This document shows, piece after piece, positions 1-64,000 of a stretch of DNA of 64,000 nucleotides. Below the pieces are notes generated by a model. It saw only the letters and a program-made list of their open reading frames with translations. It searched no databases and was not told the DNA's origin. Numbering within the stretch: the stretch's first letter is position 1; each line of letters opens with the position of its first letter. Source of the stretch: Streptomyces sp. HUAS 15-9 (GTDB lineage: Bacteria; Actinomycetota; Actinomycetes; Streptomycetales; Streptomycetaceae). Where the stretch lies: assembly GCF_025642155.1 (NCBI RefSeq), contig NZ_CP106798.1:2170001-2234000 (forward strand). The letters run 5' to 3'. The translations under genes and the position numbers were made by a program.

Positions 1-2168
1 TACCTGTCCACGGACAGCTCGTCGGAGGTGACGCCGTAGGCGCCCGCCTTGTCGAGCGGATTGCCGGGCGCGTCGCCGAGCGCGCCGGCGTAGCCGTCGA
101 GGTTTCCGGAGCCGGTGAAGCCGGTGGCTCCGGGGATCGACGTGCGCGAGTAGGCGCCCAGGTAGTACTGGCTGAAGTCGTTCGACGGGGTGCCGTCGGC
201 GAGTTTCACGCTGCCGCCGGCCAGTTCGCCGGCCTCGATCAGCCTGCCGCCCTCGTTGAGGTAGGCGCGCAGCTGGAGCTGGGTGGCGTTGCCGGGACCG
301 CTCGCACCGGAGTAGTGGACGACGGTCCTGAAGTACTTCAGCACGCCGAGCGCGTCGGGCGCGCCCTGTGTGGCGACGTCCCAGACGATCGCCTTGCGGC
401 CGTTCGCCCTCAGCGCGTCCACGTACTTCTGGGCCTGTGTGGCGGCCGCACCCTCCTCGGCGACCACGAGGGTGTCGGCCCTGGGCCGCTCGGCGACGGT
501 GTAGGTGAAGTGCGGGCCGGTGACCTTCCTGCCGCTCCTGGCCCGGCCGGTGAACCACACCTCGACCTTGTCGCCCGGTCTGCCGTCCTCGACCTTGGCC
601 CGGTACTCGTCGAAGTAGAGGTTGTCCTCGCCGCCGTAGGTCTCGCCGCCCTTCCAGGGCCTGAGTGCCCGGTCGTGCGTACGGCCGCCGTTGACGCGGT
701 ACTTGAGCTCCTTGTCGCGCACGGACTTCCGTACGACGACCGAGACCTGCTGGTCGGCGCCGCGCGAGTACGACGTGGAGAACGTCGCCGGGGTGAAGTC
801 GGCGGCGCTCAGGCCGACCGAGGAGACCGGCTGGTCGGGGTGGGCGGCGGTCTCGGCGACGGAGAGCGCGAACGGGACGTTCTTCTGGAACTCCTGCTGG
901 ATCAGCTTCTCGTCGTCGGGGAAGTTGAAGACCGACGGGCAGTCGGAGGCCTTCCAGGCGTCGTCGGGGTCGAGGTCCGACGCGGTCTGGCAGGTCGACA
1001 TCTCGGGGGTGAACATCGCCATGCCGTTGACGTTGGACGCGTGACCGTCCGCCTCCCCGTTGGTGGTGTACAGCTCCGAGGAGACCTGCGGGTGGTAACC
1101 CGGGACCGCGGAGTGGTCGGGTGTGCCGGCGAGTGCCTTGTAGAGGACGTCGTCCGGGGTCGGGGTGGCCACCTGCCAGCCGACGCCGTAGAGCAGGAGC
1201 TCGGCGGCCGAGTGGTAGTTGATGCCGTAGGTGAAGCCGACGCGCTTCTCGAAGCGGTCCAGTGCCCGTGTCTCGGGCTCGGAGGCGGGGCTCGCGCCGC
1301 GGTAGGTCTCGCTGGTGGGATTCGGCGACGAACCCTCGTCGTCGTAGCCCCATTTGTAGGCGAAGTTGCGGTTGAGGTCGACGCCGTCGCCGGTGGAGAT
1401 GACGCCGTCGCCGTTGACGTCCCGCAGGTTCTTGCGCCACAGGCGGGTGCCGGCGTTCCGGAAGGTGTAGTCGTAGCCGTCGGGGTTGGCCGAGAGGACG
1501 AACCACAGCTCGGTCGAGTCGACGATCTTCTTGATCCGCTTGTCCGTCTTGTAGTGGTCCAGGTAGTAGTGCATCAGACGCCGTGTCATCTCCGGCGTGA
1601 TCCACTCGCGCGCGTGCTGGTTGGACACGTACAGCACGGCGCGCTTCGAGCCGTCCTTCGACTTCTTCGCGTTCCTGGTCAGTTTGAGCGCGAGGATGTC
1701 CTGTCCGTCGACGGTCCTGCCGATGGACTCGACCTTGGTCAGGCCGGGGTTGGCCCGGGCGGTCCTGACGATCTCCTCCTTGAGTCCGCCGCTGCCGCTG
1801 TAGGGGCGGAACACGCCTTGGGACACGCCCTCGACACGCGCCTTTGCGCTGGCCGACAGTTTGTGCTCGGTGAGGGCGACGCCCTGCTTCTCGAGCTTCT
1901 GGGCCTGCTGGTCGGTGAGGTAGACCTCCACGGCGGTCCGGCCCTTTGCGGTCATCCGCTCACCGAGTTCATGACCGTCCTGGCCGGCCTGGAGCAGCAG
2001 AGGTAACTGCTGCTGGGTGACTTCGGCGCGGAAGACCTTGATCTCGGCGCCGTCGTCCGCGGCGGCCCTGCCGGAACTTCCGCTCTGTGCCTGGGCGATG
2101 GGTGCGAGGCCGGCTACGCCGAACAGGAGCGCGCCGACAGCGAGGATCGATCTCGCTCTACGTCTCAT
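1..2168 (-). CDS. Secreted M14-family zinc carboxypeptidase (3' end beyond window)
   Basis: Exported metallo-carboxypeptidase that removes C-terminal residues from peptides. The start is ATG at 2168 behind a GGGGGG-type ribosome site. Residues 1-27 form a signal peptide (MRRRARS, then a hydrophobic stretch ending AQA). An inhibitory propeptide-like region follows, then the catalytic domain with the zinc motif HAREW (His near 185, Glu near 188), DLNRNF, the third zinc ligand in NYHSA (near 319) and the catalytic Glu in FTPEMS (near 389). A large C-terminal region continues to the window edge, so the stop codon is not seen. Length and motif order match Streptomyces M14 peptidases. Family assignment is firm; the natural substrate is unknown. 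Confidence 0.93.
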   Translation of the reverse strand, partial: MRRRARSILAVGALLFGVAGLAPIAQAQSGSSGRAAADDGAEIKVFRAEVTQQQLPLLLQAGQDGHELGERMTAKGRTAVEVYLTDQQAQKLEKQGVALTEHKLSASAKARVEGVSQGVFRPYSGSGGLKEEIVRTARANPGLTKVESIGRTVDGQDILALKLTRNAKKSKDGSKRAVLYVSNQHAREWITPEMTRRLMHYYLDHYKTDKRIKKIVDSTELWFVLSANPDGYDYTFRNAGTRLWRKNLRDVNGDGVISTGDGVDLNRNFAYKWGYDDEGSSPNPTSETYRGASPASEPETRALDRFEKRVGFTYGINYHSAAELLLYGVGWQVATPTPDDVLYKALAGTPDHSAVPGYHPQVSSELYTTNGEADGHASNVNGMAMFTPEMSTCQTASDLDPDDAWKASDCPSVFNFPDDEKLIQQEFQKNVPFALSVAETAAHPDQPVSSVGLSAADFTPATFSTSYSRGADQQVSVVVRKSVRDKELKYRVNGGRTHDRALRPWKGGETYGGEDNLYFDEYRAKVEDGRPGDKVEVWFTGRARSGRKVTGPHFTYTVAERPRADTLVVAEEGAAATQAQKYVDALRANGRKAIVWDVATQGAPDALGVLKYFRTVVHYSGASGPGNATQLQLRAYLNEGGRLIEAGELAGGSVKLADGTPSNDFSQYYLGAYSRTSIPGATGFTGSGNLDGYAGALGDAPGNPLDKAGAYGVTSDELSVDR

Positions 2169-2263
2169 GAACCCCCCTAGCCTGGTCCGCCACAGCAGCG
2201 AACTCATGCCAGGCTCATGACAGTCCATGATCGAGTCAAGGGCGCCTCATGGCCATACGAAAC

Positions 2264-2299
2264 GCCGGTGCCGACACCCGTTCGGGCGCCGGCACCGGC
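2264..2299 (-). terminator. Hairpin terminator after whiA operon
   Basis: A perfect 10-bp inverted repeat (2264-2273 with 2290-2299) encloses a 16-base loop that can itself form a short CCCG/CGGG stem. It lies directly downstream of the whiA stop. No T-run follows, as is common in Streptomyces. Confidence 0.6.
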
Positions 2300-2317
2300 A
2301 GGTTGACGGTCCTTCAG

Positions 2318-3307
2318 TCACCCGGCCAGGTTGTCGGCCAGTTCCTCGGAGAGGTTGGCCTCGGTCCCCGGGATGCCCAGGTCGGAGGCGCGCTTGTCGG
2401 CCATCGCCAGCAGTCGGCGGATACGGCCCGCGACGGCGTCCTTGGTGAGCGGCGGGTCGGCGAGCGCACCCAGCTCCTCCAGGGAGGCCTGCTTGTGCTC
2501 CATGCGCAGCCGCCCGGCGGCCGCGAGGTGCTCGGGGACCTCGTCACCGAGGATCTCCAGGGCGCGCTGGACGCGAGCACCGGCGGCGACGGCCGCGCGC
2601 GCGGAGCGACGCAGGTTGGCATCGTCGAAGTTGGCGAGCCGGTTGGCCGTGGCCCGGACCTCGCGGCGCATCCGGCGCTCCTCCCAGGCCAGCACGGACT
2701 CGTGCGCGCCGAGGCGGGTCAGCAGGGCGCCGATCGCGTCACCGTCGCGGACGACGACCCGGTCCACGCCCCGGACCTCGCGGGCCTTCGCGGCGATCGA
2801 CAGCCGGCGTGCGGCGCCGACCAGGGCGAGCGCGGCCTCCGGGCCCGGGCAGGTCACCTCCAGGGAGGAGGAGCGGCCGGGCTCGGTCAGCGAGCCGTGC
2901 GCCAGGAAGGCCCCGCGCCAGGCTGCCTCCGCGTCACAGGTGGCCCCGGAGACCACCTGCGGGGGCAGGCCACGGATCGGACGCCCCCGGCCGTCGACCA
3001 GTCCCGTCTGCCGGGCCAGCTGGTCGCCGCCCGCCACCACGCGCACGACATACCGCGAGCCGCGGCGCAGTCCGCCGGGCGCCATCACGATCAGCTCGGA
3101 GCTGTGGCCGAAGATCTCCAGGATGTCCCGCTTGAGGCGCCGGGCCGCCATCGCGGTGTCCAGCTCCGCCTCGATCACGATGCGCCCGCTCACCAGGTGA
3201 AGGCCGCCGGCGAACCGCAGGATGGCGGAGACCTCCGCCTTTCTGCAGCAGGTCCGGGTGACGGGGAGCCGGGAGATCTCGTCCTTCACCGCTGCCGTCA
3301 TCGCCAT
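2318..3307 (-). CDS. whiA: Sporulation transcription factor WhiA
   Basis: WhiA is a 329-residue DNA-binding regulator that, with WhiB, switches Streptomyces aerial hyphae to sporulation septation. The N-terminal two thirds is a LAGLIDADG homing-endonuclease-like fold without nuclease function; the [13 protein letters not shown] segment near residue 130 is typical. The C-terminal part (from about residue 230) is the helix-turn-helix domain, with the conserved [16 protein letters not shown] stretch read here as [12 protein letters not shown]. Sequence is nearly continuous with the S. coelicolor protein as I remember it, including the [16 protein letters not shown] start. It is the last gene of a leftward operon and its start overlaps the end of yvcK by 10 bases, which implies translational coupling. 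Confidence 0.97.
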
Positions 3308-4287
3308 GGGCCGATCCTTCCATGCATCCGAAAAATACGGTCGTACGCGGCGGCCAACAGCTCCGGGTCGTGCCGCGGAGAACCGTCGGTCCGGGCCACC
3401 GGCGCCAGCTCGACCGCGGCTCCGAGCCGCTCGGCGGCCTCGGTGAGCGAGTCGCGGTCGGGCACGGCGGCCTCGTCTGCCAGCACCACGTCCAGGGCGA
3501 GTTTAGGGGCGTGTCGCCCCAAAACCTCCAAATGACGCTGCGGGGAGAAACCATCGGTTTCTCCGGGCTGCGGAGCGAGGTTCAGCGAGAGCACCCGGCG
3601 CGCCTTCGTCTCCGTGAGGGCGTCCAGCAGCTCGGGCACCAGCAGATGCGGGATGACCGAGGAGAACCAGGAGCCGGGGCCGAGCACCACCCAGTCCGCG
3701 TCCAGGACCGCCTCGACGGCCTCGGGCACGGCGGGTGGGTCGTGCGGCACCAGGTGCACGGACTGCACCTCGCCGGGCGTGAGGGCGACGGTCGCCTGGC
3801 CCCGCACGGTGTCCACGTCCTCCGGCCGCTCCGGATCATGCCCCTTGACCAGGGCCTGGAGCTCCAGCGGCACGGCGGACATGGGCAGCACACGCCCATG
3901 CGCGCCCAGCAGCTTCCCGACCAGGTCGAGGGCCTGGACATGATCGCCGAGCTGCTCCCAGAGGGCCACGATCAGCAGGTTGCCCACCGCGTGGTCGTGC
4001 AGGTCGCCCTGGGAGGTGAAGCGGTGCTGGATGACCCGCGCCCAGGTCTGGCCCCAGTCGTCGTCGCCGCACAGCGCGGCCAGGGCCTTGCGCAGATCAC
4101 CTGGCGGAAGCACACCCAGCTCGTCGCGCAGGCGCCCGCTGGAGCCGCCGTCGTCGGCCACGGTGACGACTGCCGTGAGGTCGCCGGTGATCCGGCGCAG
4201 TGCGGCGAGCGAGGCGGACAGGCCCATGCCGCCGCCGAGGGCGACCACCTTGGGCTGGGCGCCGCGCCGCGCGCGGGCGGGCGCCAC
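3298..4287 (-). CDS. yvcK: YvcK/MgfK-type gluconeogenesis factor (UDP-GlcNAc-binding); 5' end disturbed
   Basis: A 2-phospho-L-lactate-transferase-like protein of the YvcK family. In other bacteria these bind UDP-GlcNAc and link cell-wall metabolism to growth on gluconeogenic carbon. Visible motifs are the nucleotide-binding GGGMG (residues 18-22), [21 protein letters not shown] and LGPGSWFSS. From GTG 4287 the protein has 329 residues. This start is suspicious. An ATG at 4366 overlaps the rapZ stop as ATGA and would encode [18 protein letters not shown], the N-terminus I expect in Streptomyces, but it is in a different frame. The YvcK frame is closed upstream by a TGA at 4342-4344. A one-base shift between about 4290 and 4340 would explain both. 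Confidence 0.88.
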
Positions 4288-4362
4288 GGGCCTCGGCGGG
4301 GCGGCCCGCGCGTGCCTCGGGAACCATCCGGCGCAGCCTGCTCAGCCGCGGAGTACGTGCCG

Positions 4363-5376
4363 TCATTCCCGTCCCATGTCCCGGTGCACGACCACCGTCT
4401 CCACGCCCTCGGCCGCGAGGCGCGCGGCGAGCTTCTCGGACATGGCGACCGAGCGGTGCTTGCCGCCGGTGCAGCCGATGGCGATGGTCACATAGCGCTT
4501 GCCCTCGCGGCGGTAGCCGGCGGCGATGAGCCGCAGCAGCTCGGCGTACCGGTCCAGGAACTCCTTGGCGCCGGGCTGGTTGAAGACGTACGCGGCGACC
4601 TCCTCGTTGAGGCCGGTGTACGGGCGCAGCTCCGGGACCCAGTGCGGGTTGGGCAGGAACCGCATGTCCGCGACCAGGTCGGCGTCGACCGGGAGGCCGT
4701 ACTTGAAGCCGAACGACATCACGGTGGCCCGCAGCTCGGGCTCCTCGTCGCCGGCGAACTGGGCGTCCATCTTGGCGCGCAGCTCGTGCACGTTCAGGCT
4801 GGAGGTGTCGATCACCAGGTCGGCGTCACCGCGCAGCTCGCGCAGCAGCTCGCGTTCGGCGGCGATGCCGTCGACGATACGGCCGTCGCCCTGCAGCGGG
4901 TGCGGACGGCGGACGGACTCGAAGCGGCGCACCAGGGCCTCGTCGGAGGACTCCAGGAAGACGATGCGCCGGGTGACACCCTTGGTGTCGAGGTCGGCGA
5001 GGGACTGGCGCAGGTTGTCGAAGAAGCGGCGGCCGCGCACGTCGACGACGACCGCGATCCGCGCCACGTTCCCCTGGGAGCGCGCGCCGAGCTCCACCAT
5101 GGTGGGGATGAGCGCGGGCGGCAGGTTGTCGACGACGAACCAGCCGAGGTCCTCCAGACACTTGGCGGCCGTGGACCGGCCCGCTCCGGACATGCCGGAG
5201 ATGATCACCAGCTCGGGGATGGCCGCCTCGGGGACCCCGGCCGCCGCGATGTCCGTACTCACCTGTGCTCCGCTTTCCCCGGCGACGTCCTGTGCCGCCT
5301 GCCGCGGCTGTTCCTCGCCCGTTTCCGTGTGCGCCCGATCTCGCTCCGCTGTGGGCTGTTCTTCGTGCTCGGTCAT
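4363..5376 (-). CDS. rapZ: RNase adapter protein RapZ (P-loop NTPase)
   Basis: RapZ-family protein of 337 residues. In E. coli RapZ hands the small RNA GlmZ to RNase E and controls glucosamine-6-phosphate synthase; the Streptomyces role is not established. The P-loop GMSGAGRST is at residues 61-69 after an acidic, low-complexity N-terminus of about 50 residues. The C-terminal half has the family's [13 protein letters not shown] and [11 protein letters not shown] motifs. The start overlaps the uvrC stop by four bases (ATGA) and the end overlaps an ATG of the yvcK leader in the same way, so this is a tightly coupled operon. Confidence 0.95.
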
Positions 5377-7433
5377 CTCTCCTGCCCCCGTCGTTCGTCC
5401 GGGGCTCCCGCGGTCACGGGATCCCCCGAGGCGCCCGCCGTCGTTTCGGGTTCCTCGTCATCAATGATCTCTCCGGTCGCCGTGTTCACGGCGGGCGCGG
5501 CCGGGGCCGCCGCGGCCAGGGCCGCGGCAATGGTCTCGGCCGTCTTCCGGCCTATGCCGGGCACCTCCTGGATCTGCTCGATTGTGGCCGACCGCAGCTT
5601 CTTCACCGAACCGAAGTGCTTGATCAGCGCGTGCTTGCGGGTCTCGCCGAGGCCCGGCACCTCGTCCAGGGGACCCGCGCGGAAGCGCTTGGCGCGCTTG
5701 GCCCGCTGATAGGTGATCGCGAAGCGGTGCGCCTCGTCGCGGACGCGCTGGAGCAGATAGAGGCCTTCGCTGCTGCGGGGCAGAACGACCGGGTCGTCGT
5801 CGTCCGGCAGCCAGACCTCCTCCAGGCGCTTGGCGAGGCCGCAGACGGCGATGTCGTCGATGCCCAGCTCGTCCAGGGCCCGCTTGGCTGCCGCGACCTG
5901 CGGCTGTCCGCCGTCCACGACGACGAGCTGGGGCGGGTAGGCGAACTTCTTGGGACGGCCGTCGTCGTCCTTGAGGCCGTTGTCCGGCAGACCGTCGGTC
6001 CCGGCGTCGTCCTCCACCCACTCGCCGGTCCTCTCCTTCTCGGCGAGGTAGCGCCGGAAGCGGCGGGTGACCACCTCGTGCATGGAGCGGACGTCGTCCT
6101 GGCCCGCGAAGCCTTTGATCTGGAAGCGGCGGTACTCGCTCTTGCGCTGCAGGCCGTCCTCGAAGACGACCATGGAGGCCACGACGTCGTCGCCCTGGAG
6201 GTGCGAGATGTCGTAGCACTCGATCCTGAGGGGGGCGCTGTCCAGGTCGAGCGCGTCAGCGATCTCCTCCAGGGCACGCGAGCGCGTGGTGAGGTCGGAG
6301 GCGCGCTTGGTCTTGTGCAGGGCGAGCGCCTGCTGGGCGTTGCGCTCGACCGTCTCCATCAGGGCCCGCTTGTCGCCGCGCTGCGGGATGCGCAGCGACA
6401 CGTTGGAGCCGCGGCGTCCGGTCAGCCACTCCTGGACGGGCTCGACCGGGTCGGGCAGGGCGGGGACGAGGACCTCCTTGGGGACGGCGTCCCCGGTCTC
6501 CTCGCCGTAGAGCTGCTGGAGGGCGTGCTCGACCAGGGCGGCGGTGGTGACCTCCTCGACCTTGTCGGTCACCCAGCCGCGCTGACCGCGCACGCGCCCG
6601 CCGCGCACATGGAAGATCTGGACGGCCGCCTCCAGCTCGTCCTCGGCGACGGCGATCAGGTCGGCGTCGGTCGCGTCGGCGAGCACGACCGCGTTCTTCT
6701 CCATGGCCTTCTTCAGCGCCTCGATGTCGTCGCGCAGGCGGGCGGCCCGCTCGTACTCCATCTCCTCGGCCGCCTCCGTCATCCGCTTCTCCAGGCGGCG
6801 GAGGTACGTGCCCGTCCGTCCGGCCATGAAGTCGCAGAACTCCTCCGCCAGTTCACGGTGCTCCTCGGCGGGGATCCGGCCCACACAGGGCGCCGAGCAC
6901 TTGCCGATGTAGCCGAGCAGGCAGGGGCGTCCGGTGCGGGCGGCGTTCTTGAAGACGCCGGCCGAGCAGGTGCGTACGGGGAACACCCGCAGCAGCAGAT
7001 CCACCGTGTCACGAATGGCCCAGGCGTGCCCGTACGGCCCGAAGTACCTCACGCCCTTCTTCTTGTGACCGCGCATCACCTGCACGCGGGGGAATTCCTC
7101 GTTCATCGTCACCGCGAGGTACGGGTAGCTCTTGTCGTCGCGGTACTTGACGTTGAACCGGGGGTCGAACTCCTTGATCCAGGAGTACTCCAGCTGCAGC
7201 GCCTCGACCTCCGTGGACACGACGGTCCACTCCACGGACGCGGCCGTGGTGACCATCGTCCGGGTACGCGGGTGGAGGCCGGCCAGGTCCTGGAAGTAGT
7301 TGGCCAGGCGCTGGCGCAGGCTCTTCGCCTTTCCGACGTAGATCACCCGGCGGTGCTCGTCTCGGAATTTGTACACCCCGGGAGAGTCCGGGATCTGTCC
7401 CGGCTTGGGGCGGTAGCTGGAGGGGTCGGCCAT
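5373..7433 (-). CDS. uvrC: Excinuclease ABC subunit UvrC
   Basis: UvrC makes both incisions flanking a DNA lesion during nucleotide excision repair. The 686 residues show, in order, an N-terminal GIY-YIG nuclease (SPGVYKFRD and [14 protein letters not shown], residues about 18-45), a cysteine-containing segment, a UVR motif that binds UvrB ([17 protein letters not shown], about 220), an RNase H-like nuclease ([14 protein letters not shown], about 400) and C-terminal helix-hairpin-helix repeats ([18 protein letters not shown] and [13 protein letters not shown]). It heads the operon with rapZ, yvcK and whiA. A TAGGGT hexamer ends 7 nt before the ATG, so the message is probably leaderless. Confidence 0.98.
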
Positions 7434-7440
7434 GTCTCAC

Positions 7441-7446
7441 ACCCTA
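7441..7446 (-). promoter_or_regulatory. -10 hexamer of leaderless uvrC promoter
   Basis: TAGGGT on the minus strand, 7 nt before the uvrC ATG at 7433. This spacing places the transcription start at or next to the start codon. There is no good Shine-Dalgarno sequence. Confidence 0.55.
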
Positions 7447-7474
7447 CTGGCGTGGGGTGACACTCCGGCGGGGC

Positions 7475-7536
7475 TGTGGACAACGGCGGGGTTGTGGACA
7501 AAGGCGAGGTTGTGACAGCGACGGGATTGTGGACGA
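7475..7536. repeat. Four-unit 18-bp tandem array with DnaA-box matches
   Basis: Repeats begin at about 7475, 7493, 7511 and 7528. The first two contain TGTGGACAA (7475-7483 and 7493-7501), the exact reverse complement of the DnaA box TTGTCCACA. The third has lost bases (TTGTGACAG) and the fourth is one mismatch away (TGTGGACGA). The array occupies most of the informative part of the 405-bp gap between uvrC and the gene at 7839. I see no supported gene elsewhere in that gap. Confidence 0.7.
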
Positions 7537-7838
7537 CGCAGCCAGGGTGCCGCTCACCGAGCGTGAGGGCGCCGTCGGTGCCCGACCGCGGGCAGGCCCC
7601 CCGTACTCCCCCGCACAGCGGGGTCACGGCTCGGCCAGGTGGCGTCGCGGTTGGACACGGGGTGTTGTCGGGGCTTGGTCAACACGCTTCAATGCGGGGG
7701 AACTCGGGGCCGTGAACGACGGCGTCCGGATGCGGCGTACGGATGTGCTGACGCCCCGGCGCCGACGGGGGTGGCCCCGGAGACCCGCGCGACCGGTCTG
7801 ACCAGCCGTAGTGAACTTTCACAGAAAGGCCCCTGCGC

Positions 7839-8786
7839 ATGCGGCACGCCATACAGCACGCGGACGTCGGCACCGCGGAACTGGACACGGCCCTGCGGGG
7901 CGGCCCCTTTCATGTCGCGCTGCGCGCCGCGATCGCCGCCCGCGGACTGCCGCTCCAGCGGGTGCAGCACCATCTGTCGCGGTACGGGGTCAAGGTGGGC
8001 GTGACCAGCCTGAGTTATTGGCAGCAGGGCGCCCGCCGCCCCCAGCGCCCCGAGTCGCTGCGGGCCGTACGGGCGCTGGAGGAGATCCTGCAGCTGCCCG
8101 AGGAGTCGCTGATCCGGCTGCTGGCCGAGGCGGACGGCCGCTCGGCCGGGCAGCGCCCGGCGCACCGGTCGTACCGCTCGATGATCGAGGCCTCGGACGT
8201 CCTGGACCGGCTCCTGGCCGGGCTGGGCTGGTCCCTCGACGGCGGGCTGCACACCCTCGGGCACCACGAGCGGGTACGGATCGGAGCCCGCCGGGAGCTG
8301 GCGGGCCGCGAGTCGCACCACATCGTGCGGGCCCACCGGGACGGCGTGGACCGCTTCGTGGCCGTCCACCACGGCGACCCGGGCTGTGTGCCGGAGCGCA
8401 TGACGGTGCACGCCCTGGAGAACTGCCGCACGGGACGCGTCCGCGTGGACCGGGACACCGGCGTGCTCGTCGCCGAGCTGCTCTTCGGCACCCGGCTGCG
8501 GTCCGGCGACACCTTCCTCTTCCGGTACGCCGTCGAGGACGGCACGGCCGGGCTCTCGCGCGAGTACCTGCGCGGTTTCGGCTTTCCCGGCGGTCAGTAC
8601 GCGCTTCAGGTGCGGTTCGACTCGAACGCGGTGCCGGTGCGCTGCCACCGGTTCGCCCAGCACTCGCCGGCCGCCCCGCGCAGCGGCCGCCAGGAGCTGC
8701 CCCTGAGCGGGCCGCACCGCTCGGTGCACCTGGTGGAGCCGCGGGTACGGCCCGGCATCGTGGGGATCGGCTGGGACTGGGAGTGA
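7839..8786 (+). CDS. Helix-turn-helix domain protein of unknown function
   Basis: A 315-residue cytoplasmic protein without recognised enzyme motifs. Residues about 25-105 read like a degenerate helix-turn-helix/XRE region (LRAAIAARGLPLQRVQHHLSR, then SYWQQGARRPQRPESLRAVRALEEIL). The remainder is a conserved-looking beta-rich domain with a potential binding site in SHHIVRAHRDGVDRF. The ATG has no strong Shine-Dalgarno sequence. It stands alone between uvrC and the convergent Rieske gene. A regulatory role is an inference from the N-terminal fold only. Confidence 0.8.
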   Translation: MRHAIQHADVGTAELDTALRGGPFHVALRAAIAARGLPLQRVQHHLSRYGVKVGVTSLSYWQQGARRPQRPESLRAVRALEEILQLPEESLIRLLAEADGRSAGQRPAHRSYRSMIEASDVLDRLLAGLGWSLDGGLHTLGHHERVRIGARRELAGRESHHIVRAHRDGVDRFVAVHHGDPGCVPERMTVHALENCRTGRVRVDRDTGVLVAELLFGTRLRSGDTFLFRYAVEDGTAGLSREYLRGFGFPGGQYALQVRFDSNAVPVRCHRFAQHSPAAPRSGRQELPLSGPHRSVHLVEPRVRPGIVGIGWDWE

Positions 8787-8799
8787 ACGCCTGCCCCGC

Positions 8800-8857
8800 T
8801 CATCCGGTGATCAAGGCCCGGGTCAGCCGGTGACGGCCCCTGGTCATCCGGTGATCA
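8800..8857. repeat. Three-unit ~22-bp intergenic repeat
   Basis: TCATCCGGTGATCA occurs at 8800-8813 and 8844-8857, with a diverged copy (TCAGCCGGTGACGG) starting at 8823. The last copy supplies the stop codon of the Rieske gene. The repeat lies between convergent genes. Confidence 0.7.
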
Positions 8858-9283
8858 GGCGCCCGGCCTCGCGATGATCTTGCCGTTCGTGACCTTGACC
8901 GAAAGCTCGCTCAACGGCTCCGTGGCCGGGGACTGCACGACCTTTCCGGTCACGGCGTCGAACTCGCTCCCGTGGCACGGACAGATCAGCGTCGTCCCCT
9001 GAAGCTTGTCGATGGGGCACCCCGCGTGCGTGCAGATCGTGCTGTACGCCTTGAGCGTGCCGTTCCCGTCCCGGCTGACCACCACGTTGTGGTCCCGGTA
9101 CAGCTTCGCGCTCCCCTCGGCGACCTCACTCTCGGCACCGAGCTCGACGGGCGCGGTCGGCATCGCGTCCGTGGTGACGCCGCCCCCGACCCCCGCACAC
9201 GCGGTGAGGCCGAGGCCGGCGAGCGGAGTGACGGCGGCGCCTCGAAGGACGGTACGGCGGCTCGCTGGGGGTCGGGCGGACAT
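8855..9283 (-). CDS. Exported Rieske [2Fe-2S] lipoprotein
   Basis: A 142-residue single-domain Rieske protein, probably anchored on the outside of the membrane. The N-terminus has a twin-arginine motif (SRRTVLRG, Arg 9-10) followed by a lipobox LTAC with Cys29. The cluster ligands are clear: C84-T-H86 in CTHAGC and C101-P-C-H104 in CPCHGS. Cys89 and Cys103 are placed to form the usual disulfide. Such small Rieske proteins act as electron carriers, but no partner oxidase or reductase is encoded nearby. It is convergent with the gene at 7839. Confidence 0.93.
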   Translation of the reverse strand: MSARPPASRRTVLRGAAVTPLAGLGLTACAGVGGGVTTDAMPTAPVELGAESEVAEGSAKLYRDHNVVVSRDGNGTLKAYSTICTHAGCPIDKLQGTTLICPCHGSEFDAVTGKVVQSPATEPLSELSVKVTNGKIIARPGA

Positions 9284-9412
9284 CAGGGGTCTCCACTGTT
9301 CGGGGGTGGATGGCGCAGGCCGACGATACCTGGGGCGGTCATCACGGATCGGAGTGGGCCGGAGTGGGTCGAAGTGGGCGTGAAGGGTGCGCGAGTGGGC
9401 GCGAGGAAGAGA

Positions 9413-9438
9413 CGTAAACGTTTACGCAAGCGTTTACG
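9413..9438. promoter_or_regulatory. Predicted LacI-family operator upstream of the regulator gene
   Basis: A perfect 14-bp palindrome CGTAAACGTTTACG (9413-9426) is followed by a second CGTTTACG copy at 9431-9438, 12 bp further on. The AAACGTTT core is the classic LacI/GalR operator core. The site is about 65-90 bp before the LacI-family start, so autoregulation of the regulator-kinase operon is likely. Confidence 0.75.
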
Positions 9439-9502
9439 TGTAGCAGTCGGATGGGATACCTTCCCCGCCAGAAGGCCCATCGCGGCCCAGGGAAGGAGCC
9501 CG

Positions 9503-10564
9503 ATGCCCACCATGGCCGACGTCGCACGGAGCGCCGGAGTCTCCGTGGCGACCGTCTCCCACGTGCTCAACGGCACGCGTCCGGTGCTGCCCCACACCCG
9601 TCGGGCGGTGCTGGACGCGATCGACGAGCTCGGCTACACGCCCAACACGCTCGCCCGCTCCCTGGTGACCTCCCGCACCCGCTCCATCGGGCTCGCGGTC
9701 TCGGCCATCAGCAACCCCTACTTCACGGAGATCCTCCAGGGCGTCGAGGCCGGCGCCCTGGAGGAGGGCTACAGCCTGCTCATCGCCGACCCGCACGACG
9801 ACCCCGGGCACGAACGCAAGGTCGTCCAGCTCCTCCATGAGCGACGCGTGGACGGCATGATCGTCGCCCCCTCCGCCGACCCTCGGGAGCTCGTCGCCTA
9901 TCTGGGCCGCCACGCTGTGCCGACCGTGTTCCTGGACCGCGTGATCGACGCCCACACCGACGGCGCCCCACGCTTCGACCAGGTCTGCGCCGAGAACACC
10001 GACCCGATGGCCCGGCTCGTCACCCACCTCGCCGAGCGGGGCCATGGCCGGATCGGCCTGGTCGCGGGCCTGCCCGGGCTCAGCACCACCGGCGAGCGGA
10101 TCACGGGCTACCGGCAGGGCCTGGCCGCCGCCGGTCTGGTCCACGACGAACGCCTCGTGGCCCCGGGCAACTCCGAGTCGGCGCGTGCCGAGCGGGCCAC
10201 CTCGGACCTGCTCTCCCTCGCCGACCCGCCGACGGCACTGATCACCGCCAACAACGCGATGACCATCGGTGCTCTGCGCGCCCTGCGCGAACGCGGCCTG
10301 AGCGTGCCCGACGACATCGCCCTGTGCTGCTTCGACGACTTCGCCTGGGCGGATCTGTTCTCGCCCCGGCTCACCGCGATCGCCCAGCCCAGCAGGGAGA
10401 TCGGCGCGCAGGCCGTCCGGGTGCTGCTGGACCGCCTGGCCGCGCCGGACCGGCCCGCCCGGACCGTGCGGCTGCCCTGTGCCTTCGTCCACCGCACGTC
10501 GTGCGGCTGCCCGGAGCGGCCCGAGGGGGCCGCCGACCAGTCCAGGAAAGGAAGCGACTCGTGA
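9503..10564 (+). CDS. LacI-family transcriptional regulator
   Basis: A 353-residue sugar-responsive repressor. The HTH is at residues 4-25 (MADVARSAGVSVATVSHVLN) with the hinge LGYTPNTLARSL, then a periplasmic-binding-protein-like sensor domain (SIGLAVSAISNPYFTEI through the C-terminus). ATG 9503 is chosen over ATG 9512 because AGGAG at 9494-9498 has the better spacing. The stop overlaps the GTG of the kinase gene as GTGA, so the two are co-translated. The palindromic operator upstream suggests negative autoregulation, released by the sugar or sugar phosphate the kinase handles. Confidence 0.95.
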   Translation: MPTMADVARSAGVSVATVSHVLNGTRPVLPHTRRAVLDAIDELGYTPNTLARSLVTSRTRSIGLAVSAISNPYFTEILQGVEAGALEEGYSLLIADPHDDPGHERKVVQLLHERRVDGMIVAPSADPRELVAYLGRHAVPTVFLDRVIDAHTDGAPRFDQVCAENTDPMARLVTHLAERGHGRIGLVAGLPGLSTTGERITGYRQGLAAAGLVHDERLVAPGNSESARAERATSDLLSLADPPTALITANNAMTIGALRALRERGLSVPDDIALCCFDDFAWADLFSPRLTAIAQPSREIGAQAVRVLLDRLAAPDRPARTVRLPCAFVHRTSCGCPERPEGAADQSRKGSDS

Positions 10565-11472
10565 TCGTCGTCGCCGGTGAGGCACTGATCGACCTCGTAC
10601 CGCAGGGCACGGGTGCCCTGGCGGACCTGAAGCCGGCGCTCGGCGGCGGCCCCTACAACACGGCCGTGGCCCTCGGCCGACTCGGCTCCCCCACGGCCTT
10701 CTGTTCCCGCACCTCGTGCGACCCCTTCGGCGAGGCCCTGCTCGACGGGCTGCGCCGGGCCGGCGTGGACGTCTCCCGCGTGCAGCGCGGCACGGAGCCG
10801 ACCACGCTCGCGGTCGCCACGGTCGACGGGAACGGGTCGGCCGCCTACTCCTTCTACGTCGAAGGCACCGCCGACCGGCGGTTCACGGCCCCCGCCGAGC
10901 TCCCGGCCGCGGCACGCGCGGTGTCCTTCGGGACCTGCTCGCTCGTCCTGGAACCGGGGGCGAGCGCCTACGAGGAGCTGATGCGGACCGCGGCCGGGCA
11001 GGGACTCTTCACCGCGCTCGACCCGAACATCCGGGCGGGTCTGATCCCGGACGCGGATGCCTACCGGGCGCGTTTCAGGAGCTGGCTGCCGTCGGTGACG
11101 CTGCTGAAGGTCTCCGAGGAGGATGCCCAGTGGCTGGGCGGCACCCCGCGCGAGTGGCTGGCCGCGGGCCCCTCGGCCGTGGTGATCACCCGGGGCGGCG
11201 ACGGTCTCACCGCATTCACCCGGGACGGCGCGGAGTACTCCGTGCCGGGCGAGAAGGTCGCGGTCGTCGACACGATCGGCGCCGGCGACACGGTGAACGC
11301 GGCGCTGCTGCACGGCCTGTCCGCGCAAGACGCCCTCTCTGCCGAGGCGCTGGCCGGGCTGGGCGCCGACGGCTGGACGCGGCTGCTGCGGTTCGCGGCG
11401 CGTGCGGCGGCGGTGACCTGTTCACGGGCGGGGGCGGAACCGCCGTTCGCGGCCGAACTCGGGGAGTTCTAG
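10561..11472 (+). CDS. PfkB-family carbohydrate kinase (fructokinase-like)
   Basis: Ribokinase/PfkB-fold kinase of 303 residues that should phosphorylate a free sugar with ATP. The N-terminal signature GEALIDLVP and GGGPYNTAVALGRLG and the C-terminal signature VVDTIGAGDTVNAALL (catalytic Asp in GAGD) are both intact. The start is GTG, overlapping the LacI-family stop by four bases. There is no sugar transporter in the operon, so the sugar cannot be named from context; fructose is the usual guess for this subgroup. A strong terminator follows at 11521-11553. Confidence 0.92.
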   Translation: MIVVAGEALIDLVPQGTGALADLKPALGGGPYNTAVALGRLGSPTAFCSRTSCDPFGEALLDGLRRAGVDVSRVQRGTEPTTLAVATVDGNGSAAYSFYVEGTADRRFTAPAELPAAARAVSFGTCSLVLEPGASAYEELMRTAAGQGLFTALDPNIRAGLIPDADAYRARFRSWLPSVTLLKVSEEDAQWLGGTPREWLAAGPSAVVITRGGDGLTAFTRDGAEYSVPGEKVAVVDTIGAGDTVNAALLHGLSAQDALSAEALAGLGADGWTRLLRFAARAAAVTCSRAGAEPPFAAELGEF

Positions 11473-11520
11473 CCGTACTTTCCACACTTCCAGGGCCGGG
11501 GTGGCTGCTGGTTGAACGAA

Positions 11521-11553
11521 CGGTGCCCCACGGGGAGTTCCCGCGGGGCACCG
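11521..11553. terminator. Bidirectional intrinsic terminator between kinase gene and uvrA
   Basis: A 9-bp stem (CGGTGCCCC at 11521-11529 with GGGGCACCG at 11545-11553) has a nested CGGG/CCCG stem and is followed by TTTTC on the plus strand. It lies between convergent genes. Confidence 0.8.
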
Positions 11554-11591
11554 TTTTCTGGGGATTCGTCAGAGCATGGCCGCCGGCCGGC

Positions 11592-14500
11592 TCACGCCTT
11601 CCGTGCCCGTGTCGTCTTCTTCGCGGGTGCCGCCTTCTTGGTGATCGCTGCCGCCTTCTCGGTCGCCGTGTTGTTGGCGGTCCTGGTCGTCCGGGCCGTG
11701 GCCGTCTTCTTCGCCGGCGACTTGGCGGCGACCGTCTTCCTGGCCGCCGTCTTGCGCTGGGCGGGCACCGACGCCGCGTCGCTGATCCGGTCGGCGCCGA
11801 GGATCTCGCGCAGGAACTTGCCGGTGTGGCTGGCCGGGATCCCGGCGACCTCCTCCGGCGTGCCCTCGGCGACGACGAGCCCGCCGCCGGCGCCGCCCTC
11901 CGGGCCCATGTCGACGACCCAGTCGGCGGTCTTGATCACATCGAGGTTGTGCTCGATGACGATGACCGTGTTGCCCTTGTCGACCAGACCGGACAGGACC
12001 TTCAGCAGCTTGCTGATGTCCTCGAAGTGCAGACCGGTGGTCGGCTCGTCCAGGACGTAGACCGTGCGGCCGGTGGAGCGCTTCTGCAGCTCGCTGGCGA
12101 GCTTGACGCGCTGCGCCTCACCGCCGGACAGGGTGGTCGCGGACTGTCCGAGCCGGACATAGCCGAGCCCGACGTCCTTGAGCGTGTTGAGGTGGCGGGC
12201 GATCGCGGGGACGGCCTCGAAGAACTCCGTCGCCTCCTCGATCGGCATGTTCAGCACGTCGGCGATGGACTTGCCCTTGTAGTGGACGTCCAGCGTCTCC
12301 CGGTTGTAGCGGGCGCCGTGGCAGACCTCGCACGGGACGTAGACGTCCGGGAGGAAGTTCATCTCGATCTTGATCGTGCCGTCGCCCGCGCAGTTCTCGC
12401 AGCGGCCGCCCTTGACGTTGAAGGAGAAGCGGCCGGGCAGATAGCCGCGGACCTTCGCCTCGGTCGTCTCGGCGAACAGCTTGCGGACGTGGTCGAAGAC
12501 GCCGGTGTACGTCGCCGGGTTGGACCGCGGGGTGCGGCCGATGGGCGACTGGTCGACGTGCACGACCTTGTCGACGAGGTCGTCGCCGTCCACGCGCGTG
12601 TGCCGGCCGGGGACGTTCCTCGCGCCGTTCAGCTCGCGGGCCAGGTGCGTGTAGAGGATGTCGTTGACCAGCGTCGACTTGCCGGATCCGGAGACTCCCG
12701 TGACGGCGGTGAACAGGCCCAGCGGGAAGGAGACGTCGATGTCCTGCAGGTTGTTCTCGCGGGCGCCGTGCACCGTGAGCCGACGGGACGGGTCCTGGGG
12801 GCGCCGGATGTCGGGCAGCGGGATCGACTTCTTGCCGGACAGATACTGACCGGTCATGGACTCGGCGTTGGCCAGCAGTTCCTTGAGCGAGCCGCTGTGC
12901 ACGACCTTGCCGCCGTGCTCGCCCGCGCCGGGGCCGATGTCGACGACCCAGTCGGCGACCTTGATGGTGTCCTCGTCGTGCTCGACGACGATGAGCGTGT
13001 TGCCCATGTCGCGCAGCCGGACCAGGGTCTCGATGAGGCGGTGGTTGTCCCGCTGGTGCAGACCGATGGACGGCTCGTCCAGCACGTACAGCACGCCGAC
13101 CAGGCCGGAGCCGATCTGCGTGGCCAGGCGGATGCGCTGGGCCTCGCCGCCGGAGAGCGTGCCGGCCGCGCGGTTGAGCGAGAGGTAGTCCAGGCCGACG
13201 TCGACCAGGAACCGCAGACGCTCGTTGACCTCCTTCAGCACGCGCTCGGCGATCTTCTTGTCGCGGGCGTTGAGCTTCAGCTCGCCCAGGAAGTCCGCGC
13301 AGTCGCTGATGGACATCGCGGAGACCTCGGCGATCGACTTTTCCATGATCGTGACTGCGAGGACGATCGGCTTCAGGCGCGTGCCCGCACAGGTGGGGCA
13401 GGGCACCTCGCGCATATAGCCCTCGAAGCGCTCGCGGCTGGCGTCGCTCTCGGCCTCGCTGTGCCGGCGCTTGACGAAGGGGACGGCACCCTCGAAGGGC
13501 GTGGTGTACACGCGCTCACGGCCGTACCTGTTGCGGTAGCGGACCTCGATCTGCGTCTTGTGGCCGTACAGCAGGGCCTTCTTGGCGCGCTGCGGCAGAC
13601 CGGCGAAGGGGATGTCCGTACGGAATCCCAGCGCGTCCGCCAGGGCGCCGATCAGGCGGCCGAAGTAGTCCTTGGTGTGCCCGTGCGACCAGGGGTGGAT
13701 GGCGCCCTCGTCCAGGGACTTGTCCTCGTCCGGGACGATCAGCTCCGCGTCGACCTCCATGCGCGTGCCGATGCCGGTGCACTCGGGGCAGGCGCCGAAG
13801 GGCGAGTTGAAGGAGAAGGAGCGCGGCTCCAGTTCCTCGAAGGACAGGTCGTCGTACGGGCAGTACAGGTGCTCCGAGTACATGCGCTCGCGCTCGGGGT
13901 CGTCCGCGGGGAGGTCGACGAAGTCAAGAACGACCATGCCACCGGACAGGCCGAGAGCGGTCTCCACGGAGTCGGTGAGCCGGCGCTTGGCGGAGTCCTT
14001 GACCGTGAGGCGGTCGATGACCACCTCGATGGTGTGCTTCTCCTGCTTCTTCAGGGCGGGCGGGTCGGAGAGCTGGATGGTCTCGCCGTCCACGCGCGCG
14101 CGGCTGTAGCCCTTGGTCTGGAGGTCCGCGAACAGGTCGACGAACTCTCCCTTGCGCTCGCGCACGAGCGGCGAGAGCACCTGGAAGCGGCTCCCCTCCG
14201 GCAGTTCCAGGACCTTATCGACGATCGCCTGCGGCGATTGGCGCGAGATGGGGCGGCCGCACTCGGGGCAGTGCGGCTTGCCGATGCGCGCGAAGAGCAG
14301 CCGCAGGTAGTCGTAGACCTCGGTGATGGTGCCGACCGTCGAGCGCGGGTTGCGCGAGGTCGACTTCTGGTCGATGGAGACCGCCGGGGACAGGCCCTCG
14401 ATGAAGTCGACGTCCGGCTTGTCCATCTGGCCGAGGAACTGACGGGCGTACGAGGAGAGCGACTCCACGTAACGCCGCTGGCCCTCGGCGAAGATCGTGT

Positions 14501-14630
14501 CGAACGCCAGCGAGGACTTGCCCGAACCCGACAGGCCCGTGAAGACGATGAGCGAGTCGCGTGGCAGGTCGAGCGAGACATTCTTCAGGTTGTGCTCGCG
14601 CGCGCCACGGACGATGAGACGGTCGGCCAC
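11592..14630 (-). CDS. uvrA: Excinuclease ABC subunit UvrA
   Basis: Damage-recognition ATPase of nucleotide excision repair, an ABC-type dimer that loads UvrB. Two ABC modules are visible: the first Walker [14 protein letters not shown] near residue 30 and the second [13 protein letters not shown] near 650, each with LSGGEAQR signatures. Zinc-binding cysteine pairs occur in [24 protein letters not shown] and [11 protein letters not shown] 14630 gives the usual [18 protein letters not shown] start. A GTG at 14642 is also in frame but has no room for a ribosome site. The last ~60 residues are a Lys/Ala/Thr-rich basic tail found in Streptomyces UvrA. Confidence 0.98.
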
Positions 14631-14841
14631 GCCGGTCCGCACCTTTCTTGAGAGAAGTGACAGGGGCGGGGCCCCCGTCGTTCTTCAGACTAGGGGGAGC
14701 CACTGACAACGCCGGTCGGATTCCCGGTTCCGTAAACAATCCCGGCCCATCCAGCATGCCCGACGCCGCACCCGACCATATAGCACGCACATTCGATTTG
14801 CGGGGCTGACCCACCACCTTCACCCGAAGGAGTGGCGGGGT

Positions 14842-14847
14842 TAGGGT
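14842..14847 (+). promoter_or_regulatory. Promoter of leaderless gene at 14855 (-35 TTCACC, -10 TAGGGT)
   Basis: TTCACC at 14819-14824, a 17-bp spacer, TAGGGT at 14842-14847, then 7 nt to ATG 14855. This is the best complete -35/-10 pair among the leaderless candidates in the window. Confidence 0.65.
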
Positions 14848-14854
14848 CGGCCTC

Positions 14855-15544
14855 ATGATGGATCACGCGCGTGACCTGGCGTCTGTACGTGACGCGACCG
14901 AACGGCTCCTCACCGCAGCCGCCGCACTGGACAACGCGTCCACCGCCGAGCCGTCACGGCTGCCCGGCTGGACCCGTGGCCATGTCCTCGCCCACCTCGC
15001 CCGCAACGCGGACGCGCTGGTGAACGTCCTCGAAGGGCGCCCCATGTACGAGTCGGGGGAGGCCCGCGACGCCGACATCGAACGGGACGCCCCGCGCGCC
15101 CTCGACGTCCAGCTCGCCGACCTGCGCGAGAGCGGCGCACGCTTCCAGGCGGCGGGGGCCGCGCCCGCGGACTGGGCGCGCACGGTGGAGCTGCGCAACG
15201 GGGTCACCGACTCGGCGTCCCGGGTGCCGTTCCGGCGGTGGGTCGAGGTCGAGCTGCACCATGTGGACCTGGGGATCGGGTACGAGCTGGAGGATCTTCC
15301 GGCGGACTTCACTCAGCGGGAGACCGACTTCCTCGCGGAGCGCTTCGGCGGACACCCGAGCGTGCCCTCGACCGCTCTGGTCGCCGACGGCGGCCGCACC
15401 TGGACCACGGGCGGCGGCGCGCCGGGCGGCCCGATCGCGGTGGAGGGCACGGCCGCCGATCTCCTCGGCTGGCTCGCCGGCCGCCGGGACGGCTCGGGGC
15501 TGACGGTGAAGGGCGGCGAACTGCCGACGCTCCCCCCGCTGTAG
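14855..15544 (+). CDS. Mycothiol-dependent maleylpyruvate isomerase-family protein
   Basis: A 229-residue member of the DinB-like MDMPI superfamily, which uses mycothiol as cofactor or protects against electrophiles. The metal-binding histidines are in GWTRGHVLAHLARNADAL (about 38-55) and in VEVELHHVDLGIGYE (about 130-144). The C-terminal domain carries GTAADLLGWLAGR. The true substrate need not be maleylpyruvate. The start is set by a promoter placed for a leaderless message. It is followed 45 bp later by a metallo-beta-lactamase-fold hydrolase, an arrangement I recall next to uvrA in other Streptomyces. Confidence 0.88.
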   Translation: MMDHARDLASVRDATERLLTAAAALDNASTAEPSRLPGWTRGHVLAHLARNADALVNVLEGRPMYESGEARDADIERDAPRALDVQLADLRESGARFQAAGAAPADWARTVELRNGVTDSASRVPFRRWVEVELHHVDLGIGYELEDLPADFTQRETDFLAERFGGHPSVPSTALVADGGRTWTTGGGAPGGPIAVEGTAADLLGWLAGRRDGSGLTVKGGELPTLPPL

Positions 15545-15577
15545 CACGTGGACGCCGCCCGGTCCGCTCCCCCGCTA

Positions 15578-15583
15578 TAGGCT
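15578..15583 (+). promoter_or_regulatory. -10 hexamer of leaderless gene at 15590
   Basis: TAGGCT followed by 6 nt and then the ATG. No ribosome-binding site is present upstream of the start. Confidence 0.5.
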
Positions 15584-15589
15584 GCCGCC

Positions 15590-16246
15590 ATGACGTACAG
15601 CGGTGAGGTGACGGTCGGCGGACCGGCGGACGTGCACGAGCTGAAGGACCTGATGATCACCAAGATCGCGGTCGGCCCGATGGACAACAACGCTTATCTG
15701 CTGCGCTGCCGGGCCACGGACGAGCAGCTGCTGATCGACGCCGCGAACGAGGCGCAGACACTGCTCGGCATGATCGGTGACGACGGCATCGCGTCCGTCG
15801 TCACCACGCATCAGCACGGTGACCACTGGCAGGCGCTCGGCGAGGTCGTGGCGGTCACGGGCGCGCGTACGTACGCCGGGCGGGAGGACGCCCCCGGTAT
15901 CCCGGTGCCGACCGACGTCCTGGTCGACGACGGTGATGTGATCCGGGTGGGGCGTGTGGAGCTCACCGCGCGCCATCTGGTGGGGCACACGCCGGGGTCG
16001 ATCGCGCTGGTCTACGACGACCCGCACGGCCACCCGCACGTCTTCACCGGGGACTGTCTGTTCCCGGGCGGTGTGGGCAACACGCGCAAGGATCCGAAGG
16101 CGTTCGCCAGTCTGATCCATGACGTCGAGACGAAGATCTTCGGCGCGCTGCCGGACGAGACCTGGGTCTACCCGGGGCACGGCAACGACACCACGCTGGG
16201 CGCCGAGCGCCCGCATCTGCCGGAGTGGCACGCGCGCGGGTGGTGA
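15590..16246 (+). CDS. Metallo-beta-lactamase-fold hydrolase (glyoxalase II-like)
   Basis: A 218-residue zinc hydrolase of the glyoxalase II/MBL superfamily. The metal-binding HxHxDH motif is at H74-Q-H76-G-D78-H79, followed by GHTPGS, the bridging Asp in FTGDCLFPGG and the last His in YPGHGNDTT. Proteins of this type cleave thioesters such as S-acyl thiols; a mycothiol thioester is plausible given its neighbour, but that is inference. Leaderless-type start. Confidence 0.92.
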   Translation: MTYSGEVTVGGPADVHELKDLMITKIAVGPMDNNAYLLRCRATDEQLLIDAANEAQTLLGMIGDDGIASVVTTHQHGDHWQALGEVVAVTGARTYAGREDAPGIPVPTDVLVDDGDVIRVGRVELTARHLVGHTPGSIALVYDDPHGHPHVFTGDCLFPGGVGNTRKDPKAFASLIHDVETKIFGALPDETWVYPGHGNDTTLGAERPHLPEWHARGW

Positions 16247-16298
16247 GCGCGGCCCCGGCCAGGACGCCGGGCCCGGCGCGAACTTTGTACGTGCGCCC

Positions 16299-16317
16299 CG
16301 CGCAAGCGCGTTGCGCG
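16299..16317. terminator. Hairpin between convergent MBL hydrolase and aroQ
   Basis: CGCGCAA (16299-16305) and TTGCGCG (16311-16317) form a 7-bp stem with a 5-base loop. It lies 53 bp after the hydrolase stop and no T-run follows. The rest of the 299-bp gap to aroQ holds a short repeat at 16483 and no gene that I can support. Confidence 0.4.
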
Positions 16318-16482
16318 CGCCCCGTGTGAATCGTTCGCACGCGCCGGTGACCCGCGCGCGCTCCCGGTGCTCGTTGTCGGGCAGTCAACTGGAAGCAGCC
16401 CCGCACAGGATGACGGCTCCTGCGCGGTATGGGCCGCCGGTCTTCCGAACCCCGCCCTCGGCCGGCGGCCCAGGCCTGAGCA

Positions 16483-16532
16483 CCTATGGACGTCAGTACC
16501 TATAGGACGTCGGTACGCCTAGGGCGTCGGTC
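16483..16532. repeat. Three degenerate 16-19-bp repeats
   Basis: CCTATGGACGTCAGTA (16483), CCTATAGGACGTCGGTA (16499) and CCTAGGGCGTCGGT (16518) follow one another just downstream of the aroQ stop. The function is unknown. Confidence 0.55.
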
Positions 16533-16545
16533 GCCTTTTCAAACG

Positions 16546-17019
16546 CTACGTGTCGGCCTGTGCGGCCCCCACCAGCGCCGCCACCCGCTCCACGCCGAAC
16601 ACATATCCCTGCACGCCGCACCCGGCGATGACGCCGTCGGCGCGCAGGGAGACGTACGAGTGGTGCCGGAACGACTCGCGCTGGTGGATGTTGGAGATGT
16701 GCACCTCCAGGACCGGCATGCCGTCGCAGGTGTTCAGCGCGTCCAGAATCGCGACGGACGTGTGTGAGTAGGCGCCGGGGTTGATGACGATCCCGCAGTG
16801 GTGGAGCCGCGCCTCGTGGATCCAGTCCACCAACTCGCCCTCGTGGTTGGACTGCCGGAAGTCCACCGTCCCGCCGTGCGCCGCCGCGGCCTTGGCGCAC
16901 AGGGCCTCGACGTCGGCGAGCGTGTCGGAGCCGTAGATCTCCGGCTGACGCTGGCCGAGCAGATTGAGGTTGGGCCCGTTGAGGATCATGATCGGGGCGT
17001 TGGCCAGGGTGCGGGGCAC
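16546..17019 (-). CDS. aroQ: Type II 3-dehydroquinate dehydratase
   Basis: Third step of the shikimate pathway: 3-dehydroquinate to 3-dehydroshikimate through an enolate intermediate in a dodecameric enzyme. At 157 residues it has the length of the crystallised S. coelicolor enzyme. Seen motifs: [11 protein letters not shown], the catalytic Tyr29 in QPEIYG, the [10 protein letters not shown] loop and the His/substrate loop [18 protein letters not shown]. The GTG start at 17019 has GGAGG at good spacing. No other shikimate gene is in the window. Confidence 0.97.
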
Positions 17020-17109
17020 GGTTCCTCCGGTCCGTTCGGGGTGGGCGGTCGCCAAGGGACCGCTGCTCAGACCCGGTTTATCACGGTGCGGCGAGGAGAC
17101 AAGGGCCCG

Positions 17110-17115
17110 TACTCT
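17110..17115 (+). promoter_or_regulatory. -10 hexamer of leaderless gene at 17122
   Basis: TACTCT, then 6 nt, then ATG. No Shine-Dalgarno sequence precedes the start. Confidence 0.5.
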
Positions 17116-17121
17116 CCCGGC

Positions 17122-18168
17122 ATGACGATGCCTGCGTATCCTCCCAAGCCCTCGCCCGGCGACCGCGTGGCCGTCGTCTCCCCCTCGTCCGGGCTGGCGG
17201 AACTCTTCCCGCGGCCCTACGAGCTGGGTCTGCGGCGGCTGCGCGAGGAGTACGGCCTCGTACCCGTCGAGTACCCGACGACCAGGAGGATGGGCACGTC
17301 GCCGCGGGACCGCGCCGACGACATCCACGCGGCGTTCGCCGACCCGGACATCAAGGCGGTCGCCGCCACGATCGGCGGTGAGGACCAGATCACGGTGCTG
17401 CCGCTGCTGGACCGGGAGTTGATCCGGGCCAACCCGAAGCCGTTCTTCGGGATGAGCGACAACACGAACCTGCTCGCGTACCTGCGCAATGCCGGAATCG
17501 TCGGCTACCACGGTGCGATGGTGATGTGCGAGCTGGGCCGCCCCGGAGCCCTGCATCCGCGGACCGCCGAGTCCCTCAGGGCCGCGCTGTTCACCTCCGG
17601 GGAGTACGAACTCCGGCCCGCCGAGCGCTGGAACGACGTCGACCGCGACTGGGCCGACCCCGCCACCTTCGACGCGGAACCGCAGTCCCGGCCCGGCACC
17701 GGCTGGACCTGGCTGAACGCCGACCGGGTCGTCGAGGGCCGTGGCTGGGGCGGAAACCTGGAGATCCTCGGGTGGCTGCTGATGGCCGACCGCGAGGTCT
17801 CGCACGATCTCACGGAGTACGACGGCGGTGTCCTGTTCCTGGAGACCTCCGAGGAACTGCCGAGCGCCACGGAGGTCTTCCGGACCCTGCGCAACTTCGG
17901 CGAGCGTGGCCTGCTGCGGCAGTTCTCCGCCCTGCTGATGGGCCGCCCCAAGAGCTGGTCCTTCGAGCGGCCCAACAGTCCCCGGGAGGCGGCGCGTTAC
18001 GCGACGGAGCAGCGCGAGGCCGTGCGGCGCGCGCTGAAGACATACGCGCCGAACATGCTCGCCGTCCTCGATGTGGATCTGGGCCACACCGACCCCCAAC
18101 TCGTCATCCCCTATGGGGGCGTGATCCGCGTGGACGGACCGGCCCGGCGCATCATCGTCACCTACTGA
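17122..18168 (+). CDS. S66-family LD-carboxypeptidase-like protein
   Basis: A 348-residue member of peptidase family S66, which trims the terminal D-Ala from tetrapeptide stems in murein recycling, or in the MccF branch cleaves aminoacyl-nucleotide antibiotics. Seen: VAVVSPSSG near the N-terminus, the nucleophile Ser in [13 protein letters not shown] (about 115), a conserved [11 protein letters not shown] segment and the His region [18 protein letters not shown] at the C-terminus. No signal peptide is present. The length and the [13 protein letters not shown] motif resemble the MccF-type subgroup, so an immunity-like role cannot be excluded. Confidence 0.88.
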
Positions 18169-18227
18169 CGCGGGCCGCACTCCCCACGCCCGCGTAACCA
18201 GCGATCACCGTGGGTAGTTGACCCGAC

Positions 18228-19526
18228 ATGCGCGATCTACGCACCGTAAGGGCGCCCTCCATGCTGCGGATGGCCGCCGCCTCCCTCGCCGGGACCGCCA
18301 TCGAGTTCTACGACTTCTTCGTCTACGGGACGGCGGCGGCCCTCGTCCTGGGGCCGCTGTTCTTCCCGACGTTCTCACCCCTGGCGGGGACGCTGGCGGC
18401 CTTCGGGACGTTCGGAGTGGGGTTCGTGGCCCGGCCGCTGGGCTCGATGCTCTTCGGGCACATCGGGGACCGGCGCGGGCGGCGGCCCGTTCTCGTCGTC
18501 TCGCTCCTGCTGACCGCCGCCTCGACCGTCGCGGTCGGCTGTGTGCCGACGTACGGCTCGATCGGCGTCACCGCTCCCCTGCTACTGCTCGTCCTGCGCT
18601 TCCTGCAAGGGCTCGGGCTCGGCGGGGAGTGGGGCGGGGCGGTGCTGCTGACCGCGGAACACGCGCCCGCCGGGCGGCGTGCGCTGTGGTCGAGCTTTCC
18701 GCAGATCGGGCCCGCCATCGGCTTCCTGCTCGCCAACGGCGTGATGCTGGCGCTGTCGGCGACACTGTCCGACGCGCAGTTCGCGCAGTGGGGATGGCGG
18801 GTGCCGTTCTGGGCGGCCGGAGCGCTGGCCCTGGCCGGTCTGTGGCTGCGCTCCTCGCTCACCGAGAGTCCCCGGTTCCTCGAGATCGAGGACCACGCGC
18901 GCGTGCCGCTCGCCGAGGTCGTACGGCACCACTGGCGGCTGGTACTGCTGACGGCCGGGGCGCTCGCGGTGGGATACGCGGTGTTCTACGCGGTGACGAC
19001 CTGGTCCCTGGCCTATGGGACCGAACGGCTCGGGGTGAGCCGTACCGTCATGCTGACCTGCATCATGGCCGCCGTGGTGGTGAAGGGGGCGCTCACACCC
19101 GTGATGGCGCTGCTCGGGGACCGCTACGGGCGGCGGCCGCTGTGCCTGGCGGGGTGCACGGCGATTGCCGTGTGGATGTTCCCGATGGTCGCGCTGCTGG
19201 CGACGGCCGAGCCGCTGCTGATGTTCCTCGGCTTCCTGGGGGCGCTGGCGGCGTTCATCACCATGTTCGCGGTGATCGCCGCCTATCTGCCGGAGCTGTA
19301 CGAGCCGCGGGTGCGGTGCACGGGCGCCGCGGTGGGCTACAACCTCGGCGGGGTCCTCGGGGGCGCGCTCACGCCGATCGTGGCGACGGCGCTCGCGGAG
19401 CACAGCGGGCGCGTTCCATGGGGTGTGGGCGCGTATCTGACGGGGATCGCGCTGCTCAGCCTGGGGTGCTTCGCACTGCTGCCGGAGACCCGCCCGGTGC
19501 CGGTGGCCGTGGTGGAGCCCGCCTGA
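18228..19526 (+). CDS. MHS-family MFS transporter
   Basis: A 432-residue major facilitator of the metabolite:H+ symporter branch (ProP/KgtP/ShiA type). It has about 12 hydrophobic segments. Signature stretches are GTAIEFYDFFVYGTAAALV near residue 22, the loop GHIGDRRGRRPVL after helix 2 and the LRFLQGLGLGGEWGGAVLL motif of helix 4. A second DRYGRR loop follows at mid-protein. It probably imports an organic acid or osmolyte with protons; the substrate cannot be read from the sequence or the neighbours. Confidence 0.92.
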   Translation: MRDLRTVRAPSMLRMAAASLAGTAIEFYDFFVYGTAAALVLGPLFFPTFSPLAGTLAAFGTFGVGFVARPLGSMLFGHIGDRRGRRPVLVVSLLLTAASTVAVGCVPTYGSIGVTAPLLLLVLRFLQGLGLGGEWGGAVLLTAEHAPAGRRALWSSFPQIGPAIGFLLANGVMLALSATLSDAQFAQWGWRVPFWAAGALALAGLWLRSSLTESPRFLEIEDHARVPLAEVVRHHWRLVLLTAGALAVGYAVFYAVTTWSLAYGTERLGVSRTVMLTCIMAAVVVKGALTPVMALLGDRYGRRPLCLAGCTAIAVWMFPMVALLATAEPLLMFLGFLGALAAFITMFAVIAAYLPELYEPRVRCTGAAVGYNLGGVLGGALTPIVATALAEHSGRVPWGVGAYLTGIALLSLGCFALLPETRPVPVAVVEPA

Positions 19527-19558
19527 CGGGTGGTCCGGCGACGGGCGGGTGAGGTCCG

Positions 19559-20659
19559 CTACGGATTGATCGCCAGCTCCAGATACGCGGCGAACAGCAC
19601 CAGGTGCACGCCACCCTGCAGCGGCGTGGCCCGCCCGGGCACGACCGTCAGCGAGCTCACCACGATGGTCAGCGCGAACAGCAGCATGCCGGTGGCGCCG
19701 AGGCCGAGGACGAGCGGACCGGAGAGCCAGATGGAGGCGAGGGCCACCGCGGGGATGGTCAGTCCGATGCTGGCCATCGCCGAGCCGAGCGCGAGGTTGA
19801 GGCTGGTCTGCACCCGGTCACGGCGGGCCGAGCGCAGCGCGGCGATCGTCTCCGGGAGCAGGACGAGCATGGCGATGATCACGCCGACGACGGCCTGGTC
19901 CAGACCGGCCGCCTGCACTCCGGACTCGATCGCGGGCGAGACGCCCTTGGTGAGGCCGACGACCCCGATCAGGGCGAGGCCCAGCAGGCCGAGGCTGATC
20001 CAGGCGGTGCGGGCGGACGGCGCCTTGGCGTGGTCGTCCGCGGTGATCACCTCGCCCTGCCGGGTGATGGGCAGGAAGTAGTCGCGGTGCCGCACGGTCT
20101 GGGTGGCCACGAACAGGCCGTACAGGATCAGCGAGGACAGCGCGGCGAAGGTCAGCTGTACGCCGGAGAACTCCGGTCCCGGCTTGCTGGTGGTGAAGGT
20201 CGGCAACACCAGGCTGAGCGTGGCCAGGGTGGCCACGGTCGCGAGGGCGGCGCCGGTGCCCTCGGGGTTGAAGACGGCGGTGCCGTGGCGGAGTGAGGCG
20301 ACGAGGAGACACAGGCCGATGATCCCGTTGCAGGTGATCATCACGGCCGCGAAGACCGTGTCCCGGGCCAGCGTCGCGCTCTTGGGGCCGCCGTCGGCCA
20401 TGAGGGTGACGATCAGGGCGACCTCGATGATCGTGACGGCGACGGCGAGGACCAGGGAGCCGAAGGGTTCGCCGACCCGGTGGGCGACCACCTCGGCGTG
20501 ATGGACCGCGGCCAGGACGGACACCGCCAGGATCACGCTCACCAGCGCGACGACCGCGCCGGGGAGGTGGCGCCCCCAGGTGAGGACGAGAAGGACGACC
20601 GCGAGCACCGGCACGAGGAGCGTCCACTGAGTGGTGAGCCACCTGAGCCGAGCGATCAT
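19559..20659 (-). CDS. CaCA-family cation/proton antiporter
   Basis: A 366-residue membrane protein of the calcium/cation exchanger superfamily (ChaA-like). It shows two homologous alpha-repeat-like regions, GEPFGSLVLAVAVTIIEVALI (about 58) and the later VVGVIIAMLVLLPETIAALR, each with the membrane-buried Glu expected for ion exchange. About 11 hydrophobic segments are present. MIARLRWL at 20659 is chosen because upstream residues are Arg/Pro-rich noise; a CACGAT hexamer 6 nt before the ATG again suggests a leaderless start. It is convergent with the MFS gene. Confidence 0.9.
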   Translation of the reverse strand: MIARLRWLTTQWTLLVPVLAVVLLVLTWGRHLPGAVVALVSVILAVSVLAAVHHAEVVAHRVGEPFGSLVLAVAVTIIEVALIVTLMADGGPKSATLARDTVFAAVMITCNGIIGLCLLVASLRHGTAVFNPEGTGAALATVATLATLSLVLPTFTTSKPGPEFSGVQLTFAALSSLILYGLFVATQTVRHRDYFLPITRQGEVITADDHAKAPSARTAWISLGLLGLALIGVVGLTKGVSPAIESGVQAAGLDQAVVGVIIAMLVLLPETIAALRSARRDRVQTSLNLALGSAMASIGLTIPAVALASIWLSGPLVLGLGATGMLLFALTIVVSSLTVVPGRATPLQGGVHLVLFAAYLELAINP

Positions 20660-20769
20660 GCTGCGATCGTGGCAGAGGCGTACGGGGTTCGCATTCCGCT
20701 CCTTTCCGGTACCGGAGGCCCGGCGTCGGCGCGGCACGGGCCCCCGGATGGTTCGGCTTTCGGTCCTGG

Positions 20770-21072
20770 TTATGTGAGGTCGCTCGTCTCCACGACGTCG
20801 CAGTCGGTGAAGGCCGGAGGCCGAGTGCACAACGCGGCCATCTGCTCGGCGAACTTGCTCGTCTCGGGGTCACTGCTGTTGCGCATGGCCTCCTCGTGGG
20901 AGTCGAACTCGATCACCGCGAGATAGCGGCCCGGCTGATTCCTGTCCGCGAGGATCTGACGGCGCGTGGGGCTGTTCTCGCGGCCCGCGAAGCGCTTCTC
21001 CATGTCCTCCGACAGGGCCCGCATCTCGTCGATGCGGTCTGTCTCGAAGTCGATGATCTGGACGAACTTCAT
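20770..21072 (-). CDS. Small conserved ABM-like protein
   Basis: A 100-residue protein with the size and beta-alpha-beta look of dimeric alpha/beta-barrel (antibiotic biosynthesis monooxygenase-like) domains: MKFVQIIDFETDRIDEM at the start and GRYLAVIEFDSHEEAM in the middle. No catalytic residue can be assigned. The start at 21072 has GGAGG five bases upstream. It stands alone between the antiporter and terC. Confidence 0.8.
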   Translation of the reverse strand: MKFVQIIDFETDRIDEMRALSEDMEKRFAGRENSPTRRQILADRNQPGRYLAVIEFDSHEEAMRNSSDPETSKFAEQMAALCTRPPAFTDCDVVETSDLT

Positions 21073-21201
21073 GGGTGCCTCCACCGGGGCGGCGGCGTCC
21101 CCGGCCGGGGACACGCTCTGCCCCCAACGAAGCATCGGGAGCGAAGCGCGGCAATCGCCCCGCACCACTCCCGGGGACCGTTGTTTCTACGTCCGTCGCG
21201 G

Positions 21202-22203
21202 TCAGGCGTCGACACTGTCCTTCGGAGCGCCTTCGCCGGGCACCCGCGCCGCTTCGAGCGCCGCCTGTTTCCGGGACGCCAGCAGGCTGGTGACCGTGGT
21301 GACGATCAGGACCACACAGATCACGCCGAGCGAGACCGGAGTGCTGATCTCGGGAATGTGCACCCCGGACTCGTGCAGTGCGTGCAGCACGAGCTTGACG
21401 CCGATGAAGCCCAGGATCACGGACAGGCCGTACGAGAGGTGCACCAGCTTTCTCAGCAGGCCGCCTATGAGGAAGTACAACTGCCTGAGGCCCATGAGGG
21501 CGAAGGCGTTGGCGGTGAAGACGATGTACGGGTCCTGCGTCAGGCCGAAGATCGCGGGGATCGAGTCGAGCGCGAACAGGACATCCGTGGTACCGATCGC
21601 GAGCATCACGACCAGCATCGGCGTCATCACGCGCTTGCCGTTCTGCCGCAGCCACAGCTTGGTGCCGTGGTAGCGGTCGGCCACGCCGAACCTGCGCTCG
21701 GCCGCCTTCAGCAGCTTGTTCTCCTCGTACTCCTCGTCCTCCTCGTCGGCCCGGGCCTCCTGGATCAGCTTCCAGGCGGTCCAGAGCAGGAAGGCGCCGA
21801 AGAGGTAGAAGACCCACGAGAAACTGGCGATGATCGCGGCGCCCGCGGCGATGAACACGGTCCGCAGGACCAGCGCTATGAGCACGCCGACGAGCAGCAC
21901 GCGCTGCTGGTACTGCGAGGGCACCGCGAACTTCGCCATGATCAGGACGAAGACGAAGAGGTTGTCGACGCTCAGCGACTTCTCGGTGATGAAGCCCGCG
22001 AAGAACTCCCCGGCAGGCCGGCCGCCCGAGAAGAGGAGCAGGCCGAGGCCGAAGAGACCGGCCAGGGCGATCCAGACGACCGTCCAGATCCCGGCTTCCC
22101 TGATGGACACGTCATGAGGCTTGCGGCCGATGAAGAAGTCGACCGCGATGAGGGCGGCAAGGCCCGCGATGGTGAGGACCCACAAGTTCACGGAAACATC
22201 CAT
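21202..22203 (-). CDS. terC: TerC-family membrane protein (manganese/metal exporter type)
   Basis: A 333-residue integral membrane protein of the TerC/Alx family. Members export Mn2+ or supply metal to secreted enzymes, and are linked to tellurite resistance. It has about nine hydrophobic segments, the conserved acidic motif ITEKSLSVDNLFVF near residue 73 and the second motif TTDVLFALDSIPAIFGLT, both with buried Asp residues suited to metal transport. The middle loop is highly charged (EARADEEDEEYEENK). The leader carries a predicted manganese riboswitch whose 3' strand can alternatively mask the ribosome site, so expression probably responds to Mn2+. Confidence 0.95.
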   Translation of the reverse strand: MDVSVNLWVLTIAGLAALIAVDFFIGRKPHDVSIREAGIWTVVWIALAGLFGLGLLLFSGGRPAGEFFAGFITEKSLSVDNLFVFVLIMAKFAVPSQYQQRVLLVGVLIALVLRTVFIAAGAAIIASFSWVFYLFGAFLLWTAWKLIQEARADEEDEEYEENKLLKAAERRFGVADRYHGTKLWLRQNGKRVMTPMLVVMLAIGTTDVLFALDSIPAIFGLTQDPYIVFTANAFALMGLRQLYFLIGGLLRKLVHLSYGLSVILGFIGVKLVLHALHESGVHIPEISTPVSLGVICVVLIVTTVTSLLASRKQAALEAARVPGEGAPKDSVDA

Positions 22204-22207
22204 GGCG

Positions 22208-22266
22208 CCTCCGGCAGTACGTAGCAGAACGTAACGGCACACAGTCAGCGTCATCGCTGCCGGAGG
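22208..22266 (-). promoter_or_regulatory. RBS-sequestering helix of the terC leader
   Basis: On the minus strand CCTCCGGCAG (22266-22257) and CTGCCGGAGG (22217-22208) are a perfect 10-bp inverted repeat. The second strand contains the terC Shine-Dalgarno GGAGG, four bases before the ATG at 22203. The first strand overlaps the closing strand of the upstream aptamer, so the two helices are mutually exclusive. Confidence 0.8.
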
Positions 22267-22357
22267 TCTCTTCCGCCCACGATGGACCGGCGCCCCGGGA
22301 TCAGCCCTGACCCGTATCGACAGGACAACGTCGGCAGACAGGGACTGCTCCCCTCCG
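22261..22357 (-). promoter_or_regulatory. yybP-ykoY-type manganese riboswitch upstream of terC
   Basis: Read on the minus strand. The P1 helix pairs CGGAGG (22357-22352) with CCTCCG (22266-22261). Immediately inside are GGAGCAG, matching the GGGGAGUAG loop 1 of the family, and AGAGACC, matching the conserved AGACC before the closing strand. The element precedes a TerC gene, one of the commonest genes under this riboswitch. The recognition is from consensus memory, not a covariance search. A likely -10 (TACTGT, 22371-22366) would start the transcript right at P1. Confidence 0.75.
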
Positions 22358-22365
22358 TGCGGAAA

Positions 22366-22403
22366 ACAGTACCCCAATCACCAAGGAAAGGTAAAGCCCT
22401 TGG
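22366..22403 (-). promoter_or_regulatory. Promoter region of terC with a 6-bp inverted repeat
   Basis: A TACTGT -10 hexamer is at 22371-22366 and a TTTACC candidate -35 is 18 bp upstream. CCAAGG at 22381-22386 and CCTTGG at 22398-22403 flank the -35 as an inverted repeat. This could be an operator or a weak terminator for the upstream gene. Confidence 0.45.
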
Positions 22404-22438
22404 CAAAGAAAAGGTCAAGTTCCCAGGTCGGAGTGGCT

Positions 22439-24420
22439 TTACTTGTGCTTGGTGCGGGCCGCGGCCACCTGTGCCAGCACCCGGTGGAGCACCTCGCTGC
22501 CGGGCGGGACGAGCGACGGCTCGTATGTCCAGGCATGCCCGACCCACGGGTCGGCGAGGTGGTCGTCGGGAACCGGCGTGAGTCGCATGAGCGAGCGCCA
22601 CAAGGGGGCGAGCAGCGGGCCGTAGGCGGCTGCGTCCTCACGGTCCGCGACCATCAGCAGATGCACGCCGACGGACGGCCCCTCGTCCGCGAGATAGCGC
22701 AGCTGGTTCACCGCCCGGTCGTCGAAGCCGTGGGGGAAGTCATTGACGATCAGCAGTTGCTGCGCCATGTCGAGACCGGGTGGCAACGACTCGGCCGCGC
22801 CACCGCGCAGCGCCATCTGCACCAGGTCGACGCGCTGGGTGAGCCGGCCCAGCACGTCCGCGACGCCCGCCGCGCCGGTCGCGGGCGGAGCCGCGAGCAC
22901 ACCGCTTCGCGTCAGCGGTCCCAATGCCTGCGCTCCCGAACCGGCCGGGTCGATCACATGAACGGCGAACTCCCCCACCGGGTGGACCGCGAGCAGCCGG
23001 ACCGCAAGAGCCACCGCTGTCTCCATCGCGAGGTGCCGCAGCCCGCCCGGCTCCGGAAAGGGACCGTCGAGGCCCGTGCCGGGGCCGCTGTCGATCCACA
23101 GGCCCCGCTCCATGGGCAGCCGGACCAGCATCGGGACGCGCAGCGGCGCGCTCTCGGGCAGGTGGAGGTCGCCCAGGCGCAGGGCCATGGGGGACTCCGT
23201 CGGCACGCGGTAGGCATGCCAGACGGGGTTGTCCCAGCGCGCGTACGCCGGCGGGAGCGCATGCTCGACCACCTCGCACTCGGCGGTCAGCTGGGCCAGG
23301 TCACGGTCGAGCACCGCTCTCGCCTGCTCGACGAGCCGGGCCCGCTTGGCAGCGGCCGCCTCGCGTTCGTCGTCGCCCGAGGAGCCGAGCCGGTTGCGCG
23401 GGTCCGACAGGACCTGGTCGAGCTCCTTGTCCATACGGGATTCGGCGAAGTCGACGGCGCTGCGGTACGCGGCCGTGGTGCGGGCCAGGTCCTCGAACAT
23501 GCCCCAGACCTGGTTGTAAAGCCGCTCGTCCATGGACCAGCCGGCCGCGTCACCGGCGACGGGCGCGGCGGGCTGTCCGGGCGGGGCGGGGGTGCCTGCG
23601 GCGGAGGCGGGGGCGGGGCCGAGTGCCGGCGGTTCGGGTGGGTGTAGTCGACCGGGCCACCGGTGGGCGCCGCCTGTTGCGAGGCGGTGGAGTCGGGCTG
23701 CGCGGGGAACGAGGAGCCGGGCACATGACCGCCGTACGGACCTTGTGTGCCGTGAGGTGGCACGGGATCCGGGGTGCCCTGCGGAGCCGGGCCCGGTGCG
23801 GAGGTCGCCGTCCGGCGGGACCGGTCGGCGTCCGACGGACGCGACGGCGGCGCGGGGACGGAGCGGGCCATGCCCCGGGCCACCGCCTCGTGGATGCTGC
23901 CCGCGAGGTCCACGGCCTGGGGCAGGCCCTGGTCGGTGAGGAGCGCGGCGAGGCCGTCCGCATAGCCCTGGCCGACGGCACGCACCTTCCAGGCGCCCTG
24001 TCTGCGGTACAGCTCCAGGGCGACGACGGCCGACTCGGCGTCCAGGCCGGTGAGAGTGAAACCGGCGATCCCGGTGCCGTCGAGGCCGGTGACCGCGACG
24101 GAGGGGGCGGGGACGACGCCGAAGCGGGTCGGGCCTCCCACCCCCTCGGGCAGGGCGAGCAGCACATTGACGCGATGCACGGCCTCCGGCATGGCGGCCA
24201 GGTCCACCGCGAGGCGGTGGTCGGCCGCCGCCTGCCTGGAGACCTCGAGCCCGGGGAGCGCGGGCGCGCCCGGGTGGGCCACCCACTCGACGCCGCGCGC
24301 CTTGCCGTTGTCGTCGCTCAGCGTGGCCGCCGCCACGACGGGCACACCGGCCGAGACCCGGATCTCGAGCCGGACCTGCGAGAGCGGGTGGTTCTGCCCC
24401 CGCACCAGCTCGGCCGTCAT
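22439..24420 (-). pseudogene. TerD-domain fusion protein, split by a one-base frameshift
   Basis: The first part (from ATG 24420, MTAELVRGQNHPLSQVRLEI) is a TerD domain with ALELYRRQGAWKVRAVGQGY near residue 135, followed by a Pro-rich linker. The second part (to 22439) is a large unassigned domain beginning GWSMDERLYNQVWGMFEDLA and ending VLAQVAAARTKHK, with ATP-binding-like VDLVQMALRGG and LIVNDFPHGFDD segments. In relatives I recall these are one protein of about 660 residues. Here they lie in different frames, and the shift falls in the C/G run at about 23580-23594. Adding one base restores 661 codons. Either a sequencing or assembly error or a recent mutation; the coding sequence on both sides looks intact. 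Confidence 0.8.
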
Positions 24421-24476
24421 CGCCTTCCCCCTGTGTCGTGTTGTCGTGTGCCGCTCGCCGGGCCGTCCGGCGGTCC

Positions 24477-25055
24477 TTACAGGTGCGGCAGGATCGCCGG
24501 CATCAGGTCCTGGAAGGTACGGCCGTTGGCCGGGGTACCCAGGGCCGTCATCGTCCAGCTGGCTCCGGCCCGGTGCACCTTCGCCATGATCTGCGCGGTG
24601 TACGCGCCACCGCCCGCCAGGGTGTAGCGCGCGAGTTCCTGCCCGTTGGTCTCGTCGACCAGGCGGCAGAACGCGTTCTGCACCTCCTGGAAGGTCTGGC
24701 CCGTGAAGGAGTTCACGGTGAAGACGATCTGGTCGATGTGGACCGGGACGCGCGCCAGGTCGACGAGGATGGCCTCGTCGTCACCGCCCTGGCCCACACC
24801 GCCGACGAGGTTGTCGCCGGTGTGGCGCACGGAGCCGTCGTCGCTCACCAGGTGGCGGAAGAAGACGACGTCGACCGGCTGCTTCTCCGCGAAGAGCACC
24901 GCCGAGGCGTCCAGGTCGATCTCGCGCGTGCGCGAGCCGAACAGCCCGCGCCTGGGTGCCGCCTGCCAGCCGAGACCCATGCGGACCGCGGTCAGGGTGC
25001 CCCCATCCTTCTTTTCCAGGCTGATGGCCTGACCCTTGGTCATGTTGACGGACAC
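24477..25055 (-). CDS. terD: TerD-family stress protein
   Basis: A 192-residue TerD-like protein from the tellurite/chemical-stress family, thought to bind Ca2+ and assemble at the membrane. Seen: GGTLTAVRMGLGWQAA, a calcium-site-like loop with EIDLDASAVLF, the core HTGDNLVGGVGQGGDDEAIL and the C-terminal GQELARYTL. The GTG at 25055 (MSVNMTKGQAISLEKKDGG) has GAGGGG eight bases upstream and is preferred to ATG 25043. It sits upstream of the TerD-fusion gene and terC on the same strand, together a ter module without the TerZ/A/B/E genes. A TAGGGT hexamer at 25111-25116 is a candidate promoter. Confidence 0.93.
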   Translation of the reverse strand: MSVNMTKGQAISLEKKDGGTLTAVRMGLGWQAAPRRGLFGSRTREIDLDASAVLFAEKQPVDVVFFRHLVSDDGSVRHTGDNLVGGVGQGGDDEAILVDLARVPVHIDQIVFTVNSFTGQTFQEVQNAFCRLVDETNGQELARYTLAGGGAYTAQIMAKVHRAGASWTMTALGTPANGRTFQDLMPAILPHL

Positions 25056-25210
25056 GGCTGGTTCCCCTCTCGGATTTCCCCTGTTGCCGCACTGCTTGCG
25101 GTTGACCAGAACCCTAGTCACGGGCACCGACACTGCCGAACCCCGGCCCGCGGTTTGTGTCGGTCTTGCAACACTCCGCTCACGTGCCGGGATCGGCACG
25201 GACCGCGAGG

Positions 25211-27361
25211 TCAGGCCAGACCGGCCTCCCGCATCTGGCGCAGCTCCTTCTTCATCTCGGAGACCTCGTCGCGCAGCCGGGCCGCGATCTCGAACTGCAG
25301 GTCCGCGGCGGCGGCGCGCATGCGCTCCGTCATCTCCTCGATCTGCTCGGCGAGTTCGGCCGCGGGGCGGTCCGTCGGCACCGTGGCCTTCTCCTGGGCC
25401 CTGCCCTTGGCCGACTTGGCCTTCGCCCCCTTGGCCGCCTTGTCGCCGAGCGACGGGACGGGGGCCTTGGCTCCCTTGCCGTCCTTGGTCCTGCGGTAGC
25501 CGGAACCGAGCAGTTCCTCGGTGTCGACCTCCTCGCGGGCGATCCGCGCCACGATGTCGTTGATCTTCTTGCGGAGCGGCTGGGGGTCGATGCCGTTGGC
25601 CGTGTTGTAGGCGACCTGCTTCTCGCGGCGGCGGTTGGTCTCGTCGATGGCCTTCTCCATCGCCGGGGTGATCTTGTCGGCGTACATATGGACCTGACCG
25701 GAGACATTGCGCGCCGCGCGGCCGATGGTCTGGATCAGCGAGGTGCCGGAGCGCAGGAAGCCCTCCTTGTCGGCGTCCAGGATCGCCACCAGGGACACCT
25801 CGGGCAGGTCGAGGCCCTCACGGAGCAGGTTGATGCCGACCAGTACGTCGAACTCGCCGGAGCGCAGCTCGCGCAGCAGCTCGACGCGGCGCAGGGTGTC
25901 GACGTCGCTGTGCAGATAGCGCACCTGGATGCCGAGTTCGAGGAAGTAGTCGGTGAGGTCCTCGGCCATCTTCTTGGTGAGCGTGGTGACCAGGACACGC
26001 TCGTCCTTCTCGGTGCGCGTGCGGATCTCGTGCACCAGGTCGTCGATCTGACCCTCGGTCGGCTTGACCACGACCTCCGGGTCGACGAGTCCGGTGGGGC
26101 GGATGATCTGCTCGACGACGCCGTCCCCGCGGGACAGCTCGTATGGGCCGGGGGTCGCCGACAGATACACGGCCTGCCCGATCCGCTCCTGGAACTCCTC
26201 CCACTTCAGGGGGCGGTTGTCCAGGGCGGAGGGCAGCCGGAAGCCGTGCTCGACGAGGGTGCGCTTGCGGGAGGCGTCGCCCTCGTACATGGCGCCGATC
26301 TGCGGCACGGTGACGTGCGACTCGTCGATGACGAGGAGGAAGTCGTCGGGGAAGTAGTCGAGCAGGGTGTTGGGCGGGGAGCCGGGCAGGCGGCCGTCGA
26401 AGTGCATCGAGTAGTTCTCCACGCCGGAGCAGGAGCCGATCTGGCGGAGCATCTCGATGTCGTACGTGGTCCGCATGCGCAGCCGCTGGGCCTCCAGGAG
26501 CTTGCCCTGCTTCTCCAGTTCGGCGAGGCGCTCCCCCAGCTCCTTCTCGATGTCGTTGACGGCGCGCTCCATGCGCTCCGGGCCCGCGACGTAGTGGGAG
26601 GCCGGGAAGACGTACAGCTGCTGGTCGTCGCTGATGATCTCGCCGGTGAGCGGGTGCAGGGTGGACAGCGCCTCGATCTCGTCGCCGAACATCTCGATGC
26701 GGACGGCCAGCTCCTCGTACACCGGGAAGATCTCGATGGTGTCGCCGCGGACCCGGAAGGTGCCCCGACTGAACGCCATGTCGTTGCGGGTGTACTGGAT
26801 GTCGACGAAGCGGCGCAGCAGCTCGTCGCGATCGATCTCGTCGCCGACCCTGAGGGGGACCATGCGGTCCACGTACTCCTGCGGAGTACCGAGGCCGTAG
26901 ATGCACGAGACCGAGGCGACCACGACGACGTCGCGCCGGGTGAGCAGCGAGTTGGTCGCGGAGTGCCGCAGACGCTCGACCTCCTCGTTGATCGAGGAGT
27001 CCTTCTCGATGTAGGTGTCCGACTGGGGGACGTACGCCTCGGGCTGGTAGTAGTCGTAGTACGAGACGAAGTACTCGACCGCGTTGTTCGGGAGGAGCTC
27101 GCGGAACTCGTTGGCCAGCTGGGCGGCCAGCGTCTTGTTCGGCGCCATCACGAGCGTGGGGCGCTGGAGCTTCTCGATCATCCACGCGGTGGTGGCGGAC
27201 TTGCCGGTGCCGGTCGCGCCCAGCAGGACGACGTCCTTCTCACCGGCCTCGATGCGCCTGGCCAGGTCGGCGATGGCCGTCGGCTGGTCGCCGCTGGGCT
27301 GGTAGGAGCTGACGACCTCGAAGGGCGCCACCGTGCGTTCGATGTGGGAAACGGGCCGCAT
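25211..27361 (-). CDS. uvrB: Excinuclease ABC subunit UvrB
   Basis: Central helicase-like subunit of nucleotide excision repair that verifies damage and recruits UvrC. The 716 residues show Walker [15 protein letters not shown] near 48, the damage-probing beta-hairpin [17 protein letters not shown], the DESH Walker B, helicase motifs [27 protein letters not shown] and QTIGRAARN, and a C-terminal UVR motif ([20 protein letters not shown]) that pairs with UvrC. Between the helicase core and the UVR motif is a Lys/Ala-rich linker of about 35 residues. A TACGGT hexamer 6 nt before the ATG indicates its own leaderless promoter. Confidence 0.98.
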
Positions 27362-28257
27362 GGATCCACCGTACGACCCCGCACTGACAACGGGTCCCGA
27401 TCACCGGTTCTGCGGGGTGCGGGAACCGCGGTGGCCCGGCTGGCGGGCCTGCGGCCGGCGGCCCGGGGCGGGGGCGACGGCGCGGCCGGGATGCCCGGCT
27501 TGTGCTCGACGCGGGTCCAGTCGGGCTTGCCCATCACCATCAGCGGGTCGAACATCACGACGACGCCCGCGAGGAGGAGGAAGGCGAGAGGGCCGATCAG
27601 CATGGGGCCGAGCAGGGCCGCGGGCGACTCGCCGGTGGTGGTCGAGCCGTTGCCGTGCAGATGGACGCTGAGGGCGGCCATGCCCGTGTAGTGCATGCCG
27701 CTGACGGCGAGCCCCATGACGAGGCTCGCGCCGACGCTCCACAGGAAGCCCCTCACCTGTCCCGCGGCCCACAGGGCGGCGGTGGCGGCCACGACCGCGA
27801 TGACGACGGAGGCGGCGACGGTGACCGTGTTGTACTGCAGGCTCCCGTTGAGGCGCAGGCCCGCCATGCCGAGGTAGTGCATCGAGGCGACGCCCAGACC
27901 GGTGACCGTGCCGCCGGTGAACAGCGCCGCCCCGGTGGCGCCGCGGTAGCCGACGATGAAGATCCCCATCCCCACCATGGCGATGGCGATGCCCAGGCTT
28001 GCGTACATCATCGGTTTGTCATAGTGAATCGGTGTCTCCTTGACGGTGAACCCCATCATGGCGACGAAGTGCATGGTCCATATGCCGGAGCCGATCGCGG
28101 CGGAGCCGAGGGCGAGCCAGGCGGGCCGCCAGGACTGGGTCACCAGCATGGATCTGGTCGTACAGCGCAGGCCGAGGGCTCCGCCGAGGCACGCCATCAG
28201 ATAGGCCACCAGCGGGGTGACGATCCCGTAGCTGAATCCGTCGACCGTGCCCTGCAT
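27178..28257 (-). CDS. MHYT-domain membrane sensor protein; C-terminus doubtful
   Basis: A membrane protein with MHYT motifs, proposed to bind copper and sense O2, CO or NO. Motifs appear as [10 protein letters not shown] (about 62), [10 protein letters not shown] (about 127) and [10 protein letters not shown] (about 193), spaced across about seven hydrophobic helices, with a further segment at [16 protein letters not shown]. There is no output domain. After [22 protein letters not shown] the open frame runs on for 183 bases into uvrB, across the uvrB promoter. One extra C in the CCCC run near 27412 would instead end the protein at PQNR (stop 27401-27403). I regard that shorter end as more natural. 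ATG 28257 has GAAGGG upstream. Confidence 0.82.
27368..27373 (-). promoter_or_regulatory. -10 hexamer of leaderless uvrB promoter
   Basis: TACGGT on the minus strand, 6 nt before the uvrB ATG. A TTGTCA lies a little upstream at a non-standard distance. Confidence 0.5.
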
Positions 28258-28535
28258 GCGCGGCTGCCCTTCACCCTTTGCGTCCCGGAATACCTGAAAT
28301 AAGCCCCCGTCCCAGGACCGCTCCGTGCGGTCAGGGTTGACGAGGAGAGTATGACCCCCACCGGAATGGTCGAACGATTTTCCGGCAAAGAATCACGTCC
28401 CTGCCCCACTTGTGCGGCACCGGTGTGCGGACTTGGGGAACTTCATTCATTCCGTGGCCTGCCGATACCACCCTCCTGTTGACGCTCTGCTGTCACTCTG
28501 GTGCTGTCCGTATTCGCCCGCCGCGAGGAGTACGC

Positions 28536-29408
28536 ATGCACGCGCGCGCAGTTGCCGCCACGACCACCGCGCTCCTGGGGACGGCCACCCTGCTGGCGCC
28601 CACCCCCTCCGCCCGGGCCGGCGACGTCGGCGAACAGCCCCGTATCGTCGCCCACCGGGGTGCTTCCGCCTACGCTCCCGAGAACACGCTGCCCGCCATC
28701 GACGAGGCGGCCCGGCTGGGCTTCTCCTGGGTCGAGAACGACGTGCAGCGCACCAAGGACGGCGTACTGGTCGTCATCCACGACGACAGCCTCAAACGCA
28801 CCACGAACGTCGAGAAGGTCTTCCCTGGCCGGGCGCCCTGGAAGGTGAAGGACTTCACCGCCGCCGAGATCGCCCGGCTGGACGCGGGCAACTGGTTCGG
28901 CCCCTCGTACGCGGGCACGCGCGTGCCGACCCTGAAGCAGTACATGAGCCGCGTCGAGAGCAACCACGAGAAGCTGCTCCTGGAGATCAAGAATCCCGAG
29001 CTGTACCCGGGCATCGAGCAGCAGACCCTCAAGCTCCTCGGCAACGAGGGCTGGCTGGACAGGGCGCACCTGAGCCGCCTGATCGTGCAGAGCTTCAGCG
29101 CGGACAGCCTGCGCATCGTCCACGATCTGAAGCCCGGCCTGACGACCGGCTTCCTCGGCACGCCGCCGCCGCGCGACCTGTACCGGTACGCGCGCTTCAC
29201 CGATCTGATCAACCCCTCGTACGGGACCATCTCCGGCAGCTACGTCACCACCGTGCACGCGTTCCGCGGTCCGCACGGCAGGAGGCTCGGGGTATACACC
29301 TGGACCGTCGACGACGCGGCCACCGCCTGGACCGTCGCCCGGTACGGCGTCGACGGCGTCATCACCAACAAGCCCGACGTGGTGTGGGCGGCGCTGACCG
29401 GCTACTGA
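28536..29408 (+). CDS. Secreted glycerophosphodiester phosphodiesterase
   Basis: A 290-residue GDPD that hydrolyses glycerophosphodiesters to glycerol-3-phosphate and an alcohol, in Streptomyces often as a phosphate-scavenging exoenzyme. A signal peptide (MHARAVAATTTALLGTATLL, ending SARA) is followed by the catalytic motif IVAHRGASAYAPENTLPA, ENDVQRTKDGVLVVIHDDSL with the metal-binding Glu/Asp and His, and LLLEIKNPE. ATG 28536 is fixed by GAGGAG five bases before it. I did not recognise a PHO box in the 278-bp upstream gap, which contains no other gene. Confidence 0.93.
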   Translation: MHARAVAATTTALLGTATLLAPTPSARAGDVGEQPRIVAHRGASAYAPENTLPAIDEAARLGFSWVENDVQRTKDGVLVVIHDDSLKRTTNVEKVFPGRAPWKVKDFTAAEIARLDAGNWFGPSYAGTRVPTLKQYMSRVESNHEKLLLEIKNPELYPGIEQQTLKLLGNEGWLDRAHLSRLIVQSFSADSLRIVHDLKPGLTTGFLGTPPPRDLYRYARFTDLINPSYGTISGSYVTTVHAFRGPHGRRLGVYTWTVDDAATAWTVARYGVDGVITNKPDVVWAALTGY

Positions 29409-29440
29409 GCCGAACGGCGGGCGTTGTCAGTGGCGGGTCG

Positions 29441-29446
29441 TACGGT
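29441..29446 (+). promoter_or_regulatory. -10 hexamer of leaderless ogt
   Basis: TACGGT, then 6 nt, then ATG 29453. Confidence 0.5.
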
Positions 29447-29452
29447 GGGGCC

Positions 29453-30007
29453 ATGGACAGCCACGGGCAGGACGAGCAGCAGGTCGTGTGGACCGTCGTG
29501 GGCACCACCATCGGTCCGCTGTTTCTCGCGGCGACCGACGACGGCCTGGTCAACGTCGTGTTCCACGCCACCGACGCGGTGCGCGACCGGTCGCTGGAGC
29601 GGCTGGCGGCCAAGCTGGGCACCGAGCCCGTCGAGGCACCCGGATCGCCGCTGCTGGCCGAGGCGATACGCCAGGTCGAGGCGTACTTCGCGGGCGAGCG
29701 GCACGACTTCGAGCTGCCCCTGGACTGGTCGCTGATCTCCGGTTTCAACCGGCAGGTGCTGCGCGAGCTGGCGAGCGGTGTGCCGTACGGCTCGGTCGTC
29801 GGGTACGGCGATCTGGCCGGTCGGGTCGGCCAGCCGGGCGCCGCGCAGGCGGTGGGCGCGGCGATGGGCGCCAACCCGCTGCCCGTCGTCGTGCCGTGCC
29901 ACCGGGTCGTGGAGAGCGACGGCGGCATCGGCGGGTTCGGGGGCGGGCTGGAGACCAAGCGGAAGCTGCTCGCCCTGGAGGGAGTGCTGCCCGAGCCGCT
30001 GTTCTGA
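29453..30007 (+). CDS. ogt: Methylated-DNA-[protein]-cysteine S-methyltransferase
   Basis: Suicide repair protein of 184 residues that takes the methyl group off O6-methylguanine onto its own cysteine. The active site LPVVVPCHRVV is intact. The helix-turn-helix contact region VPYGSVVGYGDLAGRVGQPGAAQAVG and the recognition residues GGFGGGLETKRKLLALEG follow the family pattern. There is no Ada-type regulatory domain. Leaderless-type start with a TACGGT hexamer. Confidence 0.95.
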   Translation: MDSHGQDEQQVVWTVVGTTIGPLFLAATDDGLVNVVFHATDAVRDRSLERLAAKLGTEPVEAPGSPLLAEAIRQVEAYFAGERHDFELPLDWSLISGFNRQVLRELASGVPYGSVVGYGDLAGRVGQPGAAQAVGAAMGANPLPVVVPCHRVVESDGGIGGFGGGLETKRKLLALEGVLPEPLF

Positions 30008-30024
30008 CGGCTCGGGCGCGCCCG

Positions 30025-30453
30025 CTACTCGTAGTGCCGTGCCTCGAAGACATTGCCGTCCGGGTCGCGGAAGTAGAAGCTGCGGGTCGCCTTTCCGCGC
30101 GCTCCGTACGCGCCGTGGTCGATGTCGGAGACGGGGACGGCGTTGTCCTGCAGGCGGGCGCGCAGGGCGTCGAACCGGTCGGCCGACAGGGACAGGCAGA
30201 CGTGGTTGACGGGGTGGCCCGCGCTCTCCACGGAGCCGGGCAGCATCTTCATGCGCTCGGCCATGGTGAGCGGGGCCAGGTCGAGGATGGTCTCCTCGTT
30301 GACGCGCACGGAGGGGAAGGACGTCTTCTTCTCGGTGAATTCGGTGACGCGCAGGGGTTCCAGGCCGACCGCCTTCTCATAGAAGTCGGCCGCGGCGACC
30401 GGGTCGTTCACCCAAAGGACGACATGGTCGAGACGTGTCGTGTTGTTGGTCAT
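30025..30453 (-). CDS. VOC-family (glyoxalase/bleomycin-resistance fold) protein
   Basis: A 142-residue vicinal-oxygen-chelate protein with two beta-alpha-beta-beta-beta modules: RLDHVVLWVNDPVAAADFYE at the start and HVCLSLSADRFDALRARL in the second half, ending FRDPDGNVFEARHYE, whose final Glu is the usual metal ligand. Such proteins are dioxygenases, isomerases or drug-binding proteins; the function cannot be narrowed. The gene is convergent with ogt and divergent from psuG. A CAGCCT hexamer 6 nt before ATG 30453 may serve as -10. Confidence 0.88.
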   Translation of the reverse strand: MTNNTTRLDHVVLWVNDPVAAADFYEKAVGLEPLRVTEFTEKKTSFPSVRVNEETILDLAPLTMAERMKMLPGSVESAGHPVNHVCLSLSADRFDALRARLQDNAVPVSDIDHGAYGARGKATRSFYFRDPDGNVFEARHYE

Positions 30454-30485
30454 CCGCCCAGGCTGGTGGCAGCCCCGCACAGGTC

Positions 30486-30499
30486 GCAAGCGTTTAACG
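30486..30499. promoter_or_regulatory. Possible second LacI-type half operator
   Basis: GCAAGCGTTTAACG matches the right half of the operator at 9426-9438 (GCAAGCGTTTACG) apart from one inserted A. It lies in the divergent region between the VOC gene and psuG. It is suggestive only. Confidence 0.35.
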
Positions 30500-30552
30500 G
30501 GGTGTGCGGCCCGCCAGAGATGAGGGAGAACCTACCGACAGGAGGCAGGCAC

Positions 30553-31461
30553 GTGGTGCTGGTGGTGTCCGAAGACGTACGGAAGGCGATCGACGCGCGT
30601 CGACCCGTGGTGGCCCTGGAGTCCACGATCATCGCGCACGGGCTGCCGCGCCCGCGCAATCTGCGGGTCGCGCTGGAACTGGAAGAGGCGGTACGGCGGG
30701 AGGGTGCCGTACCCGCGACGATCGCCGTGCTGGACGGACAGCCACACGTCGGCCTGGACAAGGAGCAGCTGGAACGGGTCGCCAACGAGGACGGGATCCG
30801 CAAGCTGGGCCACCGCGATCTGCCGCTCGCCGTGTCGGCGGGGGTGAGCGGTGCGACCACGGTGTCGGCGACCGCGCTGCTGGCGGCGCTGGCGGGGGTC
30901 CGGGTGTTTGCGACGGGCGGGCTGGGCGGTGTGCACCGGGAGTGGACGGTGACGCAGGACGAGTCCGCCGACCTGGGGCTGCTGGCGCGCACCCGGATCA
31001 CGGTGGTGTGCGCGGGGGTGAAGTCGATCCTGGACGTACCGGCCACGTTGCAGCGCCTGGAGACGCTGGGTGTGGCCGTCGCCGGTTACGGCACGGACCA
31101 GTTCCCCGGCTTCTACCTGTCCGACTCCGGGCACCCGGTCGACTGGACGCTGGAGAGCCCGGAGGAGGTGGCGGGGGTCATGCGGGCGCAGGACGCGCTC
31201 GGCGTGCCCGAGTCGGCGCTGATCGTCGCCAACCCCGTGCCCGAGGAGGAGCAGCTCGATCCCGCCCTGCACGCGCGTGTGCTCGAGGACGCGCTGCACG
31301 CGTGCGAGGAGGAGGGTGTCACCGGGCAGGCCGTCACGCCGTTCCTGCTCGACTACCTGGTCCGGCACACGGACGGAGCCTCACTGAGCGCCAACCTGGC
31401 GGCGGTCCGGGGCAACGTACGCCTGGCGGCACGGATCGCGGCGGCGTGGTCCCGGGGGTGA
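30553..31461 (+). CDS. psuG: Pseudouridine-5'-phosphate glycosidase
   Basis: Breaks the C-C glycosidic bond of pseudouridine 5'-phosphate to uracil and ribose 5-phosphate, part of modified-nucleoside catabolism. The 302 residues include ALESTIIAHGLPRPRNL near the start, GVSGATTVSATALLAAL, the conserved ATGGLGGVHRE, TRITVVCAGVKSILDVPATL and QFPGFYLSDSG. GTG 30553 is chosen from several adjacent GTGs because GGAGG at 30541-30545 is seven bases upstream. The stop overlaps the GTG of the next kinase gene, which fits a PsuG-PsuK pair. Confidence 0.95.
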   Translation: MVLVVSEDVRKAIDARRPVVALESTIIAHGLPRPRNLRVALELEEAVRREGAVPATIAVLDGQPHVGLDKEQLERVANEDGIRKLGHRDLPLAVSAGVSGATTVSATALLAALAGVRVFATGGLGGVHREWTVTQDESADLGLLARTRITVVCAGVKSILDVPATLQRLETLGVAVAGYGTDQFPGFYLSDSGHPVDWTLESPEEVAGVMRAQDALGVPESALIVANPVPEEEQLDPALHARVLEDALHACEEEGVTGQAVTPFLLDYLVRHTDGASLSANLAAVRGNVRLAARIAAAWSRG

Positions 31462-32537
31462 CGGCGGGGCGGGCGGCACCGGACCCGCGGCCGGGCCGGG
31501 TCCCTACGCCGGGCCTGGCGGGCTCACTGGCTGCATCGGTTCCGCACCCGCCGGAACAGGATCCGACGCCCGGCCGCGCCGGTTCACCGGTGGCCGTGGA
31601 GCCGCACAGGGCCGGCCAGGCCGTGACGGCGGGGCGGGACCGAGCGCTGCTGGTCGTCGGTGACGTGGTCACCGACGTCGTCGCCCGGCACCAGGGGCCG
31701 CTCGCGGCCGGTACCGACACGGCGGCCGTGATCCGGACGGTGCCCGGTGGCGCGGGCGCCAATGTGGCCTGCTGGGCCGCTCATGCGGGCTGTGCGGACG
31801 TACGGCTGTTGGGGCGGGTCGGCGCGGACTCGGCGGCGTGGCACGAGCGGGAGCTGGTTGCGGCCGGAGTGCGGCCACGGCTGGTGGTCGATCCGCGGGC
31901 GGCGACCGGGACGGTGATCTGTCTCGTCGACGTCGGCGCTTCGGCCGAGCGCACGTTTCTGACCGACAGCGGCGCGTCCCTGCGGCTGGAACCCGCCGAC
32001 TGGTCGGACGCGGCGCTCGACGGGGTCGCCCGGCTGCATCTGTCGGGCTACCTGCTGTTCTCCGAGTCGAGCCGGGCGCTTGCCGCGGTGGCACTGGCAG
32101 CGGCACGCGCGCGTGGCGTGCCGGTGAGTCTGGATCCCGCGTCGGCGGGCTTCCTCCGGGAGCTGGGGGTGGACCGCTTCCTGGCGTTCGCCGGGGGGCT
32201 GGACGTGCTGCTGCCCAGCCGTGACGAGGCGTACCTGCTGACGGGGCTGCCGGATCCGGCGGACGCGGCGGCCAAGCTGAGCCGCCACATCCCGCTGGTG
32301 GTGGCCAAGCTGGGCGCACAGGGCGCACTGGTGGCCCGGTCCGGCACCGTGCTCACCCACGTTCCCGCCGCACCGGCGACGCCCCACGACACCACGGGCG
32401 CCGGCGACGCCTTCACCGGTGCGTTCCTGGCCGCACTCGTCGCGGGCGCGGATCCCGAGGCCGCGGCGGCACGGGGATGCCGGGCGGGCGCACTGGCGGT
32501 GGAAGCGGTGGGCGGCAGGCCTCCGGTACCCGGCTGA
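31458..32537 (+). CDS. PfkB-family kinase, probably pseudouridine kinase, with an N-terminal repeat extension
   Basis: Ribokinase-fold kinase whose place after psuG suggests pseudouridine phosphorylation; the substrate is inferred from context only. The core runs from LLVVGDVVTDVV through GGAGANVACWAAHAG to TTGAGDAFTGAFLAAL (catalytic Asp). From the coupled GTG 31458 the protein has 359 residues. The first 55 are a Pro/Gly-rich extension built from two 20-residue repeats (VPTPGLAG... and DPTPGRAG..., exactly 60 bp apart) flanked by VTAGR on both sides. The ancestral start may be the second VTAGR (GTG 31623), giving a normal 304-residue kinase. Confidence 0.88.
   Translation: MTAGRAAPDPRPGRVPTPGLAGSLAASVPHPPEQDPTPGRAGSPVAVEPHRAGQAVTAGRDRALLVVGDVVTDVVARHQGPLAAGTDTAAVIRTVPGGAGANVACWAAHAGCADVRLLGRVGADSAAWHERELVAAGVRPRLVVDPRAATGTVICLVDVGASAERTFLTDSGASLRLEPADWSDAALDGVARLHLSGYLLFSESSRALAAVALAAARARGVPVSLDPASAGFLRELGVDRFLAFAGGLDVLLPSRDEAYLLTGLPDPADAAAKLSRHIPLVVAKLGAQGALVARSGTVLTHVPAAPATPHDTTGAGDAFTGAFLAALVAGADPEAAAARGCRAGALAVEAVGGRPPVPG
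31500..31619 (+). repeat. Two 60-bp in-frame repeats inside the kinase N-terminus
   Basis: Units start at 31500 and 31560 and encode VPTPGLAGSLAASVPHPPEQ and DPTPGRAGSPVAVEPHRAGQ. The pair sits within a 165-bp (55-codon) segment bounded by two copies of GTGACGGCGGGGCGGG (31458 and 31623). Confidence 0.75.
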
Positions 32538-33050
32538 CGGCGAGGCGCCCGGTGACGGCGCGGCCCGGTCGCTTGTGTTGGCGACGAGCTTGGCGACAGG
32601 CCTCCGGTGCGTGGGTGACGGCCCGCCCCGTCCCATGACAGCGCGGCCCATCCGGCACGCCGGTGTTCGGCCCCCGGGCCACCGGTCACCTCACGCCTTG
32701 GGCCCCACGCCGAGATCATCGGTGCCGTGGCCAGGTCCAAGCTGCCCGCAGCGCCGTTCGCCAGGTGCCCGTCGATGTCCTCGTCGGTGGCCAGGCCCGC
32801 CGCGACGAACTGGGCGGCAGGCGTCCGATGCCCGGCTGACGGCGAGGTGCCCGGTGACGGCGGGGTGTCCGGTGACAACGCGGCCCTGCCCGGTGCGCCG
32901 GTGTTCGGCCCCCGGCCGTCGGTCAGCTCACCCCTTGCGCCCCCACACCGAGATCATCGGTGCCGTGGCCAGGTCCATGTTGCCAGCGGCTACGTTGGCC
33001 AGGTGTCCGTCGATGTCCTCGTCGGTGGCCAGGCCCGCGGTGACGAGTTG
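32510..33050. repeat. Tandem duplication of the kinase/methyltransferase 3' junction
   Basis: The segment GGGCGGCAGGC...CCCGGCTGACGGCGAGG occurs at 32510 and 32812, and GAGATCATCGGTGCCGTGGC at 32712 and 32950. Thus the end of the kinase gene, the intergenic part and the end of the convergent methyltransferase gene are present twice in tandem, with a 64-bp length difference. The first copy keeps the working kinase end and the second copy the working methyltransferase end. This accounts for the 390-bp gap between the two genes. Confidence 0.85.
32694..32815 (-). pseudogene. Duplicated 3' fragment of the methyltransferase gene
   Basis: On the minus strand this encodes FVAAGLATDEDIDGHLAN and LATAPMISAWG, nearly the same as the C-terminus of the adjacent methyltransferase (LVTAGLATDEDIDGHLAN, LATAPMISVWG). 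It has no start and no N-terminal domain. It is the outer copy of the tandem duplication and is not expected to make a protein. Confidence 0.8.
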
Positions 33051-33722
33051 GTCGCGGATCTGGCGTACGGTGGCGGCCTCCAGTTCGGCGCAGGCCGGTG
33101 AGGTGACGGGGAAGTAGGCGTCGGCCTCCACCTGCCGCAGTCCGGCCTCGCGGAGCAGGCGCGGCAGCTTGCGGCCGTAGGACAGGTCGGCGCCACGATC
33201 GGCGAGCAGCTTGCGGAAGCCCTGCCGGAGCCGGTTGGCCAGCCGCTGCTCAGGGCCGTGCTCGTCGGGGCAGATCAGTGGCTGAAGGGCGGGGTCGGCG
33301 TCCTCGACGAGGAGGCGTCCGCCGGGCCGCAGTGCCGCGATCATCGACCGCAACGCCCTTTCGCGGTCGGGCACATGGACGAGGACGAGCCGGGCGTGCA
33401 CGAGGTCGAAGCCCTCCCCCGGCGGCTCCTCGGTGCCGACGTCGTGGACGCGCACCTCGACGGGCGGGCGGCCGGCCGAGGCGAGGAGCGTGGTGTCGAT
33501 GTCGGTCGCGACGACCTTGCCGGTCGGGCCGACCTTCTTGGCCAGCCAGGACACCACGGAGGTGCCGCCGGCGCCGACCTCCCAGCAGCGCCAGCCGGGT
33601 CCGAGGCCAAGGCTCTCGAGGCGCCGGAAGGTGGTGGGGTCGAAGAGGGTGGCGAAGGCGTCGAAGCGCCGGCCCGCCTCGGTCTGCCGGTTGTCGAGGA
33701 GATACCCGTCAGTTCGCGTCAT
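32928..33722 (-). CDS. Class I SAM-dependent methyltransferase
   Basis: A 264-residue Rossmann-fold methyltransferase. The SAM-binding motif I CWEVGAGGTSVVSWLAKKVG is near residue 47, the acidic loop VVATDIDTTLL follows, then FDLVHARLVLVHVPDRERAL and LRPGGRLLVEDADP. This resembles the UbiE/small-molecule group. The C-terminal ~40 residues are duplicated downstream as a remnant. ATG 33722 is chosen because GGAGG lies eight bases upstream. It is convergent with the PfkB kinase and divergent from corA. The substrate is unknown. Confidence 0.9.
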   Translation of the reverse strand: MTRTDGYLLDNRQTEAGRRFDAFATLFDPTTFRRLESLGLGPGWRCWEVGAGGTSVVSWLAKKVGPTGKVVATDIDTTLLASAGRPPVEVRVHDVGTEEPPGEGFDLVHARLVLVHVPDRERALRSMIAALRPGGRLLVEDADPALQPLICPDEHGPEQRLANRLRQGFRKLLADRGADLSYGRKLPRLLREAGLRQVEADAYFPVTSPACAELEAATVRQIRDQLVTAGLATDEDIDGHLANVAAGNMDLATAPMISVWGRKG

Positions 33723-33931
33723 GCCATGATCCTCCCAGTTGCGCCGCTTGTCCGGAACTGTCGACGCTCCGGTACGCCGAGACGGCCCGGCGGGCAATGC
33801 CTTGTCCACAGCCGGGAACAAAGCGGAATCACCTGTTCCCACAGGCTTACCCGCACCTCACGCCGACCTGGCAGACTTTCTCGCCAAGGCGCGGCAGCAC
33901 GGCGCGAGGAGAGCCACGCAAGGAGAGCCAG

Positions 33932-35059
33932 ATGTCGATGGCAGGGAATCTGCGGAAGGTCCGCGACCTGGGCAGGGTCAGCGGCCTGCGCAAGGTGGCC
34001 CGGCTGGCCCGGCGACAGCCGCGGGTCGACCTGAGCCACCCCGCCCGGTCACCGCTCGGCTCGTCGGTGGTCAACTGCGTGACCTACCGGGACGGGATCC
34101 GGGTCCCCGGGGGCAGCGATCTGGTGGATGCCGTGAAGAGGGTGCGCAAGCACGGTGACGGATTCGTGTGGCTGGGCCTGCACGAACCGACGGACCTGGA
34201 GTTCGCGGGCATCGCCGAACTGTTCGACCTGCACCCGCTGGCGGTGGAGGACGCGGTCGAGGCCCATCAGCGCCCGAAGCTGGAGCGGTACGGCGAGACG
34301 CTGTTCGCGGTGTTCAAGACGGTCTGCTACGTCGAGCACGAACAGCTGACGGCGACCAGCGAGGTCGTGAACACCGGTGAGATCATGGTCTTCGTCGGCC
34401 AGGACTTCGTGATCACGGTACGGCACGGGCGGCACGGCTCACTGGGTCCGCTGCGCGAGGAGCTGGAGTCGGACCCGCGGCAGCTCGTCAAGGGGCCGGC
34501 GGCGGTCCTGCACGCGATCGCGGACCATGTGGTCGACGACTATCTGAACGTCACGGACGCGGTGCAGGCCGACATCGACCAGGTCGAGATGGACGTGTTC
34601 GCGGAGAACGGCGCGCGGGCCGACCCCGGGCGGATCTACCAACTCAAGCGTGAACTCCTCGAGCTGAAGCGGGCCGTGGTGCCGCTCACCCGCCCCGTCG
34701 AGGATCTGGCCACCCGGCCGATACGGGTGGTCGACCCGGAGATACAGGCCTACTTCAGGGATGTCCTCGACCATCTGATGCGGGCCAAGGAACAGATCGC
34801 GGCGTTCGACGAACTGCTGAACTCGATCCTGCAGGCGCATCTGGCGCAGGTGACGGTCGCGCAGAACGAGGACATGCGGAAGATCACGGCCTGGGCCGCG
34901 GTGATCGCCGTGCCGACGATGGTGTGCGGGGTCTACGGCATGAACTTCGATCACATGCCGGAGCTGCACTGGCGGTTCGGCTATCCGTTGGTCATCGTCG
35001 TCATATCCGTGGCCTGCCTGGTGCTGTACCGGGGATTCCGGCGCAACGGCTGGCTCTGA
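33932..35059 (+). CDS. corA: CorA-family magnesium/cobalt transporter
   Basis: Pentameric channel for Mg2+ and other divalent ions. The 375 residues have a large cytosolic alpha/beta N-terminal domain (LFDLHPLAVEDAVEAHQRPKL is the conserved core), a long coiled stalk helix rich in Glu/Lys, and two C-terminal membrane helices. The YGMNFDHMPEL signature after the first helix is the selectivity motif. ATG 33932 has AGGAGAG upstream. I looked for an M-box in the upstream region and did not recognise one. Confidence 0.95.
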   Translation: MSMAGNLRKVRDLGRVSGLRKVARLARRQPRVDLSHPARSPLGSSVVNCVTYRDGIRVPGGSDLVDAVKRVRKHGDGFVWLGLHEPTDLEFAGIAELFDLHPLAVEDAVEAHQRPKLERYGETLFAVFKTVCYVEHEQLTATSEVVNTGEIMVFVGQDFVITVRHGRHGSLGPLREELESDPRQLVKGPAAVLHAIADHVVDDYLNVTDAVQADIDQVEMDVFAENGARADPGRIYQLKRELLELKRAVVPLTRPVEDLATRPIRVVDPEIQAYFRDVLDHLMRAKEQIAAFDELLNSILQAHLAQVTVAQNEDMRKITAWAAVIAVPTMVCGVYGMNFDHMPELHWRFGYPLVIVVISVACLVLYRGFRRNGWL

Positions 35060-35096
35060 GCGGCACGGGGCGGGCCCGCGGCACCGGGCGTGGGGT

Positions 35097-35531
35097 TCAG
35101 TGGGCGCTCGGGGCGGTCCTCGCGTAGACGCTCTCGGTGAAGGCGGCGATCTGGCCCTCGTCCAGGCTCCGGGCGAGGTCGGCCTCGCTGATCATGCCGA
35201 CGAGACGCTTGTTGTCGATGACGGGGAGCCGGCGGATCTGGTGCTCCTTCATCTCGCGGAGCACGTCGCGCACGTCTGCGCTCGCCTCAATCCAGCGGGG
35301 CGTGCCGTGCGCCAGCTCGCCCGCGGTGACCTTGGCCGGGTCATGCCCGAGGGCCACGCAGCCGACGACTATGTCCCGGTCGGTCAGGATGCCGCAGAGC
35401 CGTTCGTTCTGATCGCTGATGGGAAGGGCGCCGACACCCAGTTCGCGCATCAACTGGGCGGCGCGGTCCAGGGTTTCATGGGCGGGGATCCACTGGGCGC
35501 CCCGGTGCATGATGTCTCCGGCCGTGGTCAT
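35097..35531 (-). CDS. Tandem CBS-domain protein
   Basis: A 144-residue stand-alone CBS pair, a fold that senses adenine nucleotides. The repeats begin at TAGDIMHRGAQWIPAHETL and at AGELAHGTPRWIEASADV, with LPISDQNERLCGILTDRDIV and LPVIDNKRLVGMISEADLAR as the paired strand motifs. ATG 35531 has GGAGG six b upstream; the longer open frame upstream is basic noise. It is convergent with corA. This protein type is common in dormancy and stress regulons of actinobacteria, but nothing here shows regulation. Confidence 0.92.
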   Translation of the reverse strand: MTTAGDIMHRGAQWIPAHETLDRAAQLMRELGVGALPISDQNERLCGILTDRDIVVGCVALGHDPAKVTAGELAHGTPRWIEASADVRDVLREMKEHQIRRLPVIDNKRLVGMISEADLARSLDEGQIAAFTESVYARTAPSAH

Positions 35532-35650
35532 GGTGTACCTCCCGGTGCCGGACGGGCCGGCGCGGCGCGGGACGCACCGCAGGTCCCGGCGCCCTTCATT
35601 GTCTCGCGCCCCACCCGGCCGCCGCACCTCAGAGGGACCGGTCCGCCGGA

Positions 35651-36301
35651 TCAGCCGGATCCGGCGTTCCACGCCGGGTGGCGGGGGTCATCGGCCCGCA
35701 CCAGGACGTCCGCCGTCGCGGCGGGGTCGGTCTCGTCCGCGTAGCGCTCGAAGGCGGGCAGGGTCCAGTGCTCGCCCTCGGGCGTGCGGCGGCGCAGGGC
35801 GCCCGGCGAGAGGAGGAGATGAACGCTCAGATCGAAGGGGAACCAATGACGCAGAAGGAGGGGACCGTGCAGCAACAGGATTCCGCCGGGCGGGAGTTGG
35901 ACGTAGGAGCTGCGGGTGGCCCGGTCGGTGGCCGGGTCCCACAGATCGGGCAGGACACGGCCGTCCCCGCCGGGTGCGAGCGGACCGAAGACCTCGCGCC
36001 ACAGGGCGGAGGTGTCGAACCAGCCGCTGTAGTACGACTCCACGTCCCGGCGGCCGTGCTCCAGCCGGAGCGAGGCCGGGCGCAGAAAGCCCTCTGCACC
36101 CACGACGAGCGAGGGCCGGCCGCGCACACGCAGTTCCTCCGCGACACGCTCCGCGAGGTCACCCGGGCGGGCCGCAGGCGCGCCGTCGAAGGCGACCCGC
36201 GGCCAGGGGCCGCCGTCGGCGGGCTTCAGGTCCAGCAGCCGCTCGGCCAACAGCTCGCCGAGCCTGTCCCAGGTGATGGCTTCGAGTCGCACAGTCGCCA
36301 T
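35651..36301 (-). CDS. Uridine kinase-like P-loop protein
   Basis: A 216-residue protein usually annotated as uridine kinase in Streptomyces. The expected P-loop is degenerate: VAFDGAPAARPGDLAERVAEEL (about 29-50) lacks the GxxxxGK[ST] lysine. Downstream features YYSGWFDTSALWREVFGPL and GILLLHGPLLLRHWFPFDLSVHLLLSP resemble the kinase core. With the altered P-loop, kinase activity is uncertain. No ribosome site is evident before ATG 36301. The gene is divergent from the DUF2293 gene. Confidence 0.82.
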   Translation of the reverse strand: MATVRLEAITWDRLGELLAERLLDLKPADGGPWPRVAFDGAPAARPGDLAERVAEELRVRGRPSLVVGAEGFLRPASLRLEHGRRDVESYYSGWFDTSALWREVFGPLAPGGDGRVLPDLWDPATDRATRSSYVQLPPGGILLLHGPLLLRHWFPFDLSVHLLLSPGALRRRTPEGEHWTLPAFERYADETDPAATADVLVRADDPRHPAWNAGSG

Positions 36302-36435
36302 GATGCCGGGTGGCCGTGGATTCGCCGGTGGGCGGGGATCCGGAGAGCCGGTCACGCGGCAAGAACGGTAAGAACGGATGCGCGGCCGCACCGGGTCAAC
36401 GGGCATTCCCAGACCGCGCGGGGAAGGAACCAGTT

Positions 36436-37134
36436 ATGGCGCCCCTCGCAACTCCCCCGTACCGCAGTGGACTTCTCGTCGTCCAGTCGCTCCGGCGCAA
36501 GCAGTGCGCCGCCTGCCGTCGCGGGCCGTTGTCGTTGCTCGTGCTGGAGGACGGCGCACCGCGCTGCCTCGACTGTGCCGACCTCGGGCATCTGGTGTTC
36601 CTGCCGCGCGGTGACACGGCGCTGACCCGTAGATCGCGGGAGGAGAGCGGGCTGTCGGCGGTGGTGGTGCGGTTCAACCGGCGCAAGGGTCGCTATGAGC
36701 GGCAGGGCGTCCTCGTGGAGGAGGCTGGCCTGGCCCGGGCCGAGGAGCGGTGTCTGGCCGACGCGGAGGCGCGGCGGCGGCGCCGGGCTCGGGACGCGCG
36801 GCGCAGGGCGGCGGAGGACGCGCGGTTCGCGGAGGCGTTCGCGGCGGAGATCCTGCGGCTGTATCCCGGCTGCCCGGCCGACCGGGCGCGGGCGATAGCC
36901 GGGCACGCCTCGGCGCGGGGAAGTGGCCGGGTCGGGCGGAGTGCTGCGGGGCGGGCGCTGTCCGAGGGCGCGGTGATCTCGGCGGTCGTGGCGTCCGTAC
37001 GGCATGTGGACACGCCGTACGACCAGCTGCTGATGAGCGGGGTGGCCCGGCACGAGGCGCGGCGGCGGATCGCCGCGGGAGTGGAGACGGCGCTGCGGGG
37101 GTGGCGGGGCGCCGGAGCGGAGGACGTGGGCTGA
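36436..37134 (+). CDS. DUF2293-domain protein with zinc-ribbon-like N-terminus
   Basis: A 232-residue protein of unknown function. The N-terminal part has paired cysteines CAACRRG and CLDCADLGH (about 23-47), a likely zinc ribbon. A strongly basic helix of Arg/Ala repeats lies in the middle, and a C-terminal DUF2293-type region includes AAEILRLYPGCPADRARAIAGHAS. ATG 36436 has GGAAGGA upstream. The basic helix and zinc ribbon are compatible with nucleic-acid binding, but that is inference. Confidence 0.85.
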   Translation: MAPLATPPYRSGLLVVQSLRRKQCAACRRGPLSLLVLEDGAPRCLDCADLGHLVFLPRGDTALTRRSREESGLSAVVVRFNRRKGRYERQGVLVEEAGLARAEERCLADAEARRRRRARDARRRAAEDARFAEAFAAEILRLYPGCPADRARAIAGHASARGSGRVGRSAAGRALSEGAVISAVVASVRHVDTPYDQLLMSGVARHEARRRIAAGVETALRGWRGAGAEDVG

Positions 37135-37323
37135 GATCCACGGACCGGAGACCTGTCGCTGAGATCCACGGGCCGGAGACCTGGGACCTTGGACCGGAGG
37201 CCTGTCTGTGGACGTACGCGTATGTCACCGCGCCTCTCAGCCATGGGAACCGTTCCTGGGTGGGAATTCACTTGAGGTGATGGCGGTGCCGGGCGTGGCC
37301 CGGCTCGGAGGTGGGAGTGGGCG

Positions 37324-37809
37324 TTGGTCATGATCGACGGGCCGTATTTCGTACTGATCCTGTTGGGCGTACTCGGGACCGGGCTGGTCGCCGGAGTCTT
37401 CTGCGGGTTCTCGACATTCGTGATGAGGGGACTGGCCTCGCTACCGCCCGCGCAGGGTGTCGCCGCGATGAACGCGATCAACGTGGCCGCCGTGACACCC
37501 GCCTTCATGCTGGTGTTCGCCGGGTCGGCGGTGCTGTGCGCGATGATCGCGGTGGTGACGTTCGTGCTGTGGCCGGACGACGGGAAGGTGGAGCTGCTGC
37601 TGGGCAGCGCGCTGTATCTGTTCGGCTCGTTCGGGCTGACCGTGGCGGCGAACGTGCCCCGCAACGACGCCCTCCTCAAGCTGGACCCCGGCACCACTGA
37701 GGCCGCCGCGTACTGGCCGACGTACGTTCGCGAGTGGACGGTGTGGAACCACGTCCGGACGGTCGCCTCGGCCGCCGCCACGGTGGTGTACGTGCTGGCA
37801 CTCACCTGA
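37324..37809 (+). CDS. DUF1772 membrane protein
   Basis: A 161-residue membrane protein of the DUF1772 (anthrone oxygenase-like) family with four hydrophobic helices: LILLGVLGTGLVAGVFCGFSTF, AVTPAFMLVFAGSAVLCAMIA, LGSALYLFGSFGLTVAANVP and VRTVASAAATVVYVLAL. The NVPRNDAL and W-x-x-WN-x-R (REWTVWNHVR) signatures are present. The start could be TTG 37324 (GGGAG six bases upstream) or ATG 37330. The function of this family in Streptomyces is not established. Confidence 0.85.
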   Translation: MVMIDGPYFVLILLGVLGTGLVAGVFCGFSTFVMRGLASLPPAQGVAAMNAINVAAVTPAFMLVFAGSAVLCAMIAVVTFVLWPDDGKVELLLGSALYLFGSFGLTVAANVPRNDALLKLDPGTTEAAAYWPTYVREWTVWNHVRTVASAAATVVYVLALT

Positions 37810-37960
37810 GGCGTACGGGCGCTCGGGAAGGACCCCGCAGAAAGCGCTGTCCCACCACTCTGCGCATGTGACCAGGGGGACGTATCGTGGCCGAAAGGGT
37901 GTGCCCCCGGTGCGCCCGATGCCGCACGGCCCGTCGTATGTGCACGCAAGGAAGACGACC

Positions 37961-39448
37961 ATGGCCGATCCCAAGGGATTCATGACCACACCGCGCCAGG
38001 AGTGGGCGCGCAGGCCCGTCGAGGAGCGGGTCACGGACTGGGACGAGGTCTACGTCCCGGGGGCGCTGCTGCCCATCATCAGCAAGCAGGCCGACCGCTG
38101 CATGGACTGCGGTGTCCCGTTCTGCCACAGCGCCTGCCCGCTGGGCAATCTGATCCCCGAGTGGAACGACCTGGTGTCGCGGGAGGACTGGCGGGCGGCC
38201 AGCGACCGGATGCACGCCACGAACAACTTCCCCGAGTTCACGGGGCGGTTGTGCCCGGCGCCGTGCGAGGCGGGATGCGTGCTCGCGATCAACCAGCCGG
38301 CCGTCACCATCAAGAACGTCGAGTGCGCGATCGGCGACCGGGCGTGGGAAGAGGGGTTCGTGCCGCCCAGGCCGCCGGACCGGCTGTCCGGGAGGACGGT
38401 CGCGGTGATCGGTTCGGGGCCCACGGGACTGGCCGCGGCCCAGCAGTTGACCCGGGCCGGACACACCGTCGCCGTGTACGAGAAGGACGACCGGCTCGGC
38501 GGGCTGATGCGGTACGGCATCCCGTCGTTCAAGATGGAGAAACATCATCTGGAGCGGCGCCTGGAGCAGATGCGCGCGGAGGGCACCAAGTTCCGTACGT
38601 CGACGGCGATCGGGCGGGACATCGGGGCGGCCGAGCTGAGATCGCGCTACGACGCCGTCGTCGTCGCCACGGGGGCCACCGCCTGGCGCGAACTGGCCGT
38701 TCCGGGGCGCGAACTCACCGGGATACACCAGGCGATGGAGTATCTGCCGCTGGCCAACCGGGTGTGCGAGGGGGACCTGGAGGACTCGCCGATGTCCGCC
38801 GCCGACAAACACGTCGTCATCGTGGGCGGCGGCGACACCGGTGCGGACTGTCTGGGGACCGCGGTGCGCGAGGGTGCCGCGTCCGTGACCCAGCTGGACA
38901 TCTACGCCCAGCCGGGTGCCGAGCGGGACGAGGACGTCGAGCCCTGGCCGACGTACCCGAAGATCTACCGGCTGTCGGCCGCGCACGAGGAGGCGCGCGA
39001 TCTGGAGACGGCGCCCGCCGCGGACGCCGACGCGCGGCTGTTCGCTGCGTCGACACTCCGCTTCACCGGGGACGGGACGGGGCACGTGCAGTCGCTGCAC
39101 CTGGTCGAGGTGGATGCCACGCGACAGCCCGTGCCGGGCACCGGGCGGACGCTCCCCGTCGACCTCGTACTGCTCGCCCTCGGCTTCTCCGGGCCCGACC
39201 GTCACGACGGGCTCATCGACCAGCTGGGGCTGGAGTTGCAGCCCCGCGGCACGCTCGCTCGGGACGCCGGCTTCGCGACCAACGTCCCCGGCGTGTTCGT
39301 CGCCGGGGACGCCGCGCGCGGGCAGTCGCTGATCGTGTGGGCGATCGCGGAGGGGCGGGCGGTGGCGGCGGCGGTCGACCGCTATCTGACGGGCAGCTCC
39401 CGGCTGCCGACGCCGATATCGCCGTACGACCGGCCCATGCACGTGTAG
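37961..39448 (+). CDS. gltD: Glutamate synthase small subunit / GltD-like oxidoreductase
   Basis: A 495-residue NADPH:acceptor flavoprotein. It has the N-terminal Fe-S ligands CMDCGVPFCHSACPLGN (about 47) and CPAPCEAGC, an FAD-binding GSGPTGLAAAQQL motif, VYEKDDRLGGLMRYGIP, the NADPH-binding VGGGDTGADCLG and the C-terminal FAD motif GVFVAGDAARGQSL. Normally it passes electrons to the large GltB subunit for glutamate synthesis. No gltB is adjacent or in the window, so it may serve another partner or a distant GltB. ATG 37961 has AAGGAAG upstream. Confidence 0.93.
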   Translation: MADPKGFMTTPRQEWARRPVEERVTDWDEVYVPGALLPIISKQADRCMDCGVPFCHSACPLGNLIPEWNDLVSREDWRAASDRMHATNNFPEFTGRLCPAPCEAGCVLAINQPAVTIKNVECAIGDRAWEEGFVPPRPPDRLSGRTVAVIGSGPTGLAAAQQLTRAGHTVAVYEKDDRLGGLMRYGIPSFKMEKHHLERRLEQMRAEGTKFRTSTAIGRDIGAAELRSRYDAVVVATGATAWRELAVPGRELTGIHQAMEYLPLANRVCEGDLEDSPMSAADKHVVIVGGGDTGADCLGTAVREGAASVTQLDIYAQPGAERDEDVEPWPTYPKIYRLSAAHEEARDLETAPAADADARLFAASTLRFTGDGTGHVQSLHLVEVDATRQPVPGTGRTLPVDLVLLALGFSGPDRHDGLIDQLGLELQPRGTLARDAGFATNVPGVFVAGDAARGQSLIVWAIAEGRAVAAAVDRYLTGSSRLPTPISPYDRPMHV

Positions 39449-39961
39449 CTAGCGGCGCTCGTCCGTCCCCGCCACCTTCGCCGTCGACAGGGCCACCCTG
39501 TTCCAGGTGTTGATGGTGAGGATCAGGGCGATGACCTGGGCCAGTTCCTCCTCGGTGAAGCGGGCGGCGGCCTCGGCGTAGACGTCGTCCGGGACACCGG
39601 CGTCGGCCACCAGGGTCACCGCCTCGGTCAGGGCGAGCGCGGCCTGCTCCTTCTCGGTGAAGAAGTGACGGGCCTCGCGCCACACCGCGACCATGTGCAG
39701 CCGGTCCTCGCTCTCGCCGGCCTTGCGGGCGTCGTTGGTGTGCATGTGCAGGCAGTACGCGCAGTGGTTGAGGTGCGAGGCGCGGATCTGGATCAGCTCG
39801 ACGAGAGCCGGGTCGAGGCCCGCGCGGGCGGCGGCGTCGAAGCCGATGAGGGCGCGGAAGACCTTCGGCGCGGCCTTCGCGAAGTCGAGGCGGGACCGCT
39901 CGGCAACGGCGGTGGCGGTAGCGGAGGCGGTGTCGATCGTGCTCGTCGTGTTCGTCGTCAT
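39449..39961 (-). CDS. AhpD-like carboxymuconolactone decarboxylase-family protein
   Basis: A 170-residue alkylhydroperoxidase-type protein. The redox motif CAYCLHMHTNDARKAG (CxxC plus proximal His) matches AhpD peroxidases. The helix-rich C-terminus (FTEEELAQVIALILTINTWNRVAL) is typical. ATG 39961 is preferred to TTG 39970 because TAGGTT ends 7 nt upstream, indicating a leaderless message. It is divergent from a MocR-type regulator 47 bp away, which is the likely regulator of this gene. Confidence 0.92.
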   Translation of the reverse strand: MTTNTTSTIDTASATATAVAERSRLDFAKAAPKVFRALIGFDAAARAGLDPALVELIQIRASHLNHCAYCLHMHTNDARKAGESEDRLHMVAVWREARHFFTEKEQAALALTEAVTLVADAGVPDDVYAEAAARFTEEELAQVIALILTINTWNRVALSTAKVAGTDERR

Positions 39962-39968
39962 GTCCTTC

Positions 39969-39974
39969 AACCTA
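39969..39974 (-). promoter_or_regulatory. -10 hexamer of the leaderless AhpD-like gene
   Basis: TAGGTT on the minus strand, 7 nt before ATG 39961. It shares a 47-bp divergent region with the opposite promoter at 39995. Confidence 0.5.
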
Positions 39975-39994
39975 CGGTCCCGAAAGACCCTCTG

Positions 39995-40000
39995 TAGGGT
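39995..40000 (+). promoter_or_regulatory. -10 hexamer of the leaderless MocR-family gene
   Basis: TAGGGT, then 8 nt, then ATG 40009. Confidence 0.5.
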
Positions 40001-40008
40001 GCATTTTC

Positions 40009-41457
40009 ATGACGGAATCGTGGGTCAATTCAGCGGAGCGGATCGGTGCCGACCTGCATCTGGAGCTGTCCGGGCCGGGTGGGCGGCGGGCCGCGTTGAT
40101 CCGGGCGCTGCGCGAGGCCGTGCGCAGCGGGCGGCTGGCTGCCGGCACCCGCCTGCCGCCGTACCGCTCGCTCGCGGCCGACCTCGGCGTGGCCCGCAAC
40201 ACGGTTGCCGACGCGTACGCGGAACTTGTCGCGGAGGGCTGGCTGACCGCACGGCAGGGTTCCGGTACCCGGGTGGCCGAGCGGGCCGAGCCGCTGCGAC
40301 ACGCCGTACGCGTGCCCAGAAAGGCACCTCCACAGGCATCTCCACGCGCGCGTGGGCCGCGGCACGACCTCAGGCAGGGCACTCCGGACGCCTCGGGCTT
40401 CCCACGGACGGCCTGGGCGGCGTCGTACCGGCGGGCGCTCAAGACGGCGCCCAACGAGGCGTTCGGGCCCGGCGACCCCGCCGGGCGCCCCGAACTGCGG
40501 GAGGCCCTCACGGAGTACCTGGCACGCGCGCGTGGCGTGCGCACGGAGCCCGGCAGGGTCGTGATCTGCTCCGGCTTCGCGCATGCGCTGCGGCTACTGT
40601 TCGGACAGCGTGGGCAGGGCAACCCGGGCGGCGGGGTGCTGCGCGGCCCGCTGGGCGTGGAGGCGTACGGGCTGGGGTTCCACCGCGAGCTGCTCGCGGC
40701 GGCCGGTGTGCGGACGGTGCCGCTCCCACTGGACGAGCACGGCGCGCGGGTGGACCGGCTGGGGCGTGAGCGGGCCGTGCTGCTCACGCCCGCGCACCAG
40801 TTCCCCACCGGCGGCCCGCTGCACGCCGAGCGCCGGGCCGCCGTGATCGACTGGGCACGCGCGCGTGGCTCGGTGGTGCTGGAGGACGACTACGACGGGG
40901 AGTTCCGCTACGACCGCAAGCCGGTCGGGGCGGTCCAGGGTCTCGACCCCGAGCGGGTGATCCACATCGGCTCGGTCAGCAAGAGCCTGTCGCCCGCGCT
41001 GCGGCTGGGGTGGATGGCCCTGCCGGAGCGGTACGTCGACGCCGTGCTGGCGGCCAAGGGGGAGCGCGAGGCGTGGGCGAGCGTCCTGGACCAGCTGGCC
41101 CTGGCGGACTTCGTGGTCTCCGGGTCGTACGACCGTCATGTGCGACGCATGCGGCAGCGCTACCGGCGCCGCCGTGACCGGCTGGTCGAGGCGCTCGCCG
41201 AGCGGGCGCCCCATGTGGAGGTCACCGGCGTCGCGGCCGGGCTGCACGCGGTGCTCCGGCTGCCGCCCGGCACCGAGCGGTCCGCGGTCAAGGCGGCCGC
41301 GTGGCACGGCATCGCCCTCGACGGGCTGGCCGCGTTCCGGCACCCGGAGGCCGAGGAGCGGGCGGGCGACGGTCTGGTGGTCGGGTACGCGACGCCCTCG
41401 GAACACGCCTACGGAGCGGCGCTGGAGGCACTGTGCGCCGTGCTGCCGCCCGGATGA
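40009..41457 (+). CDS. MocR/PdxR-type regulator (GntR HTH plus aminotransferase domain)
   Basis: A 482-residue fusion of a GntR winged helix (residues about 20-85: RALREAVRSGRLAAGTRLPPYRSLAADLGVARNTVADAYAEL in two stretches) with a type I aminotransferase-like domain. The PLP lysine is in GSVSKSLSPALRLGWM (Lys near 325), and DDYDGEFRYDR precedes it. MocR proteins sense PLP or amino-compound ligands and often control a divergent gene, here the AhpD-like gene. There is no pdxST pair beside it, so a PLP-synthesis role is not supported by context. Confidence 0.93.
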   Translation: MTESWVNSAERIGADLHLELSGPGGRRAALIRALREAVRSGRLAAGTRLPPYRSLAADLGVARNTVADAYAELVAEGWLTARQGSGTRVAERAEPLRHAVRVPRKAPPQASPRARGPRHDLRQGTPDASGFPRTAWAASYRRALKTAPNEAFGPGDPAGRPELREALTEYLARARGVRTEPGRVVICSGFAHALRLLFGQRGQGNPGGGVLRGPLGVEAYGLGFHRELLAAAGVRTVPLPLDEHGARVDRLGRERAVLLTPAHQFPTGGPLHAERRAAVIDWARARGSVVLEDDYDGEFRYDRKPVGAVQGLDPERVIHIGSVSKSLSPALRLGWMALPERYVDAVLAAKGEREAWASVLDQLALADFVVSGSYDRHVRRMRQRYRRRRDRLVEALAERAPHVEVTGVAAGLHAVLRLPPGTERSAVKAAAWHGIALDGLAAFRHPEAEERAGDGLVVGYATPSEHAYGAALEALCAVLPPG

Positions 41458-41473
41458 CGGTTCGGGGACCGGA

Positions 41474-42286
41474 CTATCCCTTGCGCCCCACCGCCCCGTA
41501 CCCCGGAATCACCCCGTCGTCCTGTCCGGGCACCGGTTCGCCCAGCTCGGGGTGCCACTTGTGCACGATCTCGACGCCGGGGTCCACCAGTTCCAGCCCG
41601 TCGAAGAAGCGGGTGAACTCCTCACGGGAGCGCAGTGCCAGGGTCACGCCCGCCGCCTTGAGCTTGGCGGTGGCCGCCGCCGACTCCTCCGGGGTGAAGT
41701 CGGCGGTGGCGTGGGTCATCACCAGGTGGCTGCCGGGGGCCAGTTCGGACAGCAGCCGCCGGACCAGCTCATGGGCGCCGTCCTCGTCCGGGACGAAGTG
41801 GAGAAGGGCGACGAGCGAGAGCGCGACCGGCCGGCCGAAGTCCAGGGTCCGCTTGGCGCCCTCGACGATCGCGGCCGGATCGCGCACGTCGGCCTGCAGA
41901 TACTCGGTCACGCCCTCGGGCGTGCTGCGCAGCAGGGCCGCCGCGTGGGCCAGCACGATCGGGTCGTTGTCGCAGTAGACGACACGGGCGTCGGGCGCCA
42001 CCGACTGGGCGATCTGGTGCAGATTGGGCTCGGTCGGTATGCCGGTGCCGATGTCCAGGAACTGGCGCACCCCGCTTTCGGCCAGCCAGCGCGTGGCACG
42101 GTGCATGAACGCGCGGTTGACCCGGGCCATCACCGGCACCCGGGGGTCGAGGGCCAGCATCTGCCGGCCCATCTCCTCGTCGACGGGGTAGTTGTCCTTG
42201 CCGCCGAGGTACCAGTCGTACATGCGCGCGGGATGCGGCCTGCTGGTGTCGATCCCGCCTGCGGCCGTGGGGTCCTGCCCGGTCAC
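41474..42286 (-). CDS. SAM-dependent methyltransferase of the PF04672 type
   Basis: A 270-residue actinobacterial methyltransferase-like protein. Its hallmark start DTSRPHPARMYDWYLGGKDN is complete, followed by motif I FLDIGTGIPTEPNLHQIAQ, YCDNDPIVLAHA, QADVRDP and LLHFVPDEDGA. The family is abundant in Streptomyces and its substrates are unknown. GTG 42286 (MTGQDPTAAGG) is preferred to GTG 42313 because GGAG lies six bases upstream. It is convergent with the MocR gene. Confidence 0.9.
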   Translation of the reverse strand: MTGQDPTAAGGIDTSRPHPARMYDWYLGGKDNYPVDEEMGRQMLALDPRVPVMARVNRAFMHRATRWLAESGVRQFLDIGTGIPTEPNLHQIAQSVAPDARVVYCDNDPIVLAHAAALLRSTPEGVTEYLQADVRDPAAIVEGAKRTLDFGRPVALSLVALLHFVPDEDGAHELVRRLLSELAPGSHLVMTHATADFTPEESAAATAKLKAAGVTLALRSREEFTRFFDGLELVDPGVEIVHKWHPELGEPVPGQDDGVIPGYGAVGRKG

Positions 42287-42415
42287 GCGGCGCTCCGTCC
42301 GGCCATGCGGCACTCCGTAAGTGTCCGACGCGGTTGATGATCAAGTCAGTACCAAGATCCAAGTCAGTATCAGGATAGGTAAGTTGAGCAACAATCAAAA
42401 ACAACGGGCCGGTCA

Positions 42416-42688
42416 TCACAGCAGGAAGTCCGCCTCCCCCGCCTTCGCGCCCTCGATGAAGGCGGTCATCTCGTCCGAGGTGTAGATCAGTGCCGGTCCG
42501 TCCGGGTCGGTCGACTGGCGGACGGCGATCCGGCCGTCGGCCAGCTTCATCGCCTCCAGGCAGTTGCCCCCGTTCCCGCCGCTCCACGGCTTGTGCCAGC
42601 CCTCGCTGCCCAACTCCCGTGCGGGCATGCCGTTGTAGATCCGCTCATCGCGGTTGCGTGGCCCGGTCTGGGACTTGCTGCGATCCAT
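42416..42688 (-). CDS. DUF397 protein paired with an XRE regulator
   Basis: A 90-residue DUF397 protein. The core is EGWHKPWSGGNGGNCLEAMKLADGR and IYTSDEMTAFIEGAKAGE. DUF397 proteins are encoded next to XRE/DUF5753 regulators and are thought to form toxin-antitoxin-like or regulatory pairs controlling development (the WhiJ and BldB neighbourhoods). The start abuts the XRE stop with no gap, so the two are translated together. The N-terminus is about 25 residues longer than the two DUF397 copies near 53.3 kb. Confidence 0.9.
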   Translation of the reverse strand: MDRSKSQTGPRNRDERIYNGMPARELGSEGWHKPWSGGNGGNCLEAMKLADGRIAVRQSTDPDGPALIYTSDEMTAFIEGAKAGEADFLL

Positions 42689-43549
42689 TCACAACTCCTT
42701 GCGGAGGTCCCGGAGGATCTCCTTCGTGCGATGTGCTGTGGCGGCCTGCGCCGCCATGCGGTCCATGACCTCCAGGTGGGTCGCCACCTCGGAGCGCGCG
42801 TCCAGGTAGACGGCGCCGGTCAGGTACTCGCTGTAGACCATGTCCGGCAGTTCCGGCATGGCGAATCGGAACAGCACGAAGGGCCCGTACGTGCCCGGAT
42901 GCGGCCCGTTGGCGAACGGGGCGATCTGGAGCGTCACGTTGGGCAGCTTCGTGGCATCGAGCAGTTTGTCGATCTGTGCGCGCATCACCTCCGGGTCGCC
43001 GACCGGGCGACGCAGGGCGGTCTCGTCCATCACCGCCCAGAAACGGGGGGCTTCGGGACGGGTGAGCAGTTCCTGGCGCTGCATGCGCAGCGCGACATGG
43101 CCCTCGATGTCCTCGGGACTGGTCTGGCCGATGGCTCCCGACTTCAGCACCCCGCGCGCGTAGTCCTCGGTCTGCAGCAGTCCGGGCACGAAGTGCGGCT
43201 CGTAGGAGCGGATGAGAGCGGCCGCGCCCTCCAGGCTGACGTACATCGAGAACCAGCCCGGCAGGATGTCGTGGAACCGCTGCCACCAGCCGGGCTTGTT
43301 CGCCTCCTCGGCCAACTGGACGAAGAGGTCGTTCTCTTCGTCGGGCACGCCGTAGGCCTTCAGGAGCAGCTGCAGGTACGGGATCTTGAGGGCGACCTCG
43401 GCCATCTCCATACGGCGGACGGTGGCGGGGGCGACGCGGAGGATGCGGGCGGCCTCCTCGCGCTTGAGCCCTGCGCGTTCCCGGAGGTCCAGCAGGCGCC
43501 TGCCCAGGACGACCTGCCCCACCGTCGGCGCGGACCGCGGTTCGCTCAC
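42689..43549 (-). CDS. XRE-family regulator with DUF5753 domain (WhiJ-like)
   Basis: A 286-residue DNA-binding protein. The helix-turn-helix is at residues about 12-65 (VLGRRLLDLRERAGLKREEAARILRVAPATVRRMEMAEV), followed by the DUF5753 ligand/partner domain (PHFVPGLLQTEDYARGVLK, MDETALRRPVGDPEVMRAQI, GPHPGTYGPFVLFRF). The start is GTG with GGAG at good spacing. It is divergent from an ATP-binding protein gene, a layout typical of Streptomyces whiJ-like loci. Three 22-bp tandem repeats begin 18 bp upstream and are candidate operators. Confidence 0.93.
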   Translation of the reverse strand: MSEPRSAPTVGQVVLGRRLLDLRERAGLKREEAARILRVAPATVRRMEMAEVALKIPYLQLLLKAYGVPDEENDLFVQLAEEANKPGWWQRFHDILPGWFSMYVSLEGAAALIRSYEPHFVPGLLQTEDYARGVLKSGAIGQTSPEDIEGHVALRMQRQELLTRPEAPRFWAVMDETALRRPVGDPEVMRAQIDKLLDATKLPNVTLQIAPFANGPHPGTYGPFVLFRFAMPELPDMVYSEYLTGAVYLDARSEVATHLEVMDRMAAQAATAHRTKEILRDLRKEL

Positions 43550-43566
43550 GCTCCCACCTCCACGAA

Positions 43567-43632
43567 CGAATGCTGACAGCCGTGCGAGCGAATGCTGACA
43601 GCCCTGCGGCCGAATGCTGACAGCCCTGCGGC
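43567..43632. repeat. Three 22-bp tandem repeats upstream of the XRE gene
   Basis: CGAATGCTGACAGCC starts at 43567, 43589 and 43611, an exact 22-bp period (two helical turns). The last two units are identical over CGAATGCTGACAGCCCTGCG. They fall between the XRE start and the divergent gene, so they are likely binding sites. Confidence 0.8.
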
Positions 43633-43634
43633 GC

Positions 43635-43654
43635 CATTCGAAGACTCATTCGAA
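43635..43654. repeat. CATTCGAA direct repeat, 12-bp spacing
   Basis: CATTCGAA occurs at 43635-43642 and 43647-43654. Each contains the palindrome TTCGAA and the CATTCG element found inverted in the adjacent 22-bp repeats. Confidence 0.6.
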
Positions 43655-43765
43655 AGATCCGGCAGATCTCCGATTGATCCCAACTGGCGCCGCCCGAGGT
43701 GCTGTTGCGAGCAGTGTGCCACGGCCCTTCACCGGGTCATACAGCACTCTGCATTTTTCATAGTG

Positions 43766-43780
43766 ACACTTGCCAAGTGT
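43766..43780. promoter_or_regulatory. 15-bp palindrome before the ATP-binding protein gene
   Basis: ACACTTG-C-CAAGTGT is a perfect inverted repeat around one base, ending 16 bp before the GTG at 43797. It is a candidate operator for the divergent promoter region. Confidence 0.5.
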
Positions 43781-43796
43781 GCACGGCGGGGAGATA

Positions 43797-44450
43797 GTGG
43801 CAAGCGTGATTCCGTCCGCGCCTTTAGGAACAGACGCCGCCGCAGACCGTTCCGCTCTCGGCGACGACGCGGGAGTCGCCCCAGGTGGGGCCGCTGCCGC
43901 GCGCAGGTTCCGGTTCGAGCTGGCCGCACATCCGGGTTCGCCCGCGCAGGCGAGACGCCTCACGCGCGCCCGGCTGACCGGCTGGTCGGTCTGCGCGGAC
44001 ACCTGCGACACGGCGGCTCTGGTCATATCCGAGCTGGTCACCAACGCGATCGTGCACACCGCGAGCAGTCGCGTGGTGTGCGAACTGCACGACCACGACG
44101 ACACGGTGCGCATAGCCGTGCGCGACGAGGGCTGTGCCCCGGGTGAGCCCCACCCGTCGCCGCAGCGGCCCGAGGAGGAGCACGGGAGGGGATTGCTCCT
44201 CGTCGACGCCGTGTGCCGGGCCTGGGGAGCCCAGGAGTACGGTCCGGGGCTGCTGGTCTGGGCCGAACTGCCGCGCCAGACCGACGCCGCCCGTGACATG
44301 GGCGAGCCGCGCAACGATCTGGGCTGGGGCGCGCCACGCCCGAGGACAGGCCAGTCCACCGGCTCGGACGACGGCGAGGAGGCCCGCACGCGGCACCGCG
44401 TGGGGTCCCAGGCCGAGGCCCGGCGCCGTACGCAGCCGGAATGGCCGTGA
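43797..44450 (+). CDS. ATP-binding protein, anti-sigma-factor-like (GHKL fold)
   Basis: A 217-residue single-domain GHKL ATPase like the RsbW/SpoIIAB family and the AbaA-locus kinases of Streptomyces. The N box is ALVISELVTNAIVHTASS (Glu/Asn for ATP-Mg), then VRIAVRDEGCAP and EEEHGRGLLLVDAVCRAWGA. A disordered, charged C-terminal tail of about 60 residues follows. GTG 43797 is preferred to TTG 43770 and GTG 43806 because GGGGAG lies just before it. It is divergent from the XRE/DUF397 pair, the usual three-gene arrangement. It probably restrains or phosphorylates a regulatory partner. Confidence 0.88.
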   Translation: MASVIPSAPLGTDAAADRSALGDDAGVAPGGAAAARRFRFELAAHPGSPAQARRLTRARLTGWSVCADTCDTAALVISELVTNAIVHTASSRVVCELHDHDDTVRIAVRDEGCAPGEPHPSPQRPEEEHGRGLLLVDAVCRAWGAQEYGPGLLVWAELPRQTDAARDMGEPRNDLGWGAPRPRTGQSTGSDDGEEARTRHRVGSQAEARRRTQPEWP

Positions 44451-44875
44451 CCGGCACCGCCGGATCCGGACAGGTGTTCGGCCTGGACACCTTGGTCCGG
44501 CTGAAGCGCGAGCAGGCCACTGCGGGCGCGACCGGACGCCTGCCGCTGCCCGCGGGCATGACGGCACCGCTCGGCTGTGACGCGGTGGCCATACCGGCCC
44601 GCTTCGGGCCGCTGATCGTGCCCCGGTTGCCTCGCGTGGGATGCGTGTACGCCGACGAGGCGCACTGGTGGTGGATCGTCCCGTCCGACTCCGACTACGC
44701 CCTGCCCTGGCCCTCCCCCGCCCACTACGCCCCCGGCGCCCCGATCCCCGAGGCCGCCCGCCTTCTCAACCGGCCGGACGGCACGGTTCCGTACACCCCG
44801 CCGATCCCGCTGTATCTGACGCTGTGCCGGGTGACCGGGACGACTCCGGACTGGTCGCGCCCGATCAGCGTATGA
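44441..44875 (+). CDS. Conserved actinobacterial protein of unknown function
   Basis: A 144-residue protein that overlaps the ATP-binding protein gene by 10 bases and is therefore co-translated. No domain is recognised. Features are a Trp-rich centre (EAHWWWIVPSDSDYALPWPSPAHYAP) and a Pro-rich C-terminal half. It has no signal peptide or membrane helix. The overlap suggests it works with the upstream ATPase in the same regulatory module. Confidence 0.82.
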   Translation: MAVTGTAGSGQVFGLDTLVRLKREQATAGATGRLPLPAGMTAPLGCDAVAIPARFGPLIVPRLPRVGCVYADEAHWWWIVPSDSDYALPWPSPAHYAPGAPIPEAARLLNRPDGTVPYTPPIPLYLTLCRVTGTTPDWSRPISV

Positions 44876-45034
44876 GCGGTACGCCTGCCCGGCCGACATG
44901 GCCGGGCATGTACGGCCGACAGCTCCCGGCACGGCGCACGCCCGCGCGCTCCCGTCGCCCCGCCGCGCGCTCTGCCCCCCGAAAGGCGCGCCCCGCGATA
45001 GTGGCCGTCCGTCCACGTCCGGGGGAGGTCAACA

Positions 45035-46978
45035 GTGGGTAGGAGGCACGGCCGGGTCAAACCCGAGGTGTCCGAGTCGGAACGGCTGCTGTTCGGCGGG
45101 CCGTTGAGGTACGACATGGGATGGAACCAGCACCGGGACGCCTTCCTGGAGCTGGACTTCCGGGCCATGGTGACGCGGTTGCCCGGCATGCTGGTGTCGA
45201 GTTTCCGGCTGGCCCGGCAGGCCGACGCGCGGGCCGCGCGGACCGTGCTCGCCGCCGAGGCGGGCCGGGGCGCCGCCCAGGCGGTGAGCCTGCTGGCGGT
45301 GAACAGCGTGCTGGGGCGGCTGATCGGCGCCGGCCCGATCGAGGAGCGGCTGCGCGGCGCCGCGCCCGCCCTGGTAGCCATGGCCGCGGTGATGCTGGTG
45401 GGCGCGTTGCTGCGGGCCGCGTCGACCTACGCCACCGGCCGCCTGGAGCCCAAGGTGGAGCGGGTGGCGACCGAGTTGTACCTGGAGCGCGCGGCGGCCG
45501 TGGAACTCTCCGCGATCGAGGACCACGCCTTCCACAAACTGCTCGACACCGCGCAGTACGGCGCCCAGTCGGCCCGCCGCATGATCAGTTACGGCACCCG
45601 GGTGATCAACGCGGTGATCTCGCTCGCCGCCGCGGCGGGCGTACTGACCGTGCTGCACCCGGCCCTGCTGCCGCTGCTGGTGACCATGACCCTGCCGAGC
45701 GCCTGGGGCGCCCTGACCAACGCGCGGCGCCACTACGAGTCCTTCCACACCTGGGTGCAGCACTCCCGCGCCGGGCGTCTGATCGGCAACCTGCTCACCG
45801 AACCGGAGGCCGCCCCGGAGATCCGTGTGCACGGCGTCGGCCCGTTCCTGCTGCGGCACTTCCGGGAGATGGCGGAGACGGCGGAGGCGGAGCAGGCCCG
45901 GCTGGCCCGGCTCGCGGCGCGCACGGGCCTGATCGCGGCGGCCTGGACGGGCCTGGCGACCGTCGCGACGTACGCGACCCTGGGCGCGCTGCTGTTGTCC
46001 GGGGCGATGGCACTGTCCATGGCCGGTACGGCGGTCATCGCCATCCGCACCGGCTCCGCGAGCCTGGACACGCTCGTCCTGGAGATCAACCAACTGCACG
46101 AGGAGGCCCTGTTCGTGGGCGATCTGCAGCGGCTGTACGTCGAGGCGGCCGAGCGGGCGATCCCGGTCGGCGGGGAGCCGCTGCCCGAGGATCCGAGGGA
46201 GATCCGGTTCGAGAACGTCACCTTCGCCTATCCGGGTGAGAGCGGCCGGCCCGCCCTCGACAACGTCTCGCTCACCCTCCCGCTGGGTCGCATCGTGGCA
46301 CTGGTCGGCGAGAACGGCTCGGGCAAGACCACCCTGGTCAAACTACTGGCGGGCCTCTACAAGCCGGACCGGGGCCGGATCATGTGGGACGGCGTCGACG
46401 CGGCGGGCGCCGACCGGCACGCGCTGGCCGAGCGCATCGCGATGGTCGCCCAGGACTTCAAGCGCTGGCCCTTCACCGCGAAGGTCAATGTCGCCGTCGG
46501 GCGTTCCGCGGCGCCGCTCACCGAGGAGCGCCTGGCCTCGTCGGTCGCCGAGGCGGGCGCTCAGGACGTGGTCGCGGATCTGCCGCGCGGCCTGGACACC
46601 CTGCTGGCGCGGAACTTCAGCGGCGGGCACGAGCTGTCCGGCGGTCAGTGGCAGCGCCTCGGCATCGCCCGCGCCGCGTACCGGCGCGGGCGCATCCTGA
46701 TCGTGGACGAGCCGACGGCGGCCCTGGACGCGAGGGCCGAGCTGGAGGTCTTCGAGAAGATCCGGGCGCTGGCGGGCAGCGGCCAGACGGTCGTGCTGAT
46801 CACCCATCGGCTGGCGTCGGTACGGCACGCCGATCTGGTGCACGTCCTCGAACAGGGCCACCTGGTGGAGTCCGGCACCCCCGACGAACTCCTCGCCAAC
46901 GGCGGTGTCTACGCCGAGCTGTACGGACTCCAGGCCGACCAGTTCACCGCGAAACTCCCCGCCCCGAAGGCGAGTTGA
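45035..46978 (+). CDS. ABC transporter, fused permease and ATPase (exporter type)
   Basis: A 647-residue half transporter of the exporter class. Residues about 60-330 carry the membrane domain with five to six helices; the nucleotide-binding domain has Walker A LVGENGSGKTTLVKLLAG near 425, Q-loop VAQDFKRWPF, signature HELSGGQWQR, Walker B GRILIVDEPTAALD and the switch His in LITHRLASVRHAD. The GTG start has GGGGGAGG upstream. The N-terminus (VSESERLLFGGPLRYDMGW) is unusual and lacks a peptidase domain. Such exporters often move peptides or lipids. No biosynthetic genes are beside it, so the cargo is unknown. Confidence 0.92.
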   Translation: MGRRHGRVKPEVSESERLLFGGPLRYDMGWNQHRDAFLELDFRAMVTRLPGMLVSSFRLARQADARAARTVLAAEAGRGAAQAVSLLAVNSVLGRLIGAGPIEERLRGAAPALVAMAAVMLVGALLRAASTYATGRLEPKVERVATELYLERAAAVELSAIEDHAFHKLLDTAQYGAQSARRMISYGTRVINAVISLAAAAGVLTVLHPALLPLLVTMTLPSAWGALTNARRHYESFHTWVQHSRAGRLIGNLLTEPEAAPEIRVHGVGPFLLRHFREMAETAEAEQARLARLAARTGLIAAAWTGLATVATYATLGALLLSGAMALSMAGTAVIAIRTGSASLDTLVLEINQLHEEALFVGDLQRLYVEAAERAIPVGGEPLPEDPREIRFENVTFAYPGESGRPALDNVSLTLPLGRIVALVGENGSGKTTLVKLLAGLYKPDRGRIMWDGVDAAGADRHALAERIAMVAQDFKRWPFTAKVNVAVGRSAAPLTEERLASSVAEAGAQDVVADLPRGLDTLLARNFSGGHELSGGQWQRLGIARAAYRRGRILIVDEPTAALDARAELEVFEKIRALAGSGQTVVLITHRLASVRHADLVHVLEQGHLVESGTPDELLANGGVYAELYGLQADQFTAKLPAPKAS

Positions 46979-46991
46979 CCGGCACGGGTGT

Positions 46992-47168
46992 CTAGTCCGC
47001 GGTCTCGCCGCCGCGGACGATCACCAGGAACGTGTCCGTCGCGAGGTCCATCACGACCTCGGCGGGCAGCCCCTCCAGGCGTCGCGCGTGAGCGAACTCC
47101 TCGGCGGGCCACGAGCCTCGCGGTCCGCCGGCGGGAAAGCGTTCGAGCACTGTTCGCCCGTTCACCAT
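46992..47168 (-). CDS. Small protein of unknown function
   Basis: A 58-residue protein starting MVNGRTVLERFPAGGPRGSW and ending VIVRGGETAD. ATG 47168 is well supported by GGAGG six bases upstream, although the open frame extends further. No domain is recognised; the acidic middle and beta-like end suggest a small soluble protein. It is convergent with the ABC exporter gene, and its stop is 14 bp from that gene's stop. Confidence 0.72.
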   Translation of the reverse strand: MVNGRTVLERFPAGGPRGSWPAEEFAHARRLEGLPAEVVMDLATDTFLVIVRGGETAD

Positions 47169-47330
47169 CCTGCACCTCCAGAAAGCGTCGTTCTTGTAGG
47201 AGTTAACGCTCCGGAGAGGGGAACCGCCTCGCCCGGTGACGCGACTGAGACCTACTTGACACCGGCTCAACGCGGACGGTGAGGATCCGTTGACTTTCCG
47301 GCATTACGGACGCCGTCCGCCGGAGTCCTC

Positions 47331-48497
47331 TCAGTACGTCACCGGCAGCGCGAGCAGACCACGGGCCCGCAGGGACGAGCGCCACCGGATGTCCTCGTCG
47401 GCGAGGGCAAGCTCCGGGAACCGTTCCAGCAGGGCACCCACCGCGACCTCGGTCTCGGCGCGGGCCAGTGGGGCACCCAGGCAGTAGTGGATGCCCTGCC
47501 CTAGGGCGAGATGGCCGGAGGCGTCACGGCCGAGGTCGAGGCGGTCGGGGTCCGGGAAGCGAGCGGGATCGCGGTTGGCGGCGGACAGCGACACCCAGAC
47601 CGTCTCCCCGGCCGGGACGGTGACACCGCCGATGGTCACGTCCTCGGTGGGAAAGCGCCTGATGCCGAACAGGGCGGGACCCTCGTAGCGGGCGAACTCC
47701 TCCACGGCGGCGGGCAGTCGCGCCGGGTCCTTGCGCAGCGCGGCGAGCTGCTCGGGGTGTTGCAGCAGGGCGAGCACCGCGTTGCCGATGAGCTGGACGG
47801 TGTTCTCGTACCCGGCGAAGAGGATGAGGAAGGCGAGCGACATCAGCTCGTCCTCGGTGAGCCGGTCGCCCTCGTCGCGTACGGCGATCAGGTCGGAGAG
47901 CAGGTCGTCGGCGGGTTCGACGCGCTTGTCCGCGAGGAGCCGGGTGAGGTGGCCGAGCATGGCGACGACCGCTTCCCGGCCTGCCCCGGGCCGTGCCGGG
48001 TCGGGAGCGACCAGGGTGTCCGTCCAGACGCGGAAGTCCAGACGGTGCTCGTCCGGGATGCCGAGCAGATCGCAGATGACGGTGATGGGCAGGGGCGCCG
48101 CATAGGCGGCGACCAGGTCGATGGTGCCGTGCGGCCCGAATCCGTCGAGGAGCCGGTCTGCGGTGCGCCGGATCGGCTCGCGCAGGTGCTCGACGCGGCG
48201 CGGAGTGAAGGCCCGGGAGACCAGGCGGCGGATGCGGGTGTGGTCGGGCGGGTCCATGTTGAGGAGGTTGGCGTCCAGGGCGGGCGGCAGGGCGAACCCC
48301 TTGTACGTGCCCGCCGTGGCATGCGCCTTGTCCAGGGACAGCCGTGGGTCGCCAAGTGCTGCCCTGACGTCCTCGTAGCGGGTGACGAGCCAGGCGGGGG
48401 TGCCGTCCGGCCCGGTGATGCGGTGCACGGGCGCGCTGTCGCGCAGTCGCGCGTAGACGTCGTAGGGGTGGTCGATGAGGCCGTCCGCAAGGTCCAT
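47331..48497 (-). CDS. Cytochrome P450
   Basis: A 388-residue bacterial class I P450. The I-helix oxygen-activation motif is LFAGYENT and the heme loop is LALGQGIHYCLGAPLAR with the thiolate Cys near 339. The PERF-like region reads DPDRLDLGR. A soluble protein without membrane anchor, it needs ferredoxin and reductase, neither of which is nearby. ATG 48497 is preferred to GTG 48506: TAGGGT ends 7 nt upstream and there is no ribosome site. It follows an amidohydrolase gene with a 21-bp gap. Confidence 0.95.
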   Translation of the reverse strand: MDLADGLIDHPYDVYARLRDSAPVHRITGPDGTPAWLVTRYEDVRAALGDPRLSLDKAHATAGTYKGFALPPALDANLLNMDPPDHTRIRRLVSRAFTPRRVEHLREPIRRTADRLLDGFGPHGTIDLVAAYAAPLPITVICDLLGIPDEHRLDFRVWTDTLVAPDPARPGAGREAVVAMLGHLTRLLADKRVEPADDLLSDLIAVRDEGDRLTEDELMSLAFLILFAGYENTVQLIGNAVLALLQHPEQLAALRKDPARLPAAVEEFARYEGPALFGIRRFPTEDVTIGGVTVPAGETVWVSLSAANRDPARFPDPDRLDLGRDASGHLALGQGIHYCLGAPLARAETEVAVGALLERFPELALADEDIRWRSSLRARGLLALPVTY

Positions 48498-48504
48498 GGG
48501 ACCC

Positions 48505-48510
48505 ACCCTA
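48505..48510 (-). promoter_or_regulatory. -10 hexamer of the leaderless P450 gene
   Basis: TAGGGT on the minus strand, 7 nt before ATG 48497, in the short gap after the amidohydrolase gene. Confidence 0.5.
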
Positions 48511-48518
48511 GGGAACCG

Positions 48519-49871
48519 TCAGGTTTTGTATTCCTGGACGCGCTTCCCGTGGCTCCGGTCGACGAGCGTCGGCAGCCGTCCCGTCAACTCCTGCACCACG
48601 GCGGGCACATCGATGGTCAGCAGCTCGCGGTCGCGCATCAGGATGCGGCCGTCGACGACGGTGGTGCGGACGTCGGAGGACCGTGCGCTGTGTACGAGGG
48701 TGGCGGCGAGGTCGTGGACGGGCTGGGTGTGCGGTCCGGTGAGGTCGACGAGGACGATGTCGGCCCGGTGGCCGGGCGCGAGGGCGCCGACGCGGCCGCC
48801 CAGGCCGACCGCCTGTGCGCTCTGGAGGGTTGCGTGGTGCAGGGCTTGCCGGGACGTCAGCCGGCGCGGGTCGCCCTCGGCGGACTTCTGCACCAGGGCC
48901 GTCAGGGTCATCGACTCCCACACGTCGAGGGAGTTGTTTGAGGCGGCGCCGTCCGTGGCGAGTCCGACGGGGACGCCGACGGAACGCAGCGCCCGTACCG
49001 GTGTGGTGGTGGGCCAGCCGAACCTGAGGTAGCCGCGGGGCGCGGTGGCCACCGCCGTACGGCCCCGCGTGCGCTCCAGCAGGGGCAGGTCGCGTTCGAC
49101 GATGCCGGTGCCGTGGGCGATGAGCAGGTCGGTGTCGAGGAGCCCGGTGCGGTCCAGTAGCTCGATCGGGGTCATACCGTGCCGGGCGAGGCCGGCCTCG
49201 GTCTGGTCGCGGTTCTCGGCGGCGTGGATGTGGACGGGCAGACCGTGGGCGCGGGCGAGTTCGGCGGTGGCGGCGAGGTCGTCGTCCGTGACGGTGTAGG
49301 GGGCGTGCGGGGCGAGGGCGGTGGTGATACGGCCGTCCGCGCCACCCCGGTGCCGCAGCGCGAACTCCAGCGACTTCTCCCGGCCTTCGGCCCCTTGCGA
49401 GGAGAAGTAGGCCTCCCCCAGATGGGCCCTGATCCCGCACTCTGCGACGACGGCGGCGACCGCGTCCATAGCGAAGTAGTGGTCGGCGAAGCAGGTGACG
49501 CCGCCGCGGATCATCTCGGCGCAGGCCAGCCGCGCGCCCAGCTCCACATCCCTCTCGGTCAGGTTGGACTCGACGGGCCACACGACGTCGTTGAACCACT
49601 CCTCGGTCGGCAGATCCTCGGCCAGACCGCGCAGGGCCACCATCGGCGCGTGCGTGTGACAGTTGATCAGACCGGGCATCGCGACCTGCCCGCGGGCGTC
49701 CACGCGCTCGGCGGCGGGCAGGTCGCGTACGGCCGCGGAGCCGGTCACCGTGTCGATGACCCGGTCCCGTACGACGATCGCGGCGTCCTCCCGGAACCTG
49801 ATCCGTTCTTGATCGTCGTGCACCAGGGCGGTGCATCCAGTGATGATGAGGTCGGCGGGCGCGGGACTCAT
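48519..49871 (-). CDS. Amidohydrolase of the TRZ/ATZ (nucleoside/SAH deaminase-like) family
   Basis: A 450-residue metal-dependent deaminase-type hydrolase. Metal and catalytic motifs are in order: AMPGLINCHTHAPM (HxH), VHIHAAENRDQTEAG, LIAHGTGI and GLATDGAASNNSLD. The closest families deaminate S-adenosylhomocysteine, 5'-methylthioadenosine, guanine derivatives or triazines. It is translated before the P450 gene on the same strand. ATG 49871 is chosen from a TACGTT hexamer 6 nt upstream; an ATG at 49895 is also in frame. Confidence 0.9.
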   Translation of the reverse strand: MSPAPADLIITGCTALVHDDQERIRFREDAAIVVRDRVIDTVTGSAAVRDLPAAERVDARGQVAMPGLINCHTHAPMVALRGLAEDLPTEEWFNDVVWPVESNLTERDVELGARLACAEMIRGGVTCFADHYFAMDAVAAVVAECGIRAHLGEAYFSSQGAEGREKSLEFALRHRGGADGRITTALAPHAPYTVTDDDLAATAELARAHGLPVHIHAAENRDQTEAGLARHGMTPIELLDRTGLLDTDLLIAHGTGIVERDLPLLERTRGRTAVATAPRGYLRFGWPTTTPVRALRSVGVPVGLATDGAASNNSLDVWESMTLTALVQKSAEGDPRRLTSRQALHHATLQSAQAVGLGGRVGALAPGHRADIVLVDLTGPHTQPVHDLAATLVHSARSSDVRTTVVDGRILMRDRELLTIDVPAVVQELTGRLPTLVDRSHGKRVQEYKT

Positions 49872-49877
49872 TGCGCC

Positions 49878-49883
49878 AACGTA
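49878..49883 (-). promoter_or_regulatory. -10 hexamer of the leaderless amidohydrolase gene
   Basis: TACGTT on the minus strand, 6 nt before ATG 49871. Confidence 0.5.
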
Positions 49884-49973
49884 CGGCAGGGTCATCGGGT
49901 CGTGTGAGCCGAAGCGCGGATCCGCAGCTGACGTCGGTGGGCCGCTGAACCGGTCACACAGGGCTGGAGCCGG

Positions 49974-51844
49974 TCACACGGCGACGGGCGTCCAGGTCCG
50001 CGGCGCCGCCGCCGGGAGCCCCAGCCGCCGCCACCCCCGCTCCAGCTCGGCCAGCAGCTCGTCGAGGTGCTCGGTGTGGTGTGGTGTGAGCCGACCCGTG
50101 TCGTCGAGGTGCACGGCGCACGCCGTGGTCGTGTCGACCAGCCGTTCGAGGACGGCCGCGACGGCGTCCGTGCCCTCGGTGTGCCGGGCGAGGGCGGGCA
50201 GCTCGGCGGCGGCGAGGGCGATGGCCGTACGGGCCTCGGACAGGGTGCGGTAGGCCTCCCGCCGCAGGGCCCATCGCTCCGTCCGGTCGTCCGACTCGCT
50301 CAGGACGTGGTCGAGGTAGTCCCGCGCAGCACTCCCGGCGGCCACGAGCCGCGCGCGCACGCCGCCGCCCCGCTCCCCCGGCATCGGCAGATGCCCGACG
50401 ATCAGCACGATCGCGCAGGCCAGCAGCGTCTCGCCGATCCGGCCGGCAGAGGCCTGCGGCTCTCCGCCGACCATGACCAGTGCGAGGACGAACACGGTGA
50501 CGACGGCGGTCAGGGCGGCGAAGTGCCGGGTGGCGACGGGGAGGAGCGCACCGCTGACGGCCACCAGCACGACCAGCCCCTCGGGCCGGGGCAGCACGGC
50601 GGCGAAGCCCGCGAAGACGAGGGCGCCGAGCACGGTCCCCGCCGCCCGGCACAGCACCCGGGACACCAGCGGTCCGAGATCAGGCTTGACGAGGAAGACG
50701 GCGGTGACGGGGAGCCAGTACCAGTGCGGGTGCTGCCCGTACCAGCGGGCGTCGTGCAGGGCCTGCGCGATGGCCACGGCGGCGCCGAAGCAGAGGGCGA
50801 CGCGCAGGCCGTACTCGCGTCCGCCGGTGCCGAGCGCGGCCCGCACGAGGTCCCGCGTTCGGCGACGGCGGGTGAGCACCCGGTGCTCCGCGCCCTCGGC
50901 CCGGTCGAAGGCCTCGGCGGCGCGCAGCAGGGCGTCGTCCAGGGCGCGCAGGGCAGGGGCGGACCGACCGGGCGCGGGCAGCGGCCCGCTGCCACGGTTG
51001 CCCCGCACGGCGGCGGCGAGGCGCCGGGGTCCTTCCGCGGCCCGTTCACCGACGGCCTCCCCGCCCAGGTCAGGGCGGTCGCGGCCTCGGCCAGGGGGAG
51101 CGCGGCGGCGTACTGCGCGTGCAGCCGGCGTTCGGCCACGGAGCCGGCGTACCGCCGCAGCCGGGGCCCGGCGAGCGCGTCCTGCGCATGGTCCAGTGCG
51201 CCGGTGAGCGCGGCCCGCCGGGCGAGAGCCTCCTCGGTCCCCACGGCATCCAGCAGCTCGGCGACGGCGTCGTACACCCCGGCGACGGCGTCCCGCTCCC
51301 CGTCGAACCGGTAGTCACCCGCGATCGCACCGGGCGTGGGCAGGGCCAGCCGCAGCACGAGCAGCCAGCCGGCCCCCGCGAGGAAGGCGAGGGCCCGCTG
51401 CCACCCCGGCTCGGGCAGCGGCATACCGGCTCCGATGGCGGAGGCGACGAGCAGCTGCGTACCGGCACCGGAGGCGACGGGCCCGACGGCGCTCATGCCT
51501 CCGGCGAGGAATCCGAGCCCGGTGAGGACAAGGGTCAGCGGCAGGGCTCCGACGTGCTGTCCGGCGTACGTCCCGACGAGCAGCCCCGCTGCCCCGGCCA
51601 GCGCGGGCACCCCGAGCAACCTGACAGCCGCCCGCCGGCTGCCGGGCCGGTCGTTGACCCCGGCGAGCAGGGCGGCGACAGCGGCGACGACGCCGAGGGA
51701 GATGCGGTCGGTGAGGACGGCGGCGAGCAGCAGCGGCCCGGCGGCCAGCGCACCCCGGGTGACCGCGCTCCAGGGGACGGGCCCGCGCTGGGCGCGGAGG
51801 GCATGGGCCAGCCAGGGCGGCAGTGCGGGAACGGGGCGGGACAC
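49974..51844 (-). pseudogene. FUSC-family membrane protein, split by a one-base frameshift
   Basis: An aromatic-acid-exporter-like (FUSC) membrane protein with two hydrophobic halves. The N-terminal half, from GTG 51844 with AGGAG upstream, has VTRGALAAGPLLLAAVLTDR and further helices to about 51060. The C-terminal half resumes in another frame as RGNRGSGPLPAPGRSAPALR and continues through GAAVAIAQALHDARWYGQHP to the stop at 49974. The shift is at about 51052-51055, where restoring one G (GGAGGCCGGTCGG) rejoins the frames into about 623 residues. Both halves look under normal coding constraint, so an assembly error is as likely as a real mutation. Confidence 0.8.
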
Positions 51845-52036
51845 GGGGCTCCTGTCCGGACGAGGGCGGGGTGTGCCTTCGGGCGACGGTGGCCGAGTGG
51901 TGGGCTGTGGTGTCCAGGGTAGATCGTGTTCCCGGAGCAAATGGGACGATCAGGTTGCCGGGGCGTGACGGATGGCCGGTGAGTCGAGTTCTTTATGAAC
52001 GCAATGTCGTATCCGAGCGGGTCAGAGTTAGGTGGA

Positions 52037-52061
52037 CCCGGGGGCGTAGCCTGCCCCCGGG
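52037..52061. terminator. Strong hairpin downstream of the tRNA-like RNAs
   Basis: A 9-bp stem (CCCGGGGGC 52037-52045 with GCCCCCGGG 52053-52061) and a 7-base loop. It is downstream on the minus strand of both tRNA-like RNAs and also precedes the FUSC gene. The rest of 51845-52104 shows no gene. Confidence 0.55.
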
Positions 52062-52104
52062 CCCGGAGAAGCCGCCCATCGTCGCACGCCGGCACGCTTG
52101 AGAA

Positions 52105-52206
52105 CCCGGGTCAGTCGTGATGTCGCCGCGTCCTACCTTTGGACCACCGCGCATCGAGCTGCGCGGGCAGGACTTGAACCTGCATCTCGACGTGCTGGGG
52201 CCCGAG
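52105..52206 (-). ncRNA. Second permuted tRNA-like RNA (YrlA-like, Ro motif not evident)
   Basis: Minus-strand order: anticodon-stem-like CGTCG (52192-52188), 4-base variable loop, T-arm GCAGG-TTCAAGT-CCTGC (52183-52167), acceptor 3' strand CCGCGCA (52166-52160), a 6-base joining loop, acceptor 5' strand TGCGCGG (52153-52147), D-arm GTCC-AAAGGTA-GGAC (52144-52130), then CGGCG (52128-52124). All seven acceptor pairs and four D-stem pairs form, and the last stem pairs with one G-U. The fold is a tRNA whose ends emerge at the anticodon stem. I do not see the GACGAAG/GTTGA pair beside the inner stem, so Ro60 binding is uncertain. Ends are approximate. Confidence 0.65.
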
Positions 52207-52255
52207 CCCGTTCGATCCGGCGATCGGCGGCGAATGCTGAGTCTGGAGCGAGAGT

Positions 52256-52366
52256 CTGAGATTCAACGCGGTCTGCCTCTGCCGTTTGGGCTACCGCGGC
52301 ACGGGATGAATGCCGCGGGGAGGACTCGAACCTCCACTGGAACCGCTTCGTCACGACAAGCCTCAG
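52256..52366 (-). ncRNA. yrlA: YrlA-type bacterial Y RNA with circularly permuted tRNA-like domain
   Basis: Minus-strand order: GACGAAG (52352-52346), stem strand CGGTT, variable loop CCAGT, T-arm GGAGG-TTCGAGT-CCTCC (52335-52319), acceptor 3' strand CCGCGGC (52318-52312), a linker of 11 bases, acceptor 5' strand GCCGCGG (52300-52294), a TA-GCCC...GGC D-arm with the conserved GG, stem strand GACCG (52273-52269), then GTTGA (52267-52263). All seven acceptor pairs and the five inner-stem pairs form. CTGAG (52366-52362) can pair with CTCAG (52260-52256) outside. GACGAAG fits the bacterial Ro-binding consensus GNCGAAN0-1G, and GTTGA fits the opposite strand. Such RNAs tether Ro60 to nucleases and mimic tRNA. 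Ends are approximate. Confidence 0.75.
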
Positions 52367-52389
52367 CTTCAGCTTGCGCTCCTCGCGCA

Positions 52390-52411
52390 CCCCGGTCTCG
52401 AGGGACCGGGG
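52390..52411 (-). terminator. Hairpin between the DUF7873-type gene and the Y RNAs
   Basis: On the minus strand CCCCGGTC (52411-52404) and GACCGGGG (52397-52390) form an 8-bp stem with a 6-base loop, 11 bases after the stop codon. It probably separates the protein gene transcript from the RNA unit. Confidence 0.6.
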
Positions 52412-52422
52412 ATTCTCGAAGG

Positions 52423-53154
52423 CTACCCGAACAGGTAGCCGAACACGGCGTCACCCACCCGCTGGTCGACGACGTCGGTGCCGTTCGCCTCTTCCCGGGC
52501 GAACTTCACGGCCTGCTGCAACTTCTCGACACGGTCGAGGAGTTCGTTGACGCGCCGGGCGGGAAGGGCGCCGGAGAACTTCACGGTGGTCCAGTACCCG
52601 ACGGGAATGTCCTCGTAGTACACCTCGACCTGAGCCGGGTGCTTCTCGGTGGCCTCGGCCTTGACGTGGTTCCTGGGCACCTTCTTGGTGCGCAGCGTCC
52701 GCACGGGCTCCGTCTTCCACGCGTCGGTGGACGGGTCCTGCGCCCAGGACTCGGAGGCGTCGAGGACGGGCAGCTTCCGTACGAAGGTGTTGAGGTCGAC
52801 GAGCTGCTTCTCCAGGAACAGCAGGTAGGCCACGGGCACGTCGGCGACGAGCACCCGCCCGTCCACCTTCACATCGGCCCGCGCGGTGCAGTTGGCCCAG
52901 TCCTTGGTGGCGGTCACGTCGAAGAGCCGGGTCAGCGTCGCCGCGGTCTCGCGCAGCACGTCCTCGGCCTTGACCTGCACCCGCGTGGACTCGGGCGGCA
53001 ACTGCTCGCCCTCCTCGTCCTTGGGCTGGTAGGTCCGCGAGATACCGGCCAGCAACGCGGGCTTCTGCAGGCCGTGGTGCGCGGACGTCAGGTCCTGGTG
53101 CGCCTTGGACTTGATGCCCTTCTCCACTGCGATGATCTGATTGAGTTTCGCCAC
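52423..53154 (-). CDS. Conserved actinobacterial protein (DUF7873-type)
   Basis: A 243-residue soluble protein starting MAKLNQIIAVEKGIKSKAHQ. I associate this start with a family labelled DUF7873, from memory and not from a search. It is rich in charged residues, with conserved stretches ISRTYQPKDEEGEQLPPES, TLTRLFDVTATKDWANC, LLFLEKQLVDLNTFVRKLPV and WTTVKFSGALPARRVNELL. No catalytic motif is evident. The GTG at 53154 is preferred: TACCGT ends 7 nt upstream and the upstream frame is Ala/Arg noise. It directly precedes the two tRNA-like RNAs on the same strand, so a link to Y RNA biology is possible. Confidence 0.85.
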   Translation of the reverse strand: MAKLNQIIAVEKGIKSKAHQDLTSAHHGLQKPALLAGISRTYQPKDEEGEQLPPESTRVQVKAEDVLRETAATLTRLFDVTATKDWANCTARADVKVDGRVLVADVPVAYLLFLEKQLVDLNTFVRKLPVLDASESWAQDPSTDAWKTEPVRTLRTKKVPRNHVKAEATEKHPAQVEVYYEDIPVGYWTTVKFSGALPARRVNELLDRVEKLQQAVKFAREEANGTDVVDQRVGDAVFGYLFG

Positions 53155-53161
53155 GTCGGAG

Positions 53162-53167
53162 ACGGTA
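53162..53167 (-). promoter_or_regulatory. -10 hexamer of the leaderless DUF7873-type gene
   Basis: TACCGT on the minus strand, 7 nt before GTG 53154. Confidence 0.5.
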
Positions 53168-53287
53168 GCAGCGGCAGCTGCCCGACTTCGAAGGATTATT
53201 CGGCGGCGGATCGCTTCGGCCGCTGGCCCCGCTGAGACACGCACGGAGCCCCCGGCAAGCGCACGCCTGCCGGGGGCTCCGCCGGTG

Positions 53288-53470
53288 TCACAGTTCCACG
53301 GACTCGATAAACGCCCTCCAGGCAGCGGACTCCACGGTCAGCACAGGCCGACTCGTGTCCTTGGAATCACGGACGTACACCGCGCCCGAGGCGGCCGCGA
53401 CTTCGACGCACTCACCGCCTTCGCCGCTGCTATAGCTGCTCTTGAACCAAGTCAGCCCGTCCCCACTCAT
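53288..53470 (-). CDS. DUF397 protein, downstream copy
   Basis: A 60-residue DUF397 protein: MSGDGLTWFKSSYSSGEGG, then ECVEVAAASGAVYVRDSKD and a C-terminus AAWRAFIESVEL identical to the neighbouring copy. ATG 53470 overlaps the stop of a short XRE remnant as ATGA and has GGGGAG upstream. Its full XRE partner is missing from this locus. It may pair with another regulator in the genome. Confidence 0.85.
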   Translation of the reverse strand: MSGDGLTWFKSSYSSGEGGECVEVAAASGAVYVRDSKDTSRPVLTVESAAWRAFIESVEL

Positions 53471-53530
53471 CTCTCTCCCCACAACTCCTCGATCAGCGCG
53501 AGCGAATCTGCCGGAGTCAGAGCCTGCCGG
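53471..53530 (-). pseudogene. 3' remnant of an XRE regulator gene (first copy)
   Basis: The minus strand encodes QALTPADSLALIEELWGER and stops in an ATGA overlap with the DUF397 gene. It is the same C-terminal sequence as in the second copy (QALTPRESLALIEKLLGER). No start or HTH is present. Confidence 0.75.
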
Positions 53531-53544
53531 GGGCTCCACCGTTG

Positions 53545-53727
53545 TCACAGCTCCACGGACTCGATAAACGCCCTCCAGGCAGCGGACTCCACGCTCAGCG
53601 CAGCCCGGTTCGTGTCCTTCGAGTCACGGACGTGAACCTTGTCAGGGCGAACGGCGACCTCGACGCACTCGCCTCCGCTACCCGTGCTGTAAGTGCTCTT
53701 GAACCAAGCAAACTCAGGTGCGTTCAT
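53545..53727 (-). CDS. DUF397 protein, upstream copy
   Basis: A 60-residue DUF397 protein: MNAPEFAWFKSTYSTGSGG, ECVEVAVRPDKVHVRDSKD and the same AAWRAFIESVEL end as its neighbour. ATG 53727 overlaps the stop of a truncated XRE gene as ATGA. The two copies have diverged mainly in the middle, so both have probably been maintained as coding sequences. Confidence 0.85.
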   Translation of the reverse strand: MNAPEFAWFKSTYSTGSGGECVEVAVRPDKVHVRDSKDTNRAALSVESAAWRAFIESVEL

Positions 53728-53823
53728 CTCTCTCCCAGCAACTTCTCGATGAGGGCCAGCGACTCCCGCGGAGTGAGCGCCTGGGCCCGGAGGATGCCGT
53801 ACTGCTCCTCAATCTCCCGCACC
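53724..53823 (-). pseudogene. Truncated XRE/DUF5753 regulator gene, 3' end only
   Basis: About 33 codons remain, encoding RRQVREIEEQYGILRAQALT and ending KLLGER. The HTH and most of the DUF5753 domain are absent. Sequence homology stops abruptly at about 53823, where a plus-strand ATPase fragment begins. The missing parts should lie to the right but are not there. Confidence 0.75.
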
Positions 53824-54020
53824 TGGCGCCGCTCCGTATCGAGGTGACCGACACCCGTACCGAGAAACTGCCCTCGTCCATTCCTCCGTCCCCCGACTCG
53901 GAATCCGGCCGCGGACTCCTGCTCGTGGCCGCCCTCGCGGACGACTGGGGCGTAACGCCCCGCATGTCCGCGCCGGGCAAGACAGTATGGGCGGAGCTCC
54001 TCCCACCGCACCGCCACTGA
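53824..54020 (+). pseudogene. Truncated GHKL ATP-binding protein gene, 3' end only
   Basis: Encodes RIEVTDTRTEKLPSSIPPSP, then ESGRGLLLVAALADDWGV and GKTVWAELLPPHRH, the second half of an anti-sigma-type ATPase. The N box and start region, expected to the left, are missing. Together with the adjacent XRE fragment this marks a deletion that removed both N-termini and the shared promoter region. Confidence 0.75.
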
Positions 54021-54113
54021 AACCCCGGCAACCTCTCCGGCCCCTGTGACCACTGGTGAGTCGGAAGCGTGTGTTCTCCAGAACCGCGTACGGACTCGAA
54101 GGACTCATCCGTG

Positions 54114-55064
54114 GCATCCTCTCCCCACCGCCGCCCCGCTCCCCGGCGACGCATGGCCCTCATCTCCGTCGTCGCCGTGGCGGCCGTGGGGCTCCTCATA
54201 TCGCTGGTGCTGGCCTTCCGCCCCGACGGCGATTCCCACACCGTGGGATCCGCGGGCACGCCCGCCACGAGCACCGGACCGACGAGCACCGCGCCCACGG
54301 CACCGACGCCGAAGCCGTCCACGGCATCCCCGTCGCCGACGCCCACCAAGGCGACCCGGAAGCCCACGAGGACACCCACCGCATCGGCGCGAACGACGCC
54401 CGCCCGCGCCCCCGTGACGAACGCGCGGCCGGCCTCCGGCGCGGCACCGCTGGCGGGACGGATCAAGCCCGGGGTCACCTACAGCGGACTCGCCACCCAC
54501 TACGACGCGGGAGACGGGAACGGCGCCTGCCTGTACGGCCCGAGCCGCGACCTGATGATCGCGGCGATGAACCACACCGACTACGAGACGTCCAAGGCGT
54601 GCGGGGCATACGTACAGGTGCGCGGGGCGGGCGGTGCCTCCGTCACGGTGCGGGTCACCAACGAGTGCCCCGAATGCGCACCCGGGCAACTGGACCTCAG
54701 CGAGCAGGCATTCGCAAAACTGGCGGCCCTCTCGGCCGGCCGGATCCCGGTCACCTGGAGGTTGCTGAGCCCCGCCACGTCCGACACGGTCTCGATCCGC
54801 TACAAGACCGGTTCCAGTCGCCACTGGTGCGGCATCCAGGTGCTCGGCCACCGCAACCCGCTGGCCCGGCTGGCGGTCGGCACCGGCAGCGGCCTGCGTC
54901 CGCTGACCCGTACCGGCTACAACTATTTCCTCTCCGAGGACGGCACCGGCTGCGGCGGCTCTCTCCGACTCACCGACATCTACGGGGAGCAGCTGACCGT
55001 CAGCGGCGTCGCCATCCGTCCGGACGCCGTCCAGGCGACCCGTGTCCAGTTCGCTCAGCACTGA
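54114..55064 (+). CDS. Secreted bacterial expansin (EXLX1-like)
   Basis: A 316-residue exported wall-loosening protein. After a basic start and a membrane-spanning signal/anchor (ALISVVAVAAVGLLISLVLAF) comes a Thr/Pro/Ala-rich linker of about 75 residues, then a double-psi beta-barrel with THYDAGDGNGACLYG and the TNECPECAPGQLDLSEQAF motif, then a CBM63-like C-terminal domain (TVSIRYKTGSSRHWCGIQVL). Expansins loosen cellulose or peptidoglycan non-enzymatically. GTG 54114 (MASSPHRRPAP) has GAAGGA seven bases upstream; GTG 54069 is also in frame. An ATG at 54153 would lose the basic n-region. Confidence 0.92.
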   Translation, partial: ASSPHRRPAPRRRMALISVVAVAAVGLLISLVLAFRPDGDSHTVGSAGTPATSTGPTSTAPTAPTPKPSTASPSPTPTKATRKPTRTPTASARTTPARAPVTNARPASGAAPLAGRIKPGVTYSGLATHYDAGDGNGACLYGPSRDLMIAAMNHTDYETSKACGAYVQVRGAGGASVTVRVTNECPECAPGQLDLSEQAFAKLAALSAGRIPVTWRLLSPATSDTVSIRYKTGSSRHWCGIQVLGHRNPLARLAVGTGSGLRPLTRTGYNYFLSEDGTGCGGSLRLTDIYGEQLTVSGVAIRPDAVQATRVQFAQH

Positions 55065-55069
55065 CACGA

Positions 55070-55090
55070 ACCGCGTGCGCGGAACGCGGT
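55070..55090. terminator. Hairpin between convergent expansin and membrane-protein genes
   Basis: ACCGCGT (55070-55076) and ACGCGGT (55084-55090) form a 7-bp stem with a 7-base loop, directly between the two stop codons. Confidence 0.5.
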
Positions 55091-56683
55091 CTACGGCCGC
55101 TCCCACTCCCGGGCAGGGAAGTCGCACGGCTTGCGCGGATCCTTCGCGGGAAGCAGCCGCAGTTGCGCGGTGGGCACCTTGAACGGCTCCGCGGCGTCCG
55201 CACCCCACAGCACGACGTCGTCCCCGGAGGTCCCGAACGAGAGGTAGGGGCGTCCTGGATGGAGCTCCGCTCCCTGTACGTTCAGCTGTTTCCTGGCCAC
55301 GGTCGGCTGCACGCATATCCATTCGGGCCGTACACCGAAGTAGGGCGGTGCCACCCGGTGCGCCTTGGCGGCCGCCTTCACCGCGTCGGCGGCCTGAAGT
55401 GAGGAACCGACGGCCAGAAACGCGACAATGCTGACAACGAAGATCTGTACCACGGCGTACAAAGGAGGGTTCAGATACTCGGCCGGGCGAAGGAAGGCCG
55501 CGTGCACATGCTTCGCGATGCCCCAGCCAGCCGGCACCACCAGGGCCAGGCTCAGGAAACTCAGCAGTTTGCCCGCTGCCGCCACCTGCCAGATCCCCGG
55601 CACGTGAAGGTCCTCCGGATCGAGTCCCAACGCGTACGCGTACAGGGCGTGCAGCACCGAACCGGAGGCCACCGCGAAGGACACGAGCGCCGCGAACACC
55701 AGCGGAGCCGCCCAGGCCAGCCACTCCCCCCAGCTCCACTGCCGCACGAGCAGCCAGACACCGACCGCCGTGACCAGCGAGATGTCGAAGACAAGCATCT
55801 GGAGCGGTGTCAGAGGATCGGCCCACGGAGGGAACCAGCCGAGAACCCAGGCCAGCAGCAGAGCCGCTACGGCAAGGAGGCGTAGGGCGTTCCGCATCCG
55901 CCCGCCGGAAAGGTGGAACTGGACCGCCGCGCGCACACCGACGACTAAGCAGCCGACTGCCAGCGTTCCCCAGATCCACGCGCGAGCACCGATGGCGCGG
56001 TGCGCAAACACCACGCAGAAGGCCATCGCCATCAACCAGACCAGCTGCTTGGTCATCCAACGGTCCTCGGCCCGCTCACGTCTGCGGACAATACGGTCGT
56101 GGCCCGGCCCGTGCACCACACGTACATCGACATCCGTCCGGGGAGCGGCTCCCGTCGGCATGCCCATCCGGGCAAGCCGTCTCGCCTCCGAGGCCGTGCC
56201 GCTCACGAAGGTTCCGGTGTCGTGGCGGCCCCGGCGTTCGGTGAAACGCGTCCGCAGGACGGCCCAACGGCGGCGCAGATCCGCGAGGCGATGCCGGGGT
56301 CCCGGCGGCGGGCGCAGGGGCAGACGGTGCGTCGTGGAATGGACCCGCCACTCGGTGAACTGTTCCCGGTCCGTGTCCAGCAGGTCGCAACGCCTGACGT
56401 ACATCTCGATCCGGGCGGCCTTCGCCAGCCGCTCCACCCGCCAGGCCGCGGCCCGCTCGGTCCTGCTGTTGCGCGCGCCGAACAGGCGCACTTCCACGCA
56501 GTACAGCCGCGTGTCCGGGTCCCGGGTGAGCACTCCCGCCGATATGTCCTCACCGCGTGCGAAGGAGGTGACGACCGGCCAACCGCGCTGGGCGAACTCG
56601 TTCTCGGCCGTCTCCCAGTCCCGTCGCCCCCCGCGCACCTCGACGAGTGCCAGTGCCCGCTGGTCGTACCGAACACGCACCAC
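55091..56683 (-). CDS. Multi-pass membrane protein of unknown function
   Basis: A 530-residue protein. The N-terminal ~205 residues are soluble and Arg-rich, with RLYCVEVRLFGARNSRTERA resembling a nuclease/restriction-like beta segment but without a catalytic set I can name. From about residue 212 there are roughly seven hydrophobic helices (LVWLMAMAFCVVFAHRA onward), and the C-terminal ~90 residues are extracellular-like with VRPEWICVQPTVARKQLNVQ. GTG 56683 or GTG 56680, both after GGGGGAGG, is the start. It is convergent with the expansin gene. The function is unknown. Confidence 0.82.
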   Translation of the reverse strand: MVRVRYDQRALALVEVRGGRRDWETAENEFAQRGWPVVTSFARGEDISAGVLTRDPDTRLYCVEVRLFGARNSRTERAAAWRVERLAKAARIEMYVRRCDLLDTDREQFTEWRVHSTTHRLPLRPPPGPRHRLADLRRRWAVLRTRFTERRGRHDTGTFVSGTASEARRLARMGMPTGAAPRTDVDVRVVHGPGHDRIVRRRERAEDRWMTKQLVWLMAMAFCVVFAHRAIGARAWIWGTLAVGCLVVGVRAAVQFHLSGGRMRNALRLLAVAALLLAWVLGWFPPWADPLTPLQMLVFDISLVTAVGVWLLVRQWSWGEWLAWAAPLVFAALVSFAVASGSVLHALYAYALGLDPEDLHVPGIWQVAAAGKLLSFLSLALVVPAGWGIAKHVHAAFLRPAEYLNPPLYAVVQIFVVSIVAFLAVGSSLQAADAVKAAAKAHRVAPPYFGVRPEWICVQPTVARKQLNVQGAELHPGRPYLSFGTSGDDVVLWGADAAEPFKVPTAQLRLLPAKDPRKPCDFPAREWERP

Positions 56684-56870
56684 GTGCCTCCCCCATACGC
56701 GTGTGCCGAACGTGGCGAGATGATCCCACGGCGACCGAGCTCCCCGATACGGTCGACCGGGTAGGCGGCCCGCTGCTCAACGGGCAGGCGGAGAACGGAA
56801 ATTCGGATGCGGTCACCAGCCGGGCTGCGGATGATCGGTAGGTTGTCCTTCGTCCACGCCAGGAGCCCGC

Positions 56871-57284
56871 ATGATCCGGCGCGTCACCGCATCCGGTCTG
56901 TTTCCGCCGCCCACCTACTCGCATGCGTCCATAGTCGAGGCCGGTACGAAGCTCGCGTTCCTCGCCGGGGCCGTGCCCCTCGACGCGCGGGGAGAAGTGG
57001 TCGGTGCGGGGGATCCCGTGCGGCAGGCCGAGCAGGTGATCGCGAATCTGGGTGAGCAACTGAAGGCCGTGGGCAGCGACTTGGCGCATGTCGTGGCGAC
57101 CGATGTGTACGTGGTGAGCGGTGACCCCTCGGTGCTCTCCGAGGTGTGGGAGGTGGTCGAGGCGTCGGGGCTGAGCGCCGGGCCGCACTCGTCGACCCTG
57201 CTCGGCGTGGCCTGCCTCGGGTACACCGGGCAGCTGGTGGAGATCACGGCCACCGCCGTCGTCCCCGAGGAGGCGCGCCCGTGA
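56871..57284 (+). CDS. RidA-family (YjgF) protein
   Basis: A 137-residue RidA-like protein, an enamine/imine deaminase family that removes reactive 2-aminoacrylate. It has the family core AFLAGAVPLDARGEVVGAGD, RQAEQVIANLGEQLKAVGSD, VVATDVYVV and the C-terminal VACLGYTGQLVEITATAV. The Arg that binds the carboxylate in true RidA (R105-like) is not obvious, so this may be a non-RidA subgroup. ATG 56871 has AGGAG five bases upstream. The stop overlaps the next GTG. Confidence 0.9.
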   Translation: MIRRVTASGLFPPPTYSHASIVEAGTKLAFLAGAVPLDARGEVVGAGDPVRQAEQVIANLGEQLKAVGSDLAHVVATDVYVVSGDPSVLSEVWEVVEASGLSAGPHSSTLLGVACLGYTGQLVEITATAVVPEEARP

Positions 57285-57739
57285 GCGGCGAAACCACGGT
57301 CGTTCTGCGCCGGGCGGCCGAGGCCGATGCCCTCGCCGCCGCCGACGTCTGGCTGCGCTCCTTCGCGGCCGCGCTGCCGACGGTCGGACGGCCGCGCACC
57401 GACGACGAGGTCCGTGCCTACTTCCGGGACGTGGTCGTGCCGTCGCGGGAGACCTGGGTGGCCGACGCGGGCGGCACGGTCGTGGGCGTGATGGTGCTCG
57501 ACGAGGGCCTGCTGTCCCAGCTGTACCTCGATCCGGGCTGGCGCGGGCGCGGCCTCGGCGACCGGTTCATGGCCGTCGCCAAGGACCGCCGTCCGCGGGG
57601 CCTCACGCTGTGGACCTTCCAGGTCAACAAGGCCGCCCATCGCTTCTACGAAAGGCACGGCTTCGTCGCCGCCGAGTTCGCGGACGGCAGCGACAACGAG
57701 GAGCGGGAGCCGGACGTCCGGTACGTATGGCGGCCCTGA
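57281..57739 (+). CDS. GNAT-family N-acetyltransferase
   Basis: A 152-residue acetyl-CoA-dependent acetyltransferase. Motif A is LSQLYLDPGWRGRGLGDRFM (the R/Q-x-x-G-x-G/A pyrophosphate loop is RGRGLG), and the C-terminal NKAAHRFYERHGFVAAEF is the usual motif B. The GTG start overlaps the RidA stop as GTGA, so the two are co-translated. The substrate is unknown. Confidence 0.93.
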   Translation: MSGETTVVLRRAAEADALAAADVWLRSFAAALPTVGRPRTDDEVRAYFRDVVVPSRETWVADAGGTVVGVMVLDEGLLSQLYLDPGWRGRGLGDRFMAVAKDRRPRGLTLWTFQVNKAAHRFYERHGFVAAEFADGSDNEEREPDVRYVWRP

Positions 57740-57783
57740 GGGCAGACGAGGGGGAAGGCCATGGGGGAGATGACGGAGAGATG

Positions 57784-59280
57784 ATGGGGGAGACAGTGAT
57801 CAGCAGACGCGGGCTGTTGGGCGGAGCGGCGATGGTGGGTGCCGGTGCGATGACGGGGGTGGTGGCCGGTGCGGGCGCCGCCGCGGCCGACGTGCCCTTG
57901 GACACGCCGTTCACCCCCGTCGCGACGCCGCATCTGGCAGAGGCCGAGCGGATGGTCCAGTACCAGCGGCTGCTGGCGGCCGGGTATCTGACGGAGGGCC
58001 TCGCCGGGCACTGGCCGCTGGACGGTTCCGCGGGCGACCGCAGCGGACGGGAACACCCCGTCACGCTCGGCTCGGGCGCGACCTGGACGACACTGCGGTC
58101 CGGCGGCGAGCTGAGCCTGGACGGCACCTCCGGGGCGTACGCGGCCACCGGCTCCGTCCTCGACACCACGGCCCCGTTCACGGTCTCGGCGTGGGTACGC
58201 CTGTCCGACGACCCCGCCGGTCCGGCGGATCTGACCAGCATGTACACCGCCGTCAGCCAGGACGGCGGCTCCGCCAGCCGCTTCCTGCTCCAGTACGACG
58301 ACACGGCCCGGACATGGGCGTTCAAGGTGCGCAGCGAGGACCAGAGCACCAAGGTGTCCGCCGTCTCCACCACCCCGGTCACCAAGACCGGCGTCTGGAC
58401 GCATCTGACCGGCGTCTGGGACGGCACGCGCATCCATCTGTATGTGAACGGCACGCTGGAGGCCGGCGCCGACACCACGCTCGCGTGGGCCGCGACGCAG
58501 GGCTTCAACATCGGGCGGGCCCGCTGGGACGGCGCCTACGCGAACCGGTTCAAGGGTGCGGTGGACGACGTACGGGCGTACTCCCGCGCGCTCACCGCCG
58601 CTGAGATCGCCCTGGTCAGCGGCCGTACGGCCCGGGAGAACAATGTCTACCTGGTCGGCTCCCCCGCGACCGTCGCCTGGGGCCGCCCCGACGACCTCGC
58701 GAGCTGGGTGGCTCGCGCCCGCTGCTCGTCGTTCATGACGGCCGTCCTCAAGCACACCTACGGCTGGGCGAACGACGCCTACTACCTGCAGTACTTCCAG
58801 GAGAAGGTCCCGGAGGCCGCCGACTACTGCACGGCGTTCACCAACGGCACGGCGGGCCCTCGCTTCCAGCGCATCCGCAAGGTCACCGATCTGCGGCCGG
58901 GCGACCTGATCGCGATCGACTACAAGCCGGGGCCCGACGCCGACCCCGCGACCGTCAACACCGGGCACATCGTGATGGTCCGCGAGGTCAAGGGCGTCTA
59001 CACCGGCAACTCGACCGTCGACAACGAGACGCAGTACGCCGTCGAGATCCTCGACTGCACGTCGGATCCGCACGGGGTGTACGGCAAGGCCAGTTACGCC
59101 CTCTACCCCGACACCCGGATGGTCGACGACGTGAACAACCTCCAGGGCGTCGGCATCGGTCACTTGATGGTCTACGCCGACAACGCCTCCGGCGAGTTCG
59201 CCCGTTACCGGTGGAGCGTCAACAGCGGCACGTCGTACACCCCCGACAAGCGCCCGCTCGCGGCGGCCCGCATCGTCTAA
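57784..59280 (+). CDS. Tat-exported LamG-domain protein with CHAP/NlpC-like hydrolase domain
   Basis: A 498-residue secreted protein. The twin-arginine signal is ISRRGLLGGAAMVGAGAMTG, ending near ADVPLDTP. Residues about 65-280 are a LamG/concanavalin-like domain (GHWPLDGSAGDRSGREHPVT, FTVSAWVRLSDDP, LYVNGTLEAGAD, FKGAVDDVRAYSRALTAAEI). The C-terminal part has a Cys near ARARCSSFMTAVLK and GHIVMVREV, matching a Cys-His amidase/peptidase fold of the CHAP or NlpC type. It probably binds and cleaves a wall polymer. ATG 57784 is preferred because GGAG lies five bases upstream. Confidence 0.87.
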   Translation: MGETVISRRGLLGGAAMVGAGAMTGVVAGAGAAAADVPLDTPFTPVATPHLAEAERMVQYQRLLAAGYLTEGLAGHWPLDGSAGDRSGREHPVTLGSGATWTTLRSGGELSLDGTSGAYAATGSVLDTTAPFTVSAWVRLSDDPAGPADLTSMYTAVSQDGGSASRFLLQYDDTARTWAFKVRSEDQSTKVSAVSTTPVTKTGVWTHLTGVWDGTRIHLYVNGTLEAGADTTLAWAATQGFNIGRARWDGAYANRFKGAVDDVRAYSRALTAAEIALVSGRTARENNVYLVGSPATVAWGRPDDLASWVARARCSSFMTAVLKHTYGWANDAYYLQYFQEKVPEAADYCTAFTNGTAGPRFQRIRKVTDLRPGDLIAIDYKPGPDADPATVNTGHIVMVREVKGVYTGNSTVDNETQYAVEILDCTSDPHGVYGKASYALYPDTRMVDDVNNLQGVGIGHLMVYADNASGEFARYRWSVNSGTSYTPDKRPLAAARIV

Positions 59281-59314
59281 GAAGTCCGGGGGAGTCCGAA
59301 GGGAGTCCGTGGGC

Positions 59315-60049
59315 TCACCTCGTCTTCCAGGCCACCCGGTCACCGAGCCCCGCCGCGTCCGCCGCCGTGCGCAGCACCTCCCGCAGCATCTCCGGCGTGA
59401 GCCGGCCGGTGAAGGTGTTGCGCTGGCTGACGTGGAAGCAGCCGAAGAGATCCAGCCCTTCCGGCCCGTCCGGTCGGTCGAGCCTCACGCGGGTGCCGTG
59501 GGCGAAGGCGGGCCGCGGGCGAGGCACGGTCCAGCCCGCCTCGGCGAACGCGGGCAGCGCGGCCTGCCAGCCGAAGGCACCGAGCACGACGACGGCCCTG
59601 AGCGTCGGCCGCAGCAGGCCCAGCTCCCGCACCAGCCAGTGCCGGCAGGTGTCGCGCTCCTCGGGCGTCGGCTTGTTGGCGGGCGGAGCACAGTGCACGG
59701 GCGCGGTGACGCGTACGCCGTACAGCTCCAGGCCGTCGTCGACGCTGACGGACGTGGGCTGCGAGGCCAGTCCGACGTCGTACATCGCCCGGTACAGCAC
59801 ATCCCCCGAGCGGTCACCGGTGAACATCCGGCCGGTGCGGTTGCCGCCGTGCGCCGCCGGGGCGAGCCCGATGATCAGCAGCCGGGCATCGGGCGGGCCG
59901 AAGCCGGGCACCGGGCGGCCCCAGTAGGTCCAGTCGGCGAAGGCGGCACGCTTGGTCCGCGCCACCTCCTCGCGCCAGGCGACCAGCCGTGGGCAGGCCC
60001 GGCAGTCGGCAAGGTGCCGGTCGAGGTCGGGCAGGCCGCGGATGTCCAT
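59315..60049 (-). CDS. Uracil-DNA glycosylase (family 4/5 type)
   Basis: A 244-residue iron-sulfur uracil-DNA glycosylase that removes uracil or deaminated bases from DNA. The Fe-S cysteines appear in ADCRACPRLVAWRE and later in HCAPPANKPTPEERDTC. The active-site loop is IGLAPAAHGGNRTGRMFTGD, where family 5 lacks the polar general base, and the second DNA-binding motif is CFHVSQRNTFTGRL. ATG 60049 has TACGGT 6 nt upstream, a leaderless-type start. It adds to the repair genes in the window. Confidence 0.92.
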   Translation of the reverse strand: MDIRGLPDLDRHLADCRACPRLVAWREEVARTKRAAFADWTYWGRPVPGFGPPDARLLIIGLAPAAHGGNRTGRMFTGDRSGDVLYRAMYDVGLASQPTSVSVDDGLELYGVRVTAPVHCAPPANKPTPEERDTCRHWLVRELGLLRPTLRAVVVLGAFGWQAALPAFAEAGWTVPRPRPAFAHGTRVRLDRPDGPEGLDLFGCFHVSQRNTFTGRLTPEMLREVLRTAADAAGLGDRVAWKTR

Positions 60050-60055
60050 GCCACA

Positions 60056-60061
60056 ACCGTA
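60056..60061 (-). promoter_or_regulatory. -10 hexamer of the leaderless UDG gene
   Basis: TACGGT on the minus strand, 6 nt before ATG 60049. Confidence 0.5.
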
Positions 60062-60127
60062 TGCCCGGGTGGAGGGGGCTCCGCCTCCGCCCGGAAAAAC
60101 GCGTCCGGCCGACGCGGCTCGTGGAGC

Positions 60128-60133
60128 TAAGGT
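60128..60133 (+). promoter_or_regulatory. -10 hexamer of the leaderless S4 protein gene
   Basis: TAAGGT, then 7 nt, then ATG 60141. It lies 67 bp from the divergent UDG promoter. Confidence 0.5.
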
Positions 60134-60140
60134 CGAGGAC

Positions 60141-60776
60141 ATGGCTTTGCAGGATGCGGATGAGAGCAAGGGCCGCGGGACCGGTGGGACCGGGACACGG
60201 AGGGCGGGCCGCACGCCCGACGAGGCCACAACCGAGACCACCGGAACCGGCGAGGCCGCCGGAGATTCCGGTGCCGCCGACGCGCCTGCCGTCGATCCGA
60301 AGATCGCCGCCGCGGTGGCCGCCGCCGAGGCCGCCGGGCCGGCCGACGGCGGGACCGTCCGCATCGACAGCTGGATCTGGGCCGTGCGTCTGGTCAAGAC
60401 CCGCTCTCAGGGAGCGACCGCCTGCCGGGGCGGACACGTCCATGTGAACGGCGAGCGCGTCAAGCCCGCCTACTCCGTGCGCATCGGCGACGAGGTGCGC
60501 CTGCGGCACGAGGGCCGGGAGCGGGTCGTCGTCGTCAAACGCCTGATCCGCAAGCGGGTCGGCGCCCCCGTGGCGGCCCAGTGCTACATCGACAACTCCC
60601 CGCCGCCCCCGCCCCGCGAGGCCACGGCCCCCATCGGCATCCGCGACCGCGGCACCGGCCGCCCCACCAAGCGGGATCGCCGCGAGCTGGAACGACTGCG
60701 GGGAGCGGGCGGCGCCGGCGGCTTCGGCACCCCCGGGGGACGGCCGAATCCCGGGGGCCGACCGAAGGAGCGGTGA
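60141..60776 (+). CDS. S4-domain RNA-binding protein (Hsp15-like)
   Basis: A 211-residue protein. After an acidic, disordered N-terminus of about 70 residues rich in Gly/Thr/Ala comes a single S4 RNA-binding domain: VRIDSWIWAVRLVKTRSQGA, GHVHVNGERVKPAYSVRIGD and EVRLRHEGRERVVVVKRLI. The basic, Pro-rich C-terminus ends GGRPNPGGRPKER. E. coli Hsp15 uses this domain to rescue stalled 50S subunits carrying peptidyl-tRNA; the same role here is inference. Confidence 0.92.
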   Translation: MALQDADESKGRGTGGTGTRRAGRTPDEATTETTGTGEAAGDSGAADAPAVDPKIAAAVAAAEAAGPADGGTVRIDSWIWAVRLVKTRSQGATACRGGHVHVNGERVKPAYSVRIGDEVRLRHEGRERVVVVKRLIRKRVGAPVAAQCYIDNSPPPPPREATAPIGIRDRGTGRPTKRDRRELERLRGAGGAGGFGTPGGRPNPGGRPKER

Positions 60777-60790
60777 TTCCGCCCGCCCTG

Positions 60791-60852
60791 GCACGGAGGC
60801 GGTGACGCCCGCCCGGGCCCCCGAGGCCCGCGGGACGTCACCGCCTCCGTGC
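60791..60852. terminator. 17-bp bidirectional terminator hairpin
   Basis: 60791-60807 and 60836-60852 are perfect 17-bp inverted repeats (GCACGGAGGCGGTGACG) around a 28-base GC-rich loop, between the convergent S4 and DoxX genes. No T-run is present. Confidence 0.75.
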
Positions 60853-60857
60853 GCGGA

Positions 60858-61289
60858 TCATGCCCGTCGTCGTCGGAGCAGCTGCAGCAGCTCCGCGTTG
60901 TGGCCGCGTCGGGCCCAGGCGATGAGGGTCAGGGGCACGATCAGGATGAGCGGGGTCGCCGCGTACTGACCGTCGAACACCGTGAGCTGGACGATGAACG
61001 CGCCCACCATGAGCGCGCTCAGCGCGACGGCCGCCACGGACTGCAGGACCGGGATCAACAGGGCCACCGCCCCGGCCAGTTCGAGTGCGCCGATGGTGTA
61101 CATGCCCGTGCTGCCCCAGCCGATCTTGTCGAAGGACTCGACGGCCGAGGGGTGCGCGATGAGCTTGGGCAGTGCGCTCGCGACGGCGTAGAACAGGGCG
61201 AGCAGCACCTGCACCGTGCGCAGGGCGATCCGGGCTCGGTTGCCGCGAGCGGTCGGGGCGGAGGGGACGGAAGCGGTGGTCTCGGTCAC
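60858..61289 (-). CDS. DoxX-family membrane protein
   Basis: A 143-residue four-helix membrane protein of the DoxX family. Helices are at VQVLLALFYAVASALPKLI, YTIGALELAGAVALLIPVL, AAVALSALMVGAFIVQLTVF and TPLILIVPLTLIAWARR. The family has roles in thiosulfate:quinone oxidoreductase and thiol-redox complexes; nothing nearby points to one. The GTG start has AGGAGA upstream. Confidence 0.9.
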   Translation of the reverse strand: MTETTASVPSAPTARGNRARIALRTVQVLLALFYAVASALPKLIAHPSAVESFDKIGWGSTGMYTIGALELAGAVALLIPVLQSVAAVALSALMVGAFIVQLTVFDGQYAATPLILIVPLTLIAWARRGHNAELLQLLRRRRA

Positions 61290-61404
61290 GGGTTTCTCCT
61301 GGGGGAAGCGGTCCCGGTTGCTGTCACAGAGGTAGACCGGCCCGTGCCCGAGAACTCATCGCCGTCCGCGGGAAATTCGCCCGTCTTCCCGCGCTCCGAC
61401 GCCC

Positions 61405-62097
61405 CTATGACGTCCGGACCGCCCGCACCCACACCCCGTCCGGTGTCAGATACTCGTCCACCTCCAGCCCGGCCTCCGCCAGCGCCTCCTCGAACTCCTC
61501 CTTGGTCAGGGGCCGGGCCCGGAACGTCTGCGTCCAGACCGCGTCCGGGAACACATACTCCGCGCGCACCGAGTTCACCCCGTCCCCGACCGGCTCGGAC
61601 GACAGCATCCGCACGGTGAAGCCGCCGGGGTCGACCCGCTCCCGCGGGAGGTCGGTGTGGTAGTCCTCGCCCTCCCGCTGGATGAGGACACAGCCTCCCT
61701 CCGCCAGATGCCGGGCGCAGGTGCGCAGCATTCCTCGTCGCACCTCGACGTCCCCGGCGTGCACCAGGAACGACGCGAGCATCACCACGTCGAATGTCTC
61801 GCCCAGGTCGAGGTTCTCGATGGGGCCGCATATCGTGCACGCCCCGTGGACGCGCTCCAGCATCTCGGCGGACTCGTCCACCGCCGTGACCGTGAACCCT
61901 CGCTCCAGCAGGGGGTGGGTCATCCGTCCCACTCCGCTGCCCAGCTCCAGGATGCGCGCACCGGGCGGCACGGCCGCGGCGATGATGTCCGGCTCGTCCC
62001 GCACCGGCAGGCGTGAGTAGAGCTCCACCGCGCAGCCGTCCGGTGTGATCGCACCGGGTCCCGTTCCCTCGTACCCCTCACGCATTTCAACCGTCAT
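61405..62097 (-). CDS. Class I SAM-dependent methyltransferase
   Basis: A 230-residue small-molecule methyltransferase. Motif I is ILELGSGVGRMTHPLLERGF near 49, then VDESAEMLERV, the NLDLGETFDVVMLASFLVHA acidic loop and GGCVLIQREGEDYHTD. ATG 62097 is the first plausible start, with ATG 62085 also in frame. A CACTCG-TT-CGAGTG hairpin at 62148-62161 lies upstream and may terminate the preceding gene. The substrate is unknown. Confidence 0.88.
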   Translation of the reverse strand: MTVEMREGYEGTGPGAITPDGCAVELYSRLPVRDEPDIIAAAVPPGARILELGSGVGRMTHPLLERGFTVTAVDESAEMLERVHGACTICGPIENLDLGETFDVVMLASFLVHAGDVEVRRGMLRTCARHLAEGGCVLIQREGEDYHTDLPRERVDPGGFTVRMLSSEPVGDGVNSVRAEYVFPDAVWTQTFRARPLTKEEFEEALAEAGLEVDEYLTPDGVWVRAVRTS

Positions 62098-62147
62098 GCC
62101 CGAACAACGGCCCGCCTCCGCAGACCCGTTCCCACCCGTCGGTAGTT

Positions 62148-62161
62148 CACTCGTTCGAGTG
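62148..62161. terminator. Short hairpin between the methyltransferase and acyltransferase-like genes
   Basis: CACTCG and CGAGTG form a 6-bp stem with a TT loop in the 68-bp gap. It could be a weak terminator or an operator. Confidence 0.35.
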
Positions 62162-62165
62162 TTCC

Positions 62166-63077
62166 TCAGGGCAGCGGGAACCATCCGTGCCCGATGTACC
62201 AGTGGCCGCCCGCCCGCAGATGGTCCCCCACGGCCCGCTCCACGGACGTCCGGCGCGGCAGATCACGCACCGGCAGGTCCGGATCCCCGAACACGAACTG
62301 GACGGGATCGCCGTCGGCGGGCTCCGTGTCCTGTCGGCCCGCCCGGAACCGCTCCTGGAACCGGACGATGTTGGAGTCCTCGGCGAGATACCGCTTCAGC
62401 TGCGGATCAAGCAGCCAGGAGTGGCAGACCACGACCTGGTGTCTCTCCTCGGGGAAGTGCCGGGCGAAGAAGTCCCGGGCCAGCGCCACCGACCGGTCGC
62501 ACGCGGCCGGTGTCAGCGGGCCGTGGAAGTCGGGGATGTGCAGGTTCAGACAGGGCACGCCGGGGGCCACGTCCGGTCCGGCGGCCGAGATCACCCGCGC
62601 CGTGCGCTCACCGAGCCGTGCGCGCTCGAACTGCAGTCGGCCCAGCTGGTACAGCTCACCGCGGAAGTGGTGGGCCAGCCAGCGGGCCTGCCGTGGGTGC
62701 AGCCCTCCGGCGCCGGTCCGTCTGCGGTGGATCGTCATGTGCCGCCCCAGGTCGGCGAAGGTGCGCCGGCGGACGTCCGCCGGGATGCCGCGCTCGCGGT
62801 GGTACGCGCGCGTGTGGGGAAGCCCGGCGAGGAAGACGTACACCACGAAGTACGGGCCAAGCCCGGCCGGAGCCGCCGCGAGCCGCTCGTCCAGCCCCGG
62901 TGCCCCGCCGGGCTCCCCCAGGTCCCGGACCAGCTCCTCGACGCACTCCTCCAGGAGCCGCAAGACGCCCGGGTCGCCGGTCACCGTGCGGCGCAGTGCG
63001 ACCAATGCGTTGATGTCCTCATGGGGGACGCAGAGGTCGAGGAGCAGTTCGGGCAGGTCGTCGGCGTCCGGCAGCAC
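62166..63077 (-). CDS. Acyltransferase-domain protein (DUF5596-like, GNAT-type C-terminus)
   Basis: A 303-residue protein resembling actinobacterial DUF5596/acyltransferase-domain proteins. The N-terminal half is helical (DDLPELLLDLCVPHEDINAL, GRHMTIHRRRTGAGGLHPRQ). The C-terminal half carries VPCLNLHIPDFHGPLTPAACDRS and HQVVVCHSWLLDPQLKRYL with a conserved Cys-His pair. GTG 63077 (MLPDADDLPELL) with GGGGGA upstream is preferred to the longer frame. The biochemical activity has not been seen from the sequence alone. It is divergent from the DUF6343 gene. Confidence 0.82.
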   Translation of the reverse strand: MLPDADDLPELLLDLCVPHEDINALVALRRTVTGDPGVLRLLEECVEELVRDLGEPGGAPGLDERLAAAPAGLGPYFVVYVFLAGLPHTRAYHRERGIPADVRRRTFADLGRHMTIHRRRTGAGGLHPRQARWLAHHFRGELYQLGRLQFERARLGERTARVISAAGPDVAPGVPCLNLHIPDFHGPLTPAACDRSVALARDFFARHFPEERHQVVVCHSWLLDPQLKRYLAEDSNIVRFQERFRAGRQDTEPADGDPVQFVFGDPDLPVRDLPRRTSVERAVGDHLRAGGHWYIGHGWFPLP

Positions 63078-63134
63078 GGTGCGATTCCCCCTTTGGTGAA
63101 CGTCCGTCCGAAGAGTACGTTGCAAGGAGGAGTG

Positions 63135-63440
63135 GTGATCCCGATGCGTACGGGCAGTGAGCCGGCGACCGCGCGCAGTGCTCTGCGGGCGCGGTTGTGG
63201 CTGAGCGTGTGGGGGCTGGCCTGGGCCGTCTTCGGCACGGTGGCCTTCGTGCTAGTCGGGCGCCCCGGCTGGGCCGCCGCCTGCGGGGTGCTCTGGGTGG
63301 TGGCCACCGTCGACATGGCCATGATCCTCAAGCACATGCGGGAGGGCCCGCACTACCAGCCGGGCCGTGATGTCCCGCCGTACGAGCCGGTGGACGATCG
63401 TCCGCCGTTGCGTCGGCCTCCGCAGCACCGGCATCCGTGA
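63135..63440 (+). CDS. Small DUF6343-type membrane protein
   Basis: A 101-residue protein with two hydrophobic segments (WLSVWGLAWAVFGTVAFVLV and GWAAACGVLWVVATVDMAMI) and a Pro-rich cytoplasmic tail ending PPQHRHP. It matches my memory of the Streptomyces DUF6343 family by its start GSEPATARSALRARL. GTG 63135 has AGGAGG four bases upstream; ATG 63144 is also in frame. The function is unknown. Confidence 0.82.
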   Translation: MIPMRTGSEPATARSALRARLWLSVWGLAWAVFGTVAFVLVGRPGWAAACGVLWVVATVDMAMILKHMREGPHYQPGRDVPPYEPVDDRPPLRRPPQHRHP

Positions 63441-63486
63441 CGGGCGCACGCGTGGGGTCATGGCATCGCCGCACCGCCCGGCCGTG

Positions 63487-63867
63487 TCAGGAATCGAACC
63501 GTGCGGCCTTCAGATACTCCGGGTTGGGGTCCAGCGCGGCCGCCAGCCGGAAGTGGCGCTTGGCCTGGTCCGGGCGTCCCAGTCGCTCATAGGTGCGGGC
63601 AATCGCGAAGTGCGCGAACGCGTTGTCCGGCTCGCGCTCCAGGACGATGGTGAACTCCAGCTCGGCGGGCCTCAGTTGGGCGGCGGCGAAGAAGGCGCGG
63701 GCCCGCAGCAGCCGTGCGGCCGTGTTCTCGGGATGGGCGGCGATGACTCCGTCGAGCAGCTTCACCGCGCCCCTCGGGTCCCGTGCGTTGAGCAGTTGCT
63801 CGGCGGCACGGAAGTCGATGACATGCGTCTCCGGCGTACGTCCGGTCGAACCGCTGGTCTCGGGCAC
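63487..63867 (-). CDS. TPR-repeat protein
   Basis: A 126-residue protein with three tetratricopeptide-like units, DFRAAEQLLNARDPRGAVKL, AARLLRARAFFAAAQLRPAE and AFAHFAIARTYERLGRPDQA, forming a protein-binding superhelix. GTG 63867 has GGAAGGA seven bases upstream. It lies just downstream of coaE on the same strand (51-bp gap), an adjacency I recall in Streptomyces. Confidence 0.9.
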   Translation of the reverse strand: MPETSGSTGRTPETHVIDFRAAEQLLNARDPRGAVKLLDGVIAAHPENTAARLLRARAFFAAAQLRPAELEFTIVLEREPDNAFAHFAIARTYERLGRPDQAKRHFRLAAALDPNPEYLKAARFDS

Positions 63868-63917
63868 GACAAAGTCCTTCCCTTGCTGGAGGCGTTCAAC
63901 GCCCGGCCGGCGGGCCG

Positions 63918-64000
63918 CTATTCCCGCGCGCGGCGGACCAGGTCGCTCCACACCTCGTCCACGCGCCGTTCCAGGGCTTCGAGCGGTACGTCGTTGTCGA
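63918..64000 (-). CDS. coaE: Dephospho-CoA kinase, C-terminal end only
   Basis: Only 26 full codons are in the window: DNDVPLEALERRVDEVW then SDLVRRARE and stop. The IDND-x-x-LE-x-L-x-x-x-V-x-x-x-W pattern is the usual C-terminus of CoaE, the last enzyme of coenzyme A synthesis. Gene context (uvrB and coaE in the same region of actinobacterial chromosomes) agrees. The assignment rests on this short stretch. Confidence 0.65.
   Translation of the reverse strand, partial: DNDVPLEALERRVDEVWSDLVRRARE

What the first reader, a model, noticed from the sequence alone, without database searches (positions are those of the whole stretch)
52105..52366. Two tandem RNAs with a circularly permuted tRNA fold, interpreted as YrlA-type Y RNAs
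On the minus strand the order is T-arm, acceptor 3' strand, short linker, acceptor 5' strand, D-arm, occurring twice. Both acceptor stems pair 7/7 (CCGCGGC with GCCGCGG; CCGCGCA with TGCGCGG), both T-loops are TTCRAGT, both D-loops have GG, and both anticodon-position stems pair across the whole element. Bacterial Y RNAs of the YrlA class are known to mimic tRNA in this way. The first RNA also has GACGAAG and GTTGA at the right places for Ro60 binding. Seeing two units with different acceptor sequences suggests each could mimic a different tRNA or recruit different partners.
Basis: partly seen in the sequence, partly recalled or inferred. Interest (0 to 1): 0.9.

Follow-up and report, generated by a model that had tools for sequence, protein, structure and literature searches.

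The report
Two-headed tRNA-mimic RNA beside DUF7873
Next to an uncharacterised protein gene (DUF7873) lies what looks like one unrecognised structured RNA carrying two rearranged tRNA-like heads; the same gene-plus-RNA pair occurs in many Streptomyces and in very diverse phages, apparently independent of the known Ro60/Y RNA system.

Summary
In detail: both minus-strand elements in 52105-52366 are complete tRNA bodies in permuted order (T-arm, 7-bp acceptor, D-arm, anticodon-position stem), far above chance. The YrlA reading holds only for the shape of the module. I read one ~320-nt RNA with two heads, the first optional, directly 3' of a DUF7873 gene (52423-53154). In 150 genomes of the window's genus, DUF7873 and the RNA occur in the same 69. 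183 of 186 non-identical DUF7873 loci, including 42 of 45 phage loci, have a module within 800 nt downstream. A covariance model trained on Streptomyces and Nonomuraea scores 49-136 bits in 27 of 49 phage sources; a tandem-tRNA control scores 38.8. Compensatory changes are extensive. In phages the acceptor is often followed by NCCA. Proposed: a DUF7873 ribonucleoprotein whose heads are tRNA mimics. Transcription, processing and function are untested.

The parts
52423..53154 (-). DUF7873 (PF25283) protein gene, 243 aa, GTG start inferred from homologues (the mechanical ORF runs to 53244)
   Evidence: Pfam 403 bits; alignments A1/A2; AlphaFold2 mean pLDDT 92.2
52390..52411 (-). G+C hairpin between the DUF7873 stop and the RNA core
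   Evidence: read; stem letters vary with pairing mostly kept in homologues shown
52376..52388 (-). GCGC-GAGGA-GCGC hairpin, inferred 5' start of the conserved RNA
   Evidence: conserved; folded
52348..52375 (-). CTGA-repeat strand, paired with 52236-52266 in the minimum-energy fold (not tested by covariation)
   Evidence: conserved block; pairing
52268..52346 (-). tRNA-like head 1 (optional in homologues): anticodon-position stem 52341-52346/52268-52273, variable loop 52336-52340
52319..52335 (-). head 1 T-arm
52312..52318 (-). head 1 acceptor 3' strand CCGCGGC, followed by discriminator-like A52311
52301..52311 (-). head 1 linker (starts ACCA in 20 of 76 or fewer distinct Streptomyces relatives; here ATTC)
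52294..52300 (-). head 1 acceptor 5' strand GCCGCGG
52275..52291 (-). head 1 D-arm
52232..52267 (-). conserved core between the heads (TCTCAGACTCTCGCTCCAGACTCAGCATT block)
   Evidence: strongly conserved
52071..52231 (-). domain 2: basal helices 52226-52231/52071-52076, 52217-52222/52087-52092, 52201-52206/52105-52110, closing on head 2
   Evidence: RNAalifold with changes on both sides; counts; the third helix is given here by hand and RNAalifold pairs part of it
52124..52192 (-). tRNA-like head 2: anticodon-position stem 52188-52192/52124-52128, variable loop 52184-52187
52167..52183 (-). head 2 T-arm
52160..52166 (-). head 2 acceptor 3' strand CCGCGCA
52154..52159 (-). head 2 linker GCTCGA
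52147..52153 (-). head 2 acceptor 5' strand TGCGCGG
52130..52144 (-). head 2 D-arm
52034..52064 (-). long G+C hairpin GGGCCCGGGGGC-loop-GCCCCCGGGTCC, likely terminator (no T-tract; the simple terminator scan lists none)
   Evidence: conserved, with stem letters changing on both sides in homologues shown; negative

Best explanation
A gene pair makes a ribonucleoprotein: DUF7873 plus one ~320-nt RNA (about 52388 to 52071, then a terminator-like hairpin) carrying two tRNA-like heads in permuted order on a shared core; head 1 is optional. Each head is a complete tRNA upper half whose anticodon stem continues into the core, so it can enter tRNA-binding pockets but cannot decode. Shown by comparison: the structure, its covariation, genetic linkage to DUF7873, spread across phages and Streptomyces, independence from Ro60. 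Inferred: that it is one transcript; that RNA and protein form a complex; that host tRNA-maturation enzymes cut the linker between the acceptor strands (RNase P on one side, RNase Z or trimming plus CCA on the other), leaving CCA-tailed acceptor ends as in two-piece tmRNA; and that the heads then occupy a tRNA-binding partner, most likely as bait for nucleases or other enzymes that attack tRNA during phage infection, with DUF7873 holding the core. My estimates: real structured RNA 0.97; DUF7873 is its protein partner 0.85; processed linker 0.45; bait/competitor role 0.35.
For: DUF7873 and RNA in the same 69 of 150 genomes; model R1 at 80 bits or more in 68 of those 69 and in none of the 81 others. 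At least one module within 800 nt downstream in 183 of 186 DUF7873 loci, upstream control 5 of 186, dinucleotide shuffles 3 of 558. R1, built from 43 Streptomyces and 1 Nonomuraea sequences, matches 27 of 49 phage sources at 49-136 bits (three pairs among the 27 have identical scores, so about 24 independent). Covariation: 97.1% of cells paired, 33 of 35 pairs with changes on both sides, 337 double-change cells against 92 in shuffles (on a model-fitted alignment), and 30 of 42 pairs on a plain MAFFT alignment. Phage acceptors: 6.93 of 7 pairs with their own partner, 3.79 when partners are swapped (modules were pre-selected for 6 or more). NCCA right after the acceptor in 30 of 69 distinct phage modules and 20 of 76 Streptomyces head-1 modules. 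In phage contig L094 the RNA lies on the opposite strand, 1.2-1.5 kb from the DUF7873 gene, which argues for a separate, trans-acting RNA.
Against: No transcript, complex or processing was observed. DUF7873 is near-neutral to acidic (pI 5.4-7.0 in the 14 proteins printed), unusual for a strong RNA binder, and its model has no clear fold match. NCCA is found in only 3 of 83 Streptomyces head-2 modules and in neither head of this window (ATTC and GCTC). Discriminator and acceptor pairs vary, so charging by one synthetase is unlikely. 9 of 49 phage sources give no R1 match at E 1. No PADLOC defence family in the seven proteins scanned. No promoter or T-rich terminator by simple scan. The window sequence alone folds no better than shuffles and does not form head 2's acceptor.
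Confidence: 0.6

Rival explanations
1. A Y RNA in function: the basal stem binds a ring protein (DUF7873 in place of Ro60, or the distant Ro60 in trans) and the tRNA-like heads gate or tether an exoribonuclease such as PNPase.
For: Same permuted module as YrlA; sub-threshold YrlA matches; in phage contig L093 a Ro60 gene with Y-like modules lies about 2 kb from the DUF7873 RNA; YrlA is described as tethering PNPase to Rsr (PMC8394870, passages).
Against: 28 of 69 genomes and 28 of 33 phage records lack a TROVE match; DUF7873 and TROVE presence are not associated (both 41, DUF7873 only 28, TROVE only 39, neither 42; p 0.19); Ro60 letters not conserved; the window DUF7873 has no TROVE match in Pfam.
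Confidence: 0.2
2. A tmRNA-like machine: the processed heads are aminoacylated and enter the ribosome, for rescue or hibernation, with DUF7873 in the role of SmpB.
For: Same gene order as permuted two-piece tmRNA, whose transcripts are processed into two RNAs (PMC10085705, passages; the order itself is recalled); NCCA next to the acceptor in many phage modules; several phage loci sit among tRNA genes.
Against: No tmRNA match in the window or at the RNA in 10 loci; G3:U70, the alanine signal (recalled), in 3 of 68 phage and 0 of 70 Streptomyces/Nonomuraea distinct modules; acceptor identity not conserved. A tag reading frame was not sought.
Confidence: 0.15
3. A 3' UTR element of DUF7873 mRNA that controls its own expression, with tRNA-like folds as processing or stability signals.
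For: Directly 3' of the gene, with no promoter found in the region by a simple scan.
Against: In L094 the RNA is on the other strand over 1 kb away; in L101/L102 a further ORF-like stretch lies between; conservation is of an RNA with two large domains.
Confidence: 0.12
4. Decayed tandem tRNA genes or an integration-site relic.
For: The Rfam YrlA model and model R1 also score true tandem tRNAs (L004).
Against: ARAGORN finds no tRNA in the window; pairing is own-head 7/7 with extensive compensation; linkage to DUF7873.
Confidence: 0.01

Closest known systems
YrlA-class bacterial Y RNA (Rfam RF02553) with Ro60/Rsr
   Same: Permuted T-arm, acceptor, D-arm module closing on a basal stem in the anticodon-stem position.
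   Different: No Ro60 gene linked, no conserved Ro60 site, DUF7873 instead, ~320 nt with one or two heads, acceptor often followed by NCCA in phages; YrlA is described as 90-150 nt with a tRNA-like domain (PMC8394870 passages).
Two-piece (circularly permuted) tmRNA
   Same: Acceptor 3' strand precedes the 5' strand, with a removable linker (gene order recalled; processing into two RNAs in PMC10085705 passages).
   Different: D-arm with GG loop, up to two heads, no conserved G3:U70, no tmRNA model match. Linkage to SmpB was not examined.
Circularly permuted tRNA genes (mentioned in PMC10085705 passages)
   Same: 3' half precedes 5' half.
   Different: No anticodon arm, so no tRNA could result; part of a larger conserved RNA.
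DUF7873 (PF25283)
   Same: The window protein and the seven phage proteins scanned are members.
   Different: Pfam describes no function for the family; no paper in the library holds its name.

Membership tests
YrlA / bacterial Y RNA | Permuted tRNA-like module (T-arm, acceptor, D-arm) | tested here: met
YrlA / bacterial Y RNA | Encoded with a Ro60 (TROVE) gene | tested here: not met
   nearest TROVE ~113 kb; no TROVE match in 28 of 69 RNA-bearing genomes of the genus and in 28 of 33 phage records searched, out of 49 phage sources (IMG/VR records may be fragments, but 11 of 12 named phage records also lack it)
YrlA / bacterial Y RNA | Conserved Ro60-binding letters (GNCGAA..G and TTGA; consensus recalled) | tested here: not met
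   2 of 91, 2 of 91, both only in the window's own locus (two-headed Streptomyces loci only); a looser 5' motif in 12 of 183 loci
YrlA / bacterial Y RNA | Rfam RF02553 above gathering score | tested here: inconclusive
   27.2 and 19.6 bits against 69, but the Ro60-adjacent Y RNAs of the same genome also miss it (41.9, 36.2)
YrlA / bacterial Y RNA | Binds Ro60 and PNPase | not testable with these tools
   needs biochemistry
Two-piece tmRNA | tmRNA covariance model match | tested here: not met
   none in the window; none at the RNA in 10 loci
Two-piece tmRNA | G3:U70 alanine identity pair (recalled) | tested here: not met
   3 of 68 phage and 0 of 70 Streptomyces/Nonomuraea distinct modules
Two-piece tmRNA | Tag reading frame and SmpB partner | not tested
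   not sought
tRNA gene | Anticodon arm in canonical order | tested here: not met
   ARAGORN 0 in window
DUF7873 (PF25283) | Pfam score above cut-off | tested here: met
   403 bits against 27

The most novel reading that the evidence does not exclude
DUF7873 and its RNA are a third natural kind of tRNA-mimic ribonucleoprotein beside tmRNA-SmpB and Y RNA-Ro60: a two-headed RNA whose heads are cut open by the host's tRNA-processing enzymes to give two CCA-tailed mock-tRNA ends, carried by large phages and kept by Streptomyces to jam or deceive enzymes that act on tRNA.
Probability: 0.35. Interest if true: 0.95.

Novelty: new variant of a known kind. Interest (0 to 1): 0.85.

Why it matters
It joins a large protein family of unknown function (6495 relatives at E 1e-3 or better among the 7997 candidates scored) to a structured RNA for which Rfam gives no match at gathering score in the window or in 10 related loci, in Streptomyces and in phages named for actinobacterial, proteobacterial and cyanobacterial hosts. 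It suggests that permuted tRNA mimicry is not confined to Ro60 partners, gives DUF7873 a testable partner, and gives phage annotators a model for a stretch that is left blank or partly labelled as tRNA in the phage records opened here.

Tried and rejected
Rfam YrlA matches as evidence: rejected, because two ordinary tandem tRNA-Asn genes (L004; ARAGORN) score 41.3 bits, more than the window. Model R1 has the same weakness below about 40 bits (L004 38.8; Ro60 Y RNAs 34.1 and 30.6), so only matches of 49 bits and more are counted. 9 of 49 phage sources (L119, L122-L126, L208, L214, L216) have no R1 match at E 1, though the scanner finds modules there.

Link between CCA-coding phage tRNAs and NCCA in the modules: only suggestive; my test for CCA in ARAGORN tails was crude. 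Attempts to read a fixed tRNA identity from the discriminator and pairs 1:72 and 3:70 failed because they vary. The folding-energy z-score gave no support, and the single-sequence fold misses head 2's acceptor.

Misses: L094 (heads on the opposite strand), L101 (heads present by eye with T-loops outside the pattern, R1 50.3 bits), L121 (module about 2 kb downstream, R1 31.4 bits partial, below the tRNA control). The L122 scanner hit had a misplaced acceptor strand; a 7/7 acceptor is visible by eye. Rows dropped before that count: 230 loci with a DUF7873 hit; removing 6 repeats of the same genomes, the 20 repeats and partial hits left 202; removing identical downstream sequences or those under 450 nt left 186. 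Score cut-offs moved from 13 to 13.5 (37) to 13.9 (72). A3, A4 and A6 used 53 of 82, 44 of 51 and 37 of 55 listed sequences, chosen to thin close relatives and drop long linkers.

Full report
OBSERVATION. A scanner for T-arm, acceptor 3' strand, linker, acceptor 5' strand and D-arm with a GG loop finds both heads here; in 70 downstream sequences it found two modules in 37 and one in 33, against 0 hits in 350 shuffled sequences.

WHAT THE RELATIVES SHOW. A DNA search finds the element in 69 of 150 sampled genomes of the genus. In all 30 loci first fetched (the window's own included) a DUF7873 gene lies immediately upstream. The alignment changes the picture: the conserved unit runs from a GCGC hairpin just after the DUF7873 stop, through CTGA repeats, head 1, a strongly conserved core (CTCAGACT..TTGCTCCAGACTCAG) and head 2, to a long G+C hairpin. 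Head 1 is missing in many loci (for example L028, L030-L032, L034 and L035), where a plain hairpin or short stretch takes its place. This is why I read one RNA with two heads, the first optional, rather than two tandem RNAs. No transcript data were available to test that.

LINKAGE. DUF7873 is present in 69 of 150 genomes, the same 69 as (checked). A covariance model of domain 2 (R1) scores 80 bits or more in 68 of them and in none of the 81 others; the exception, G010, was found by the DNA search. Weaker R1 matches, up to 48 bits, occur in many genomes and include tRNA genes and Ro60 Y RNAs.

PHAGES. tblastn finds DUF7873 in 73 of 50,697 phage records, named for Vibrio, Gordonia, Rhizobium, Klebsiella, Serratia, Arthrobacter, Pseudanabaena, Rhodococcus and Microcoleus, at under 60% identity, and a scan of IMG/VR gave 32 loci, two of them cut short. 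The 12 annotated phage loci I opened mostly leave the stretch after the gene without annotation, or label part of it as tRNA or small hypothetical proteins. Over 186 non-identical loci (140 Streptomyces, 45 phage, 1 Nonomuraea), 183 have at least one permuted module within 800 nt downstream; the upstream control gives 5 of 186 and dinucleotide shuffles 3 of 558. The three misses have a module elsewhere or out of pattern (L094 on the opposite strand, L101 with atypical T-loops, L121 about 2 kb on). R1 matches 27 of 49 phage sources at 49-136 bits over most or all of the model, above tandem tRNAs (38.8) and Ro60 Y RNAs (34.1), so in those the core is shared too, not only tRNA likeness; three pairs of these sources have identical scores. 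The other 22 phage sources score below that line (13) or not at all (9).

COVARIATION. On a plain MAFFT alignment of 53 sequences RNAalifold finds T-arm, acceptor, D-arm, anticodon-position stem and basal helices; 30 of 42 pairs have changes on both sides. On 30 sequences with phages (alignment fitted to R1, hence biased towards it), 97.1% of cells pair, 33 of 35 pairs have changes on both sides, and sliding the partner by one base drops pairing to 41-44%. Head 1: 100% paired in 37 sequences, 5 of 7 acceptor pairs with changes on both sides; its D-stem does not vary and says nothing. Among 61 distinct phage acceptors pairing falls from 6.93 to 3.79 of 7 when partners are swapped (modules had been selected for 6 or more). 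Against this, the window sequence folded alone is no more stable than shuffles (z -0.60), and its minimum-energy fold makes head 1's acceptor but not head 2's, nor head 1's D-arm.

NOT A Ro60 Y RNA. The same genome has two TROVE genes and two tRNA-headed Y RNAs beside one of them; the window feature is about 113 kb from that gene. TROVE and DUF7873 occur independently in 150 genomes (both 41, DUF7873 only 28, TROVE only 39, neither 42; Fisher p 0.19). 28 of the 33 phage records searched have no TROVE match (33 of 49 phage sources were given); five do (contigs of L093, L095, L098, L100, and Rhizobium phage RHph_TM2_3B). RtcB is in 2 of 33.

HOW IT MAY WORK. The distinctive clue is the acceptor end. 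In the Rfam YrlA consensus that helix is closed by a short loop (alignment). Here the acceptor 3' strand is followed directly by NCCA in 30 of 69 distinct phage modules and 20 of 76 Streptomyces head-1 modules, but in only 3 of 83 Streptomyces head-2 modules and in neither head of this window; with equal base use chance would give 1 in 64. That is what a tRNA end maturing to CCA would look like. Permuted tmRNA genes give transcripts that are processed into two RNAs which work together (PMC10085705, passages). I therefore propose that the linker is cut by tRNA-processing enzymes, leaving mock acceptor ends. Because discriminator and acceptor letters vary, I think recognition is by shape, and a bait or competitor for tRNA-attacking enzymes fits phages best; a competitor role for the YrlA head was suggested in PMC7790460 (passages). 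DUF7873 (high-confidence model, no clear fold match) would hold the core, although it is not a basic protein. These last steps are inference.

LITERATURE. Library searches gave no paper with DUF7873, none with Y RNA, Ro60 and Streptomyces, and none with jumbo phage, tRNA-like and noncoding RNA. In the listings (4 of 4 papers; 20 of 271; 5 of 6; 12 of 55; 8 of 37; 3 of 3) I saw no title or opening abstract that describes this RNA. A jumbo-phage survey mentions TROVE proteins with a tRNA-like partner in a small subset of phages (PMC7824862, passages), and a Vibrio phage paper mentions a Ro60-related protein (PMC7765460, passages). The Y RNA papers I tried and one more on RNA repair are not held, so the claim of novelty rests on an open-access subset.

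VERDICT. A real, widespread structured RNA linked to DUF7873; a new variant of permuted tRNA mimicry, not a YrlA by the tests made.

Noticed in passing
L005 and L003 (own genome, C1:2109.6-2110.0 kb): Upstream of one Ro60 gene lie two tRNA-headed Y RNAs; by eye a third, headless Y-like stem sits between them.
   Followed up: partly
L004 1486-1637: Two tandem tRNA-Asn genes give a 41.3-bit Rfam YrlA match, a false-positive mode for any YrlA search.
   Followed up: yes
L093 5001-8700: A phage contig with DUF7873 and its RNA, then further Y-like module hits (one overlapping a predicted tRNA-Pro) and, about 2 kb on, a Ro60 gene: two tRNA-mimic systems side by side.
   Followed up: partly
L124 3692-3764; also L125 3716-3786, L122 3597-3669, L216: In several phages a canonical-looking tRNA follows head 2 directly.
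   Followed up: no
L126 3518-3597: Klebsiella phage FBKp24: the annotated tRNA-Sup-TTA overlaps the 5' part of head 2 of the RNA and may be a misannotation.
   Followed up: partly
L101 and L102, downstream of DUF7873: A stretch that looks by eye like an HNH endonuclease ORF lies between DUF7873 and the RNA, possibly a homing insertion.
   Followed up: no
L116 375-903: Gordonia phage GodonK has a tmRNA match (90.3 bits) where the record lists only a tRNA-His at 454-515.
   Followed up: no
L121 5230-5450: Microcoleus phage: by eye, head 2 carries further tRNA-arm-like hairpins inside its acceptor linker, about 2 kb from DUF7873.
   Followed up: no
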